From: Alitta virens
Lineage: Eukaryota > Annelida > Polychaeta > Phyllodocida > Nereididae
Assembly (NCBI GenBank): GCA_932294295.1
Contig: OW028574.1
Coordinates: 32,878,165-32,942,164, forward strand
Reading direction: 5' to 3'
DNA length: 64,000 bases
Part shown: positions 1 through 64,000 of the stretch, piece by piece
How positions within the stretch are numbered: position 1 is the stretch's first letter
How the letters are laid out: every line of letters starts with the position of its first letter
The notes under the pieces: model-generated
Told to the model about the DNA's origin: nothing
Seen by the model: the letters and a program-made list of their open reading frames with translations, nothing else
Databases searched by the model: none
Position numbers and translations under genes: made by a program

Positions 1-180
1 AATATTATGAAATACTAGCTGACGAGCTTTTACTTTTTATCTCTGTCTGTGGATATGACAGTGCTGTTTAACAATGTTTTCCTTAAAACGTGTTCAGTTG
101 AGAAGTTGTAAGCGTCGTGATAACTATTCAGTTATAACAGAAACGCATTCTTCTTCATGTACATTTACATTTCCTATTTA

Positions 181-452
181 CAGTTAGTTTCATAAAAACT
201 GGTCGACTCTAGGCAGCTGTTGCGGCCTATACCTGACTGTGGTCTTAACATGCTAAAAACCAGCTGCTTCTGTCCACTTCATTGGGTAATAATTGGCTTA
301 CATTTAGCACCAGAAAAGTTTAAAAACTGACAAATGTAAGAAATTAATCTAATATATCATAAATATGTACTTTTAGATCAAGTTTTGAGTAGCCAGCTGT
401 GACAGCTTTGGCTAGGTTTAATGTGACGGGCCGTTTTTAATGAAACTAACTG
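181..452 (+). mobile_element. MITE, CAGTTAGTTTCAT family, copy 1
   Basis: The 272-bp element starts CAGTTAGTTTCATAAAAAC and ends with the inverse GTTTTTAATGAAACTAACTG, flanked by TA at 179-180 and 453-454. Two further copies occur at 12739-13118 and, inverted, at 55415-55787. The TA duplication and short inverted ends fit a non-autonomous Tc1/mariner-like element. Confidence 0.75.
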
Positions 453-1652
453 TAGGAAACCAACATATACCAAACCTTCCTAAGACAAGCGCACTCTGTG
501 AAAAACTTTTATGAGTTTGAGTTTGTTCCTAATTTCAACAACTTCGTAAGTAATAAGTGTCAAGTGACTTGATGAGTTAATTCATTCATTAAATCTAACG
601 AAGGTGAAGGAGACTCCAATAATTGGCATATTCTCACAACTAGAAGAAAGTGCAGATCTGAGTCAATTAAAATAGATCCACTTGGTTTTTGGAGACAATG
701 CCAATTAAATCTGTTTGCCTCGTGTGTTTTATAGAAGGACTGGCTTTGGTGAAGAAACAAGGACTTTTGCTGATATGCTACATTTCCACTCAACCAGTAT
801 ATTTCTTCTGCTAGAGAGGCTGGAGCTGTAAATTGCTTATTCCCACCAAGTATTTCATTCAAATAGGGCCACTCAATTTCCTAGCAGTTGACGTGGCCGG
901 GGTTGATATGAGAGTCTGGACTGGCCAACAGTCTGGACGGGCCAACAGTCTGGTGTGTCCGGATGCCTTGACCTTTTGACCTTGGGTTTAATTGACGTGG
1001 ATGCCAGTTACCCCACAACCTTCACTGCTCCAAATACACTACTAACATGTGATGTGGTGCAATACCTTAAGCTGCTACCAACAGACACCATAGAGCTCTG
1101 AGGCTTGTGCTCAGTAATTGTGCCTTGTGGCAGTTGTTGGGGATTTACTTACTGTACAGACCAAGTTTGGAAAGAAGAACAAGCTTGGTTTGACACATGA
1201 AAGTGACTTGTGCTTGGTCAAAATTGATACACCGTCCACGAGTGCATAGATCTGCAAATTAAACACAATATAATCATTGAATTATGACATCCCGGTATGG
1301 TTCACATATATATATTTTTTGACAATCTCAATATCATGTGTCAAAACAACAAAAACAGAAAAAATTCACTACAAATACTACATAGGTAATGACTGCAGAA
1401 CATGTACAGAAAACTGAATAATAGCGAATATAGTACTATTAACAAATCGATGTCCGGTCCCAGTTCTTTCATTTTATAGAGACAGTGGAAGAGACCTGCT
1501 CTTTTTACATGACAAAGTACATTATGAACAAACATTTATGAAGATGCATGAAAATAATATATGTATCCATACACAGCATAGTATAATACTGTTTTATGCG
1601 AAATAGTTCAGGAGAGAGCCCAAGTGTGCTGGAGTCACCAGAGCATATTTTA
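453..1652. other. No gene seen
   Basis: AT-rich sequence with short open frames only. A small tandem repeat of AGTCTGGACGGGCCAAC-type words lies at about 912-955. Confidence 0.5.
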
Positions 1653-1670
1653 CATTTAAAACATGTTGAG

Positions 1671-4500
1671 TAGGGTGGAGTGAAAAAATAAAAGGGGCCA
1701 AATTCAGAAAACAGCAGGGCTAATTAGTTGTCAAATATATAGAACTTGGGTTTGGTGGTGATTTTGAGTGGTTGCACTAATTTCTGTCAGTGCTACCCTA
1801 GGCATTTTGAAATGCACTTACGCCACAATCCATGAACCCGAAAAAATGCTATTTTTGGCCATAGAAATGGTTCTAGATGGTATAGAATCCTAATTTAAAA
1901 CGCTAGACCAATGGTTTTGAGGATGCTGAATGTGATGAATCACATGGAAGATTAAAACAAACTTATGCAAGTAATACTTTTTTGACAACAATGGATTTTT
2001 CTCATTTTCGAGGGGCATAAACACATATTTTTCTGTAGATATATTCAGATCTGTACAATCCGCAATACATGTAATACAAAACTCAAATATGTCATAGCAC
2101 CACTGTAACAACAGAAAATCTCACTGTATATCATTGGATTGAATATTCAGATTTATTCTTTATACTTGAAACTGCATCTTTGTATCAAAATTTTTCATCA
2201 GCTTGCGAGATTTAATGCGTTGTCTGATTACACCATCTCTCCTCTCAGATCTGCACACTGAAGAAGCAGCTTCTGTTACCAACTTGATATGTCTCTCTAC
2301 TGCCTGATTATGGCAAGGGTGCTTCAGTACTAGGGGAACCTCAGACAATGTTTTAACTTCAGTGACGGTAAGATATCTGGTAACTGGAGGTTCTGAATCA
2401 GCCGTTTCAACATGTCATTTCATAAACCTTTGCTTTGAGGTTCAGTGAGGGAACTTGAAATTTTCTAATATTAGAATGACCCTCCTCAAAGGTTGTCACC
2501 ATCTCTTCATCATTTCTGACATGGACTGCTCTTAAGGACAGGATCTTATCAATGGCTCTTTGTCGGACTGACTGGTTGCTATCTGCTAGCATTCCCATAA
2601 GGATGTTTTCAGGATGCAAAAAAAAAGCATTTCTCTGCAAAGTTTCAATAGCAATTGCACGAACTTGCTTGTTTTGAAACTGAATTATGGATTGAATAGG
2701 TGAGAAAAAATCCTTTGGCCCATTAGTGATTTTAGGATTCATTTTGAGTACAAACCACCCTGGGAAATATATCTTGACACTAAATTCTGCTATGGTCTTT
2801 AACACTGCTAGGTTTTTGCTGGGAAACATAAAATCTCAGGATTATGCATGCCAGAGTTAACCATCTCGAGTTAACAATAGGACCTACTTCAAGAAGTTGG
2901 AGATCTTCCTCAACAGAACCTGTTATCACAGCCCAGCAAATCCTATACCCATAATACTGGTCACTACTTAGATCATTCAATACAGCATCTGGAAGATGAG
3001 GAAAGTCAGTGGGCTGAGCTTGTGAAATATTTCAATTAACTGAAAGTATTTTAACATAAACACCTTTCCAATACACTACCCCAGATCTGACACTCAATTT
3101 AAGAGTTCATTAGCATTTTATGCTGCAACAAGGTTCTTCAAATCATTTCTATTCTGTGTTGTTCACTCAAACCCAAATGCAGTTTCATGACTTTCTTCGA
3201 GGTAAGAATCAGCAGCAATATCAAAAGCTTCATCTTGTTCCTCAATTTCACTACTGCTAGTGGCTATGGAATCTACTTTTCGCTTTTTCTCTCTATGAAT
3301 ATCAAAACCATGAAACAAATACCACATTAGTCAGTTTGTCACAAATGAACTGCAAATATACTTTTGTGATATCATTGCAGCTAAATTATTTACCTTAATT
3401 TGGCATCTTCTTCATTTAAAATTCTTCTTCTATATCTTATATCTGATTCAGACAGTCTCTCTTCAATGTTTGTACATCTTCCAACCCTTAAAGTTTTTTG
3501 ATCATCCAAAAACATGTAATCTTGTTCAGTCATTCTTAGTTTAAACATTTTTTCTTGAGCACTTCTCTGGGAATCATCAGAGCAGGCAATATCAAAATGT
3601 TTGTCACATCTTTCTATGAATTGGTTAAAGTCAACTTGAAATTATTATTTACTTTTAGACTTTGGATAACGATCAAACCTGCAGACAAAAGGTCAATAAT
3701 AACTGCTATTATCAACCATTAAAAATAAGCAATTGATGACATTACTGAAACTAATATTTGACATTATTTCAAATCTATTGAAATCAATGTGAAATTGTTC
3801 ACCTGGTGAATTCAGCAGCAAGATGTGTTACTTTAACTATTACTCTCCTTTCTAACACTGGATAAACATTACTCCAAAGCCACAGATCTATCAATTCTCA
3901 CAAGCAATCTTTCAATCACTTGTTTTGTCGTTGGGAGTCGCCCTGGTGGAAAACTCTCTATCGCTGTAAAAGTATGCCCACCCTGCAACACCTTAGTTGT
4001 TTTACTGCGTGTTAAAGCCATGCTTTTGATCCATAGGATGCTTAAACAAGCTCTCCAGCAGGTCTGCAGTCAGTGTGTGACTCCAGAACTCACCAATGTC
4101 ACCAAATATGTTCTCAAGAACAATATGATGAAAAGTATTGCTGAACCTTCTGATTTTCACACAAATGTGGCAAAATGTGGTCTGAAACAATATTACTACT
4201 TCTAGACATTGAATTTATAATTTCAAAGTACTCTAATAATGTTAAGCATCCTCAAAAACATTGGTCTAGCCTTTTAAATGATGAATCTATACCATCTAGA
4301 ACCATTTCCATGGCCAAATAGCATTTTTTTCGGTTTCATAGATAGTGTCGTAAGTGCATTTCAAAATGCCTAGGGTAGCACTGACAGAAATTAGTGCAAC
4401 CACTCAAAATCACCACCAAACCCAAATTCTATACATTTGACAACTAATTAGCCCTGCTGTTTTCTGAATTTGGCCCCTTTTATTTTTTCACTCCACCCTA
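1671..4500 (-). mobile_element. DNA transposon with about 255-bp terminal inverted repeats
   Basis: Sequence 1671-1926 is the imperfect reverse complement of 4245-4500. The outer ends read TAGGGTGGAGTGAAAAAATA and its complement. Flanking sequences 1661-1670 and 4501-4510 match at 8 of 10 positions and share tgttgag, which fits a 7-10 bp target duplication. The insertion interrupts the left arm of another inverted-repeat element, and that arm resumes at 4511. The interior carries a decayed gene on the minus strand. Long inverted repeats with an internal gene and flanking duplication support a cut-and-paste transposon; the superfamily is not recognised. Confidence 0.8.
2160..4021 (-). pseudogene. 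Transposon-borne conserved protein of unknown function, decayed
   Basis: Read on the minus strand, I see an ATG at 4021, exon 1 to 3803 (donor gtgaac), exon 2 at 3678-3394 (acceptor ttgtctgcag, donor gtaaat), exon 3 at 3292-3166 or thereabouts (ending near 3163), and exon 4 from 2988 (acceptor cctcatcttccag) to a stop at 2160. Recognisable blocks include WSNVYPVLERR, DFNQFIERCDKHFDI, MTEQDYMFLDDQ, a basic EKKRKV (NLS-like), DQYYGYRICWAV, FFLHPENILMGMLAD, SEPPVTRYL and PCHNQAVERHIKLVTEAASS. From memory, similar proteins occur as multicopy hypothetical genes in cnidarians and arthropods. Defects: frameshifts near 3860, 2826 and 2410, and two adjacent in-frame stops near 3646. The location between long inverted repeats suggests it is an element-encoded protein, possibly the transposase; no DDE motif could be identified. 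Confidence 0.65.
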
Positions 4501-5014
4501 AATTGTTGAGACACCTTCTGTGCAAAAACACTAATGCTGTCATAAATTGCACTAATTCTGGCAATGCATAACAATAAAACTTCAGATAACTTTGCTCATA
4601 AAAGGCCTTCATTGAAGGCATTAAATGACACAATAACTAATATTTTGACACAATAACCAATATTTTGACACAATTACCAATATTTTGGCAATGTCGTATC
4701 AACTGGCATCTTTTAGATTTTATCATATCTTTTGTATACAAGATATGGTAGGAAAATTGAGAAACGTTCAGGCTTGACCTGATTGGTGAAAATAGGACTT
4801 GATCAACTGCAGGTCAGTGACCTAGGACACTCCTGGACCTTTACCAGATAATCAGATAAAATTGTCATTTAATGCCTACAATGAAGGCCTTATGAGCAAA
4901 GTAGGACAATACAGTAATTATCTGAAGTTTTATTGTTTATGCATGGCCAGAATTTGTGCAATTTATGACAGCATTAGTGTTTTGGCACAGAAGGTGTCTC
5001 ATGTCTTAAATGTA

Positions 5015-5609
5015 CATTTATTTTGATAAACTGCTGCAAATTATGTAAAACAAATGTTCAGAAGTTATTTCCGTATTGAAGTTTCAGACAGGTGGTTGCT
5101 TTTGACAAACCGTAATCAATGACACCTCAACATCATAGCTTTGGTTCTTGTTTCAACGAATATCGATAAATTATACTAAATCGTTTTCAAGAATGACATG
5201 CTTGCATAATTGTAAAACGCCTTGAGAAAATCTAGCAAAAAAAATGTTAAAAGGAAATCAGGCATATGATCTTACTGCTGTTTTTTGGGGGTCCAATGCT
5301 GTGGTTAAATGTTTAAGGGATTTCTCTACCGCACTCTTTCAATTTAAGTCCTCCCCTGGCCAGGCTGGCACCGGATCACTCGTATTAAGCACCTCGGCCT
5401 TTGAAGTCCGTTTCAACTCAATTAGGAGCCATCCCTCCTAGCCTGCCACTCTATCGCCTCATCTGTTAAAGAAAAATTGGGTCAGGCCACAAACTGCGCA
5501 CATTGAAAAATGTTTTCTTTTTTCCCCTAGAATGATTGTAAAGGTAACGTATGAGACAATTTGACAGTTTCTAATCTAATGAGTTATTTAGTTACTAAGA
5601 TAAGATAAG
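5015..5609. other. No gene seen
   Basis: No recognisable domain, splice-flanked frame or repeat apart from the GATAA-type run at 5596-5614 belonging to the retroelement end. A 65-codon plus frame at 5244-5441 is unremarkable. Confidence 0.5.
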
Positions 5610-5990
5610 ATAATATAGATACAACTTTATTTATAGTCAGAGGTGTAAAACAAATAGTAGAACATAAGCTATAAAGCTTTTAGCCGACTGATAAAATAAC
5701 AATAACAAAATGAAAATATATATACAAATCATTAGAATGAGATTATGACTGAACTTTACAATGTGCATGATCCACAATTACAACTATATCCAAGGAACCG
5801 CAACATCTTAATAAATCTTTGAACTTAACCAATTCATCTACTTCTTTCAATTCAACAGGTAAAGAATTCCAAATCATAGCACCTTGATAAATAATAGAAC
5901 TGAAACCATATTGCATAGTGTTGAAGACAGGCTTGACTAGCTTGAAAGGGAACACAAGGAGATTTGTATGTTGATTTTAAAAGTTCAACT
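5610..5990 (-). pseudogene. Non-LTR retrotransposon 3' end (reverse-transcriptase ORF C-terminus)
   Basis: On the minus strand an open frame at 5743-5955 encodes PVFNTMQYGFSS, then YQGAMIWNSLP and a stretch ending in a Cys/His-containing tail. This resembles the conserved region after the reverse transcriptase domain of CR1/L2/Jockey-type elements (tyrosine-Gly, then WNSLP, then FK..L). Downstream on the minus strand the sequence ends in a short TTATC-type tail (5596-5614 on the plus strand), as in CR1/L2 3' ends. A stop immediately upstream and the absence of the catalytic domain show a 5'-truncated dead copy. Confidence 0.6.
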
Positions 5991-8956
5991 AGATGTTAAA
6001 AATATATTGTCATAAAACAAATGTCTAAAATTCAAATTTAAGATGATTTTTAGCCAATTAAAAGTGAAGTTTGCACAGAGCTGGGGGACGCTATTATTGG
6101 GCACGGCACACAAGGCTGGTGACGTCACTTATGTCCTATGAACCTACAGCTGGCTACACATATGTAGGTCTATGTCTGATAGTACACCGTTATATCAAGG
6201 TGTTAATTGTACTTCTTTGAAATAAGGCATGATTGCCTCTATATATACTGAATTCCAATTAGTAAACTATATTGAATGCCCCTGAAGAAAATTGCAATTC
6301 AAAATCGGAATATATAAGTGCCATTACTAACTCTTATACCATTGGCATTGACAAGTGGTCAGGACCCCCGCCCCCTCACCCAAGGTTCTAAATAGTAATG
6401 AATATTTTAAGAAAGCTAGATTCGTGAAAAGAGAGGCATAAACGTCCCAGGCACTTGAAGCCCTGCCACAACCATATATATACGTGATATTTGTCTCCAA
6501 AGTGTTATTGGGGACTTTTTCTTTGGTTTGTTTTTGAAGGGCATAACCCCCATCGAGGTAAGGTCAGATCTGACTGCGACCCTGGTCTGTTTCTGGGGTT
6601 TAATACACTGTTTTTATGTAATTAGGCCTATTCCCTCAAGTAATCTTCACCAAGATTGGCAGCATGGATTAGTTTCTTAAATTTATTCAATTGGATCACA
6701 CTTGCATTTCCAGATACATAGGCCTAATAAAATTCAAATATTTTAAAATAAATATCACCTCTATACCAGTGTAAAAGAAAATATCAAGGACAGAACTGTA
6801 TTCAATACGCCCTTTTATAATGGACTCACATTTTCACTAATAAATGAACACCTTCAGTTGTCTCTCTGTGTAGGCCTACATTATATACATTTTTAAATAG
6901 ACTGCTTCTTTTTTCCATCATATAGCCTATGTTGCGTTTGTTTTTGAATTGTTTTTACAACATTAAATGTGATTATATGATTCCGTTCTTGTCCCTTTTT
7001 TTTTTTTTAACAAAGGCCCATATAAAAGTATGTCTCTTTTGTAGGATAAAAACTGCTAGCTAAGTGGTGTATGTCACGCCTAAATACTGGCAAAATTGCA
7101 TTGGCCTTTTCAAAAGAAGAAGAAAAATACACAGGGTGAAATTTTTGTGGATGGATCTCCAACACTGTCTAGGAGATAAACATAACGCCATGTAATAAAC
7201 AATTTAGAAACATTCTCTGCTTGCCTCATTCTTCATGGTTAGCCAATCAGTGTTCGTGCTAAGAAAGGTTAATGGGGGATGACATCACTGCTGCTTAGTC
7301 AATCAGAGTTTATTGGGGAATGACTCTTACTCAGGTCACTCATTATGGAATTATTATGGAAATCCAATCACGCCATGGAAACAACAGATCAATCAAGCAC
7401 CTATGATACAGAATATTTGCTTTTATTCACATAAAGCTTGTTGATTGCTGACAATTATAATCCGTTCATTTTTGCATAGAGATGTAACTTTTTATACAGA
7501 ACAGGTCAAGAGTTCCACGATTTACTTGTTCTTCACACAACTGGCACACTAACATTTCAACTCATTATGTACACCCCAGTGCTATGTCATTTGCAAAACT
7601 ATAGTGTAAGAAAATATCACATTTTAGATATATTCAAAATTAGATTTGATTTTCCTACGAAAAACCAAAATCCTCTCCCCACCTGCTGAAGCTGTTCATT
7701 GAAATATTGGTTACATTTGAGGTATGTAGTAAAAACCTATGTCATCAAGTACAGGCTTTACACGTTAACAATAACTAATCCAGCAACATTCATTACCAAT
7801 CTGCTCACAGCGCCTCCACTCTTACCGTGAAGTGCACCCCGATTCGCACTCCCCCTTGTGGGCAAGTTGACATAATGACATCGTGAGCATAATATTATAT
7901 TATTGCATAGGTAGTGTTGCCCCCAATCCCGTCATCCGAGCCTACACAACCCACCAGGGACTGGCATTTCACTTGACGGGCCTCTGCTGGTGCTGCTGCT
8001 GCAGACAATGACCAATCTCCTGAAGCCCCATCATGTGGATGCTCCCACCCCGGATACCTGGTCATCTGCCTACGAGCTGCTGCAGCAGCAGCAGCAGCAG
8101 CAGCTAGCACTCCTTGTATTGCACACCTTTTCCTGGAATCTGCTCCCATGGATGACGTTTGGATGCATAGGTAACTGCGGATAAAGTTGACGTGTGAGAA
8201 CTCAGGACTCAAAAGTTGAAATATTCGTGGTATATATGAATTGGGTTCGTTCAGTTGTGACACTTTACAGATTGTCAGAGGTTCCTTGTGTGAGTGATTT
8301 AATGGGCGAAAGAAGTTGTGTGGTGGTGTTGGGGGCACAATAAATAGGCCTATACTACATTTATCATTTGGGTGAGGTATTTTACAGTACTTGTCTCAAC
8401 ATAGACACTTAACTCAGGATGTCTTCCAACTGATATTTAACTATTTAATTCATTTACGGGTTAGGAATGGAAGCAAGGGCACTTGGATGAACTGACTTTC
8501 CATGTTTGTGTCATCGTTGTCTGTCTCGGCGTCTGCCCTCTGGGTGATTTGACGTCGTTCTAACGACACCCATTACGGAAGACGTCGACGTAAGACGTGA
8601 TATGACGCTGGACTGGACCCAGGGCACGTTCTTTTGGGAGGCTAGCTGACAGGGCTGGCTCATGGGTGGTTGGCTGACAGCAAGAATGCACAGTTAGCCA
8701 GCCATTGGCACGGACTTGGCATAAGGCAGTTGGGGGCCCAGGGCTAAGTCACTAACCTCTGCGTGCTCATTATGCATTGTCACAGTCTCCTACTGCCAGC
8801 TATATGTGTGCCACATTCGACAGCAGTTATGCCCATTATCTTCATATTACTACGCAGTTCATTAATTTTTGACAAGTAGGGTAATACCGTAACGGAGAGT
8901 ATTATCGATAGGGCGGGTATTTTCGACACTCACATTAAAATGTTAACAATTTTAAT
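5991..8956. other. No confirmed gene
   Basis: Mostly AT-rich unique sequence. CCAAT-type words cluster at 7245-7370 (AGCCAATCAG, GTCAATCAG, ATCCAATCAC). A CAG repeat at 8078 sits inside a 147-codon minus frame (7895-8338) with no recognised homology. Confidence 0.45.
8078..8106. repeat. CAG/CTG trinucleotide repeat
   Basis: About nine CAG units. Both strands are open here, and the minus-strand frame 7895-8338 (147 codons) reads it as polyalanine. I recognise no protein in that frame and cannot show it is coding. Confidence 0.85.
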
Positions 8957-8976
8957 ATATATATATATATATATAT
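8957..8976. repeat. AT dinucleotide microsatellite
   Basis: A run of about ten AT units lies in otherwise unannotated sequence. Confidence 0.9.
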
Positions 8977-9256
8977 TTTTTATATAATACCTTACTGAAC
9001 GATTCGTCGAATCTGTAAGGTGATTCTTTTTAGACTGACATGATACATCGCATGCTGAGGTACAGAGGCAGGTGCGGTGTCTTCTCAAGTTATGTTTCTC
9101 GTTGTTACGAAGCAGGTCACACTGGTTGCCATTGTGGCTTTTTGACAAAGATACACGTGTAGATCTTGCCCAGTGAAACATGCAATGGGGAGAAAAGGTA
9201 CCACTAGAGGTCACTGACACGTAGCGGACAAATATTGTTTGATGACGTCATATAAA

Positions 9257-9990
9257 TTGGAACAGATTGGCGGCGCCACCGTCACCCATTTCGTAGCCCA
9301 TGATAACCCTATGGGAACTTTTACAAATTCGCCATATATCACACAAGCAACCTACATGTATTGCTCTCAAACTCGGCACAATTGTTGTTAAGACCCCAGT
9401 CTATCTCCCCAACAAAATGCGCCCCAAAGCGCCCCACGTTTCATTATAGAAAATCGTCGATGTTTGGCCTAAATAACTGCTAAATACATCCTGAACAGGA
9501 TCTAATAATAGATCTATATAGCAGATCTAAACAAAATGAACTTTTAGGCCAAAGTTTACAAAGAATATGAATGCGAAATAATTACTTGTGGGCCTATTAT
9601 TTTGCAATGTAAATTTTAGGAACAGGTGCTGAATTTGTTTATTTTGATTGGGTTCTGCAAAAACTTAACATTTAGAGTCTATATTGCAATGAACATGAAA
9701 GACTGTTTAAATTAGTAGGCCTAGCCTATTTTATAAAACCAGCACTGATTTCAATTTTTCTTGCGAGACAGTTGAGACTCAGGCCTTTTAACTTGCTAAT
9801 TTTTGTGTAACCAGTAAGCAGAAGTTTAAACAACTGTGATTAGATAGGCCTATAAGTCTATTTACAGTGTAGGCCTATTGTGAGTGAGTGATAAAAGGAG
9901 CTGAGAGGTTGTCTCTTTGACAGTCAATGAGCTGATTGTTGGTGTCGTCATACATTTTTCAGAGACAGTGGCGCCGCCAATCTGTTCCAA
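9257..9990. mobile_element. Candidate 734-bp element with perfect 23-bp inverted ends
   Basis: Bases 9257-9279 (starting TTGGAACAGATTGGCGGCG) are the exact reverse complement of 9968-9990. The GC-rich word stands out from the AT-rich surroundings. No target duplication is evident and the interior shows no coding sequence, so it could be a MITE or two fragments of one repeat in opposite orientation. Confidence 0.45.
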
Positions 9991-10491
9991 CACCCCCTGT
10001 GCATCAATGTAACAATCAAGTAGTGACATCATCTTATGTCTTTTCATATGCTACGGTCGTAGTGCCCCCTGTAGGCTCTGTTACCTTTTTTCTCCATTAT
10101 GCCTATTACGAAGCTCATACTGCTAATAGGCAGAATTCTACAATGAAATGCTTCCATCTGATTTATTTGCATATAAAAGCATTCTGGGAATATCTCCCAT
10201 TTTTACATTAACAACAGACGGTTTGGCAAAATATGCCGAATGGAGTATTAGGCTTACAATTTTTGACGACAAACATAAGTCACTCTGGTGTTTTTCAATA
10301 TAATAAATTCAGGTAAAAACCAGTCAACTGTAATTGTTACTGAAACAGTTACGGGTCTTCACCAAGTTATAGTCTTCAGTTAATTTGTTATGTAAAGTGT
10401 TATTGCATTGAGTTATCATGTCATGTTATTTTGTTACTGTTACAAGAATACCTTCATGAATGCACTGAAAGAGATGATAATCTAATGTATG

Positions 10492-11425
10492 TGACCTTGA
10501 TGTAACAGTCAAGGTCATTCTGTGACCTTGAACTTTGACCCAAGGTCATCCAAGGTATTTGTCCTAAGTCTGTGAGACTTGTGCAGTGTTCAACCCAAAT
10601 TGGGTGAAGATCTGATCATTCAGTGAGGAGTTATAGTATGTCCCCATTTGGGGTAATTAATTATCCTTGGGGGTTGCAAATGACATGTGGATGCTATAAC
10701 ATCAGTCAACTCAACATTACCCAGCATCATGTTTTGAGTATAAAGCAGTCCCAAAACCTGTCAAAAATACAATTTTTTAATATCTGACCTTGAACTTTGA
10801 CCTTTCATTCACACTCATAATTTATGTTCATAGGCTCAATGACTATACATGACTCAAATATGGTTGAATTTCAAAGAACCAGTCCAAAGTTACAAAGAGT
10901 TTTTTTTTTTAGGGTAAATAAGAAATTTTTAATGTCCCATATCTCAGTTACCCTTCGTCTAATTGCCATCAAATGTTCGGATGCACTAGATTGGTCATAC
11001 CACAGTCTAAATCTATTTTGGTAAAATGTGACCTGTGACCTGGAGAAATGGGTCAAAGTCGCCCATACCGGGTCAAAGTGTGTGTTTATGTGACCCCAAG
11101 GTACAATCTAACCAAGTTTGATTGAGCAACGAAAAAAAAAGTGCTGACAGAATCTCAAATACAAAGGTCTTCGCCCACAGCAATGGGTGAAGACCACTTA
11201 TCAACCCACGCTATCGCGCAAATCTCTATTGAGCATGTTGAGGTTTAATGAATCTTCACTAGTCAGAAAGGTGGGGGTGGACACCTTCAAAATCCCTTTA
11301 ATTCAGTTCATTTAAAAACTGCACTAAAATGAATACAAATGCCCCACGACTCTGGTGGCCTTTGAAGGCTTTTACGAATGACCTTGACACGGACCATTAA
11401 TTGACCTTGAATCCTCTGAAGGTCA
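10492..11425. promoter_or_regulatory. Cluster of ERR/SF-1-type extended half-sites
   Basis: The extended nuclear-receptor half-site TNAAGGTCA or its complement occurs at 10492-10500, 10509-10517, 10523-10531, 10785-10793, 11379-11387, 11402-11410 and 11417-11425. The wording (CCTTGAACTTTGACC) looks repeat-like, so the cluster probably came with a mobile or tandem repeat. Binding is not shown by the sequence. Confidence 0.4.
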
Positions 11426-11835
11426 TTTGGAAGACAGGGTCCTCTCTATGAGTCTCTAATTTAGCCTGGATGTCATTAAGGCTAGGCGTAAATCCTGGCA
11501 CATTCCTTGACTATGCTGCGTGACTCCTGACTCGTTTCTGTGACTCAAGTACTTTGTTTCTGTGACTCATGTACTGCGTACTGCCACTCCCGGAATAACC
11601 TAGGGCATGGTCTAATCAAATGACACGGGAACAGCTCTTTAAAGACCTCAACTCCCAGCACAGGAGCAATGGTCTATGGCTATCCAGAAATTACCTGCTG
11701 ACCACTTTAACATAGCTTTGCCTATCTTTTACAGCCCCTTTATTTGCTTAAACATCACATGCTGTATGTGCTTGATTGTTTTAATCATCAATTTCAAAAT
11801 GTCAATCTCTCAATGCTACTAAATCTTTGCCAGCG

Positions 11836-11905
11836 TATACATTATATGACCAGCTGTAAGGGGCCGACGTAATGATGAGATAATAAGGCTTGGAGTCCAT
11901 ACACA
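11836..11905 (-). mobile_element. SINE tail fragment (inverted)
   Basis: The reverse complement carries the SINE body words TATGGACTCCAAGCC, then TTACGTCGG and CAGCTGGTCATAT, as in the copy at 13530-13800. No head is attached. A separate tRNA-like head lies just downstream on the plus strand at 11930-11990. Confidence 0.65.
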
Positions 11906-11929
11906 CGTCGAGATCACTATGAAATCCCT

Positions 11930-11990
11930 TGGTCTAGTGGTTAGGGTATCATTAATTGGGGGTCTTCGGTTACATACACTCCTAACAATG
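11930..11990 (+). mobile_element. tRNA-like SINE head
   Basis: GGTCTAGTGGTTAGGGTATC resembles a tRNA box A region and TTCGGTTACATACACTCC a decayed box B. The normal cloverleaf cannot be completed, so this is a SINE or tRNA pseudogene fragment rather than a tRNA gene. Confidence 0.4.
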
Positions 11991-12738
11991 AATTTGCCAT
12001 GCCTTTTTATTTTGCTCAATTTCCATGATTAATTTGGTCATTCCACAGAAACTGTGCATTTTTGGCGTTTCAGGTGAAATTTTCAATCCTTCTGAAATCC
12101 ATAAAAATACATTTTCATACATTTTAGTGTTGTAACATGACAACAAAACATTTTTTCATCTTTTACTTTTGAATATATTTAAATTGGTTGGTCATGTGAC
12201 ATGTTATATCAGCCGTTATGGTAACAGGAAGGACGGTAATGGGATAGACATTTATGGAAACGTTATGCAATAACTAAAAGGGAAATGCATGCAATATCAC
12301 TGAAATAATACTTTCAGCACTGCTTTGAAGCTATTTCCTGTGATAAATAGCTTCCTCATAAACGTGGTAATAGGAATGATGCGCATAAAAGTCACCCCCT
12401 GCCAATACAAACTTTTTCCTTTAAATGTTGAATTTTTTTATTTGAAATGTGTAAAGCCTAGTTCACACTATAAGACCTACGTGTGACCACACTATTTCAC
12501 TTCTGCCAATTCATGATAAATGGCACACCACCAACGGGGATTTTTCATTACTTAATTTGATTTTCAACTTATTAAGGCACCCTGGATACGAGCTTCCTGT
12601 AAAAATATCCCCTGCCCCATAGGCGAATTTGAATCGCCATAGAAAAAGCAAATTAATATCCGATGGGCTTTCTTGGCAATCTGGCATTTGTAAGAGCCAT
12701 GTCCATGTTTGGCTAAATTTGGTATATGGTGCATCGTA

Positions 12739-13118
12739 CAGTTTGTTTCATAAAATATGGTTTACTTTAGACAGCTGTAACAACCTATTCCTGGCTGTAA
12801 CTGTAACTGGATAAAGCCAGCCGCTTCGGTCCGCTGCTAGCTGATAGACAGCTTACCTGAGAAAAATATAAACTTTCTTAAATGTAAGATATTTATCTCA
12901 TATATCATAAAATGTATGTGTATGTGCAATAGGCATGCATCTTTTCAACGAGAAATTACAAATATGTGCAACTCTCAACTCGTGCACCAGGTGGTGTTGC
13001 ATGTACTTTTAGATCTGGCTTTGAGTAGCTCCGTTTAGTGGCAGGTAGCATCGTATAGCAGAAGTTGTCTGGCTTTTTCTAGGTTCAATATGACAGGCCG
13101 TTTTTAATGAACTAACTG
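12739..13118 (+). mobile_element. MITE, CAGTTAGTTTCAT family, copy 2
   Basis: The 380-bp copy has TA on both sides (12737-12738 and 13119-13120). Its interior matches copy 1, including the words CTGGCTGTAACTG and GTACTTTTAGATCTGGCTTT, but carries about 110 extra bases around 12920-13010 that are also present in copy 3. Short open frames here are element sequence, not genes. Confidence 0.75.
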
Positions 13119-13529
13119 TATATGTGGTATGCTATGTAAAAGGTGAAGGTTTAGAACATGTAAACCAAAAATTTTGGTGATTGACCTTTCAAATATTGTG
13201 GTTGAACCAACCATATTGAATTGGTCAGTTCACCAAATAACTTACCAATCAGCTGGCTGCACCTACCAGTAGCTTGGTTGTTTAAATCGTACAAATTGGT
13301 TGTCGCCTTTTAACAATGATATCAACCAATCTATTTGTACATTGTGAACACGTACGTTGGGGGTGTGTCACTTGCCAATGCCAATACCTCAGTCATAAAG
13401 TTTACCAACAATAAATACTCCTAGGAATATCAGACATATCAGAGCTTTGGAATATAGGTCATGTCCAATGCCATGGCAATGGATTCATCCCGAGGACTGG
13501 ACTCTTGTGATCTCACAACTCTTAAAATG

Positions 13530-13800
13530 TAGCAGCTGGGAGGCCTAATGGTTAAGAATTTCTGGGTTCGATCCCCAGTCTGGGCACTCTTCATGAGCTA
13601 CATCCCAGCTGGATGAGACATGAAATTGGAGGTGCCTTTGTCTCTGTGTCTATGCTGAGTCAAGTAAAAGACCCCACCCATGGGGTAAATGTTTAACATG
13701 TTGTGGACTCCAAGCAGCCTTATCATCTTATAATTACATCTGCCTTGGCAGCTGGTCATATAAGCTGACTATAAGCAATAGCACTGAGACAGACAAAAGA
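13530..13800 (+). mobile_element. tRNA-derived SINE, fullest copy
   Basis: The head has a box A-like CCTAATGGTTAAG and a box B GGTTCGATCC (13565-13574), the internal RNA polymerase III promoter of tRNA-derived SINEs. The body contains the words AAAGACCCCACCCATGGGG and TGTGGACTCCAAGC. The 3' end runs to GCACTGAGACAGACA. The same body recurs at 11836-11905 (minus), 22385-22450 (minus), 44105-44275 (plus) and 45935-46025 (plus). Confidence 0.75.
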
Positions 13801-13869
13801 GCGGACCAGTACATTAACCATTAACCACCCGGCAACAGTTCCCTCTTTAGGCATAGACCCATAGGTTGA

Positions 13870-14395
13870 TGATGGTGGCCATCTTGGATGCCATCTTGGA
13901 TATCTGAGTTCCTGTACACTTTACCTTAAAAAAAGACATTTCCAGTGAATTCCTTGTCTCCAAAAACCTAGGTATAGACCCTATATTTGTTGTGCTGTGT
14001 CAATTAGTTATAAAGATATTGCCAGTCATCGCTTCATGGTGGCCATATTGGACGCCATCTTGGATATCTGAGTTCCTGTACACTATGTCTTAAAATGGAT
14101 AGTTTCATTGAATTCCTTGTCTCCAAAAACCTAGGTATAGACCCTATATTTGTTATGCTGTGTCAATTAGTTACAACGATATAGCTAGTCATCGCTTCAT
14201 GGCGGCCATATTGGACGCCATCTTGGATATCTGAGTTCCTGTACACTATATCTTAAAAAAGACATTTCCAGTGAATTCCTTGACCCCAAAAACCTAGGTG
14301 CAGACCCCATATTTGTTCTTTTATGTCAATTAGTTTCAAAGATATAGGCATTTATTGCTTGAAAACGGCCATCTTGGACGCCATCTTGAATATTT
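13870..14395 (+). repeat. About 164-bp tandem repeat, just over three copies
   Basis: The word GAGTTCCTGTACAC starts at 13905, 14070 and 14233 (periods 165 and 163). Each unit has GGCCAT(A/C)TTGGA(C/T)GCCATCTTGGA and AACCTAGGT. A last partial unit begins at 14350 and degrades at about 14395. No open frame spans the array. Confidence 0.85.
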
Positions 14396-14746
14396 CAAAA
14401 TACATGCTGCTGACACAATGTCCATGTAAACATTGGAATAAAGCTCCCTATCTTAGATGATATCAATTATAAATTTTTTGACAAACATTGTTATAAGTAT
14501 GAATTTATGGCAGTGATGTTGATGTTTGGTCCATACACAATTCACTGCAAAATGACTTATACTTTTCAAACTTGTTGTCATGGCAACATTATTTAATTTA
14601 ACCAAATTGAAATCATGTCAATGATAATGGCAGGTGTTGGTTATGCCAAAGCATGCGTTATTTGTGAAAAATATTTATACCAAGAATAAAGAGAACAACT
14701 TCTGTAGGTATTATTGGTAAAAATTAGCAAAATTACCGTTTCTTTT

Positions 14747-14760
14747 GTAACCATGGCAAC
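14747..14760. promoter_or_regulatory. RFX X-box-like motif
   Basis: GTAACCATGGCAAC fits the X-box pattern GTNRCC-N2-RGYAAC exactly. Near-matches GTTGTCATGGCAAC and GTTGCCATGGAAAC lie at about 14576 and 14868. All three are in AT-rich sequence upstream of the first MAM exon. A chance or repeat-borne origin cannot be excluded. Confidence 0.3.
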
Positions 14761-15120
14761 AGTTTTATATGATTTTTAAATAATTAACATTGTTTTCCAA
14801 TTGCTACATATATCTGTATGTTTTATATAATAAATTTCAATATTGGGTTTAAAAATGAAGGGACTTGTTGCCATGGAAACAAATTTTAAGACCCTTATTT
14901 ACCACTTTCGACATGGCAAACATAAAAATTCATAAAATTGAGGAACTTGGGATTAAAATGATGTGTAATATGACCATCAGGTCTTTGCGTGTCACCAACT
15001 TCTTAAATAAGCATAATTTTTGGAGTTTGCCTCTCCTCTATAGTTATGCATTGAACTGCCTTATTTCCAAAACGTCAATGTCATGCAACTTGGTTATTCA
15101 ATCCGTTTGTTTTCTTTCAG

Positions 15121-15251
15121 TTGGACAAGACACGCAGTGGAAATAGGACGAGTGAACACAACTTTCAGGCTGATATTTGAATCCACTCAGGATGTTGGGG
15201 AGGATGGTTTTATTGCTCTGGATGACATCGCACTAATTGGCTGTTCCCCTG
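15121..15251 (+). CDS. MAM domain, C-terminal exon
   Basis: The exon follows a pyrimidine-rich acceptor (tttctttcag) and ends before gtaagt. It enters in phase 2 and leaves in phase 1, encoding about 43 residues. The reading contains the MAM C-terminal signature: a Trp shortly before a hydrophobic strand, then FRLIFES, GEDGFIALDDIAL and a final Cys in GCSP. In the MAM fold this is the last strand region, and its Cys pairs with a Cys in the middle of the domain. Its phases match those of the equivalent exon at 33758-33852. The three exons expected to precede it (N-terminal Cys pair, central strand, CxxxFxY region) were not found between 1 and 15120, so they probably lie upstream of the window, which implies an intron longer than 15 kb. 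Confidence 0.85.
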
Positions 15252-15438
15252 GTAAGTCAATGGATATAGTATATCTCCATATTCCGTCGAGGTTATAAGA
15301 TAACGTTGTGTTCTTTGCTGCACATCATTCACTCGCATGTAGAAGATGAACCCAGGCCTACCATATTACACATTATGCTTTGACATCTTACCATCTTGTG
15401 CTGTAACCACTGCACTACCCGCATCTCTAGTGCATCTC

Positions 15439-15479
15439 TGACGTCATCTTTGGCTTCCGTCTATGACGTCATGACGTTC
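15439..15479. promoter_or_regulatory. Pair of CRE palindromes in intron
   Basis: Two full TGACGTCA sites (15439-15446 and 15464-15471) are followed at once by TGACGTTC. They lie about 190 bp downstream of the first MAM exon. Possible CREB/ATF binding sites; function not shown. Confidence 0.3.
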
Positions 15480-16759
15480 ACTAATGTTTGATGACTTCCC
15501 CTCCAGCGGTATAAGGTGCAGTTTCACTCGAGTTGCCCTTACTGCCTGTAGTTGTGACTGCAGCTGAGACGCGTAGCAGACAGGCACTAATGCACCTGCA
15601 GGTCTCGGACTATTCCCTAAACTCTTTACTTTGACTAGTTGTGCACTAGTTGCACACTTTGACACTTTGGCAGTATGCAGCCCTAAGAATGAGATGAGAG
15701 CCTGCGAGGACAAGGCCTTGAAATCTACGAGTTATCATACACATTGCAAAAGCACCGAAGCAACCTTTGTAATTTCACAATGATCAGTGCTTCTTTACAT
15801 CCAACGCAGTTTCCGCCTTGTCTCAGGCATGTCTCAATCGGGAGATTCTCAATTTTTTAATCATGGTTGAAAATTGTGAGGAATTCTTGAGGGCCATTGC
15901 GCTCTGGGGACTCTTAAGATATAGCTATCAGACAAGGCAATCTACATGTCCTTTTTTGTCTCGTATAGTTCCTGGGATTAAAGCACCACATGAAAGAATG
16001 CAGGATGTCTAGACCAGCTTTCATGCGGTCTATTCTTGCTCTGCCATGATACCTGTGTCCCCATCATGAACAAGTACAGTAAAAATAAAGCATTCCGTAC
16101 ATGTATTTTCAATTTATCTTTGCATTCCTGAAATTTAATTGTTATTCATAGGAGTAGAGATCCTAGATTTGAAGATGCATTAAAGCTATTTTTGGTTCCT
16201 TCCAATTACATTGAATTTTGTTACATGTACAACAGTGAACTTGTAAACTTTGAACAGCACAGTTGAGTGCGATGTTTCTTCTCTTTGACTGCATGCAGCA
16301 CAAAATGAGCACATCTTCGTGTATTCTGTTGTATAACTACACGAAAGAGTTTTCTAGCTGACAGTGTGTCACTGGCTCTTGCAAATACTTGCAATTATCA
16401 GCAATTCCTTATGTAGTCTGGTATTGTGGCGAATAAAAATTAGCCAGAACCAAAATAATGATTTGCACACTTCCAATTTGCAATGTGCACAGGTCAACAA
16501 TTTAAGCCCATTGTCATTTATTTATGATTATCTATAGAAACATATCTCATTGAAATCTTTGTTGTAACTTAGACATTCTGACTCTGTCTAGACCGACAAC
16601 TTAACAAACTTATCAGATATTCCAAATAGATTTGTCAGTCTTAGTCAATGTCATTTAGTCATTAGTCACAATGAGTAATTTTTTAGTCTAAACATGTAAT
16701 TTTACATGACATTGACCATAAAAACAGCATAAAGTCAATCAAGTACTATGTTGCGTAAT

Positions 16760-16783
16760 TATGTATGTATGTATGTATGTATG
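16760..16783. repeat. ATGT microsatellite
   Basis: About six ATGT units precede AAAGGTTTATTTAAAGTC. A similar arrangement occurs at 59230-59280, so this may be the end of a non-LTR element. Confidence 0.8.
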
Positions 16784-16970
16784 TAAAGGTTTATTTAAAG
16801 TCGTGGTTTAAAAGCGTAAACACTTTTGTACGACTCTTTAAGTTTACAAAGAAAAAATCGGAAATAGCAAAATCGAAAATATCCAAATATGAAAAGTTTA
16901 AGTGTCTTTTAGTTCATTGCTCTTTTGATCCAATGAAAAAATCGTTTGATGAGTGGGGCGGGGTGTACGT

Positions 16971-17004
16971 CCGGGGGGGGGGGGGGTACTTCCGGGGGGG
17001 GGAG
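16971..17004. repeat. G homopolymer pair
   Basis: Two long G runs (about 14 and 8-9) are separated by TACTTCC. Confidence 0.85.
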
Positions 17005-17105
17005 TACTTCTTAAACCAAAGGGAGTCTCTTGATCAAAAGTAGTTATTATAATCTAGCAGTCCAGCATCAGACAAATGATTGCTGTGTTTATCTAGTCTG
17101 GAAAC

Positions 17106-17786
17106 TATGGTGGCTGATAGCGGCCAATTAAGATGTCGTATTTTCGGGCGAAAATGCGACAGGCGAAATTACGACATCATTCAGAATGTGGTAGTTTCGT
17201 CCGAAAAGCCGCGCGCGTGATTACGACAAAACGCATGAAACAATGAGAAAGTAAGACAATACGAAACAATCAGCGCCACCATACAACCTTCAAGAAATTA
17301 ATCTGTGACACGAAAACACGCTACCACGACGAGTCAATCACGAAATAGGGCTTCTAGTCGATTCGTCACTGCGCGATTCGTCCTAGCGAAAACTGGTCCA
17401 TTCGTCACTCGAAAAAAGGCATCACATGCTTATAAATAAGCAATGTACAATTAAATTAAATTGCCGTAAGATATATATTTACATAATAGCAATATGTAAC
17501 ACCATTCTGCACTTTTAAAATGCGGGTGACGAATCGACCAGATTCGGGTGACGAACAGACTTTTTTCGGGTGACGAATGGACACGTTTTCGGTGGGACGA
17601 AACGCGCAGTGACGAATCGACCTGCTACCCGAAATAGCATCTAGCGGTAGACAAGTCGACACAATTTATCGCAGTTGAGTCACATAATGTTGTGATTTTG
17701 TCTCGTTTTGTCAGCAGTTTCTTATTGTCGCATGGGTGTTTTCATACTTTAAACAAGATCTCAATTGGCCGCTATCAGCCACCATA
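17106..17786. mobile_element. Inverted-repeat element hosting a nested MITE
   Basis: The ends TATGGTGGCTGATAGCGGCC and its complement (17767-17786) are nearly perfect for about 24 bp. Both sides carry GGAAAC (17100-17105 and 17787-17792), a candidate 6-bp target duplication. The interior contains short CG-rich palindromic words and the nested element 17349-17629. No coding sequence is visible. Confidence 0.65.
17349..17629. mobile_element. Nested MITE with 8-bp target duplication (hAT-like)
   Basis: The arms (starting GGCTTCTAGTCGATTCGTCA) are inverted repeats over about 70 bp, with several internal copies of GGGTGACGAA. CGAAATAG flanks both sides at 17341-17348 and 17630-17637; an 8-bp duplication is typical of hAT elements. 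The element sits inside the inverted-repeat element 17106-17786, so it is the younger insertion. Confidence 0.65.
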
Positions 17787-18688
17787 GGAAACACTGTTGA
17801 GATTTTTTACAAGATTCTATTTTAGGCTATTTTTACAATGCTTGGTATTAATGTAAATATGATTTGTGATATTACATTATGAGGAAGTTATGAGTAATTA
17901 TTATTTATTGATCAAAGAACATCGAAACGCATTTTGCATTGTGGCATCGTTGACAAAAGTTTCAAAATAAAAGGTCAGCTGTACAAATTCATTGATTATA
18001 ACTAAGTCTATAAAGAGAAGAAAAGTAAATTCTTATCATGTTACACCCAGATTATCATCCTGTGAAAAAAGGTACATCTATTTTATATCGATATTGCCTA
18101 TGAAGAGTGCTTAGGTCGGGAATCAAACAAGGAGCCTGACTAGGAGCATGATTATAAATCCTTAACAGGCAGTTGCGGTGAGTTCCACATGCTATTGTAG
18201 CTGGACCGATCACAATGGTCAACGGTGTAAATAACTTTCCTATTGCATCGCCCACAATGAGAATGTTGCAATTATTAGCCACTAAAGTGCGTAGGAGTAT
18301 GGACAACTAGATATTGTTCATGGTACATACAGCTTGGAGGACAAGGCAGTTGATGCAATTTAGTCATGGTAACCCACATCACATCGAAATGTTTGTGACT
18401 ATGAAAGTGTTTTTTTTACACAGTTTGTTGTATACATATGTTTAAATATAAGCAGTACAGTTTGCTTCAAAGAAATAGATTAAACACGTGCCAGGTCGGC
18501 CCAACATCGGCTGACGTGGACTGCGTTAGCCGACAGCAAACTGATATAAGATAATAAGAATATACTTTATTATATCATAAAATGTTACAATGAAACTAGT
18601 TTAACTAGTTATAGCTATCCTATTACTAAGTGGTGTAAACAATAAAGATGTATTACTTGATATATTCTGCTGGTTTTTACATCCAGAC
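17787..18688 (+). other. Intron, no gene seen
   Basis: AT-rich; 18490-18545 has GGCCCAACATCGGCTGACG-type words related to the CATCG MITEs, and 18545-18600 resembles a CR1/L2-type 3' tail. Confidence 0.4.
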
Positions 18689-18692
18689 TTAA

Positions 18693-21170
18693 AGCCCCGT
18701 TCCCACATAGCCGAGTTTCTCGTAGTCAACTCATAGTATTACGTAACACGCTTCTCGGGCCCAATCCGTACTATACTCTGCGACTACTCCTCGCACTCGG
18801 GAGATACCCGGCGAGTAACTCCTGGGACTCGTAGCCAATCTGTGAGATTTGGAGCCGGTAGCCGAGTATGCTGCGCTGCACAGCACACTCGGCGGATTCT
18901 GACGGATTTCCAAAAATCCGTAATGAATCCGTCAAACTCGGCGAGTGACTCCTGGTACCCGCCGAGTAACCCGTCAAACCCGCCGAGTAACCCGTCAAAG
19001 TCGACGGATTACTCGGCGCTAATTTCACTCATACTACACCCGGCGGGTTGTTCAGGAGTGCGAGGAGTAACCAGGCGGGTACCAGGAGTGACTCGGCGGA
19101 TAATTGCCGAGTTCTTCCTTCTTTATTTTTGTACATGCATCATCAGCGTAGGGGGTTGTATAAACTTTAAAAGGCCGCTGCTCCTCTAATATTAGTCCGA
19201 TTTTCGTCAAATAAAGACTGTATTGTAGTATAATTCATACTGACTAGGTGTTTTCGGATTGAAAATCGACCAAATATTAAGCGAGATATTCATCTGAGAA
19301 GGCAGCTAGGTTAGCGGAGGCAAACAGTGGTGTTCTCGCAGACGTCCGCGCCCGGACTGTATCAATGCAGGTAGGGCTGAGCGCTTCTTTAAAAGGCTGC
19401 TGCTCCCCTAATATTAGTCCGATTTTCGTCAAATAAATATTGAATTATAGTAGAGTTCATACTAATTCCACACAGATTTTCAGATTGAAAATAGACCAAA
19501 TATTAGGCGAGATATTCGTCTGAGAAGGCAGGTAGTCTGGCGGCGGCAAGGTGCTCTGTGTATGGTCATGACTTGAATGGTGTGGTCAATATTTTTGACC
19601 ATGATATATACATTGTTTGGATGAACTTTATTGCAATTCATTTCTACTCATTCTGCCAACTGCCATGACTGTTATGTCAATTGCTATTAGCATTTTGAAT
19701 GATACAAAGAATACAGCAAATGCTCAATACATGTGTCAATTGCCTAATTGCCTAAATTGGGGTTCTTTGACCTGTCATTTCATGGATTGTTCAAAGATGA
19801 CACAGTAATATGACATTGTCTTGATTGTCATTCACAATTTGTAAAATTTAAATCTAATATTGATATCGTAATTAGTATTTGTGATTTGATCTGTGATTTT
19901 ATTTGCTATCTTTAATGTACTTATATATATTCTTTCGCCTTAATACTGTCCAGAAAACATTAAATTGTGGCAACTGGGACCTTGAACGTTAAGCTGTATA
20001 TTATGTATAAAATAATGAGAACTTGTATATCATAATTCTGTAGATGTAGTTTTAGATAGACGTAGTGAGTACATATGTGACATATGTATCTTTTCTTTTC
20101 TGATATGAAAAAGTGTCAATAAAAGCTATATATATATTATAAATGAACGGCAGTATAAAGAAGGTGATACACTTTGCAAAATTCTCGAAAGAATATGCAG
20201 ATAGATAGATAGATGATAGTTTATTCTTATTCTTCTTATATAAAAATATACTGCTGGGGGTTGTACATACTATTTAAAAGGCTGCTGCTTTCCTAATATT
20301 AATCCGATTTTCGTCAAATAAAGACTGAATTGTTCAGGGAAATGTGTAGAATTTATATAATAGTTTAACGCCCCCAACATTAATCGCTGTTCTTTAATGT
20401 AGATAGTTAGATACATAGATATGTAGATAGATAGATAGATATGTAGATATGTAGATATGTAAATATGTAGATATGTAGATATGTAGATATGTAGATATGT
20501 AGATAGATAGTTTAGAGAGACAGATAGATTTATATGCTTATTATATAATATAGGATATCTCGCTTAATATTTGGTCTATTTTCGATCCGAAAACACGTAT
20601 AGAATCAGTATGAACTATACTACAATCCAGTTTTATTTGATGAAAATCTGACTAATATTAAATTAATCAGCGTTTGATACAGTCCGGGCGCGGACGTGTG
20701 CGGGAGCACCACTGTTTGCCTCCGCCAACCTAGCTGCCTTCTCAGACAAATAACTCGCTTAATAACACTTATGGAATCAGTATGAACTATACTATAATTC
20801 AGTCTTTATTTGACGAAAATCAGACTAGTATTAGAGGAGCAGCAGCCTTTTAAAGTATATACACCCCCCCTCCCTGCCTACGCTGACGCTGGTAGCAAAA
20901 AGCCGGCGGGCTACTCGTGGAACTCGGCGGATTACTCCTACTACCCGTCAGCTTACTCCTAGGACCCGTAGAACCGGCCGAGTAACCCGTAGAACCCGCC
21001 GAGTAACCCGCCGTGTAACCCGCAGAGTCACTCCTGGTACTCGGCGAGTCACCCGCCGGGTCATGCCCAGCGTCTTTTTCAGCCAGAATTCGTCGCCAAT
21101 CCGTCGAATTTTGCCTGTTACGTAATACTACGAGTTGACTACAGCAAACTCGGCTATGTGGAAACGGGGC
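18693..21170. mobile_element. 2.5-kb TTAA-flanked fold-back element
   Basis: Both ends are flanked by TTAA (18689-18692 and 21171-21174), and the ends read GCCCCGTTCCCACATAGCCG and near-complement. Each arm then holds dozens of short words such as GAGTAACCCGTCAAACCCG (18930-19110; 20890-21060). Further in lies a module with TTTAAAAGGC(C/T)GCTGCTCC and ATATTAGTCCGATTTTCGTC, present at 19160-19330 and 19390-19530 on the left and inverted at 20560-20870 on the right. The core (19560-20550) is AT-rich with GATA and ATGTAG microsatellites. No transposase is seen. TTAA flanks suggest piggyBac-type mobilisation. Confidence 0.7.
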
Positions 21171-22384
21171 TTAAGTCATATTAGAATATGGTTTAGGTGT
21201 GATGATGATTTTCATGATACCATAAAATATCTAAATGATTGTCATGAGATTGAGACAGAATAAGCCACAATGAAAACATTTTATCAATAATTGAGTATGT
21301 AAGAAACTATACTGACTCAAGTGATGGGATTGGTTTGTTCTCCAAATTGAATTTGTGCATACATGAATATCAAGCATAATTACAGAATACAAGGAACTGT
21401 CAGTTTAATGTCACATGTGTATCAGGGGGATTTTACACCACTGTCAATATGCTACAGTTATTGATACAACTAATAAATACAATTAAAGACGTTATACCCC
21501 ATGTGATGTGAATGACAAGATCAGCTGAGACTGACTTCAACAACTAAACAGTGCCTGGTCAAGAATCAAACTCAGGACCTCTGGCAGAACTGGGGAATAC
21601 TTTATTAGCCATGAAAATTGTCTCTATGGACTTCAACAAGAACGTGGAAGGTTCTATCAAATAAAGGAGCACTATTACTGCTTCCTCGGCGCCAGTAGAA
21701 ACCTTTCCGCGTTTTTCTTGCAAACTGAACTTTTTTCATCAAGCTGCCAGTCTGCCTGTTGGTAATCTCATCGGCATGGAGATATGGCTTAATATAATCA
21801 TGATATAATTCCATCATGATATAATTCCATTTCTTGCCTACACTATGACTTCACCCTTAGGGCAACCTCATAGTTTGATCACCTCTCAAATAAGAACATG
21901 GAGTTTTTTTTACCCAATCTATTCCATAAGACTAATGTGCCATAAATACTCTTAAAACATCATCCTATGTATTAATGATGTATATTTTTTCCTAGACTCA
22001 TGGGAGGTCCTAATGGGTAGGTCGATACCCACTTGTTGCCTATCAAAGCACAAATGCCTTTTTATTGGATGTAGCTTGGATATAGATACACAGTAATATA
22101 TATTGGATTTGCCATCTAGATGTGATTCAGAGATGTATCCCAGGACTAACCTTCTGTTTCTTGTATAAAAAAATAGCTTGTTTGTTTATGAAATACTGTT
22201 TCTGTCTAATTTAATATGTAAAGATAAACACCTAACTATTGTTAGGAATAAATATATATGTTTACCAATCTGCGGATTCTTCACTGTAATTTTGTCAAAT
22301 TTATGAATTCCAAATTGTACATTGCACGTAATGAATACTAGTGTATATACAATTATCTCATAGCACTTGAAGCTTTCACAGCTC

Positions 22385-22450
22385 ATATGACAAGGGGCAG
22401 ATGTAATGCTGAGATACTAAAACTTGACATTGCATGTGAAGTGCGATAGG
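22385..22450 (-). mobile_element. SINE tail fragment (inverted)
   Basis: ATATGACAAGGGGCAGATGT and ATGCTGAGATACTA match the reverse complement of the tail of the SINE at 13530-13800 with substitutions. The fragment lies in the 9-kb intron of the MAM/LDLa gene. Confidence 0.5.
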
Positions 22451-23384
22451 TTCACAGAAACACTGTAGGTCTCCATTGAAGTGTGTACATATATAAACAA
22501 TTAATGATGTATTGGTAAATTTTGAAAAGCGTAAACACAAATTATGATAATGGCTGATTTAACAAGGAAATAGCCTCTAAACATCTGTATATTCTGAGCA
22601 CCTTGTAAGGGTATTAAAAGAAACGCTAATGTCATATTCAGACAGGTACGTGAGTGAGACATGACATGGCTCTAGGCTATTGGAATGCATGGCTTTATTG
22701 CTTCAATCAGAGTGCATTGTCTGACAGATAGACAACCTTGCTAATTGGAGAGAACAGGATGGTGATATTACAAGAAGGATGTTGCAGGGAAGCCTGCCTG
22801 ATTTCATTGAAGCGTCTTACCGGAAGCCTGTTGCATACTGGGAAGTCATCTTAGTTGCCATGGACGCCTCTTCCTTATTTGGTGTTATATATGTAACACA
22901 CAACACTGGTGCATGGAAAGCACCAGCCATCCTCCTTACAACCAAGATAAACATCGAACATACAAACTTTGTCTAAGAGGTAATTGGACAGCTATGGGGC
23001 ACACCTCCTCCCACACTCAATGGTAGTGATATACTATTATTTAAGAAGGAAAGATATTTAACAAAAAGGACGCATACCCAACATGATTTTACCAGCTATT
23101 CCATGACACTTTTTAACTTGCAGTGCTCCGTCAAAGTATGGGGACAGTTCTAATATTTAAAGCAAATTTGGTTGCAAATTGTGTTGCGACAGACGATGGT
23201 CACATTTTGTTTATAACACCCATATGGACACTTCATTTGGTCCAAAGTAGCTATTTACCCATAAATGGCAAATACATGCCACATACACCAAGAGGCACTG
23301 TTACTTATAGGTGGGTGGTGGGTGGATTAGGGCTTTACGTTCGCTATTTCTGCACCCAATTGGGACAGGCGGAACCATGGCAAT

Positions 23385-23640
23385 GCTTTGGCCTAGTGGT
23401 TAAAGTGCTTGCCTTCAAATGGAAAGGTTGTAGGCTCGAGCCCTCACCATGGCATGGAGGAACTGAGCAGATCCTCCGTAACTCTTTGCTCCACTCCACC
23501 CAGGTGTAAATGATTGCAAGTGCTTAGCCCCAGCTAGTTATTCTGTGTAACAGGCTGTGTACTCCCCAGGGAGTTGAGGCTCAAGCTTGAACATGCCTGC
23601 CAAGGGTGTAATTGTAAAGTTGGTTGAGACTGCTTTGACG
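23385..23640 (+). mobile_element. Second tRNA-derived SINE type
   Basis: A tRNA-like head (GCCTAGTGGTTAAAGTGCTT, then TAGGCTCGAGCCC as box B) is followed by a body with CCCCAGGGAGTTGAGG. The body differs from that of the SINE at 13530, so this is another family. It lies upstream of the LDLa exon, within the same intron. Confidence 0.6.
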
Positions 23641-23714
23641 GTGATAACTCGGACTACCAACTCCATTTACATTTACAATGAGACGATGGATGGAACAGCC
23701 ATCCAACTTAGGCT

Positions 23715-23785
23715 CGGCCGGGAATTGAACACGGGATTCAGGTGTTGGAATCCCAGTGCGCTACAATTGGGCTAACCCCTACCCC
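23715..23785 (-). mobile_element. tRNA-like fragment (inverted)
   Basis: On the minus strand a GTTCAATTCCC box B-like word follows GCGCACTGGGATTCCAACAC, giving a tRNA-like anticodon arm. Preservation is partial and no complete acceptor stem can be paired. Confidence 0.35.
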
Positions 23786-24369
23786 TGGCCTAAAGTAGTA
23801 ATTTCCGGTGTCTGGTGTACTATTGTTGATGTGGAACAGAACTTTCGATGGGCAATGCCTATTATTATAGCTTCTCTTTGGGCATTGGTGTTTTCTTATT
23901 GTGACTCTACTGGTTGAAATGCCTCCAGATCAACTGCAAGGCTCTCCGAGGTATTAGAGTCGATGCGAGTGGATTCCATGCGTACATCCTCAAATCAAGT
24001 ATGGCTGCCCTATACTTGTCATCCATGAGCTCCCCACTCAGCCTGGGTGTCTTTGGGGATTTATTGTGGAAGTCCTGCTACAATGTGTTGGTATGAACAA
24101 TATGAAGAGACCTAGATCAGACAAAAAGTTATTCAAGATGACTGATGCATTTATGACAATCTTTATCACACATCCATATGTTCCCATGTAGACGGCCTGT
24201 TGTTAAGGTTTAAAATCTTTGGTGATACCATTTTTCTTTGTGGCACCATTTCAAAACACACTTTCGTTGGTAGAATAAATGATAATTAATTCAGTTGGGT
24301 CTCGTGATTTATTGCATTTTGTTGTGTCGAATAAATCAGCCTTTCAAGCTATTTGCTTTTCATTTTCAG

Positions 24370-24513
24370 ACCATGAAGATCAGAATGTGACGCTCTGTGG
24401 CCATAACGAATTCTTGTGTCATGAATCTGGTATTTGCATTTCGCGCGATCGCCTTTGTGACAACCATGCGGATTGTGTCATCGGACAAGAAGATGAAGAT
24501 CCAGACCTTTGCG
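24370..24513 (+). CDS. LDL-receptor class A module exon
   Basis: A symmetric phase 1-1 exon of 144 nt follows acceptor ttttcattttcag and precedes donor gtttgt. It encodes one complete LDLa repeat with six cysteines in canonical spacing: CGHNEFLC, then HESGIC, ISRDRLC, DNHADC and a final DPDLC. The acidic calcium cage is present (Asp after the fourth Cys, then Asp-Cys, then Glu and Asp residues before the last Cys), so this copy should bind calcium normally. An N-linked glycosylation sequon (NVT) lies just before the first Cys. LDLa modules mediate ligand binding in lipoprotein and scavenger receptors. One-exon-per-module 1-1 organisation is the usual arrangement and allows exon shuffling. Confidence 0.9.
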
Positions 24514-24821
24514 GTTTGTTTTAATTCTGGTTTTCTGACCCATTCAGAACATTGACATTTGTGGTTTTCATTAGTTCATCATGATGCCAACAATAATCAT
24601 CACTTGTGTAGACTTGTATGAATAAACTAAGCACCGTGTAGTGGGGAACAAACTGGTCAACTGTATGCAGTAGTGATTTGACTGTAAATAACTAAAATGC
24701 TGTAAACACTATGCACTTCCTTAGCATTAAATCTAGACTTCCTTCGCATGCATTTATACATTCAGTAGCAATCATGAAAGATGTAAGTTTTTAAATCTTT
24801 ACTCCCTGTTTGGAATTTCAG

Positions 24822-25013
24822 GAGAGATTCCTTGGTACGGCCAGTGTACCTTTGAGAACAGCGCTTGTGGCTGGCACAGTTTGAAGGAAGTTCCTGAGAA
24901 ACTACAAGGTGGACAGCCCAACTCCCCTGCTTACAACTGGACCCTGCACAGAGGAAAAAGTCCCTACAAACATTCAGGGCCTACTACTGACCACACAACA
25001 CTAACGGAAATGG
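24822..25013 (+). CDS. MAM domain 2, first exon
   Basis: A phase 1-1 exon of 192 nt lies between acceptor tttggaatttcag and donor gtaagc. It encodes the N-terminal part of a MAM domain: QCTFENSACGW gives the first two conserved cysteines and the Trp, and then W (in YNWTLHRG) and the TDHT motif typical of MAM domains. It starts 308 bp after the LDLa exon, so module order is LDLa then MAM. One sequon (NWT) is present. No truncation or frameshift is visible. Confidence 0.9.
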
Positions 25014-25139
25014 GTAAGCTAATAAGTGGGCTCAAGTTAACATTGGGACGGTATTTATTTATTACAATCATAATTAACAACTGGTTAATACAAGAGCCGT
25101 AATGGACGTATTGGTTGATACGTGTTTTTCATATGTGAA

Positions 25140-25153
25140 ACACTAGGGGGCGC
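25140..25153 (+). promoter_or_regulatory. CTCF-like motif between MAM exons
   Basis: ACACTAGGGGGCGC agrees with the CCASYAGRKGGCRS consensus at 13 of 14 positions. It lies in the short intron between the first two exons of MAM domain 2. Confidence 0.35.
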
Positions 25154-25306
25154 TCAATGCCAGTGATATCTTGCCCCACCTGGTGTTATATTCTCTATCA
25201 AAGATAAATCACAGAAAAGCATTGTAGTTGGGATAAAGTAGAAGTAACATATTCAATGTATAATTGCTCATTTGTTAGCCATGCTTAAGTGATATTTTCT
25301 CTTCAG

Positions 25307-25437
25307 GCCAGTACCTGGTGACTGAGTCTGTGCAAACCAAAGGTTTCGGGTGGACGTTTCTTGTGGAGACCCCGGTGTTCCCCGCCCCTCCTGCCCAGAC
25401 CAACTTGAAAGAATCCCTCTACTTCCAGTCATGTCGG
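25307..25437 (+). CDS. MAM domain 2, second exon
   Basis: The exon enters in phase 1 after acceptor attttctcttcag and leaves in phase 0 before gtcagt, encoding about 43 residues. It begins GQYLVTES, the strand that follows TDHT in MAM domains, and ends with the third conserved cysteine (YFQSCR). The middle of the exon, with FPAPPAQTNLKES, corresponds to the variable loop before that Cys. It splices in frame to 31586. Confidence 0.88.
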
Positions 25438-27228
25438 GTCAGTCTTGATCTTTTCTTTTTTTAATATAACACCAGATATATATCTTTGTGATATCTACAC
25501 ATTTGCTTCAGCCATGCAATAGATTTACCAGTTATAGGATGGTTCTGTAAGATTTTCTTCATTGCACTGTGTTAAAGAGAATCTTCCAGCTGAATTCGGG
25601 GGTCAGCTCTGATTTTTGTGAAAAAATATTCTCATCCCATCTTATTTAATTAAAAATGTAGAAATGTTGCACTTTTGGCTTGTGATTTTATTACCTTAAA
25701 GGTAATTCAAGAGTGGTGAGAGTTAAAGGGCAATAGAAAATATACTCAGCATATTTTTCCCAGATATATATTAACCATATATAGGGGTTCTTATGACAGT
25801 AGTGTTTTAGGCATTATTGCCCAGATCACAATTCTGATAACATCAAGAGAAAACATGTAAAATAAATCGTTGGTTGTAATGGCCCTGAATATAAAATCTC
25901 TTAATTTCTCAGAAACTAATTAAGATGGTCATTTTATTTTTTCACTGCCAAATGCAATAACCATTTTATCAATTTTTTACATAAAAATCAAAGAGAGGGT
26001 CAATTCTCCTGAATAGATACAGCAAATGACCCAAACAAATAAGGGCTTCTCTGAATACATTTTGCCAATTCGGAAGTAGGGCAAGACTTTGCCCACAAAA
26101 TGTTTTTGCCAACCTTGATGAAGGTGTATATTCTAAAAAAAAGTAAAATTCATTAATGCCAGATGATGTAAATGTATTGGTTGCTATATTATTAAATGTA
26201 TATATTTCTGATCGCCTGAGCTCAATCTAAACGGTAGATGTCGCTGCTGGCCTGCCGTCTCCTGGCGCCCCTGGTGGCCCTGATCTTTGTAGTGACCTGT
26301 TATCCTTTTTCATCAATAAAACAACAAGGGATAATACAGTTTTGAAGTACTTAGCAACAACAGATTGATTGATTGTCAAATTGTATAGCGTTAATCACTC
26401 ATAGAGTGAGTGTATGAATATTGAATGCATGACGTCACCCTACTGTCAGTTTTATGGATGCCATTGCTCATGCACAGCCTCATTCTGGGAGACTGATCAC
26501 TATTCTCTTGGTGTGCCATTAATAAGTTATTCTTCCTCGTAAAAATGCCTGCAGTCTAATGAGGTGTCCGCTGCTTATAGTAATCTAATCAAAATGGCTG
26601 TCTGTGAGTGACATTACAATAACTTCATAATTAGTTTGGCAATTACAGTGGAACTTCGCCATTAAGTCCACCCTTTGTGCAAATATACTGGTTTTAACTT
26701 TTAATGACGTGGTGGTCTTAATAGTTTATAATAGATAATATTATGAAGAAATCACTTGGGCTAAAATGGGTGGTCTTTATAGTGAGATGGAGTCACCAGC
26801 AGAGTGGTGACTCCATGATAATAAAGTGTATGCAAGACTGGCGAGATGACGTAGATACTTAGCCACAAATGAAAGGGCAACGTGACTAAGTAGCCATGGT
26901 TAGTTGGGAGCCTCTATCTTGTTCCTGTTTGTTTTAGCCTATTACTTATTGATTCCATTTATATCTCGGCTTACTGTCCTCATATATGGCTTGCTTGCTT
27001 TTTTTTTGGTTTTTTGCTTTGACTTTGTTGTTTTTTTGTTATTTTTTTGTGTTTTTTTAAAGACAACTTCAGACTTTATAATTCTCTGAAATCATGTCTT
27101 TTTCCTGACATTATCCAATTAGACATCAACGAAAGGTGTTGGTTTTATGGTCTAGAGGTTAAAGGCGCCTGTCAGGTCCACTGAGACATTCGGTGCTAGT
27201 TCCTTGTTCGTACAAAGTGCGGTTGGCC

Positions 27229-27230
<2 letters not shown>
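25438..27230 (+). other. Intron, no further exon seen
   Basis: AT-rich, with one GC-rich island at 26245-26290 holding a CTCF-like word. A tRNA-like word (TGGTCTAGAGGTTAAAGGCG) occurs at 27145-27170. Confidence 0.45.
26264..26279. promoter_or_regulatory. CTCF-like motif
   Basis: GGCGCCCCTGGTGGCC is, on the minus strand, GGCCACCAGGGGCGCC, one G shorter than the usual CTCF core CCACCAGGGGGCGC. It lies in a GC-rich island inside an AT-rich intron. Confidence 0.3.

Positions 27231-27273
<43 letters not shown>
27231..27273. repeat. AT microsatellite at retroelement end
   Basis: About twenty TA units end just before TTTTTATTGACAG, the start of the repeat at 27274-27600. It looks like the simple-sequence tail of a minus-strand retroelement. 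Confidence 0.85.
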
Positions 27274-27276
<3 letters not shown>

Positions 27277-27600
27277 TTTATTGACAGCTAAATATCAAAT
27301 TGATACATGTGTCAGCATGACAAGATAATAAATGGCAAAAAATAAAAAAAAGATAATAGAAATACATGGATCAACAGTTAAAATAATTAAATAAGTAGAG
27401 CTATATTATGACTAATACTAATCAACACTACATAGTCTGTCTAAGAAATTCTAAGGCACCCGGAACTAAACAAATAATAGTAATAATACTGTTTAAAAAA
27501 GCACCAACAAATAGTTTTAGCACAACAATTCAGGTTCAATAACAATACTAAACACTAAGCATAAGATATATAGATATATATATACATGATGTACTCTTGA
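27274..27600 (-). mobile_element. Interspersed repeat, probable retroelement 3' end, copy 1
   Basis: The sequence from TTTTTATTGACAG to AGCATAAGATATATA matches 31993-32300 over its whole length, including GAAATACATGGATCAACAG and AGCACCAACAAATA. On the minus strand it ends in AATAAAAA followed by a TA run, as expected for a polyadenylated element 3' end. No coding part is attached. Confidence 0.65.
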
Positions 27601-28802
27601 CTGTTATCAAATATGTTATAATGTGGACTCTATATATAAAATATCTCATAAATTCAAGTCCAATATCTAGTTTCATAATGACTATGAATAGTTTCCCGTA
27701 TGGAGTGCATCCAGTTATAATTTTGTATCTGTAGTTTTATGTCGTCATTAATAATAAAATACACCCGGGCATTTCCCGTGTCATTTGAGTGGCCATACTG
27801 AGTAATGTTTCCACAAAATAATTATTTATTTATAGATGTTTGGATCATTATATTACTCACAAAATAAAACTAAAACTGCTACTTCTGGTTTTGTTGCTGT
27901 CACTGAATGTGTCATATTTATTGATTGCTCGTCATGGGGAACATCTCAATAAATGGACTTGACAAACATAAGTGTGATACATGTAGAACAAGAATATTCG
28001 TAACAAACGATGAAAATTATAGTACAGTTCATAAAAATATTACATTAAAAATAAACATCCATCTTAATAATAATAAAATAGTAGCGAGATAACTTTGTGT
28101 TGTAACCAAAAAAAAAACAAAAAACAGCCACAAAAAAAAAAATTGAAATTGAGAATGCAAGCAAAAAAAAGTAAGGTAAATTGATAATAATTTCATCTTT
28201 CTCGTCATAATTTACAACCCCATACATTTATTGCAAAAATAGCAATTTAGCTATATATATAGTTATATACAAGTATCACAAGACATTGCTTATTAAACTC
28301 GCATGATATGTGCAAAGCGATAAAGCGTTTGTCAGGGAGGATGAATGAATAAATGTACAATGAAGTGATGTACAGAACTCCGATGTACACATGAGTGTTC
28401 ATCTCAGCTCCTTTAAAGTCATTATGGCTATAAATCTGGCTTCATTGGGTTAAGACTGTCATGGTACAAACATTTTGCAAACATATAAGCATGTGCAATT
28501 CATAAGCAATGTTTTCATCCTTGCATTTTCGTGTCTATCAATTTCAATTTGTAATTAATGGGAATTGATTCTAAATCTGGCAATCTTATTGCAGATTTTT
28601 TTTATCTAAGCTCATTGAAAAACAACATTACACTCTCATAAATCTATTTAAAATTGTAATGTAGGCAATTTGATTAAAGGGTATTCGATTTTCTGGTAAG
28701 GTTCAATAATTCAGGTCAGTGGCCATCTGTGGGAAGCGTGGATGATTTTTGCTGTGACTGTATATTTGTAGGAGATCTCTAGCTTTGTTGGGGATTTTTC
28801 AA
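27601..28802 (+). other. Intron, nothing recognised
   Basis: Very AT-rich, with A-rich runs at 28110-28170. No coding frame of note. Confidence 0.5.
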
Positions 28803-29388
28803 GGGGCGTTCACACTATCACGTATAAGAGCTACGTATATACTCGCGCTAATTCGTAAATCACTCCTGGTCGCGCTTGACCACTCACGACCATAAATGAA
28901 GAGGGCAAAAATTTTTAAAAATGTTTAAAACTTTGGCGGACATTTTACGAGTAAATTGTTTATATTAGTTATGTAACTTGCTCGGGGGTCAGTCGGCGAG
29001 CGTTCTACGTACGTTATAGGTATGTTCTACGTACGTTCTACGTATGTTCTACGTAGCCATACGTAGCCACTGTCCATCCGTATATACTCGCCATCCATTC
29101 GTAGAACGCTCGTAAAACGATCAGCGGACATCCGTCACCCGCCCGTAGTCTACGTTGCGAGTGATCTACCAGTGCCTATGAGTGCCTATGAGTGCCTGAC
29201 GTATGCCTGACGAAAGTGGTTAGGCAAGCGTTTGACATCCGGCGAGCAATCTACAACTGCCTTACGTACGCTCGTGGAAAGAACTTATACGTGTTTAACG
29301 GAGCCACTAGTGAGCACGTATAGCTACGTATATCCCTTTTTTGACGGGGTCACTCGTCGGTTTTGTACGTGACAGTGTGAACCTCACT
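28803..29388. mobile_element. TTAA-type fold-back element, TACGTA subfamily
   Basis: The left end reads GGGGCGTTCACACTATCACG and the right end is its imperfect complement. The right flank is TTAA (29389-29392), the left flank TCAA (28799-28802). The interior is full of short words around TACGTACGTTCTACGTA and ACTCG(C/T). The architecture matches the elements at 18693 and 35080. Confidence 0.6.
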
Positions 29389-29701
29389 TTAAAGGGTTGA
29401 AGACAACTGCATTAGAATGAGCGAAAAGGCATCTGTATGTGTCGCGCAGTGACGCGCAGTAACTGTTAAGGCGCCCCTGCTGAATCATGAAAAGCACGCA
29501 AAATTGAGGGGGGCTCATATCGTAATGAATTAGGAAAAGAAAGGCATTTTAATTTGTTCAGAAACCATATTGAGTGGAGTTGGGTCTAGTGAGTTGTTGG
29601 GGGCTATTATGGAAATAGCCAGCTTTAGGCCTATAAGTCTACAATGTATCCACAACATGACATAGCCCTGTAGCTCATACAAAGAGTCGAGGTTTACACC
29701 C

Positions 29702-30008
29702 AGATAGCATTCCAAATCGTTTCAAGGTCAGCGCGATGTCGGTGATGCTTACGCAGATAGCATTCCAAATCGTTTCAAGGTCAGCGCGATGTCGGTGATG
29801 CTAACCCAGATAGCATTCCAAATCGTTTCAAGGTCAGCGCGATGTCGGTGATGCTAACCCAGATAGCATTCCAAATCGTTTCAACGTCAGCGCGAAGTCG
29901 GTGATGCTAACCCAGATAGCATTCCAAATCATTTCAACGTCAGCATGATGTCGGCGATGCTAATACGATGTTGTACTGACGATGTTGGGCCGATTTGGAA
30001 TGCTATCT
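29702..30008. mobile_element. MITE with AGATAGCATTCCAAATCG ends, containing a 53-bp tandem array
   Basis: The left end AGATAGCATTCCAAATCG is inverted at 29991-30008. Between them, a 53-bp unit starting CAGATAGCATTCC is repeated at 29701, 29754, 29807, 29860 and 29913. The terminal repeat has thus been amplified with the unit. Related elements are at 39201-39321 and 43988-44065. Confidence 0.75.
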
Positions 30009-30014
30009 TGGCAG

Positions 30015-30075
30015 GAGCCATGAATCGAACATGGAAACTTCAAAGGGAGCTGGCCAGTCCCTCTGCGACAGGACA
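30015..30075 (-). mobile_element. tRNA-like fragment
   Basis: On the minus strand ATGTTCGATTCATGGCTCC resembles a box B and GAGGGACTGGCCAGCTCCC a box A/anticodon region. It is incomplete, so a SINE head or tRNA pseudogene. Confidence 0.3.
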
Positions 30076-31585
30076 AATCTACCTTTAACTATATAATATA
30101 CTTGATGTCCAGCCCCATATTTTCATTGGTCAAAAAACTTAGGTGCTACATAATTCAACTTAATCTATTAGCACGTGGGGGCTTCCATATATGCCTAGTT
30201 TCTCGCCAAATAATTAACTTCCGTTCCATTAACGACATTCATCCCACTCCATCAACGGATACAAAGGATACAAAGGATACAAAGGAAATAAGGGTTATGG
30301 CCAGAGATGAAGCCTGGTCCTCTGTCTGTGCGTAGATGTTATTAATGAAATGTGGTTCTTCATATATATCCAGAATCGGGTTGACTTGTATAAGAGCAGC
30401 TAAAGCGTGGGTGCCACGATTATTATAGGGAGGGATATGGTCAACACATAACACAAGTAAGGTCCTCGAATGGGTGTTTGTGTTATTAAACTGAACGCAA
30501 GAGTAGGATCGTGTCTCCATGGACAATGATGGAGGGGATAATCACCCTTTAGGGGTTCTGCTTATTGAAAGAGTTGCATATAATGGCAATGTCAGGTAAA
30601 TACCAAACAAACGGTGCAATAAAATATATGTGAATAGCGTCCAAAAGGCAGCTGGCTTTTCATACTTTTTGTGTGGTTTACACGTGTGATGACTGTCAGT
30701 ATTGATATGATGTGTTGTTAAGTGGAGAGCGGAATCAATGGGATTTATGTAATGAAGTAGACTGTGCCATATGACACACTACTGCGGGCTTTTGTGGTAA
30801 TAATTACAGTGGTATATTAGTTTAAAGGCAGTAGATATAGGTTATTATTCAAATGGCTCCGGCTTTTGATAGTCCTCATCTTACTCGAAAGCATTAAACA
30901 TGTAGTATACCAGTGCAGAGCAATAAATGTACAGGGACAATGTTTATTTCCGAATAGACTATACTATGGAGTAATATATATGTCTGGTATTGGGTGATGA
31001 ATTGGTCTAGATTATGATTTGGTAAAATAGACAAGCCAGGTGGGACTGGGGCCAATGTGTCATGTAATCGTTTTAAAGATGTGTCATTTTGGTTTAATTA
31101 AAGCCCATGGGATTTTACTTCTCATTTCATTTCACCGCCCCATGACTAGACCGAAACATTGCTGTCATTTGCTGTGAAGCAGTTTGTCGGACTAGGTCAT
31201 GACGGACAAATATGTCATCTTACCATTCAATGATGCATATAACATATAAATACACAAGATTCGTGCATATTCATGAAAAATCAAGTTTCCTTAATATTTT
31301 CAGCATCCTGGGCAGTCAGTAAATCGAAATAGTTACAGAGTTTGTTTTATTCTTTTATTTTATTGTTTATGTGTCAGAAAAATATGAAGCCATAGACCCT
31401 GAAGTGCATTAAGGTGACATCACGGGTGAAATGTCAGACTGGCGTGACATCAGTTTGACGTCTGGTCAATGTCGTCCGGATTGTCTGGCCAACTCGGCAT
31501 GGCCGGGCATGTTATCTGGTAAAACAAGACTTGCAAAATTTGCAATAGCATGTACATAAGTTTTTATTTTATTTATATGTTTCAG
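30076..31585 (+). other. Intron, nothing recognised
   Basis: A short GGATACAAA triplication lies at 30258-30280. No exon was recognised before 31586. Confidence 0.5.
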
Positions 31586-31761
31586 GCCCGGTTCTACCAC
31601 TACCTAAGGGGCAACCACATACAGTACTTGGCTGTGTACCTCAAGGAGCTGCGATATCCCCAACCTTATATCACTTTATTGGGGAAGATCAAGCCCGAGG
31701 ACCTCCACGGAAGACACGCTTGGATGAGGAGCTCCTTTGCTATCCCTCCCATATATCAAAG
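31586..31761 (+). CDS. MAM domain 2, third exon
   Basis: The exon (phase 0 in, phase 2 out, 176 nt) follows acceptor tatatgtttcag and precedes gtaaac. It encodes the central MAM sheet: ARFYHYLRGNHIQYLAVYLK matches the usual aromatic-rich strand followed by a Gly and a long beta strand. HAWMRSSFAIPPIYQ then corresponds to the W-x-hydrophobic strand before the C-terminal part. The codon split at its 3' end is completed by the first base of the exon at 33758. The preceding 6.1-kb intron contains a CTCF-like site, an AT microsatellite, a retroelement 3' end and two MITEs. Confidence 0.88.
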
Positions 31762-31992
31762 GTAAACAGTGGCATTGCGAGGTAGTTGTGATAGAGCCAG
31801 TGTCCATATTTTTACTGAAGGTTATTGCATGTACCATTTCATGCTTATCAGATTTTTTTATATTAAAAGAACCATAAAAGAGCCAGGTTTACTGTTATAT
31901 ATCATCAGTGGTTCATCACAGCTTAAAAAATTGGCAGACTGATGTGAAATCTATGGTAAAAGATGAAATCTGTGAGAAAAAAAAGAATATAT

Positions 31993-32300
31993 ATAGATTT
32001 TTATTGATAGGAAAATATCATGTGTCTTGACAAAAATAATAAATGACAAAAAAAAGAAAATAATAGAAATACATGGATCAACAGTTAAATTAATTAAAAT
32101 AAGTACAGCTATGTTATGACTAATAGTAATCAACACTACATAATATGTCTAAGAACTTCTAAAGCACCCGGAACTAAACAAATCGGTAATAATACCGTTT
32201 AAAAAGCACCAACAAATAATTTTAGCACAACAATTCAGGTTCAATAACAATACTAAACACTAAGCATAAGATATATATTTATATATACATGATATACTAT
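31993..32300 (-). mobile_element. Interspersed repeat, probable retroelement 3' end, copy 2
   Basis: This is a second copy of the repeat at 27274-27600, differing by small substitutions and indels. A third, short fragment is at 32950-33025. Copies 1 and 2 lie in consecutive introns of the MAM/LDLa gene. Confidence 0.65.
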
Positions 32301-32326
32301 GATTGTAATCAACATGGTAAACAATA

Positions 32327-32575
32327 TGACGTGATATTGCTGAAAGAGCAGTGAAGGACCACAGGACTATCATATCAGGCAATATCAGTTATATTGAGAC
32401 TGTCTATAAGAAACCTCTGACTGATTTTAGTAGCTTGCCTGAGTTAAAATCCTATTATTTACCATTTGAAGAACAGTGCACAGTTCAGGCTGTGAGAGAC
32501 ATTTTGATTTACAATCCATTAGATTTGTCACCGCTTGATAAATGCCACTTTTTATATTTTCTCTGTACTATTTGA
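32327..32575 (+). CDS. Unrecognised open frame, possible 3' end of an element or gene
   Basis: A frame following a stop near 32324 encodes about 82 residues, with LTDFSSLPELKSYYLPFEEQ and YNPLDLSPLDKCHFLYFLC before its stop. Composition is protein-like (mixed charge and hydrophobic residues). The stop is followed within about 60 bp by AATAAATAAATA, usable as polyadenylation signals. I recognise no family. It lies on the plus strand in the MAM/LDLa intron, beside a retroelement 3' end, so an element-derived fragment is the leading alternative. Confidence 0.3.
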
Positions 32576-32949
32576 ATTTATCTGAGTAATTTGTAATATG
32601 TGTCTATACCTGAATGCAGTGTATGAAATAAATAAATATATAATACGAGATGGCAATATGATAGGACACACAATTGAAATGACATACAATAGTAGATATA
32701 TGACTATTTAGGATTAGGATTAGGATTACTATTTTGTGGACAATTTAAAATAGAATTAGGCCCAAGAATAGAAAGTTAAATTATGCTATAACGAAATTGT
32801 TTAACCGAAGTGTGTGTATTACTATTAGGAAGCAAACGACTCAAATTAGAAATCTTATTTTATTTTTTGGCTCTTACAGTTATAACAGGTCAACACGTGT
32901 TCTCCAATGTTTGTGTTTAGTTTTATATTTCTTACGGTGTATAAGTAGA

Positions 32950-33025
32950 GATAGTAATCAACACTACATAATATGCCTAAGAACTTCTAAAGCACCCGGA
33001 ACTAAACAAATCGGTAATAATACAC
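32950..33025 (-). mobile_element. Fragment of the same interspersed repeat
   Basis: The words AGTAATCAACACTACATAAT and AGCACCCGGAACTAAACAAA match the middle of the repeat at 31993-32300, and nothing matches outside about 75 bp. Confidence 0.6.
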
Positions 33026-33565
33026 ATCAACTAATCTGGTTATGGCAAATAATTTTTTGCCCTTCCTTCTGTTAATTAATATGGCATAATTTAGCTTCAA
33101 ATTTACATCAAGACTTCAGATATTTGATCTGGATTTAAAAAACCTTTCTACTCAAAGATGCACAAAATGGCTGTGAGGCACAAAGCGCAGGACGACACAA
33201 AATGGTTCCATTAGGAAATCATGAAACAGCATCTACTGATTAAAATCTTGCAACTAAGGCTTTTAGTTGATGGAACTTTTCTTCCACGCAAAAAGAACTT
33301 TTTCTTCCACGCAAAAAGAACTTGAAGGTTGCAGAGAGTCCTATCTTATTTACCTTATGAGACTGACTTGTCACTTCGGAAATATCTTGTGAGGAAGGAC
33401 ATTTTTTTTTCAACTTGAATTGAAATTTTTTTTTTTTAATTCAATAATTCCAAAGGTTAGACCGAACCAGGTCGTACCAATGGTGAATCAGATGCTCTTT
33501 TAATTATTTATCCTGGTTATGATATTATATTGTACGTTTCCATTTTAATATAATAGGCTTATACA

Positions 33566-33580
33566 GGGGGGGGGGGGGGG
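33566..33580. repeat. G homopolymer (15)
   Basis: An uninterrupted run of 15 G lies about 180 bp upstream of the MAM exon at 33758. Confidence 0.9.
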
Positions 33581-33757
33581 CACTTTAAGGTTCTTCACTT
33601 TATCATCCAGACCATAGAATATGCACTGTGGATGATCTTAATGGTGAGGTTCTATTCTAACTGCATTTTCTGCTCACCTCAGGAGTAAAGCGTGTAGTGA
33701 ATGATACATATCATTCCAATAAATGTTTCGCATTACATCTATGTTTTTTTATTTCAG

Positions 33758-33852
33758 CTATCAGTTGATATTCGAAGCAACATTAGGCTTTCGGGCAATT
33801 GCTGTCGTTGCCATAGATGACTTTTCGCTTTCGAGGGAATGCTTTGGCTTCG
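33758..33852 (+). CDS. MAM domain 2, C-terminal exon
   Basis: A 95-nt exon (phase 2 in, phase 1 out) follows acceptor ttttatttcag and precedes gtaagt. It encodes YQLIFEATLGFRAIAVVAID then DFSLSRECFGF, the last strands and fourth conserved Cys of the MAM domain. The usual Gly in the F-E-A..G-x-x-G-x-I-A-I-D-D pattern is replaced by Ala-Val (AIAVVAIDD), a mild departure from the consensus. Its phases equal those of the exon at 15121, as expected for duplicated MAM modules. Confidence 0.86.
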
Positions 33853-35075
33853 GTAAGTCATCATGTCTTTTTATTTGTGGGGGAATGAAGGAAAAAATGG
33901 TATATGTAAAAGGGTTTTAAAAAAAAGTAGAGATTCAAAACAAAATTGGGTTTCTGTTGTTTTTTTTCCCCCAGGCCCATTATATTATGATTTTTATTGA
34001 CACCCAAAGAATGGCAAACAGGACCAGGATATCCGTGAATGTGTCCAGGAAAGAGTGTCATTCCTGATTTGAACATGGCACAGCATTTTAACACTATAGG
34101 CACTGCCCTGGATGACCTGATTTGAAAATATGAAATGTCTCCTCTAAAGTCCGCGATTGTCTACCCTAATGTCTGTTACCAAATGACTGTTTTGCGAGGG
34201 AATTATCTGATTTTTCAAGCCAGCATAATTTCCATTGTATGTAAGATATAGTTGCCTTAACCCCAAGACGTTTTCAAATAATAGTCTTTCAGAAAGTATC
34301 ATTCCCACGTGACCAGTCCCATTTAACTATTTTTCAGTTATGCATTTAATTGTGTCTTTTTACTTAATTGTTTATCACACCAGTACAAATTGATATTCTT
34401 CCTTATTAGACATCGACTCTCAACAAAGTTGGCTTTATTAAAATTGCAAATCCATAACCTATTTATAAAATGCTACTTTATTGGTGTGTTGCGTGTAGAG
34501 AAGTTATAATTATGGGAAGTTCTTCCAAGTGCAGAATGCATAGACTTCATTATATAATTATTATTAATGAACGTGGAGCTGATTATGATTTATGAAGGCT
34601 CGTTTTCAGTTTTTATGGTGAAAGAATTTGTACTTTTTAAATCGATAATGCAGGATTTACTGGGGTCACTAAAAGAGAAGAAATAAAGAAAAGAAAAAAA
34701 CTCAAATAAATATTCAGGGTATGTTGGGTTAATTAAGCGCCATTATTTATTATGGGTTATTTTGGGTGGACGCTAGTTCACAGTCAGAAGACAAACCTGG
34801 GCTGAGCTGGCTCACCTGAAATTGCTTGTCGCGGGGGTTTTGGCATAATTTAAAGACCTGCTAATGCAAAAGTCTGTGTCGGGTGATGAAAATACAACTA
34901 TATACCAAATTTCATTGTCTAGCAATGAATATTAACTGAGTTATTGGCGATTTTGCCCAAGTTTTTGATAAGATTCGCACCAACTCGGCCTATGTAAAGT
35001 AAACAGCTCACCAATACACAACGTCTGTACCATCAATTAACCTCGTTCGAGCTACTGTGTCAATGTTCAGCTGCA
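33853..35075 (+). other. Intron, nothing recognised
   Basis: AT-rich sequence with no repeat copy identified elsewhere in the window and no supported frame. Confidence 0.5.
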
Positions 35076-35079
35076 TTAA

Positions 35080-35747
35080 GGGGGTTTCACACATAGCCGG
35101 ATCAGACGCCGGAGCGTCCCGGAGGTCAACTCCGGAATACTCCCGCATACTCCGGGGAAAGCCGTATAGACATCGTGTTCATGTCCGGGATTGTCCGGCA
35201 TTGTCCGTCATTGTCCGGGGCGCTCCGGGAGCACCTTGGGACTCCGGGGGAAAAAATTAAACATGTTTAATTTTTCATGCCGGAGTTCCCGGAGTAATTT
35301 AATCCGTGTAGATCCGTGTAGATCCGTGTAGACCCGTGTAGACCCGTGTAGACCCGTGTAGACGCCCAGTAGACTCCGCCGATCTCCGTATTGACTCCGG
35401 CATGTCTCCGGCTACATCCGGCGTCAACCGGGCATGAATATTTCGCCGCCATTAACGCCGGAGAGTACAAGGAGCCACAACGGATCCACACGAATGAACA
35501 CGGTGTAAAGACCGGTGATATCCGCGAAGGCACCGTGAAAATCCGCTTCACTCCTCACTCTAAACGGGACAGTCGTGTTAGCGCCGTGTTGCTTCTTGTT
35601 GAGACCGTATTGACATCGTGTACACATCGCCAAACATTTATTTTTTGTTGACATTTAACAGCTCTTTGATCCCGGAACCCCCCGGAGGTAATAAAATGTT
35701 ACTCCGGGACGCTCCGGCGTTTGATCCGGCTATGTGTGAAACCCCCT
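35080..35747. mobile_element. TTAA-flanked fold-back element, CCGGAG subfamily
   Basis: TTAA flanks both sides (35076-35079 and 35748-35751). The terminal inverted repeats begin GGGGGTTTCACACATAGCCG and match for about 45 bp. The interior is dense in CTCCGG and has a GTAGACCCGT array (35300-35365). Open frames on both strands here are by-products of the GC-rich repeat, not genes. Confidence 0.72.
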
Positions 35748-35751
35748 TTAA

Positions 35752-36900
35752 ATAAAGCTTTAGTGTTATGACGGGCTTTGAACAACAACAATTTAAATAA
35801 CTAAACGGTATTTTATATGCTGCATTGATTTTCGGGATAGATTTAAGCTGAAGCTTCCCTGTGAACGTCACCAAGAAAGCGACCTCAGAATTAAATCCTA
35901 AGGGATTAAGCAAATACAATTTAGCTTTCGACTTGATTTATTTACTACATTAGAACTTAACAATTAGGGCCATATTGGCAACTTTACCCTTAATGGTGAG
36001 GTAAACATATATATTAAGATATATCTTAATGGAGAAGGTGAAATACACCAGCGAGTGTACAATTGGTTCCTAGATTTGGTAGTCTTACTATTCAAGTGGT
36101 CGTAATTAGATTTTAATAATTAGATAATTATAAGTAAGATAGTTTTAATAATTAGGTGGTCTAAATAGTCTGGTTATCTCAATGTGTAGGTTGTAAAGCC
36201 TCAATTGATGAGCCGATATTTTCATCTGTAATTTAGGTGAAATTACGCAATTATGCATTTGGTAAAATTACCCTTTTGAAATAAGTGAATGTTTCTCTCC
36301 AGTATTTTTCAAGGTGTCTGATCACAGAATTCCACGATTCATTAAAACAAATTAACCAAAAACATTGAAAATGACTGAATATATGTACATGCCAAATCAT
36401 AACGCGAATTTTGGGACTCATTTTGAAGACAATACAAAACATTTTAAAAAGAGTCATGTCTGACATTGAAGTTGGTCATAAAGGGAGATGCTGATGTATT
36501 GGCTACACCTGGTATTTATGTGAATTCTGGGAAGGAGCAAATCGGTAGAATTCAGCAATATTTGTGAAATTTATTATATTTTTGACATATCTATGGTTTT
36601 ATAAGACAAACAACCGCATTAAGCTGTAGGTTGCTTTCAAAGGAAGAAACATGTGCAACAGCAGTCATTAAACACCACAATAGACAGCTCATGAATAATT
36701 AGAATCTCATGTTTTTATGCTACTTAAATTTAGAAAATGAAATATCCATGGCAATATTTCACACGTAAAAACTGACTAAGTAGTCGAAGAAAATGTTATT
36801 ACATGCAATGTAGGGCCAACCCTAGCAGGATATGAGTTTTAAAATTAGAGCTTCGTCTTTTAAAGATCACCTCACTCATAAGTCCACCTATCATAAAAAA
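35752..36900 (+). other. Intron, no gene seen
   Basis: AT-rich; its end (36810-36900) is the left flank copy of the 66-bp array. Confidence 0.5.
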
Positions 36901-37296
36901 TTGTATATCTCTTGCAACGTAGGGCCAACCTTGGGCCAACCCTAGCAGGATATGAGTTCATAAAAATTGTATATCTCTTGCAACGTAGGGCCAACCTTGG
37001 GCCAACCCTAGCAGGATATGAGTTCATAAAAATTGTATATCTCTTGCAACGTAGGGCCAACCTTGGGCCAACCCTAGCAGGATATGAGTTCATAAAAATT
37101 GTATATCTCTTGCAACGTAGGGCCAACCTTGGGCCAACCCTAGCAGGATATGAGTTCATAAAAATTGTATATCTCTTGCAACGTAGGGCCAACCTTGGGC
37201 CAACCCTAGCAGGATATGAGTTCATAAAAATTGTATATCTCTTGCAACGTAGGGCCAACCTTGGGCCAACCCTAGCAGGATATGAGTTTTAAAATT
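36901..37296. repeat. 66-bp tandem repeat, six units, open on both strands
   Basis: The unit starting TTGTATATCTCTTGCAACG recurs every 66 bp (36901, 36967 and so on) with almost no variation. Because 66 is divisible by three and no stop falls in one frame per strand, a 126-codon plus frame and a 128-codon minus frame result, each a 22-residue repeat. No start context, splice site or flanking coding sequence supports translation. Flanks 36810-36900 and 37278-37350 are also near-copies (AAAATTAGAGCTTC, CTCACTCATAAGTCCACC), so the array probably grew inside a duplicated segment. Confidence 0.85.
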
Positions 37297-37637
37297 AGAG
37301 CTTCAACTTAAAAAGATCACCTCACTCATAAGTCCACCTATCATCACAAATATCATATCTCATCTGTCATTACAAAGAAGATTAGTAATAAAGCTGTATT
37401 TGAGGCCACGTGACCAGTGAATTAACTTAAGTGAGTGGTATATTCAAAACAGTTCCTGCTCAAAACAAAAAAAAGGTCTTGACATTTCTATGGGGTTTTT
37501 TTTGGGGTTTTTTTGGACTGGAATGGTACCAAGTTACACCTCAACTTTCAAACGGATGATACAACATCTCAATCACAATAACTCTGCTGTTTCCTCCAGC
37601 AGAAGCCTAGCTAATGATGACTGAGAGCAAAATATTA

Positions 37638-37815
37638 CAGCCAATTTCGTAAACTTGGAAACTAATCTTATACACACGGAAGCCATACTCCAGATGACGT
37701 CGCGGGAGCTCAGAACTCTTATTGGCTGAGGGACTGCAATAACCAAACGGGAGCCCTGGATTCATATGATATGACGTCCTCTGGAGTTAAGCTTCCGAGT
37801 CTATGAAATTGGCTG
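37638..37815. mobile_element. Palindromic MITE, CAGCCAATTTC family, copy 1
   Basis: Ends CAGCCAATTTC and its complement are flanked by TA (37636-37637; 37816-37817). Inner words ACTTGGAAACTAATCTTAT and GACGTC are partly inverted. A second copy is at 52328-52437. Confidence 0.7.
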
Positions 37816-37817
37816 TA

Positions 37818-39200
37818 AAAAAAATTTGATAAGATAAGAAACAGCACTACTACTACTGTTAGTGAAATTTGTGACAGCCCATTCCGTACAACACTTGAGG
37901 ATATTCAAATTACAATACATATAAAATTTAATATAAGGTTTGGGGACATTAGAAATTTGTAAGAGAAACTTAATAATTTAGCTTGCAAAATGTTTTTACG
38001 TATCTGGTAATTGCAAAAATAAAAAACACCTAAAAACTAATCTAGTTATGCTACATTAATAAACACCTCAAAATGAATCTAGTTATTTCTCGGAAATGTC
38101 TCATCAAGTTTTGTGCCATTTAGTGCAATGAATATTGGCTTTTAAGTTTCACTAGGAGTCACTGAAAATGCTATACATCATGGCACTATACGTAAAGCAG
38201 AATTAACAATCCTGACGAAAAAGAAAACATTTCAAGCTAATGGTAGTATATTGTATAGTTGGACACATAACTATTCATACATGTTAATGAATAGCCAATT
38301 TTATAGTTTTTATGGCTGGCAATTTGTCTCATGGCCCATTCATTAAAATTGATGGAAATTTGCTGAATGTCAATTTGTAGGGTAATGGCCTCTCTAGCTT
38401 TTCATTTATTCATCGCTTTTTTGGACATTTGAGAATTGGAAGTTCTCAGTCATAATTAAAAGCATTGATTCCTCTTGCATGTTTTGAAGTAACAGACATT
38501 TGACCTAAAAAAGCCCTCAGTATTGGAACTATACATATTATTCTACTCAAATTCAACAAATACATAAATGAATGATACTTCATTGGTGAAAAAGTTTGAC
38601 CCTTACACTTCTAATTTGAATGAATTAATGAATAAATAAAAAATAACTTAAATATCACAGTAAAGATACTATAAGCATTTCCATCTTGTAAAGTGATATA
38701 AAAGATCTTGTCATCTATTATGACAATAATAGTTAATTTTAGGTAATTAATCCGTAGAAGCATAGAGAATCGTATGGTTACTATCTGGTAGCTATTGGAG
38801 AGTCTTATGTAATATAGACTGTAGTATGACTAATATTCTGAAACAAAATAAGAGATGAATTCTTTCAATATTTCAATCATCAGGAATGTGCAAAATCTTG
38901 GGCATGATGAGTAACTATAATGAAAGAGCATTAATTTTATCAAACGCCGAACTATTTTAAAACAACAAAAAAGAAGGATTTTGTAGAAGTTTTAAAATAA
39001 AAGAAATTAGATTAAGAGAAACAAGTTCTTTAAATGGTTTGAGGCTGTGGTTTAAATTGGTTTTCTCCTGGCAAATGCTTCTTCCATTAATCTTATAAAT
39101 GGTGTAGTGGAGATTATTTCTAACAACATGAGACAGTTGTTTTAAATCATATAGTTAGTTACCTTTGCCATTACCATTAATTCTTCGACTAACACTAATA
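37818..39200 (+). other. Intron, nothing recognised
   Basis: Contains a two-copy AACACCTAAAA...AATCTAGTTAT repeat at 38025-38095. No supported frame. Confidence 0.45.
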
Positions 39201-39321
39201 TCTCAGATAGAATTCTAAATCGGCCCAGCATCGTTTCTATATTGGCCACTGTCGGTACAACATCGTATCAACATCGCCAACATCGTGCCGATGTTGATAC
39301 GATTTAGAATGCTATCTGAGA
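39201..39321. mobile_element. MITE, AGATAGCATTCCAAATCG family
   Basis: Ends TCTCAGATAGAATTCTAAAT and ATTTAGAATGCTATCTGAGA are inverted repeats. The interior is built from CATCG/GGCCC words (AACATCGTATCAACATCGCC). Confidence 0.75.
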
Positions 39322-39364
39322 TGTACCACATAGGTTACATGTCATACTTTCACAGCTGTTCCAA

Positions 39365-39625
39365 CTAAAGTATTACCACTACTACCATTACTACCATGAC
39401 TACTACCACTACTACTACTATTACTACCACTACTACCACTATTCCCATTACTACTACTACCATGACTACCACCTACCACTGCTACCACTACTACTACTAC
39501 CACTACTACTACCACTACTACCATTACTTCCTCTACTACCACTACTACCATTACTACCACTAATACTACTACTATAATTACTACCACTACTACCATTTTT
39601 ACCACTACTACTACTACCACCACTA

Positions 39626-39656
<31 letters not shown>

Positions 39657-39700
39657 CATGACTACCACTACTACCACAACAACTACTACTACCACTATTA
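39365..39700. repeat. ACC/ACT trinucleotide repeat
   Basis: More than 300 bp of imperfect (ACTACC/ACTACT) units. Frames read polyvaline or polyserine on the minus strand; these are not genes. Confidence 0.9.
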
Positions 39701-40289
39701 CAGTAGTACTGCATCGTTACTGCACTGTTACTTCCGTATGGCAAACCACTACTGTGGCCAGAATGAGCAACTTCTTACAGCAGCTGTAGCCAGTAAATGC
39801 AGTCCACAGGAAGAAATCCCATTTGTCCTCCATTATTTTCTGGCACTTGATCCAATTGAGAGAAACCCGATTTCATTGGGACATTGTTTTCTGGAAACCC
39901 AGAAACACAAGAAACCTACATTGTTAGGTGCTTTCTACAATGGTTAGAGCAGAATAATAAGAAACCTTTCTCCACACAATGGAATTTTTGCAGAAAAACA
40001 ACCACAATATTCAAGTTCTGATATATTCTGCTTATTATCTTATCTGTTTTTACCCCTAAATTTAATGATGAAAAATATGAAAAGAGGAAATATTGTTCTG
40101 CATATTATAAATGTTGATTACTTCTGTATGACAATGTAGTTAAAGGATTATATTAGTCAATAATTTGACCAAGATGAACTAAGATTTTGATGCGGTCCTT
40201 CAAAGTGCACTTGGGTTTAAGTTAGTTTTATCAGGACGGCAGGCAGCTCAAATATTTGATATTTTCTCGATATTGTGTCCTCGCTCTTT

Positions 40290-40554
40290 AGGCATAGATA
40301 GATAGAGAGATAGACAGACAGACAGACAGATAGATAGATAGACAGATAGATAGACAGATAGTTGGATCGATAGATAGATAGTAAATAGATAGATAGACAG
40401 ATAAATAGATAGATAGACAGATAGACAGATAGATAGATAGATCGATAGACAGATAGATAGATAGATTTATTGACAGATAGACAGACAAATAGATAGATAG
40501 ATTGATAGATAGACCGATAGACAGACAAATAGATAGATAGACAGATAAATATTC
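40290..40554. repeat. GATA/GACA microsatellite
   Basis: Interrupted GATA and GACA tetramers run to about 20 bp before the exon at 40576. Apparent Tyr/Ser-rich frames on the minus strand are artefacts. Confidence 0.9.
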
Positions 40555-40575
40555 ATATCAATGTTGTCATTGCAG

Positions 40576-40710
40576 ATGTTCCAGAGTCCATGTGTCCTAG
40601 TGCTTCTGCATCAAACGCCTCCTCAGCATCCCTGATGACTGATGCTAATTCATCCGCATCTCTAGATTCAGGAGACTGCTGCCAGCGACTTCATAGAGAC
40701 TATTGCTCAG
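40576..40710 (+). CDS. Ser/Ala-rich linker exon
   Basis: A phase 1-1 exon of 135 nt lies between acceptor tgttgtcattgcag and donor gtaggc and is open in the frame inherited from the previous exon. It encodes a low-complexity stretch rich in Ser, Ala and Asn (ASASNASSASLMTDANSSAS) followed by GDCCQRLHRDYCSG. I recognise no domain. A flexible, possibly O-glycosylated linker before another module is the simplest reading, and the sequons NAS and NSS suggest N-glycosylation. It starts only about 20 bp after a GATA/GACA microsatellite. The splice signals and matching phase support it; the unusual composition keeps confidence moderate. Confidence 0.6.
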
Positions 40711-43700
40711 GTAGGCCAAATATTTTCTTAATCTTTTTCAGATTGGAACGATTGGATTGGCTCTGGGATTTTGTTAAGGGCAATACAATAAAAAACACGA
40801 CATACAGTACATCTTTATGAAAGTGGTTGACTTTTAACATTAGCCATTATAAGCCATACCTGAACCAATTCAACCAAAAGCTGGGTCAATAGCACCCCTA
40901 TGATAAACCATCCCTCGTCAGTTGCAGGGTACAGCTGCTTAATTTATAATTATTAATAAATTAATTATAATTAAGTAAATTAATAACAGTAATTGAGTGT
41001 CAGGTTTTTTTTGTATATATGGAATGAATTCTCGGAGGACATCTTGCAGGTGCTTGTATTTGTTTTTCTAAGAAAACTGTGCAGCCAACCATTTATTCTT
41101 GCATGGGGGGAACAGCAGTTGATTGACATCATTATTTGAGTTCAGATAACAAGACATGGGAGTTGGGTAGGTGATGTTCTTACAAATATCACACGATTGC
41201 TCACGTGACATCTCTCATTGTTTGTCATTTAATGCGATGGTTTTTCTATTGTTTCCCTGTATTCATTTGGGCCTAATATGCCTATGTGTGGATTAGTACA
41301 CCTGTATGTCTATATTAAGGAATCCTGTTAGAAGATATAATTGCCTGCAGAAATAATGGTGACATCCAAACATTCTATTGTATAAGCCCCTGGAAGTCAT
41401 TATTACAGCCAGTAACCCTGCACGTATTATATTGTATAAAAAGCGGATGGTGAGGAGACCCAATATGCAGTTTTGCTGGCCGAAGCTAGTCAGTGATATT
41501 GTGCGAGGCGTAAATTTAATTCTTAATGTTATTTATTTATATATATATATTTTTTAATTTTTTTTTTTTGTTGCTAGTTTTACTTTAACATGACCAATAT
41601 ATCTTTCCAATATCAGGATTTATTGGTCCTGTCATGTGATGTGCATGCTGATTGGCTATTACAATTGAGGTCTAAAATATAATCGCTGACTGTGCTGGGG
41701 CAATACAAGTGAAGGACACCACACATATGGTAAATGTCTGACATGGCGTGTTATTTCCTCGGTAATATCCATGAGTGGAAATGACTTGTCTTAGAGGACT
41801 GCACTTCCGTTTCAAACTCTGTATTGCCTTTTGTCATGGAGTGCACCATCTGAATACCTGAACAGTGCAATGAGTGCATATTCATTATTTGTTTAGCTGC
41901 TCTTGTGTCTCCACCATGTTCTATTATTCAAGGGAGGGATTGTACTTTTTCATTGCATAGTTTGAAACAATGAGAATTGTTCTCAAAAAGCGCCCTCTAG
42001 CGCGGACCGGCTAAATTAATATCACCATATCTATTTTCTCCCAGACTGCACCCCAATTAACTATTCATGAAGCTGAAACAATGTGGATTTGGTTCTCCTC
42101 TGTCAAATTTCTTAAAAGAGACAGCAATTGTTCGTGTCTTGATCAATTATGACGATGCCAAACAACAGAGTTCTCATGTTTTCATGCGTCTATTCTTCTG
42201 GCCTATTTTTCACTGTTATTCTTTGAGAACTTACTACAGGCTCGTTAGAATACCAAATAGGCAACATTTTAATGACACCCGATTGTTCTAGGCCTGCACT
42301 TCTCTATTAAGACCATTATACAATCATTTCCATAAAAATTATTGTACTATGGTGGCCTAATAATTAATTGTGAGGTATAGGTCCATTTGGGACTTTCAAG
42401 AGGTGGTCATATTACCAAGGTTCTTTATATTCTGGTCTGGTTTAAAGACTGGCTCAAACGTCCTCACAAGAGATTATTTTTGTAATTTCCTATCGATTTC
42501 CTTGTTTTGTTTGCCTATAATCACTTTTATTCCACCCTATAATCACTTTTATTCCATTTCCTTTTTAATCCTACAGAACATTTCTTCTTCATCTCATCTA
42601 ATTGCTTTCTTTGTGAACGTAAATCAGGCGGCATTCTTTCTTCTGATTGAACTTGCAACAGCCAAGACACTATTCCATCAGGAAACAAATGGTCTTGGTT
42701 ACTTTAATTATTTTCTCATCATTTATACTTAATCCAGCTCTTTTTGTGGTATCTTTCAGATCTGATATAATTTGTGGGACGAGGGGGACCTAGAGTTTTA
42801 TGAGTGTCATATATCAGTTATTTACTTTTCTGTAGCTGTCATACTAATGAGAATATACGAGTAATCCTATCAGCTCTACTCATATACGTGTCACACTGTC
42901 AAATATTTCATTGTTCCATTGTGTGATGATACAGGGATTTCCACTGTGACGTGTTAATCCCCACCACCGACAGGGGGCTCTGCTGTTAACACAGGAACCA
43001 GCCGCACCAGTGCCAACAGCCTAATAAGTGCATTATGGGAGATACAAACTACTTAGCTGCCATGGCAACTGACAAATAATCAACCTATAAAATTATGACA
43101 TATCCAGTACTTTTAATGGAGCCATTGTCAGGTGTACAATAGCAAGAAATGTGCCGCGTGCAAAATGTAAGAATAGCAGACGAAGGCGGGAAAAATGTAA
43201 ATGACCTTGTTTTGTTGTCATAAGAATCCATTAGCTTACCCCATAATGCCACACCATCTAGTCGTAATCTAAGAATTCCCTGCAATTTTTAGTAGGGACC
43301 TATTGTATCATTATTTTTGCGTTTGTCAGACATTATTTGCCTATAGGCCTATATTACGTAGCTTTAGAAGATGGCGCCACTGGTGGTGGGTGGAATAGGG
43401 GTTTAGAAGAGTTTATTCTTTGCTCCATGGCAGGCCTATGTGTCCTCGAAGTTGGGTCCAGCTATTATCTTGCTAAATTCAGTAGCCTTATTGTGTCTCC
43501 TTTAGGCTGGAACAAGCAAGACTTTAAGATATATTGAACCAGATAATGATTACCTTTCTAAATCATGTAAAAAAAAAATATATAATAAAAACCAGAGATC
43601 TGCAAGTTAAGAAGTGAGTGCCACTAATTTCTGTAATAATTAATGGAGATATTTTATGACTTTAACAGGTACTTGCCGAATCTTGCACTCCCAACATTAT

Positions 43701-43987
43701 GATATGATTTTAGTGTCATTTTCCGTTATGAGTTATCGATCTTATATGATTCATAACTCACTTCTTATCTGAGTATATTTTTTGCCATGTAGACCTACTT
43801 CTCATAAAATGTTAAAAACTAGCCTACGAGAGAGCCTGGTTTACAGACATAACTCGTGCAGCATCTAGTCCAGATTTGGCTTTGTGGAAAATTCAACTGT
43901 GGCTTCAACAGGGAGGTGAAATGTAGTGTAGGCCTAATAGAGTCAGACTGACCTTAATAGCATACAATGGCTAATGCAATCTATGTC
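40711..43987 (+). other. No further exon recognised
   Basis: The gene must continue past the donor at 40711, but no MAM, LDLa or other extracellular module was found here. A 120-codon hydrophobic plus frame at 42370-42732 looks like chance. A CTCF-like word is at 41985-42000. Confidence 0.45.
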
Positions 43988-44065
43988 CCAGGTAGCATTC
44001 CAAATCGGGCCAGCGTCGTTTCTACATCGTTTGGACGTCGATACGATTTGGAATGCTTTCTGTGG
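43988..44065. mobile_element. Short MITE, AGATAGCATTCCAAATCG family
   Basis: CCAGGTAGCATTCCAAATCG and CGATTTGGAATGCTTTCTG form the ends of a 78-bp hairpin. The interior GGGCCAGCGTCG word is shared with the other copies. Confidence 0.7.
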
Positions 44066-44104
44066 TAGATTGGAATTTTAAACTAGTCTAAACTTGCCTA
44101 TCAC

Positions 44105-44275
44105 TGCTTATTTTGACTCGGTGTCTATGCTGCGGCAAGTAAAAGACCTCACCCATGGGGTAAATGTGTAATATGGTGTGGACTTCGAAAGCTTATCATC
44201 TGATCGTTACGTCTGCTGGCAGCTGACTAAGCTTCAGACCCAGTAGCATTGAGACATTGAACATTGACTCTAAAC
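44105..44275 (+). mobile_element. SINE body fragment next to GACA microsatellite
   Basis: TGTCTATGCTGCGGCAAGTA, AAAGACCTCACCCATGGGG and TGGTGTGGACTTCGAAAGC match the body of the SINE at 13530. The tail runs into a GACA repeat (44279-44329), which may derive from the SINE's GACAGACA 3' end. Confidence 0.7.
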
Positions 44276-44278
44276 TAC

Positions 44279-44329
44279 AGGACAGACAGACAGACAGACA
44301 GCCAGACAGCTAGACAGACAGACAGACAG
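44279..44329. repeat. GACA microsatellite
   Basis: About twelve GACA units with minor interruptions at the tail of the SINE fragment 44105-44275. Confidence 0.85.
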
Positions 44330-47300
44330 ACATAATTATATGATAAATGTAGCTTCTTCAGTATGTTTTGGCTTCACCTTACAAAACCACTTGTTAGATG
44401 CAGCGCAGAAATGTAGGACAAAAAGAAGTTTAATCACTATAGTAATAATGTAATTTTTTTCCCCTTTTGTTACGACATACCATGCTATAGAGGATTGGGA
44501 TTTTATGAGCAGGCGTGGTTGGGAATCCCAGCTGGAACGGCAACAGTCAGTTTTACGATTGGGCTTATAACATTAGCAAAAGGTCTAGTTCCACGAAAGA
44601 CTGCTTAAATTAACTTCATGTAACCCCAATCTGGTATACGAATTGTTCATCGGTGTGTTCCAAGGCAATGGCTTCTACTTCAGGGGTTGCGAAGTTATTG
44701 CATTGTCTTGATAAGAGCAAATTGTCTTCGTTTTCGGCAATATTTTGACGCCCATGGCAGTTTAGAATCTTTAAATTAATCAGGCCCATTTGTCACGTTA
44801 AAAATACATGTATAGCTTGTATTACAGAAGTATGGGCTTAGGCTTAGTCTGTAGGCTGATGTGCGCCAATGATTTTTTCATGCCAAAGTTTGAAACAAAT
44901 CTTCAGGGCAGAACGTGCTACGAGTTAACAGTAGTGCAAATTTTGAATTAAAACTTTTCAAACAAAAGTCTCTAAAAACTGCTTAAGCCTAAAATTCTGC
45001 ATCTTTTCGGATTTAGTAAGGAATGCCCCCCAGTAAAAAAAAAGTTTTACTCAATCAAAAATACGGAATATATAATACAAGGCAACAATAAAACGAGAAA
45101 AATAAAAAATAAACAATGGACTTAATTTTCGTATTGTCAACACCATTTTTCAGTGAAAAGAGAAAAAAAATATATATATATGTATAACGCTGATAATGAT
45201 TGAAACGTGATTTTGAATAGGATTTTGAATAGGATTTTAAAAAGGATTTTGTAATAACAGATTTTATCTGAAACTGCATATTTCCTGAATAAATATATTT
45301 TTTTATTATTATTTATTATTATTATAACATGGTGCATGAAAATGGCCACTTAGTAAAAATTAATAATATTTATCGAATTAATTAATATTTTTTCCCAAAA
45401 AGCAGACTCATTTGTTGGTTTATGAGGCTGGGGTGGGGAGTATTACTAAAGCGTATGATAATCCATAATTAATTAATTTATTGAAATAGTAAAAGACATT
45501 GTAAAATTTGGTTAAATTGGCGTGAATTAAACGGGCGAAGAAGGGTACCTAGCATTTTGCTCCGGAATATAGATTTTCCCATAAAGGCAATTTGAATATA
45601 GAATAAACATCATAAACGAGGTCACTTTATATTTCAACATTCAATATCACTAAAATAAAGGCTAACACAAATGCAGTACATGATCTAGTTGATATGAACT
45701 CCAAGTATGTAAATGTAATACATGAAGAATCGCTCCACTGGGATGTCCCAATATCGACCCTCTGTTTATTGCTCACCAACAATGTCATGGCCTCTAGAAA
45801 AATTGATCCTTATTTTTATTATTTATGTATTATAAACATCGTTTATAATTAGATTCACTGGTGCGATTACTTTTGGGCGATGAATCCCATAGTTCAGGCA
45901 CACTTCACATCTCTACCTAAATTGTGGTGCCTTGTACTTGGTGTCTATGCTAGGGCAAGTATAAGACCCCACCCATTGGGTAAATGTGTACCTGTGAAGC
46001 TTCAGACCAGTAGCATTTAGACAATATTATATAATTTAAAAAAAAGAGGCTAAAGTCACTTTAATATTGAGTGTTATATATATTATATTTATTTCATACC
46101 AAACACAGGTACAGAAATAAGTGCAAATTAAATTTGAAAATTTAAATCATGAGATCCATTAAAATGTGTAAATGTTCATGTTATAGATGGTGAACGAGTA
46201 ACTAAGACCGACCAACCTTACAAGATTTATTAACCCCTTGTCAACAAACCTTTTTCACAATTCGGGTTGACTGGGAATTTGACATGAATTATTATATATA
46301 TAATATTTATTGACAGTATTATGTCAAATATGTAATTTTTATCGCAAACATCAATACATTAAAATTCAACAGAAAAGTTTGCAAAACATGAGGACACTGT
46401 ACATTTTAAAATAAAATAAATAGAAATTCATTAAAATACAATAAAAAATGAAAATAAATTTATTACTGGTTCTAGCCACCAAGTGAATGTTATTTACATA
46501 GATGATTATAGTTAACATCATATCAGCAATTCTATGTACTATATAATATAATTATTGATGACATTATTATGAATCTCAAGGGCGAGTAAAAAAAATCGCC
46601 CTGATAGTGACAACTGACTTGTAATGCCTCATTGTCTTACAGAAATGGGGACATTTATCATTCATTTTCTTTCAGGTATCTGTTTCCCCTTTATAAACCT
46701 GTCCCATTAATCCATTGAATGAATTATTCATCCATGTGCACCCAAGCGACAAGATGTTATTGTCTCATTGCGATGTCAGTGGCTGCTTTTGCCTGGCTCC
46801 CGCATCATTAGCTTGTGGCTATTGATCTTGGGGAATTTAACTTCATAACGTTACAGCTAAATACCTGTAGCTTCAATGGACAACAAAATATGCAGACACA
46901 GTAAACAATAACCAATGACTACTTATCACTGAACTTATAGAAAAGTTTGTATTTTGCTGGCCTTTTGGTGTATCCCACAATATAATAGGACGGCAATGGC
47001 TTTTTGATGTCACACTTTTTTTATTGTCTGCCTAATGCTATTCTGAATGTTTGAACTTTGTTGGATCACTGAAGCGGAAAGCAGATTTAAGTCACAGTGC
47101 TGATCTCAATTCGCAATTAGCAGTATCGGACAATACAACAGGAACTATGTCTGTGAGATTCCCAAAACTGTAGAAGATTGAGGGGTCAATTTTCTGTACG
47201 CCATCTAGTTGCTGAGAAATTGATCAATAATACTCAGCAATTTGCTAAGAATCTCTAGCATTTCGTAATAACAAAGTCATACCCCTTTTTTCACACAATT

Positions 47301-47949
47301 AGATGTGGGTAGTTTCCCCAAGGATGTCATGGTTTGTATGTGGGCCGACAGGTGTCGCTGGTGAGCAGTGGTTGGCGGAGAGGATAGCTTTTGGCTGTTA
47401 CTTGTCTGGCACTTTGCCAATTCAGTACACCAGCGACACTCGCAGCTCCCTCTAGCATTGCATATTGACAACTGTGGAAGCAGTGCAAGGGCAACAGCTG
47501 ATTAGCCTCCTGACATACACACACACGAACACATGAGATGATTAGGCAATCGGATGGGTTAAAAACAATATCAGTTACATTCAGCACGCTGGCGTTCGAT
47601 TGTCTATCATGATGTGACGCTATGGTGGTTTCATCAACCTCATCATCATCAGCAGCGGCAGCAACAGCATGGAGTAGTAGTGATGCTTGCTTATGAAATG
47701 CCTGCATTACTGGACTGCTTGGCATCTGCTGAGCAATAGGGATTACTCAATTTCGTCTCAGCACCATCTGGGATACGTTGACAACGATGCCTTTGCATTG
47801 TCGTTCTGATACCTTCAAAGTCTTCTTCTCCAGTGAGGTGTTTATTCTAGTGGTCTAACCAGTCAACATGAGACTCAACCAAAAGGCCATGGTTGTTTTT
47901 CTCTTCCAAATAGGTAAGTCAATTTCATTTGACTTTTTTACCAAACGTA
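44330..47949. other. No gene supported
   Basis: Very AT-rich from 45000 to 46600, with a 14-bp GGATTTTGAATA-type triplication at 45210-45255. 46290-46450 begins TTTATTGACAG after a TA run, like a retroelement end. A 132-codon minus frame at 47327-47725 covers a GC-richer patch with an ATC/GCAGCG-type run; I recognise nothing in it. Confidence 0.4.
45935..46025 (+). mobile_element. SINE body fragment with internal deletion
   Basis: TGTCTATGCTAGGGCAAGTA and AAGACCCCACCCATTGGG match the SINE body, then the sequence jumps to AAGCTTCAGACCAGTAGCAT, so about 60 bp of the body is missing relative to the 44105 copy. Confidence 0.6.
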
Positions 47950-48330
47950 TTATAACCACTGACCGGTCCTTCGTGTGGCCAGGGCAACCAGACAAGGTAC
48001 ATGATCTGATGTTTGGTACAGAAACCAATAACTCATAATTTGCACTTTAGATATTTCCTTATCTACAATCATGACACCAGTGCCAAAAAATGTGTGTTCA
48101 AGAACATACAATATCAAGGCATTATTAGGAGTGCTTAATCTCATTTGACAGTCCATTCAATGCATCCCAGTTTATCTGCAACAGTTGGACTGACTTCTGC
48201 ACTGCATTGTTTGTTTTTAATAGTGTGTGATATTTTTTTCTGTATTGGATTATCCCAGCATGTGCAGTATCCTATTCATGTTGATATCCAGGGTCCCAAT
48301 TTAGCCACAATGGTTAAGGACTTATTGACA
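47950..48330 (-). pseudogene. Possible decayed element coding region
   Basis: On the minus strand one frame reads NKQCSAEVSPTVADKLGCIE up to about 48150, and an adjacent frame then continues from 48156 to 47950 with YVLEHTFFGTGVMIVDKEIS and YWFLYQTSDHVPCLVALATR. The two frames meet at the same point, which looks like one frameshifted coding sequence with further stops upstream. I do not recognise the protein. A degraded mobile-element gene is the likeliest origin, but chance is possible. Confidence 0.25.
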
Positions 48331-48479
48331 ATGCAGACATGCATTTATACAATATTTACAGGCATTAGAGATACGTTGAGGACAATTGCAATGGTTTCAT
48401 GGAAGATTAACTCTGCTTTGGCATGCACCTTATATATATGGGATCATGGTATGTTAGACCACAGTTGACCTGAACATCT

Positions 48480-50050
48480 TCGATTCAATAAGTCACTGCA
48501 CTGCTCTAGGGAATATGTTTCGCTCGTTTACCCCACTAAAGTAAATTAATCAATTTCTCTTATAGTCTATTATTGTATTAAAGGTCTAACAATGAAATTA
48601 CAGAATATTACAATTAGATGTTCATGGGCTGAGTTTACGCAATTCTTGTTCTGACAATCGGGCAATTGATAAAAATTGCACTAAAAATATGAATCAATTT
48701 CTTTTGTATCTTTAAGAGAAGATTTCTCAAGTCTATACTTAGCATATTGGCTACATAGTTTAACCAATCATTTTGTGGTAGACTAGCAAAGAATGTCCAT
48801 AATTAGGTCGCTGGGCTGTTAGGTGAGTGTAAATACAAATGTCTTTAGACAATTATTTTGTATAAATTCCAAGATATAGGTACATGTATATTTTTTATAA
48901 ACTTTTCAAATATGAAAATATGAATTCTACAAACGCAATATACTATATCCTGATTTTGAAGGGATATCCCAAACGTATTATTAATACAATTATTATATTT
49001 CTTTTGATGTCCTATATACACATTCTGCAGTTTTTTGTCATCTCATATTTTTAAATAAAAACCATTTGGCTCTTGTTCAGAAATTGTGAGCGTCTCATTC
49101 ATTTCCCATTTTTCTGTTAAAGTCTCTAATAAATTCCAAAGGAGATTATTTTTTACCAATCTCTGCAAGATATCAATGTGTTTGTTTATTCTGTCACTCT
49201 TTAATATATTTTGTTCCTTTATCCCCTTTTTCCATTTGTTTCTTTTTTTTTGTGTGCAGTATCCAGGTTTGTCGAATTTCTTTTTCATAATAATGCCATC
49301 TGTGGCTAAATTCACGTTGCATTAATCTGTCCTAGGACTGTTACGACCTAATCCTTTTTTTTATTTCCCTGGATGCAAAACATTGTTAATCCTTTATAAT
49401 GCCTGATGCATTGTTTATTATGCGCAAAAAAAAAGTTTTGTCGCTACAACGCGATCTGAAACAGTAGTTTATTTGTGGCTGTGGGATAAATATATATTTT
49501 ATTATCACATAAATGATACCTATGTTGGTTGTTTTTGCTAAATACAAGCGAGTGCCCTAATTATAACTTGCAGGATATTTATGTGAGGTTTTGTAACAAA
49601 TAGGGGCAACTGTACCAGTCAGATGACAAAGGGTAGGCAAAATGATGAGACTGGGGTCAGTCAGCTGATGATGGGACGGGTGCGTATACCGTACTTACTC
49701 GATTAGAAGCCGGGGCATTATTTTTTCGAGACAGCTTTATTCATCTAATTTGAACCGACAGTATATCACAAACACAAGTCAACCCAGGACCCTGCCTCTA
49801 TTCCAGGCTGACTTCCATTGATTTTACGAGTTGCCTCAATACCATAGACCCAGTTGGTAGCCTAATCAGGGAATTACGGTAGTTGCCCCTCACCCTCCCC
49901 TGGGGTGTCTGGCCCAGGTGATAAACTCCCCCTGATACATTTTGAGCTTATTTTTTTTTTACTGAAATGTGTTATGTTCTAGTTGGAGGGCGCTTAGTGC
50001 AGTCTCATTCATAAACAATGAGTTGCCGACCACCTTTTTGACCCGACCAT
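48480..50050. other. No gene seen
   Basis: AT-rich. A 90-codon Lys-rich minus frame at 49043-49315 has no recognised family. Confidence 0.45.
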
Positions 50051-50437
50051 GGGCTGCTGTATGACTTATGGCTGGCTGCTGTATGACTTATAACTGGCTG
50101 CTGTATGACTTATGACTGGCTGCTGTATGACTTATGACTGGCTGCTGTATGACTTATGACTGGCTGCTGTATGACTTATGACCGGCTGCTGTATGACTTA
50201 TGACCGGCTGCTGTATGACTTATGACTGGCTGCTGTATGACTTATGACCGGCTGCTGTATGACTTATGACCGGCTGCTGTATGACTTATGACCGGCTCCT
50301 GTATGACTTATGAATGGCTGCTGTATGACTTATGACCGGCTGCTGTATGACTTATGACCGGCTCCTGTATGACTTATGAGTGGCTGCTGTATGACTTATG
50401 ACCGGCTGCTGTATCACTGATGACTGGCTGCTGTATG
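50051..50437. repeat. 22-bp tandem repeat, about 17 units
   Basis: The unit CTGGCTGCTGTATGACTTAT(GA) repeats with a C/T variant (GACC versus GACT) and occasional CTCCTG or GAATGG changes. No frame is open throughout. Confidence 0.9.
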
Positions 50438-50814
50438 ACCGGCCCTAGGTTGGGGGCTCGTAGTACAGCCCGCTAGTTGCATAAAGGTCACAAGCACAAA
50501 CTATGTCGTAGCTGCTCGGTGATAATATCAAGCGTTAAATATAATATTGCAATATAGGCTGTATAATAATTATAAGTTGTTTTTAGTACCAAGAGAGGAC
50601 TGTCTATAGGTTTTGAGTTCCAATATTCTTTAAACTCTTGTAGGTGTTCAATGTCCAAACGAGTGGTTATGATATATTTGATTCAGCAATCTAATGAATA
50701 CGGTAGATGTATATTTCCTGGCAGTATTTCAGTACCGTGTGCAAATCAAGGGGAATGTAAGGGTGCATCAAGTACATTGCCCCTCCAGTATTGTAGACTG
50801 ACTAGGCTACAGGT

Positions 50815-50890
50815 GGTTGCACGCGGCTCAGTGGGTTAAATGCATTTGCTGCTCTTGTGCCAGTCCTAGGTTCGATTCCCAGTCTGGTCA
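50815..50890 (+). mobile_element. tRNA-derived SINE head
   Basis: GGCTCAGTGGGTTAAATGC (box A-like) and AGGTTCGATTCCCAGTCTGG (box B) are well kept, with TCACTCAG following. The head resembles that of the SINE at 13530 but the body is not recognisable beyond 50890. Confidence 0.5.
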
Positions 50891-52327
50891 CTCAGTAAGT
50901 GCAATGATTACGGATGGCGTTACATTCCTGTCGTTTGCTTGTACTTGTTATTGGGAAAGTAATTAGTAATCCACACATACAATGTAGGGAAATTATCAAC
51001 ATTACGTGTATTAACAACCTTTTCAGCAAAAAAAAAAATTGCGAGATTTCGCCCAACAAATCATCATGAAATTTTTTAATATATTGTGTATCTCCCTGTC
51101 TGACTTCTTTTCCAGATAATTTTGACAAGTATATCAGCTTATTACATGAAATTTTAGCGCATTGTTAGCTCTTCTTTTTGTATTGCCTTTTTGGAATGAA
51201 GCAATTTGTGGGGAATTTGTGGATCGTACTAAGCTGCTTAGTAAAGAAACACGCATCCAAGCCCTTCCCAGCACCCTGATTAATAAGGAAACGAGAACAT
51301 TTTAAGGGGCTGGGTAATTTCCTTTAATCCCCCCATGCACGTAATTAAGGAAATGACTCTTAGGAGCAGTTGCTCGACATTAAATGGAGGTCTTGTGGCA
51401 ATGTCCTACCAACTTATTCCTTATCTTCATACGAGTATGTTCTTTTTCTTCCTTTCTTTGGTCTGAATTAATTGGCAAGGAGGTGACCGATTCTCTCAGA
51501 TAAAAGGAGTTAATTGTCGTGGGTTAATTGGTGTCAATCATTTCACATTTCACCAGAGAATTGGCCAATGACGCGGTTACAGACATGCATGCATCTTAAT
51601 GATGGGTGTGTCTTGATAGTGGTCTTGGTAGCGAAGTGGCCTTAATATTAAGGTGGCTGCACTATAAATGAATTCACTAATAAGGCACCCCTTGTTATTA
51701 CGAAATTGGGGGGCAAGTCAGTCTTACAACTAATTCTGGTTCAAATCCAGGTCCAAATGTTTTAACTGCGCCATATTTCGATATATTTGACTCGCACACA
51801 TTGTGGCATAAATATACATTATACAGTAAAAGAAAAATGAAATTAATTTAATCAGCAATAGTTTGTAAAACAAAATTGTAATCTTATGAAATATATAAGA
51901 CGAGTGTGCTGAGTTCATTGAGGAAGATGGCGTCGACCCTATGCTGTAGGGAATATGTTATTGGAGTGCATACTTTCAGAGCAAATATATCTCTACGCGT
52001 TTGTGTGTAGAATCAAATGGGATGAGGATTATCTCAATAAACAGAAGCTCGCTGAGCTGCGCGGATAACGCATGAGAGAACTCTTTGACATGATACAGCA
52101 TTAGACGGTCAACGCTATAATGCAGCATATGATATTTGATACACGAACAGAGTGAAGACTCACATCCTTTACTAAATATCTTCAAAGTAAACAAAATGTC
52201 AGCAAAGGTGTGAAAACCTACGCTTCACAAGATGGAATTGATTACAGTCTGCACGATTTCGTGTTATTAGATCCATTTTTGTCTGCGCGTTATTTACCAT
52301 TACTTTGCAAAATATGATATAATTTTA
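50891..52327. other. No gene seen
   Basis: 51180-51600 is of more balanced composition with several TAATTA/TAATTG words, possibly non-coding regulatory sequence, which cannot be tested here. Confidence 0.35.
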
Positions 52328-52437
52328 CAGCCAATTTCAAAGATTGGAAACCAGTCTCATAGACTTGGCAGCTAAACGCACGAGGACGTTTCGCTTCCAA
52401 GCCTATGAGACTTGTTTCCAAGTGAATGAATTGGCTG
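52328..52437. mobile_element. Palindromic MITE, CAGCCAATTTC family, copy 2
   Basis: A 110-bp hairpin with CAGCCAATTTCAAAGATTGG and its near-complement, flanked by TA. The words GTCTCATAGACTTGG and CCTATGAGACTTG pair across a short loop. Confidence 0.7.
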
Positions 52438-53141
52438 TAAGAATTGTGGCTCTTGTAATAATTAATTGTTATGGAACACAATGATGGTATTCTGCTTTTA
52501 AAAAAAATGTGATATATGATAATACATTGAGGTGAGGGTAAACTAGAGTCTCCTTGTGAATGAATATTAATTCCGAAACTTTCAGAGGCTGTCTAATTAA
52601 TCAAGATACAAACAATGTGCAACTATAGATATATATTGTACCGCTGATGCCAGACACATTCATCCAACTTGGCCCCTGTATACGCACCTCATCGGCAGAC
52701 ATCAGATATGCCAGTACACATTATCATTACCAGGACAATGAATCCCATCCTTTATCCCAGTAAAATGTCTCTGTAGACCTGCCTTATTTGAAAGTCTGGC
52801 AGCATACAATAAATGGGCTAGTGAGTGATGCGGCTGTGTTGCTGCTGAAACCAGCATCGTCAGAGGGATGCGTGTGTCGGATGGGGTGTGTCTGATGAGC
52901 TAACAATGCCGCATCATAATTCTGCCCCACCTTTTATCTGGGTTTTTTTTTATGAGACCTGAAAAAATCTTGTTATTACCATTAACAATGTCTAATGGCC
53001 ACCTCACGGCCACCTCACGGCCACTCCGAGCACCAGCAATGTCTTATGGCCACTGAAGGACATTCAGTCATCTACCTCAGGGGCCACCCCTGACAGCCAG
53101 TCTGTGGCTTCGTCAACGCACAACTGCAGATACAGATTATA

Positions 53142-53269
53142 CATGGCCAATTGTGCCACGTGCGTTTTCCATGGGTTTATCCAAACGCATGGTTTTTGCT
53201 TCATTATAATTAGGTAAAACCATGCGTTTATCCTTCTCATGGAAAACGCACGTGGCACATTTGGCCATG
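53142..53269. mobile_element. 128-bp near-perfect hairpin MITE
   Basis: CATGGCCAATTGTGCCACGT to CATGGGTTTATCC on the left is mirrored on the right down to TTTGGCCATG. TA flanks both sides (53140-53141; 53270-53271). Few mismatches between the arms suggest a recent origin. The minus-strand open frame here is an artefact of the hairpin. Confidence 0.75.
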
Positions 53270-55414
53270 TAGGTAATTTGCTGCATTGCATTTTCAATAT
53301 GCACGTTTGGCAGCATACGAAATAGTCCTGTTAAAAGACGACAACAGATAATGTTGAATCATTACAGTTTGTGCTTGGCAGATATACGAATGCAATGTTA
53401 GAGTTTTAGAGTTTATTTATTTTCACCAATCTCTGCAAATACAATTTTACAACTTAGCGTTACATAGACTACAGGAATATCACAAAACTGACTGGTAATG
53501 GTGGTACACCCGAGTATAACAATATACAGTGACCCATAGGGTGGATGCCCCCCAGTTAAGGTCAATATGAGTATATTATTATCTGAAATTACTTGCCTCC
53601 AGTGGCCTCTTGTGGCTTAAGACATCTCTCCAAGTCTGAAGCCCAAAAAAGAATAAAGATTTAGTCTTCGCTATGATCAAGCCTCTTATGTTGAAAGTAT
53701 AGCAGACGTCAGAAATCCAGAAATGCCTTTTGGCCCCCAGGCTCCATCCAGCCACTGAGCAGCCTTGTTAGAATAGAAGAACGCCTGCTCCTCCCTAGAT
53801 CACATGTCACAACAGTCTTTACATCGGCCCAGCATCAAGCCAACGTCGGGCCAACGTTGGGCCAACTTGGCAATGTATCTGACATCTGGATCTTACGCTG
53901 TGGGTTCGAATTCTGACCCGGTAACTTCGATCCTTGTCATATCATCATCATACTTGCCATACAGCTCGCCTTCTAAGCTGAACAGACTTCACACCTGTAG
54001 TTGGTACACCTACACTTTCGGACTGACATCAGGTTATCTCCAGAAATATCCTAATTCTGGCCCCAAATTGAGCGAGAGCAAAATACATTTCACCCAAGAA
54101 AATATATGAGTTATGAGAGAATTATATTAATGTAATAATGTCTGGAAATGGAATAATTACTCTTGCCCGTGTCGGTTTCTTCCTAAGAAAAACAGGCGAG
54201 ATACCATGGCAACGAGCTTATTTGGACAACTTATGAAGAATTTAGTATTTAACACGAACGTCGAATGTTTTGAATTTAAGTGAACGTCATTAGAATGTCA
54301 GAGCGCAACGTTGCTGTTACGTTTAATGGCGCTCATTAACTTTGTCATCTAATAAGTTTATTATTAATATATTTGCACTTGCATTGATTGCCATGCTATT
54401 AATGACAGAGACTGTAACCAGACAACCTGTGAACGATGAGTCTAATTATGATTCATAAATCATTCAGTTGACCAGCTTGAGAGTAAGCCAATAGGCTGTA
54501 ATAACTAAGTGATGAAACAAAACATGATAATAAATGCAAAAGCCATAACGAGCAACTGCTCAGCTACCAAACTAATGCTTCAACTGTTAAATTCACAACT
54601 CATGCATAATAAGGAACATGACTTATTATAAACTATATTCAGCGGAACACACCAGTCACCGAGTTGTTATATATATTGATTAACTAATAGACAAATGCCC
54701 GTGGATTGTAACTTTTGAATGGCCTGGAAGTACTCAAGTGTTGCTGCATGTTTTTGCACGTTCTGTATTTGTATATTTGAGTGGCCAACCGTTCAACTTG
54801 CCATTTTGCATATTCAGCGTCAAACTGTAGAATTCTTGCAAGTATTGCAGCTTCAAAAATAGCCTTCTCAGGTGGTTCAATTTCTTAATATGCCAGCCAA
54901 TGATTGCTTAGTACAGATATTGACAGTTAAATTAGCTTAATATTTGTGATGTTGCAGATATGAATTGCGTCATCTCTCATAACACATGCTTGCTGCCTAA
55001 TTGCAAAATATTTATAAGCTTGTACTTAAAGTCACATGAAATATACAGTTAAGTCTCACTGCCTTTTTACTCGTTGCTAAGGTTTCGATTTTGCTGTGTA
55101 TTTTGCTGTGCATTTTGATGTGCATTTGCTGTGCATTTCGCTGTGCATTTTGCTGTGCATTTCGCTCACTGTAGTTCTTTTGACTAGAGTGTGACATGAC
55201 TGGCCCCTCAGCTGTCCTCATGTGACACATTTATTCCAGGTGTTTACACACAGTACTCTGTAGTAGCCTCCTGTCTGCCAGTTTATTCCTGTATAAAAAG
55301 AAAAAACATAATTTTTTTTACTGGTATTTTAAATTCTGACTGTAGGTGGTCTTCATACTAAATGGCTGAAAGACTTAGTTAGATATTCAGCTGTAGATTG
55401 ATAAAGTTTACATA
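53270..55414. other. No gene seen
   Basis: 53405-53480 resembles a retroelement 3' tail (GTTTATTTATTTTC). 53820-53945 holds GGGCCAACGTTGGGCC words of the CATCG MITE type followed by a tRNA-like box B (GGGTTCGAATTCTG). A GCTGTGCATTT tandem is at 55085-55165. Confidence 0.4.
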
Positions 55415-55787
55415 CAGTAAGTTTCATTAAAAACAGGCTGTCAAATTGAACCTAGCCAAAGCTAGACAACTTCTGCTATATGATGCTACCTGCCCCTAAA
55501 CGGAACTGTCTTGCTAAAAGTACATGCAGCACCATTTGGTGCATAAGTTGAGAGTTGTGCATATTTGTTATCTTTTGTTGAAAAGATGCATGTGGATTGC
55601 ACATGCATATTTATGATATAGTAGATAAATTTCTTATGTTTACCAAGGTTTATATTTTTTCAGTGGTGGTAGTTTAAGCCAACTTAAAGGTAGAAGTAGA
55701 CAGAAGCGGCTGGCTTTTGCCAGTTACAGTTACAGCCAGAAATATGTTGCTACAGCTGACTGGAGTCGACCATATTTTATGAAACTG
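55415..55787 (-). mobile_element. MITE, CAGTTAGTTTCAT family, copy 3 (inverted)
   Basis: The reverse complement matches the copy at 12739-13118 along its length, including the inverted end CAGTAAGTTTCATTAAAAAC and the block near 55690-55750. TA precedes the left end (55413-55414); the right end reads AAACTGTGTA, so that flank has drifted. Confidence 0.72.
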
Positions 55788-58700
55788 TGTATAACCAGGT
55801 CGGCCATGCCTTGGTCCGACATGGGAACACCAGCCCAACATCAATCCGCTGTGACATTTTATTTGGGTAATCCTCCGAGTAGGAAGCACTTGTCTTTGAC
55901 GGCTAAATCCCTCGTGTTGGTGGCAAGAATCCGACACGACCGTTCTTCCCTAATTCTAAGCCTAATCTTTTATTTGGTGAAGGATGGTCGTTTTCCAGGA
56001 CAAAGGCTTTACAGGACGGATGAGACCCGGGTATTTGGTCAGATATCTTTGGTCAATTTCCTGATGGTCAATGTCCTGATGGTCAATGTCCTGATGCCCT
56101 TATATGAGCTGCTCTGATGTTCAGGTGCGTTAGGACATCGGTGATAAGCCTTGCACCTAAGACAGGGTGTCATGATAGGTTAAAGATAACGCATGTTCTT
56201 TCTTCTAGGAAGATTGGTGTAGCGGACATGTGCAGGTGGGGTCATGTGCAGGAGATGCGCCTACAGAGGCCGACCTGGAAGTTGCTTGTGGCCTGGACAT
56301 ACAAGATGAGAGGCTATCAAACCTGACACTACCTCCCATGGGATTAACTGACCACTGTCCGGTGCATGGGGTTGCCCTGGAAGGCCACTTGTTACTTGTA
56401 GCTTCATCGATTTCTTGACCACCTCGCTGACCTGAAAATGTCCCATGACCTTCATAACAGCCTAGGGACAGTCTGGTCATTATGCAGTTTGATGCATATC
56501 TAAACAATAAGCCAAGGACCTGTGTGATGATGAACTCCATGGCTGCTGGCATTACTTCACTCAGTGCATCAACCTAGGTGGTATTCCTAGGTGGTGACCC
56601 TATAGGTGGTGACCCTAGATGGTGTTGCTAGCTGTGATGATGTCCATCGGTGCGTCCCTAGGGCAAAGTGTACATCATAATAAACACTACTTTCACGAAA
56701 TATTAGCCTGATCAGAGCATCAAGAAGCCTCAGCATAGTTAGCCACGTGCTTCAGGTATTCTAGCAATGCTTCAGCAGTGCCTGAGCAATGCCTCAACAT
56801 GGCAAGGGCCATTCTTCTGAAGTGATTAATGGCCCAATAAAGAGCGATTCCTCGTGAAATTTGCGTCCCAAGGGTCGCATGATGTGCCCAGTGCTTTTAC
56901 ACGCCAAGGCCTAGTAGTAAGCACCTTTCACTTCCATCTAATGAAATATTCAGGTCTGGGTATTTTCCTTTACCATTGCTTAGATCATGGTTTTATACCC
57001 TTTATCTCGATTTTCAACCACAAGAGATGCGGGGACTTGCAATGAACCACTTGCTTCAATTATACCTGCCCTACAAAAGCAGTTCCTGTATCAGGTCAAA
57101 TGGCATGCAGTCCAATTCCAGTCTTGTGGTCAACGAACTTAAACTAGCAAAAGATTGAAATATTTTCATTACAGACAATAGGTGTAAGTTGCAGTAATTG
57201 ACAATGCTTGTGCTGTGTCCCCACTTGATGGTATAATAGAATTCTAGCTTGGTGTGGCCTGGTTTGGCATGTGCCCTTTGAGGTATTGTTCTTTGTTATA
57301 GAACGCTTCTTTTGAGTTGTACCGTAGGTGCTTCTTTTACAACAGGCCTTTATCTTTAGAGCCAAATGATATCTTATTAACAAGTTGTAACAAAACATCA
57401 AAGAACATAGGCACATCAGCCTAAAATATTATCCCTCGTTTGGGTGCAGTTCCTTGCTAGGCAGCTTCTCTCTTGTTTGTCCGCTTTTATTATTATTATT
57501 ATTTTTGCTTTCTCATTCATCATGTTTTCCCAATGTTTTATGCAGACCTCTTAGTTCCTCTCAGTTCCTGTCATTTTCCCCCGAAGGCTCAAGTTTTCAT
57601 CTGGCTGGTCTTTGCATTTGTATGGCAAGCAAATCTTTGTTATATATGCAGTTAAACTTTGCTAGATGAACACATCATTTTAAAGACAACTTTTTGATTA
57701 GATATTTCATAGTTTTGTCTTCAAATTTGGATCCTTTCCATGTTGGCATCATTTGTAATTCCTTCTGCATCACAATTCAAAACATTTCTCACAGCCTGGA
57801 ATTATTGTGATGGGTGGCCATAATTGTGAGATTTTATTGTATTCATCCAAACCTCTCACTGGACATTATCCCTGCTTGCCAGCTGTCCTTTTTCCCCTTG
57901 AGTGATCGTTTAGTTGACAAGTTATGGCTGCCCTCAGACATTGAGTGATCGAGTAGTAGAGCCTGGTCCTGTTGCTCCCCGCCAGCACAACCTGCCCTGG
58001 AGATCAACTTCACAACCAGATATATCGCTATAACAATCCCCGTGAAATGTGTGTTTAATGCATATTAATGGTTTTTTTTTGCTTGGATTTTGCAGTATAT
58101 TGCATTATAGCTATTTCTGAGCTGCAGTATTTGTACTGCGGTGCGTTGGCCTCTAAAATAACCAATGCCGTTCTACTTCAGAGGTATTATGAGCTATTAT
58201 GATATGGCTTGTATATTACTTGATTGGAGATACACAATTTTATTGCTGGTGTCCAATGACTTAACAGCCTTGATTGGTTGAGGCATTCAATCTTGTCTTG
58301 CTATATCATTTTATATCATTTAATTGCGTAGTTATACAACCAGAAAATTAATATTTTTACTTTCCTGCCAACTATAGCATGTTCAGCTGCCATCGTGCTA
58401 TTCTCTGCAGAAGATTGGATGCATTTGTGTAATTTCATTTCAACAATGCAGTCCCGCAGTCCTATTGTCATGCCAAATTTTATCAAGTCACAAGTTCTTT
58501 TTTCTATTGCTCATTCTGATTAGCCAAGTCGTAGAATGATTGATTATTAATCAGACATTAATTATTAACCAATATTAGGAACCCCAAAAACTTTATATTG
58601 AAATATACTTCACTGTAAATTGACATTTAAAAGTTTCATAATGAAATAAGACCAACGAACTTCAATAAAACATTAGTTCAAAGAAACTGTTGTACCGTTT

Positions 58701-61558
58701 ATCCACACATAAATCAGGCCGCCATGTTGTAGTAAGTTTCATGCATTAGTCAAATCGTCCCATAACCAATTGGGCGCAATGAAAGTCTTACCCTGGGGGT
58801 GTGTGTTGTAACTGATGCAAATATTGATGCATGGTATCGTGTTGAAAGTGTTATATTAATGAGTATTTGTGGCTTTTACCTGTTTTCCTTTTGTCTTTAA
58901 TCTTTAACTTTTGTCTTTGTAATGAATTAGGCAGCAATAGGAACTCATTATTAATAACACGATTACCACTATTATTGGGGTAATTTGAGCAAAACACACA
59001 GAACTGAATGTAAGGACTAATGCCAAATGCAATGGAAATTAGGACAAACAAAGCAGCTACTAATGTAAACTAATGCCCATCATGCACCTGTCTTTGTTAT
59101 TGTGCAACAAACACTATGACCTTGGTCTTATATAAGCAATGTACAGGTACAGTGCGTGCTGTACAGGATCAATTGAATAGGAACCATTCTCTGCCATTTT
59201 AAGAGATCAAGCCTGATAGTAATTTAGTTGTTTGTTTATATGTATGTATAATTTATTTAAGTTAAACAAACTTCTGTACGACAAAAAAAAAAATAAAAAA
59301 TAATAATAATAATAAATGCCATAGTTATGCTTTTCAATTATTCGAGTTAAAAGAAACAAGAAAATTTGCGATGCAGCTAATATGATAATGACAGTAAGTA
59401 ATTTATTGGCAGCTTTGTTATTTAGTACTCATGTGTCCTTGAAACATGTTAGTGCAAAGGAGATATGATTGCGAGTGTTATAGTATATAGTACATTGTTG
59501 TGACATTGTCAGGAAAATGCGGTTATATCCGAGTTCTTTTTCTGGCAATACTAGTGCTGAAAGTGTAAGCCTTTTATTAATATTTAAAAGAAAGTAAAAA
59601 GACGCCAGGTGTTGTGAGTGCAATGCAGTGAATACGTTTTGTTGAAGTTAAGTCTTTACTTTCGTATGCCACATCATCTGATATACTTTGAATCTTATTA
59701 TTTCTACATCAGAGAGGTTTAATAAGAATGAAGTTTCAACACAGGGCACCTATTGTCAGCTGCCTGTAACAAGGGGTGGTTCAACTTGCCCCTTTCTTAA
59801 TTCTCTAATATTCAATAATGTTTTAAATATTCACGATTTCCTTTGATAAATGATTGTCAATTAATATTTGCTATTTGATGGTCTGGCATAGAATTAAAAA
59901 AAATCTGTAATGTCTCGATTAAATATTTAATGATTCAGAAATATTTAGTTAATTAATATTCTGGATATGAAAAGATCGTTCTGAAGTTTGATAAATTTCT
60001 TCTTAAGACGTATTCGATTATCATATCTACATCTAACACTTAAGACTCAATCATACAGGGTGTGGCCAAAAAACTTGCACTTTTAAGTCCTAAATTATCC
60101 AAATGAATATGTTGTTTTCTCAATAATGATAGATAATGTGGATCTAAATATAGGACATGCACACTTATCACAGCTACGGATTATTTTCACCTTGGCCATT
60201 GCAATACAAGCATTAGATTATGTCACTGGGCGTACAGATGTGTTACAGACACCTGTCTTGACCTTTGCACCCACAAATAGGGCAAATAGATTCACGTTGA
60301 ATGAGTAGGGAGAGCATTGACATTGAGAAGTGGAGTGCATTTTGGGTTCAGGTCAATTACCAGATTCGTATGAGATTTTTCTGTTTCAATCTTATGACCT
60401 TTGCTAGATCAAAACTGGAACTGACTTTCTCATCGTCTAATGCTACAATATATAGCATATATATCTATATATCTTCAGCTAAGATCCGCCAGTGCCCAGC
60501 ACAAACCAGCAAGTCTGAGAATTATAATTAATTCTAAACATCGTTCAGACTGCGATGTCGTTTTCAAAGTGACGCTAAGACCCATTCCCACAATTGCACA
60601 TCAAATACCTGGGCTTATAATCGAGAAAATACGACAATTAAAGTGTTATGTTTTTATTTTTTTATTGAAGTCATTTTGTGAAGTGGAAATCGGTTGGGAC
60701 CAAACTGGTGTGTATTGATAATTTGATATATATTACAAAGGTAAAGACGAGCAAGAACTCTATATAAGTTGGAGTCAATGAGTAGACCACGTGTCCTGCA
60801 TTAAAGGGTATTCTCATGTTACCCAAGGGCCGAGGAGAGAGTGCTCACGGAATGAGCTGGGAATGCATTTGAGATGGGCTCATTACTTCTAACACGAAAG
60901 GGTCCTATATGGTCAACACCGTGGGTTGTCGTGGTTTCTTGCTGGATGCTACATGACTCCTGTATAGGGTAACTTTAAAAGGTAGCAGTATCATTTGCCA
61001 GTATGAGTAATCAACAATTGCACCAACTATTCGTTTATTGTTCCTTTATAATCAGTATTTTTCTGTAAAATCTTCGCGTAATAACAGGCTATTTGTGTCT
61101 TTATTGATTGACAAACCTCTTATATTTAATGTCCACCTGAAGCCCATCGTTTGAAGGCTTTCAATTTGTTGTGTGAATTATGACAAGACAATCATGGCGC
61201 TGGCAAGTCTGCAGGCTTTGCTCCATCAAACAGATGAAACTTGGAAGACTCTTTGACAAATAATGCAAGGTAATTGCACATTTGCCTGCCATGCCATCCA
61301 CCAGGCCTTCATTGGCTACCTAATGTGCCCGTTGCCGCTAGGGGGCATTGCCATGCACATTTTTTTGCACGTGATTGGTTTTTGGTGGATGGGAACGGCA
61401 TCTGGGTAACACATGAAACAATTCCAACACATGTGCTCATGTTGTTTGTGTCAAATTTTGCTTTGTTCTAGAGCCAGTGGTGTGAAAAATCGACATTTTC
61501 TCTGAGAGTTTCGTTTTAAGGGTAGTTTGGGGCAGACTGTAATGAAGCAAATGTTCCT
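55788..61558. other. No gene supported
   Basis: 55790-56560 is GC-richer with several overlapping frames of 60-115 codons on both strands; none is recognised. 60058-60085 (ACAGGGTGTGGCCAAAAAAC) resembles one end of a mariner element, but no partner end was found. The rest is AT-rich. Confidence 0.4.
56041..56098. repeat. Short 17-bp tandem repeat
   Basis: TGATGGTCAATGTCC occurs about three times in a row. Confidence 0.75.
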
Positions 61559-61905
61559 GGTGTCCATGCCTGGTGTCCAGTCCGTGGCATGCCTGGTGTC
61601 CATGCCTGGTGTCCAGTCCATGGCATGCCTGGTGTCCATGCCTGGTGTCCAGTCAATGGCATGCCTGGTGTCCATGCCTGGTGTCCATGCCTGGTGTCCA
61701 TGCCTGGTGTCCAGTCCATGGCATGCCTGGTGTCCAGTCCATGGCATGCCTGGTGTCCATGCCTGGTGTCCATGCCTGGTGTCCAGTCAATGGCATGCCT
61801 GGTGTCCATGCCTGGTGTCCAGTCCATGGTATGCCTGGTGTCCATGGTATGCCTGGTGTCCATGGCATGCCTGGTGTCCATGGCATGCCTGGTGTCCATG
61901 GCATG
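61559..61905. repeat. Mosaic minisatellite (TGCCTGGTGTCCA)
   Basis: The array is built from two blocks, TGCCTGGTGTCCA and TGGTGTCCAGTCCATGGCA, in varying order, ending in five CATGGCATGCC-type units. Several frames on both strands stay open for 88-147 codons only because the repeat lacks stops. No start context or homology suggests a gene. Confidence 0.9.
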
Positions 61906-62211
61906 TCGGATGAATACAAATGACTGGTGATCTATATGAGATACATTACATCTGGTCATTCAGTTTTTGATGGTGTCTTGTGTGTTCCTTGATGCATGTA
62001 TCCATATTCCCCTGGGCAACACGCCATGCGATATGTCAGGATCTTTTTAAAGCAGCCCTATGCTTTGTGAGGATCAGATCCGGATGTGGGCATTACATGT
62101 TACATGTTGTGTGTCTGTTTGACTCGATCACAGAGATAAGTGGCCCTTGGCCATTCATTTATAAGCCGTATCAAAAGATCAAAGTGAACTGTGACTTGTC
62201 CTTTGCTTGAC

Positions 62212-62799
62212 TCAGTCACCTTCTTGCAATGTATTAATGTCATCTGCTCTTATGGCCTTGTCATTCTGTTTGTCAGATTTTTGCGCAGGTTTTTTGTGTG
62301 AAAAAAAAATGAGAGGGGGAACCTCAGCCATGATATATCGTGTCTTTGAGTTGGAAGTGTCATGGACCATATATCGTGATATGAAATAAATATTTTCGAA
62401 CTCTGTAGAACACAATTTTCTATGATGTTTTCTATTAGCCACATTTAGGTGCATCTGCTTGCTTGCTTGCTTGGAACCCAGCTTCAAACCATGCAGGAAG
62501 TAATAATGCAGAAAATTCTGCATTTGTATAAAAATGGAGAGAGACTCGTGCTTTGTCTGCTGGAGAATGCTATGCTCATAAAAGGAATATCCGATCAATT
62601 TATTGAATAAAAATGCTATGTAGATCTGTATATATTTCCACAATCTGACTCCCCTCTGTTGAATTTTTCGTGGCCTGCAATAAGCCAGGTTAAGGTTGCA
62701 GTCCAATAAATCTCTCTTATCTGGCCAAAATGATGATATGGTGCTTGCATATGCAGTACATTTATGCCCCAGTGTTAGATTTATCCTGAAGCAATACAT
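62212..62799 (-). CDS. Longest open frame in the window, unrecognised (195 codons)
   Basis: A minus-strand frame of 195 codons begins with an ATG at 62799 and is not based on a tandem repeat, apart from a short GCTTGCTTGCTT run read as KQASKQ. I recognise no domain, signal peptide or transmembrane segment. The sequence is rich in Lys, Ile, Tyr and Phe, as random AT-rich DNA would be. It is longer than expected by chance for this base composition by my rough estimate, but it could still be chance or an intronic remnant. Confidence 0.25.
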   Translation of the reverse strand: MYCFRINLTLGHKCTAYASTISSFWPDKRDLLDCNLNLAYCRPRKIQQRGVRLWKYIQIYIAFLFNKLIGYSFYEHSILQQTKHESLSIFIQMQNFLHYYFLHGLKLGSKQASKQMHLNVANRKHHRKLCSTEFENIYFISRYMVHDTSNSKTRYIMAEVPPLIFFSHKKPAQKSDKQNDKAIRADDINTLQEGD

Positions 62800-63251
62800 G
62801 GCAGGCTATGTCTGATGGTGAACGATTACTAGATCATCATTTTACTTTAATGTATTGTAGGTCTGTCATTAGTTTGTGTTGACATTTGTACCATCAAATA
62901 TTTCATGATTGTGAATATGTGTCAAATGCTCCAATTCATCAAAACTACGGTTGTATAAATACTATTCGTGTGCTTGCTGAACTGACAGATCTCGCTAATG
63001 GTTCACAATTGTGTGGGTCAGGTCTTAGTGGGTTATTAGGTCATTGTGACAAATAGGATTTATTAAATGATGTTACGTAAGCGGTAAGCCTATTTAGGTG
63101 CAATTAAGAACGTTGAACTTCTAACTGCTGTGGAGAAAATCCTTTAGACTACGAATATATATTTGCTATTAAAGTGTATGTGGCCCTGTAATGTCTTTCC
63201 TTGGAACGGCAAACCTTTAAATGGCAGATCGGCTCAGCTCTACGCGGAGGA

Positions 63252-63266
63252 GGGGGGGGGGGGGGG
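63252..63266. repeat. G homopolymer (15)
   Basis: An uninterrupted run of 15 G. Confidence 0.9.
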
Positions 63267-63540
63267 TCTTGCTTTATAAGGGAGTTGACTAGAAGTAGTT
63301 TTTCTATGTTTGAGCATATTTTGTGTCATAAATTGAGTCCCATGTGCCACTTCGCCTGGATCAAATTGTTAAGAAGGTCAAGCGGTCAGCCCATTTCATT
63401 TGATGCATGTGGTCCAATATTCTGACAAACATTGTTAGTCATAATATTGCATATGGCTTGTTGTGGAGAGGTCATTGACCTCTAACTAGTCTCTCGGGAT
63501 GTATGTATCTGGTTGCATGAATATTGGGAGATGAGGATGC

Positions 63541-63630
63541 TGGGGGGGGGGGGGTGCTGGGGGATGCTGGGGGATGCTGGGAGATGCTGGGGGGATGCTG
63601 GGGGATGCTGGGGGGGATGCTGGGGCTACA
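63541..63630. repeat. G-rich minisatellite (GGGGGATGCT)
   Basis: A run of 13 G is followed by six to seven GATGCTGGGG units. Capable of G-quadruplex formation on the plus strand. Confidence 0.85.
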
Positions 63631-64000
63631 GAGGTAACAAACAGCTCTGGGCATTCTGTCTAACCTCATGCTTCATCCTCAGATAGTATTGGTGCATATT
63701 GTGGTTACAGTTTATTCCAATATAACGACCACCTCACTATTAAGACCAGAAAACTGCACCACAGGTGGTTCTAATGGCGAAATTCTCCAGAAATATGTTA
63801 TTTGGGACGAAATTCAACATAAAGTCTCTATTTTTCTTTCGCGGTATTGCAGTTTCTGAGAAAGGCTAATATTGAAAGAAACCTAAAAAGATAATATGAT
63901 AAAAAGCGCCAAGCAGTTATTTGAGTACTTAACACCAATTAAGCTCAGCGCCAGCTTGATGAAATTGCATGCCTGTAAAGTCCATTTGCAATTTAAAAAG

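Follow-up and report, generated by a model that had tools for sequence, protein, structure and literature searches.

An inverted-repeat element with a decayed gene

The window, i.e., the whole 64-kb stretch of Alitta virens DNA analysed here, corresponds to C2:32878165-32942164 in a genome assembly of 671 Mb and 23 contigs. Between positions 1671 and 4500 it carries an element bounded by inverted repeats, whose arms pair in two blocks, 1671-1846 with 4325-4500 (97% identity) and 1854-1930 with 4242-4318 (91%). When both arms were aligned as a single gapped pair, 245 of 261 columns were identical, with 3 gaps. The ∼255-bp inverted repeats that the sequence-only reading had placed around a gene are thus real. 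No further copy of the repeat was found in the 64-kb window. The gene runs from ∼4021 to 2160 on the minus strand, with a gap of roughly 220-230 bp to each repeat (Table 1). Elsewhere in the window, tandem repeats at 36872-37292 and 61451-61959 are open in several frames on both strands.

The window was compared with the A3 profile, made from 59 relatives of the gene product, at a threshold of E≤1 for frame pieces. Six minus-strand pieces matched, and no others, and the order of the profile was kept. The blocks previously described as protein-like fall in the last three of them (465-534, 533-650 and 660-739). Removal of the first GT-AG intron restored, by eye, the reading EFT-RFDRYPK; a second intron is likely, and the frames switch near 2820 and 2415 (by eye), so that the description of the gene as multi-exon and decayed was correct. 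The window copy is devoid of profile positions ∼188-464, and both D residues, the C and the H considered below are gone with them. The E (position 695) is kept, and the presumed catalytic residue is encoded by codon 2297-2295, within PCHNQAVERH in the last coding part. The insertion region that matches window 2410-2835 is helical in the predicted structure of a relative.

Table 1. Features of the window copy and of one related copy.
Feature	Position	Strand	Remarks
Candidate target duplication, left copy	1661..1670	+	ACATGTTGAG; 8/10 vs right copy
Terminal inverted repeat, gene's 3′ side	1671..1930	+	first bases TAGGGTGGAGTG; 245/261 columns equal the reverse complement of the partner
Last coding part	2163..2414	-	profile 660-739 (E 8e-33); stop codon 2162-2160
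Coding part, helical insertion region	2410..2835	-	HPENILMGMLAD; profile 533-650 (E 1e-39)
Coding part with RW motif	2783..3031	-	NSRWLT; profile 465-534 (E 1e-28)
S- and E-rich open piece	3163..3292	-	no profile match; deletion between here and 3031
Likely intron 2	∼3293..3393	-	putative; GT/AG by eye
Coding part	3394..3678	-	profile 110-187 (E 7e-13)
Likely intron 1	3679..3802	-	GT at 3802, AG ending 3679; putative, from splice signals and restored family reading
First coding part	3803..4021	-	MALTRSK...; profile 3-37 (E 6e-4) and 63-93 (E 6.6e-3), frame change between; start codon 4021 by eye
Terminal inverted repeat, gene's 5′ side	4242..4500	-	last bases CACTCCACCCTA; from repeat alignment
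Candidate target duplication, right copy	4501..4510	+	AATTGTTGAG; 8/10 vs left copy
Inserted retrotransposon	L010 997-5315 (C10)		within transposon copy

Relatives of the gene product and a conserved D, D, E triad

The joined window reading retrieved 7 proteins, an alignment of five retrieved 143 (best 120 of 143 listed), and an alignment of twelve retrieved 483 at E≤0.01 (best 120 of 483 listed). Cluster P0005 represents 939 sequences. Among the matches listed, most of which have no host name, the named hosts are insects (Amyelois, Brassicogethes, Frankliniella, Scirpophaga, Diatraea, Daktulosphaira, Diabrotica and Cacopsylla), the placozoan Trichoplax and the leech Helobdella. The sequence-only reading had placed similar proteins in cnidarians and arthropods; no cnidarian is among these named hosts. 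The named relatives listed are labelled "uncharacterized", "unnamed" or "hypothetical", with the exception of P0062 ("DNA-binding protein YbaB"). No relative with flanking DNA was found in viral contigs or in prokaryote genome contigs. Alignment A3 takes 59 of the 123 collected proteins and A5 takes 95 of 223, those omitted being mostly fragments. A 495-residue relative, P0123, has a PHD-finger-like stretch (E 4e-4, below the Pfam cut-off), and is possibly a fusion or a gene-prediction chimera.

Residue conservation was analysed in the proteins with at least 650 residues (157 of 223). Numbered as in P0002, D304 is present in 157/157, D378 and E713 in 156/157 each, C407 and H410 in 155/157 each, and R508 and W509 in all 157. 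The complete triad is present in 155 of these long relatives, P0079 and P0095 being the exceptions. In 57 A3 rows the distance from D to D is 68-78 residues and that from D to E 235-343 residues, and the profile positions are D 315, D 389, C 418, H 421, W 515 and E 695. A genomic copy, L009, with a repeat 97% identical to that of the window, reads DGRKD, GSDGT, CLLHTNELPLRH, HSRWLT and CHNQAVER, and other genomic copies (family A, L066-L069) have D, D, E wherever the triad positions are readable. The sequence-only reading saw no DDE motif, which is true of the window copy, because an internal deletion removed profile ∼188-464, and is not supported for the family; the conserved acidic residues that it suggested looking for are those of the triad.

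At E≤10, 44 Pfam families touch the 59 A3 members. Among the best 25 of these 44, the best E value (0.0014) belongs to HEAT_2 (3/59 members), HEAT is the commonest (8/59), and hATC (PF05699) does not appear. Complete Pfam tables, drawn up for 7 pieces of the window and for 13 relatives, list neither hATC, nor a BED zinc finger, nor a Mutator transposase domain (such as PF10551).

Predicted fold and direct comparison with hAT proteins

The best PDB matches of two predicted models were DDE transposases and integrases. In both models an RNase H-like fold and a Hermes-like catalytic core with a helical insertion were predicted, a statement that excludes the first ∼175 residues, which the structure searches hardly probed. 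With the second model, Foldseek placed ISCth4 at the top (2.7e-5), followed by Hermes (1e-4). ISCth4 is an IS256-family transposase, and the IS256 family comprises bacterial relatives of MuDR. In structural alignments, from a comparison set that held no MuDR structure, Hermes was better than ISCth4 in both models, and in the insertion-domain comparison ISCth4 aligned over 270 and 262 residues vs 338 and 341 for Hermes. The aligned ranges seem compatible with the positions of the Hermes catalytic residues. A sequence search of solved structures yielded a single match at E 5.6, a ribosomal protein.

The hATC domain is detectable in this genome, since at least 129 matches were found elsewhere in it (150 of 240 candidates scored), and none of the listed hATC places was seen to coincide with the 73 places of the family. 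When the family was compared with the hAT ORFs of the genome by hmmsearch, no significant similarity was observed (best E 0.031 among 12 ORFs). Three of four hhalign runs against the genome's hAT proteins gave less than 1%; the best, with one hAT protein, gave 16.8% (E 0.0015) and brought D2 and CxxH into register. We therefore describe the family as working like hAT, not as being hAT. The TAGGG end presumably fits the hAT end rule YARNG, and the ER in QAVERH may correspond to the hAT ER motif.

Other copies in the genome

The window repeat has 26 matches in the genome and the gene at least 73 (64 of 276 candidates scored). The gene lies between window-type repeats at L009 (8.0 kb), L010 (7.8 kb) and L011 (3.17 kb), and L020 has repeat pieces and the gene. 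L011, like the window copy, is a deleted copy. L009 and L010 are near-duplicates of each other and owe their great length to a retrotransposon of ∼4.3 kb, which we read as Ngaro/DIRS-like because its direct repeats are split and its ORFs resemble reverse transcriptase and tyrosine recombinase; without it ∼3.5 kb is left. The 13-bp spacer of their facing repeats is inverted (L009 8662-8674 vs L010 8425-8437), as if the inverted repeats had recombined.

A second set of copies, family A, occupies ten places on several contigs and is 96.5-99.8% identical. Its alignments end at one shared point wherever the 3′ end is present (L031 and L033 are cut short), and its 3.46-kb copies begin TAGGGTGTGTCAATTTT and have a 17-bp perfect repeat. 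L068 and L069 (3165 bp, 99.7% identical) have termini as in family A, and the termini of L066 and L067 are TAGGGTGGGCCC. Across different loci, the gene is enclosed by three types of terminal repeat. Short dependent copies also exist, since L017 (340 bp) is too short for the gene. L042 has a 112-bp inverted repeat (91%). No inverted repeat partner was found in the DNA surrounding L012, L015, L016, L018, L021, L022 and L023, by an insensitive test that overlooked the known short pair in L017. A gene between terminal repeats at several loci, together with the target duplications below, supports the proposal that the family is transposon-encoded and that its terminal repeats are to be seen at the window locus, and the many matches and recurring terminal repeats are not those of a single-copy gene free of repeats.

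Target duplications and the insertion site

With the element ends read as TAGGG...CCCTA, the window flanks are alike at 8 of 10 positions, and 0.19% of random flank pairs reach a match of this quality at lengths 8-11. The duplication is imperfect and neither 8 nor 9 long. An 8-bp duplication flush with the window ends was rejected (3/8), the match there being present only at length 10.

Twenty insertions were examined, of which 17 were computable; the one-ended L031, L033, L039 and L065 are outside the 20. Exact duplications were observed at 10 of them, 8 bp in six and 9 bp in four, and at the other 10 there was none that was exact or usable. The candidate target duplication of 7-10 bp noticed at the window copy is thus matched by exact ones at other copies. 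Those of 9 bp are L025 CCATGGCAA, L026 CTGGGGCAC, L034 CTACTGCGC and L017 CTGGGCAAT. Those of 8 bp are L066 GTGGACAG, L067 ATGTACAC, L069 ATAAGGAG, L068 ATGTAGAT (9 with the initial T of the repeat included), L032 CTAGACAT (its repeat has an altered first base) and C12:6.33 Mb CTGGAGCA (truncated 5′ repeat). Near duplications were found, besides the window copy, at L027 (10/11), L010 (7/8), L029 (7/10) and L011 (7/10). L030 lies inside an AT repeat and is uninformative; no duplication was obtained on computing the flanks of L009 or seen by eye at L042, and L014 and C12:34.2 Mb, with one end lost, were not computable.

Five of the six exact 8-mers fit nTnnnnAn (background 0.097, binomial 4.7e-5) and two of the four 9-mers fit a lengthened form of it (7/10 pooled), in a comparison made after the duplications had been seen, with a pattern that is itself the published one of Hermes (excerpts of PMC10368747 and PMC2803484).

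At three copies, the window copy, L029 and L011, the two flanks match for 7 bp; ATT then precedes TAGGG on the 5′ side, where the 3′ side has T plus other bases, so that an extra triplet recurs at one end. CAATT also adjoins the repeat end at the 5′ end of L014 and the 3′ end of L039.

The window copy has a MITE-like neighbour with 65-bp arms (4507-4571 and 4937-5001, 95% alike), which spans 1651-1670 plus 4501-5014. The stub TACATTTAAAACATG at 1651-1665 resembles, by eye, the continuation of the neighbour's other arm (TACATTTAAGACATGAGACACC, reverse complement). The transposon seems to have split this older repeat in its left arm, as expected of a discrete insertion. The neighbour is possibly TA-flanked, as in mariner-type elements.

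Nature of the element and its classification

The ends, the gene between them, the triad, the exact duplications and the copies at many sites are all present at the sequence level, and we conclude that 1671-4500 very probably represents a cut-and-paste DNA transposon with a DDE transposase gene, in a copy that has suffered an internal deletion and is dead. The family encodes a DDE transposase that Pfam does not model and that resembles hAT in its fold and choice of target; the active site and its chemistry are predicted from the fold. An intact element would be ∼3.5 kb long and would have a single gene, for a DDE transposase of ∼740-760 residues probably consisting of an N-terminal region, an RNase H core that holds D, D and CxxH, a helical insertion that includes RW, and a last helix bearing the E. 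On the model of Hermes, this enzyme would attach to both TAGGGTG ends, excise the element and join it to the target across an 8-9 bp stagger, and so give rise to the duplication. Without both D residues, the window copy would need an enzyme from another copy for any later movement.

An accessory protein, which had been one suggestion, or a captured host gene between the repeats of an unrelated element would explain a window copy without the D residues of the triad. We consider this highly improbable, because nearly all long relatives and L009 carry D, D, E, in the relatives within an RNase H fold; moreover, the gene lies between three terminal-repeat types at different loci, and the extra ORFs of L010 belong to the inserted retrotransposon. 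The other suggestion, an undescribed transposase type, holds insofar as the family is absent from Pfam and from the papers searched, and fails insofar as its fold and target duplications are hAT-like. No description of the family was found in the titles and abstract starts of the open-licence PMC papers listed, and neither four of its peptide strings nor the name cc8L18.2 occurs in open-licence PMC papers. A Mutator/MuDR-type element, i.e., a DDE enzyme with C/DxxH, long terminal repeats and ∼9 bp duplications, would accommodate the 261-bp repeats of the window type, the four 9-bp duplications, the top Foldseek rank of ISCth4 and the C/DxxH, which is common to MuDR (excerpts of PMC10045372 and PMC3706591). 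However, the Pfam tables contain no Mutator domain, Hermes aligns better than ISCth4 and over more of the insertion domain (again with no MuDR structure in the set), six duplications are of 8 bp and show the Hermes target pattern, and long perfect repeats are missing from both remaining repeat types (17 bp in type A); we regard this assignment as unlikely.

An ordinary, fast-evolving hAT that is already in Repbase and was missed through an insensitive Pfam hATC profile is a possibility to be taken seriously, short of being probable. The excerpted text of PMC3942097 describes hAT elements of 2.5-5 kb whose repeats measure 10-25 bp and whose duplications measure 8 bp, and calls hATC highly conserved in them. 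The Hermes-like fold, the C/DxxH, the length of ∼3.2-3.5 kb, the 8-bp nTnnnnAn duplications and the single hAT protein that pairs D2 and CxxH (best of four runs) all fit. On the other hand, hATC was detected elsewhere in the genome, with no listed match seen on the family's places, and the remaining hhalign runs and hmmsearch disclosed no significant similarity. Compared with hAT in general, neither hATC nor BED was found in the family, the exact duplications have 8 bp at six insertions and 9 bp at four, and the repeats are of 261 bp in the window type and 17 bp (perfect) in type A. Another possibility, likewise short of being probable, is a separate uncatalogued superfamily of animal DDE transposons, sister to hAT, with a hAT-like core and target choice, its own N- and C-terminal regions, an 8/9-bp stagger and no detectable hATC or BED. 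Two other groups resemble the family in part. According to the excerpts of PMC3706591, P element/THAP9 share DDE with C/DxxH and ∼8-bp duplications, and Dada, found in animals, shares DDE with C/DxxH; the duplications of Dada measure 6-7 bp and lie within small RNA genes, and Dada has no terminal inverted repeats, unlike the family described here, with its 8-9 bp duplications and terminal repeats.

A large family known as "uncharacterized" or "hypothetical" (insects, placozoan and leech, among the named matches listed) is thus a transposase family, which annotators can drop from host gene counts and whose elements can be located through their terminal and target sequences. Being hAT-like and devoid of the domains usual in hAT, the enzyme is also relevant to how those domains were gained or lost. 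Recent movement can be tested on the recent copies, which share up to 99.8% identity and lie on different chromosomes. At C6 36.15-36.51 Mb, five gene copies (L046, L048-L051) that agree to 98-99.9% across 3 kb or more form an array from local duplication, and the hATC genes L087 and L090 are located in the same region.
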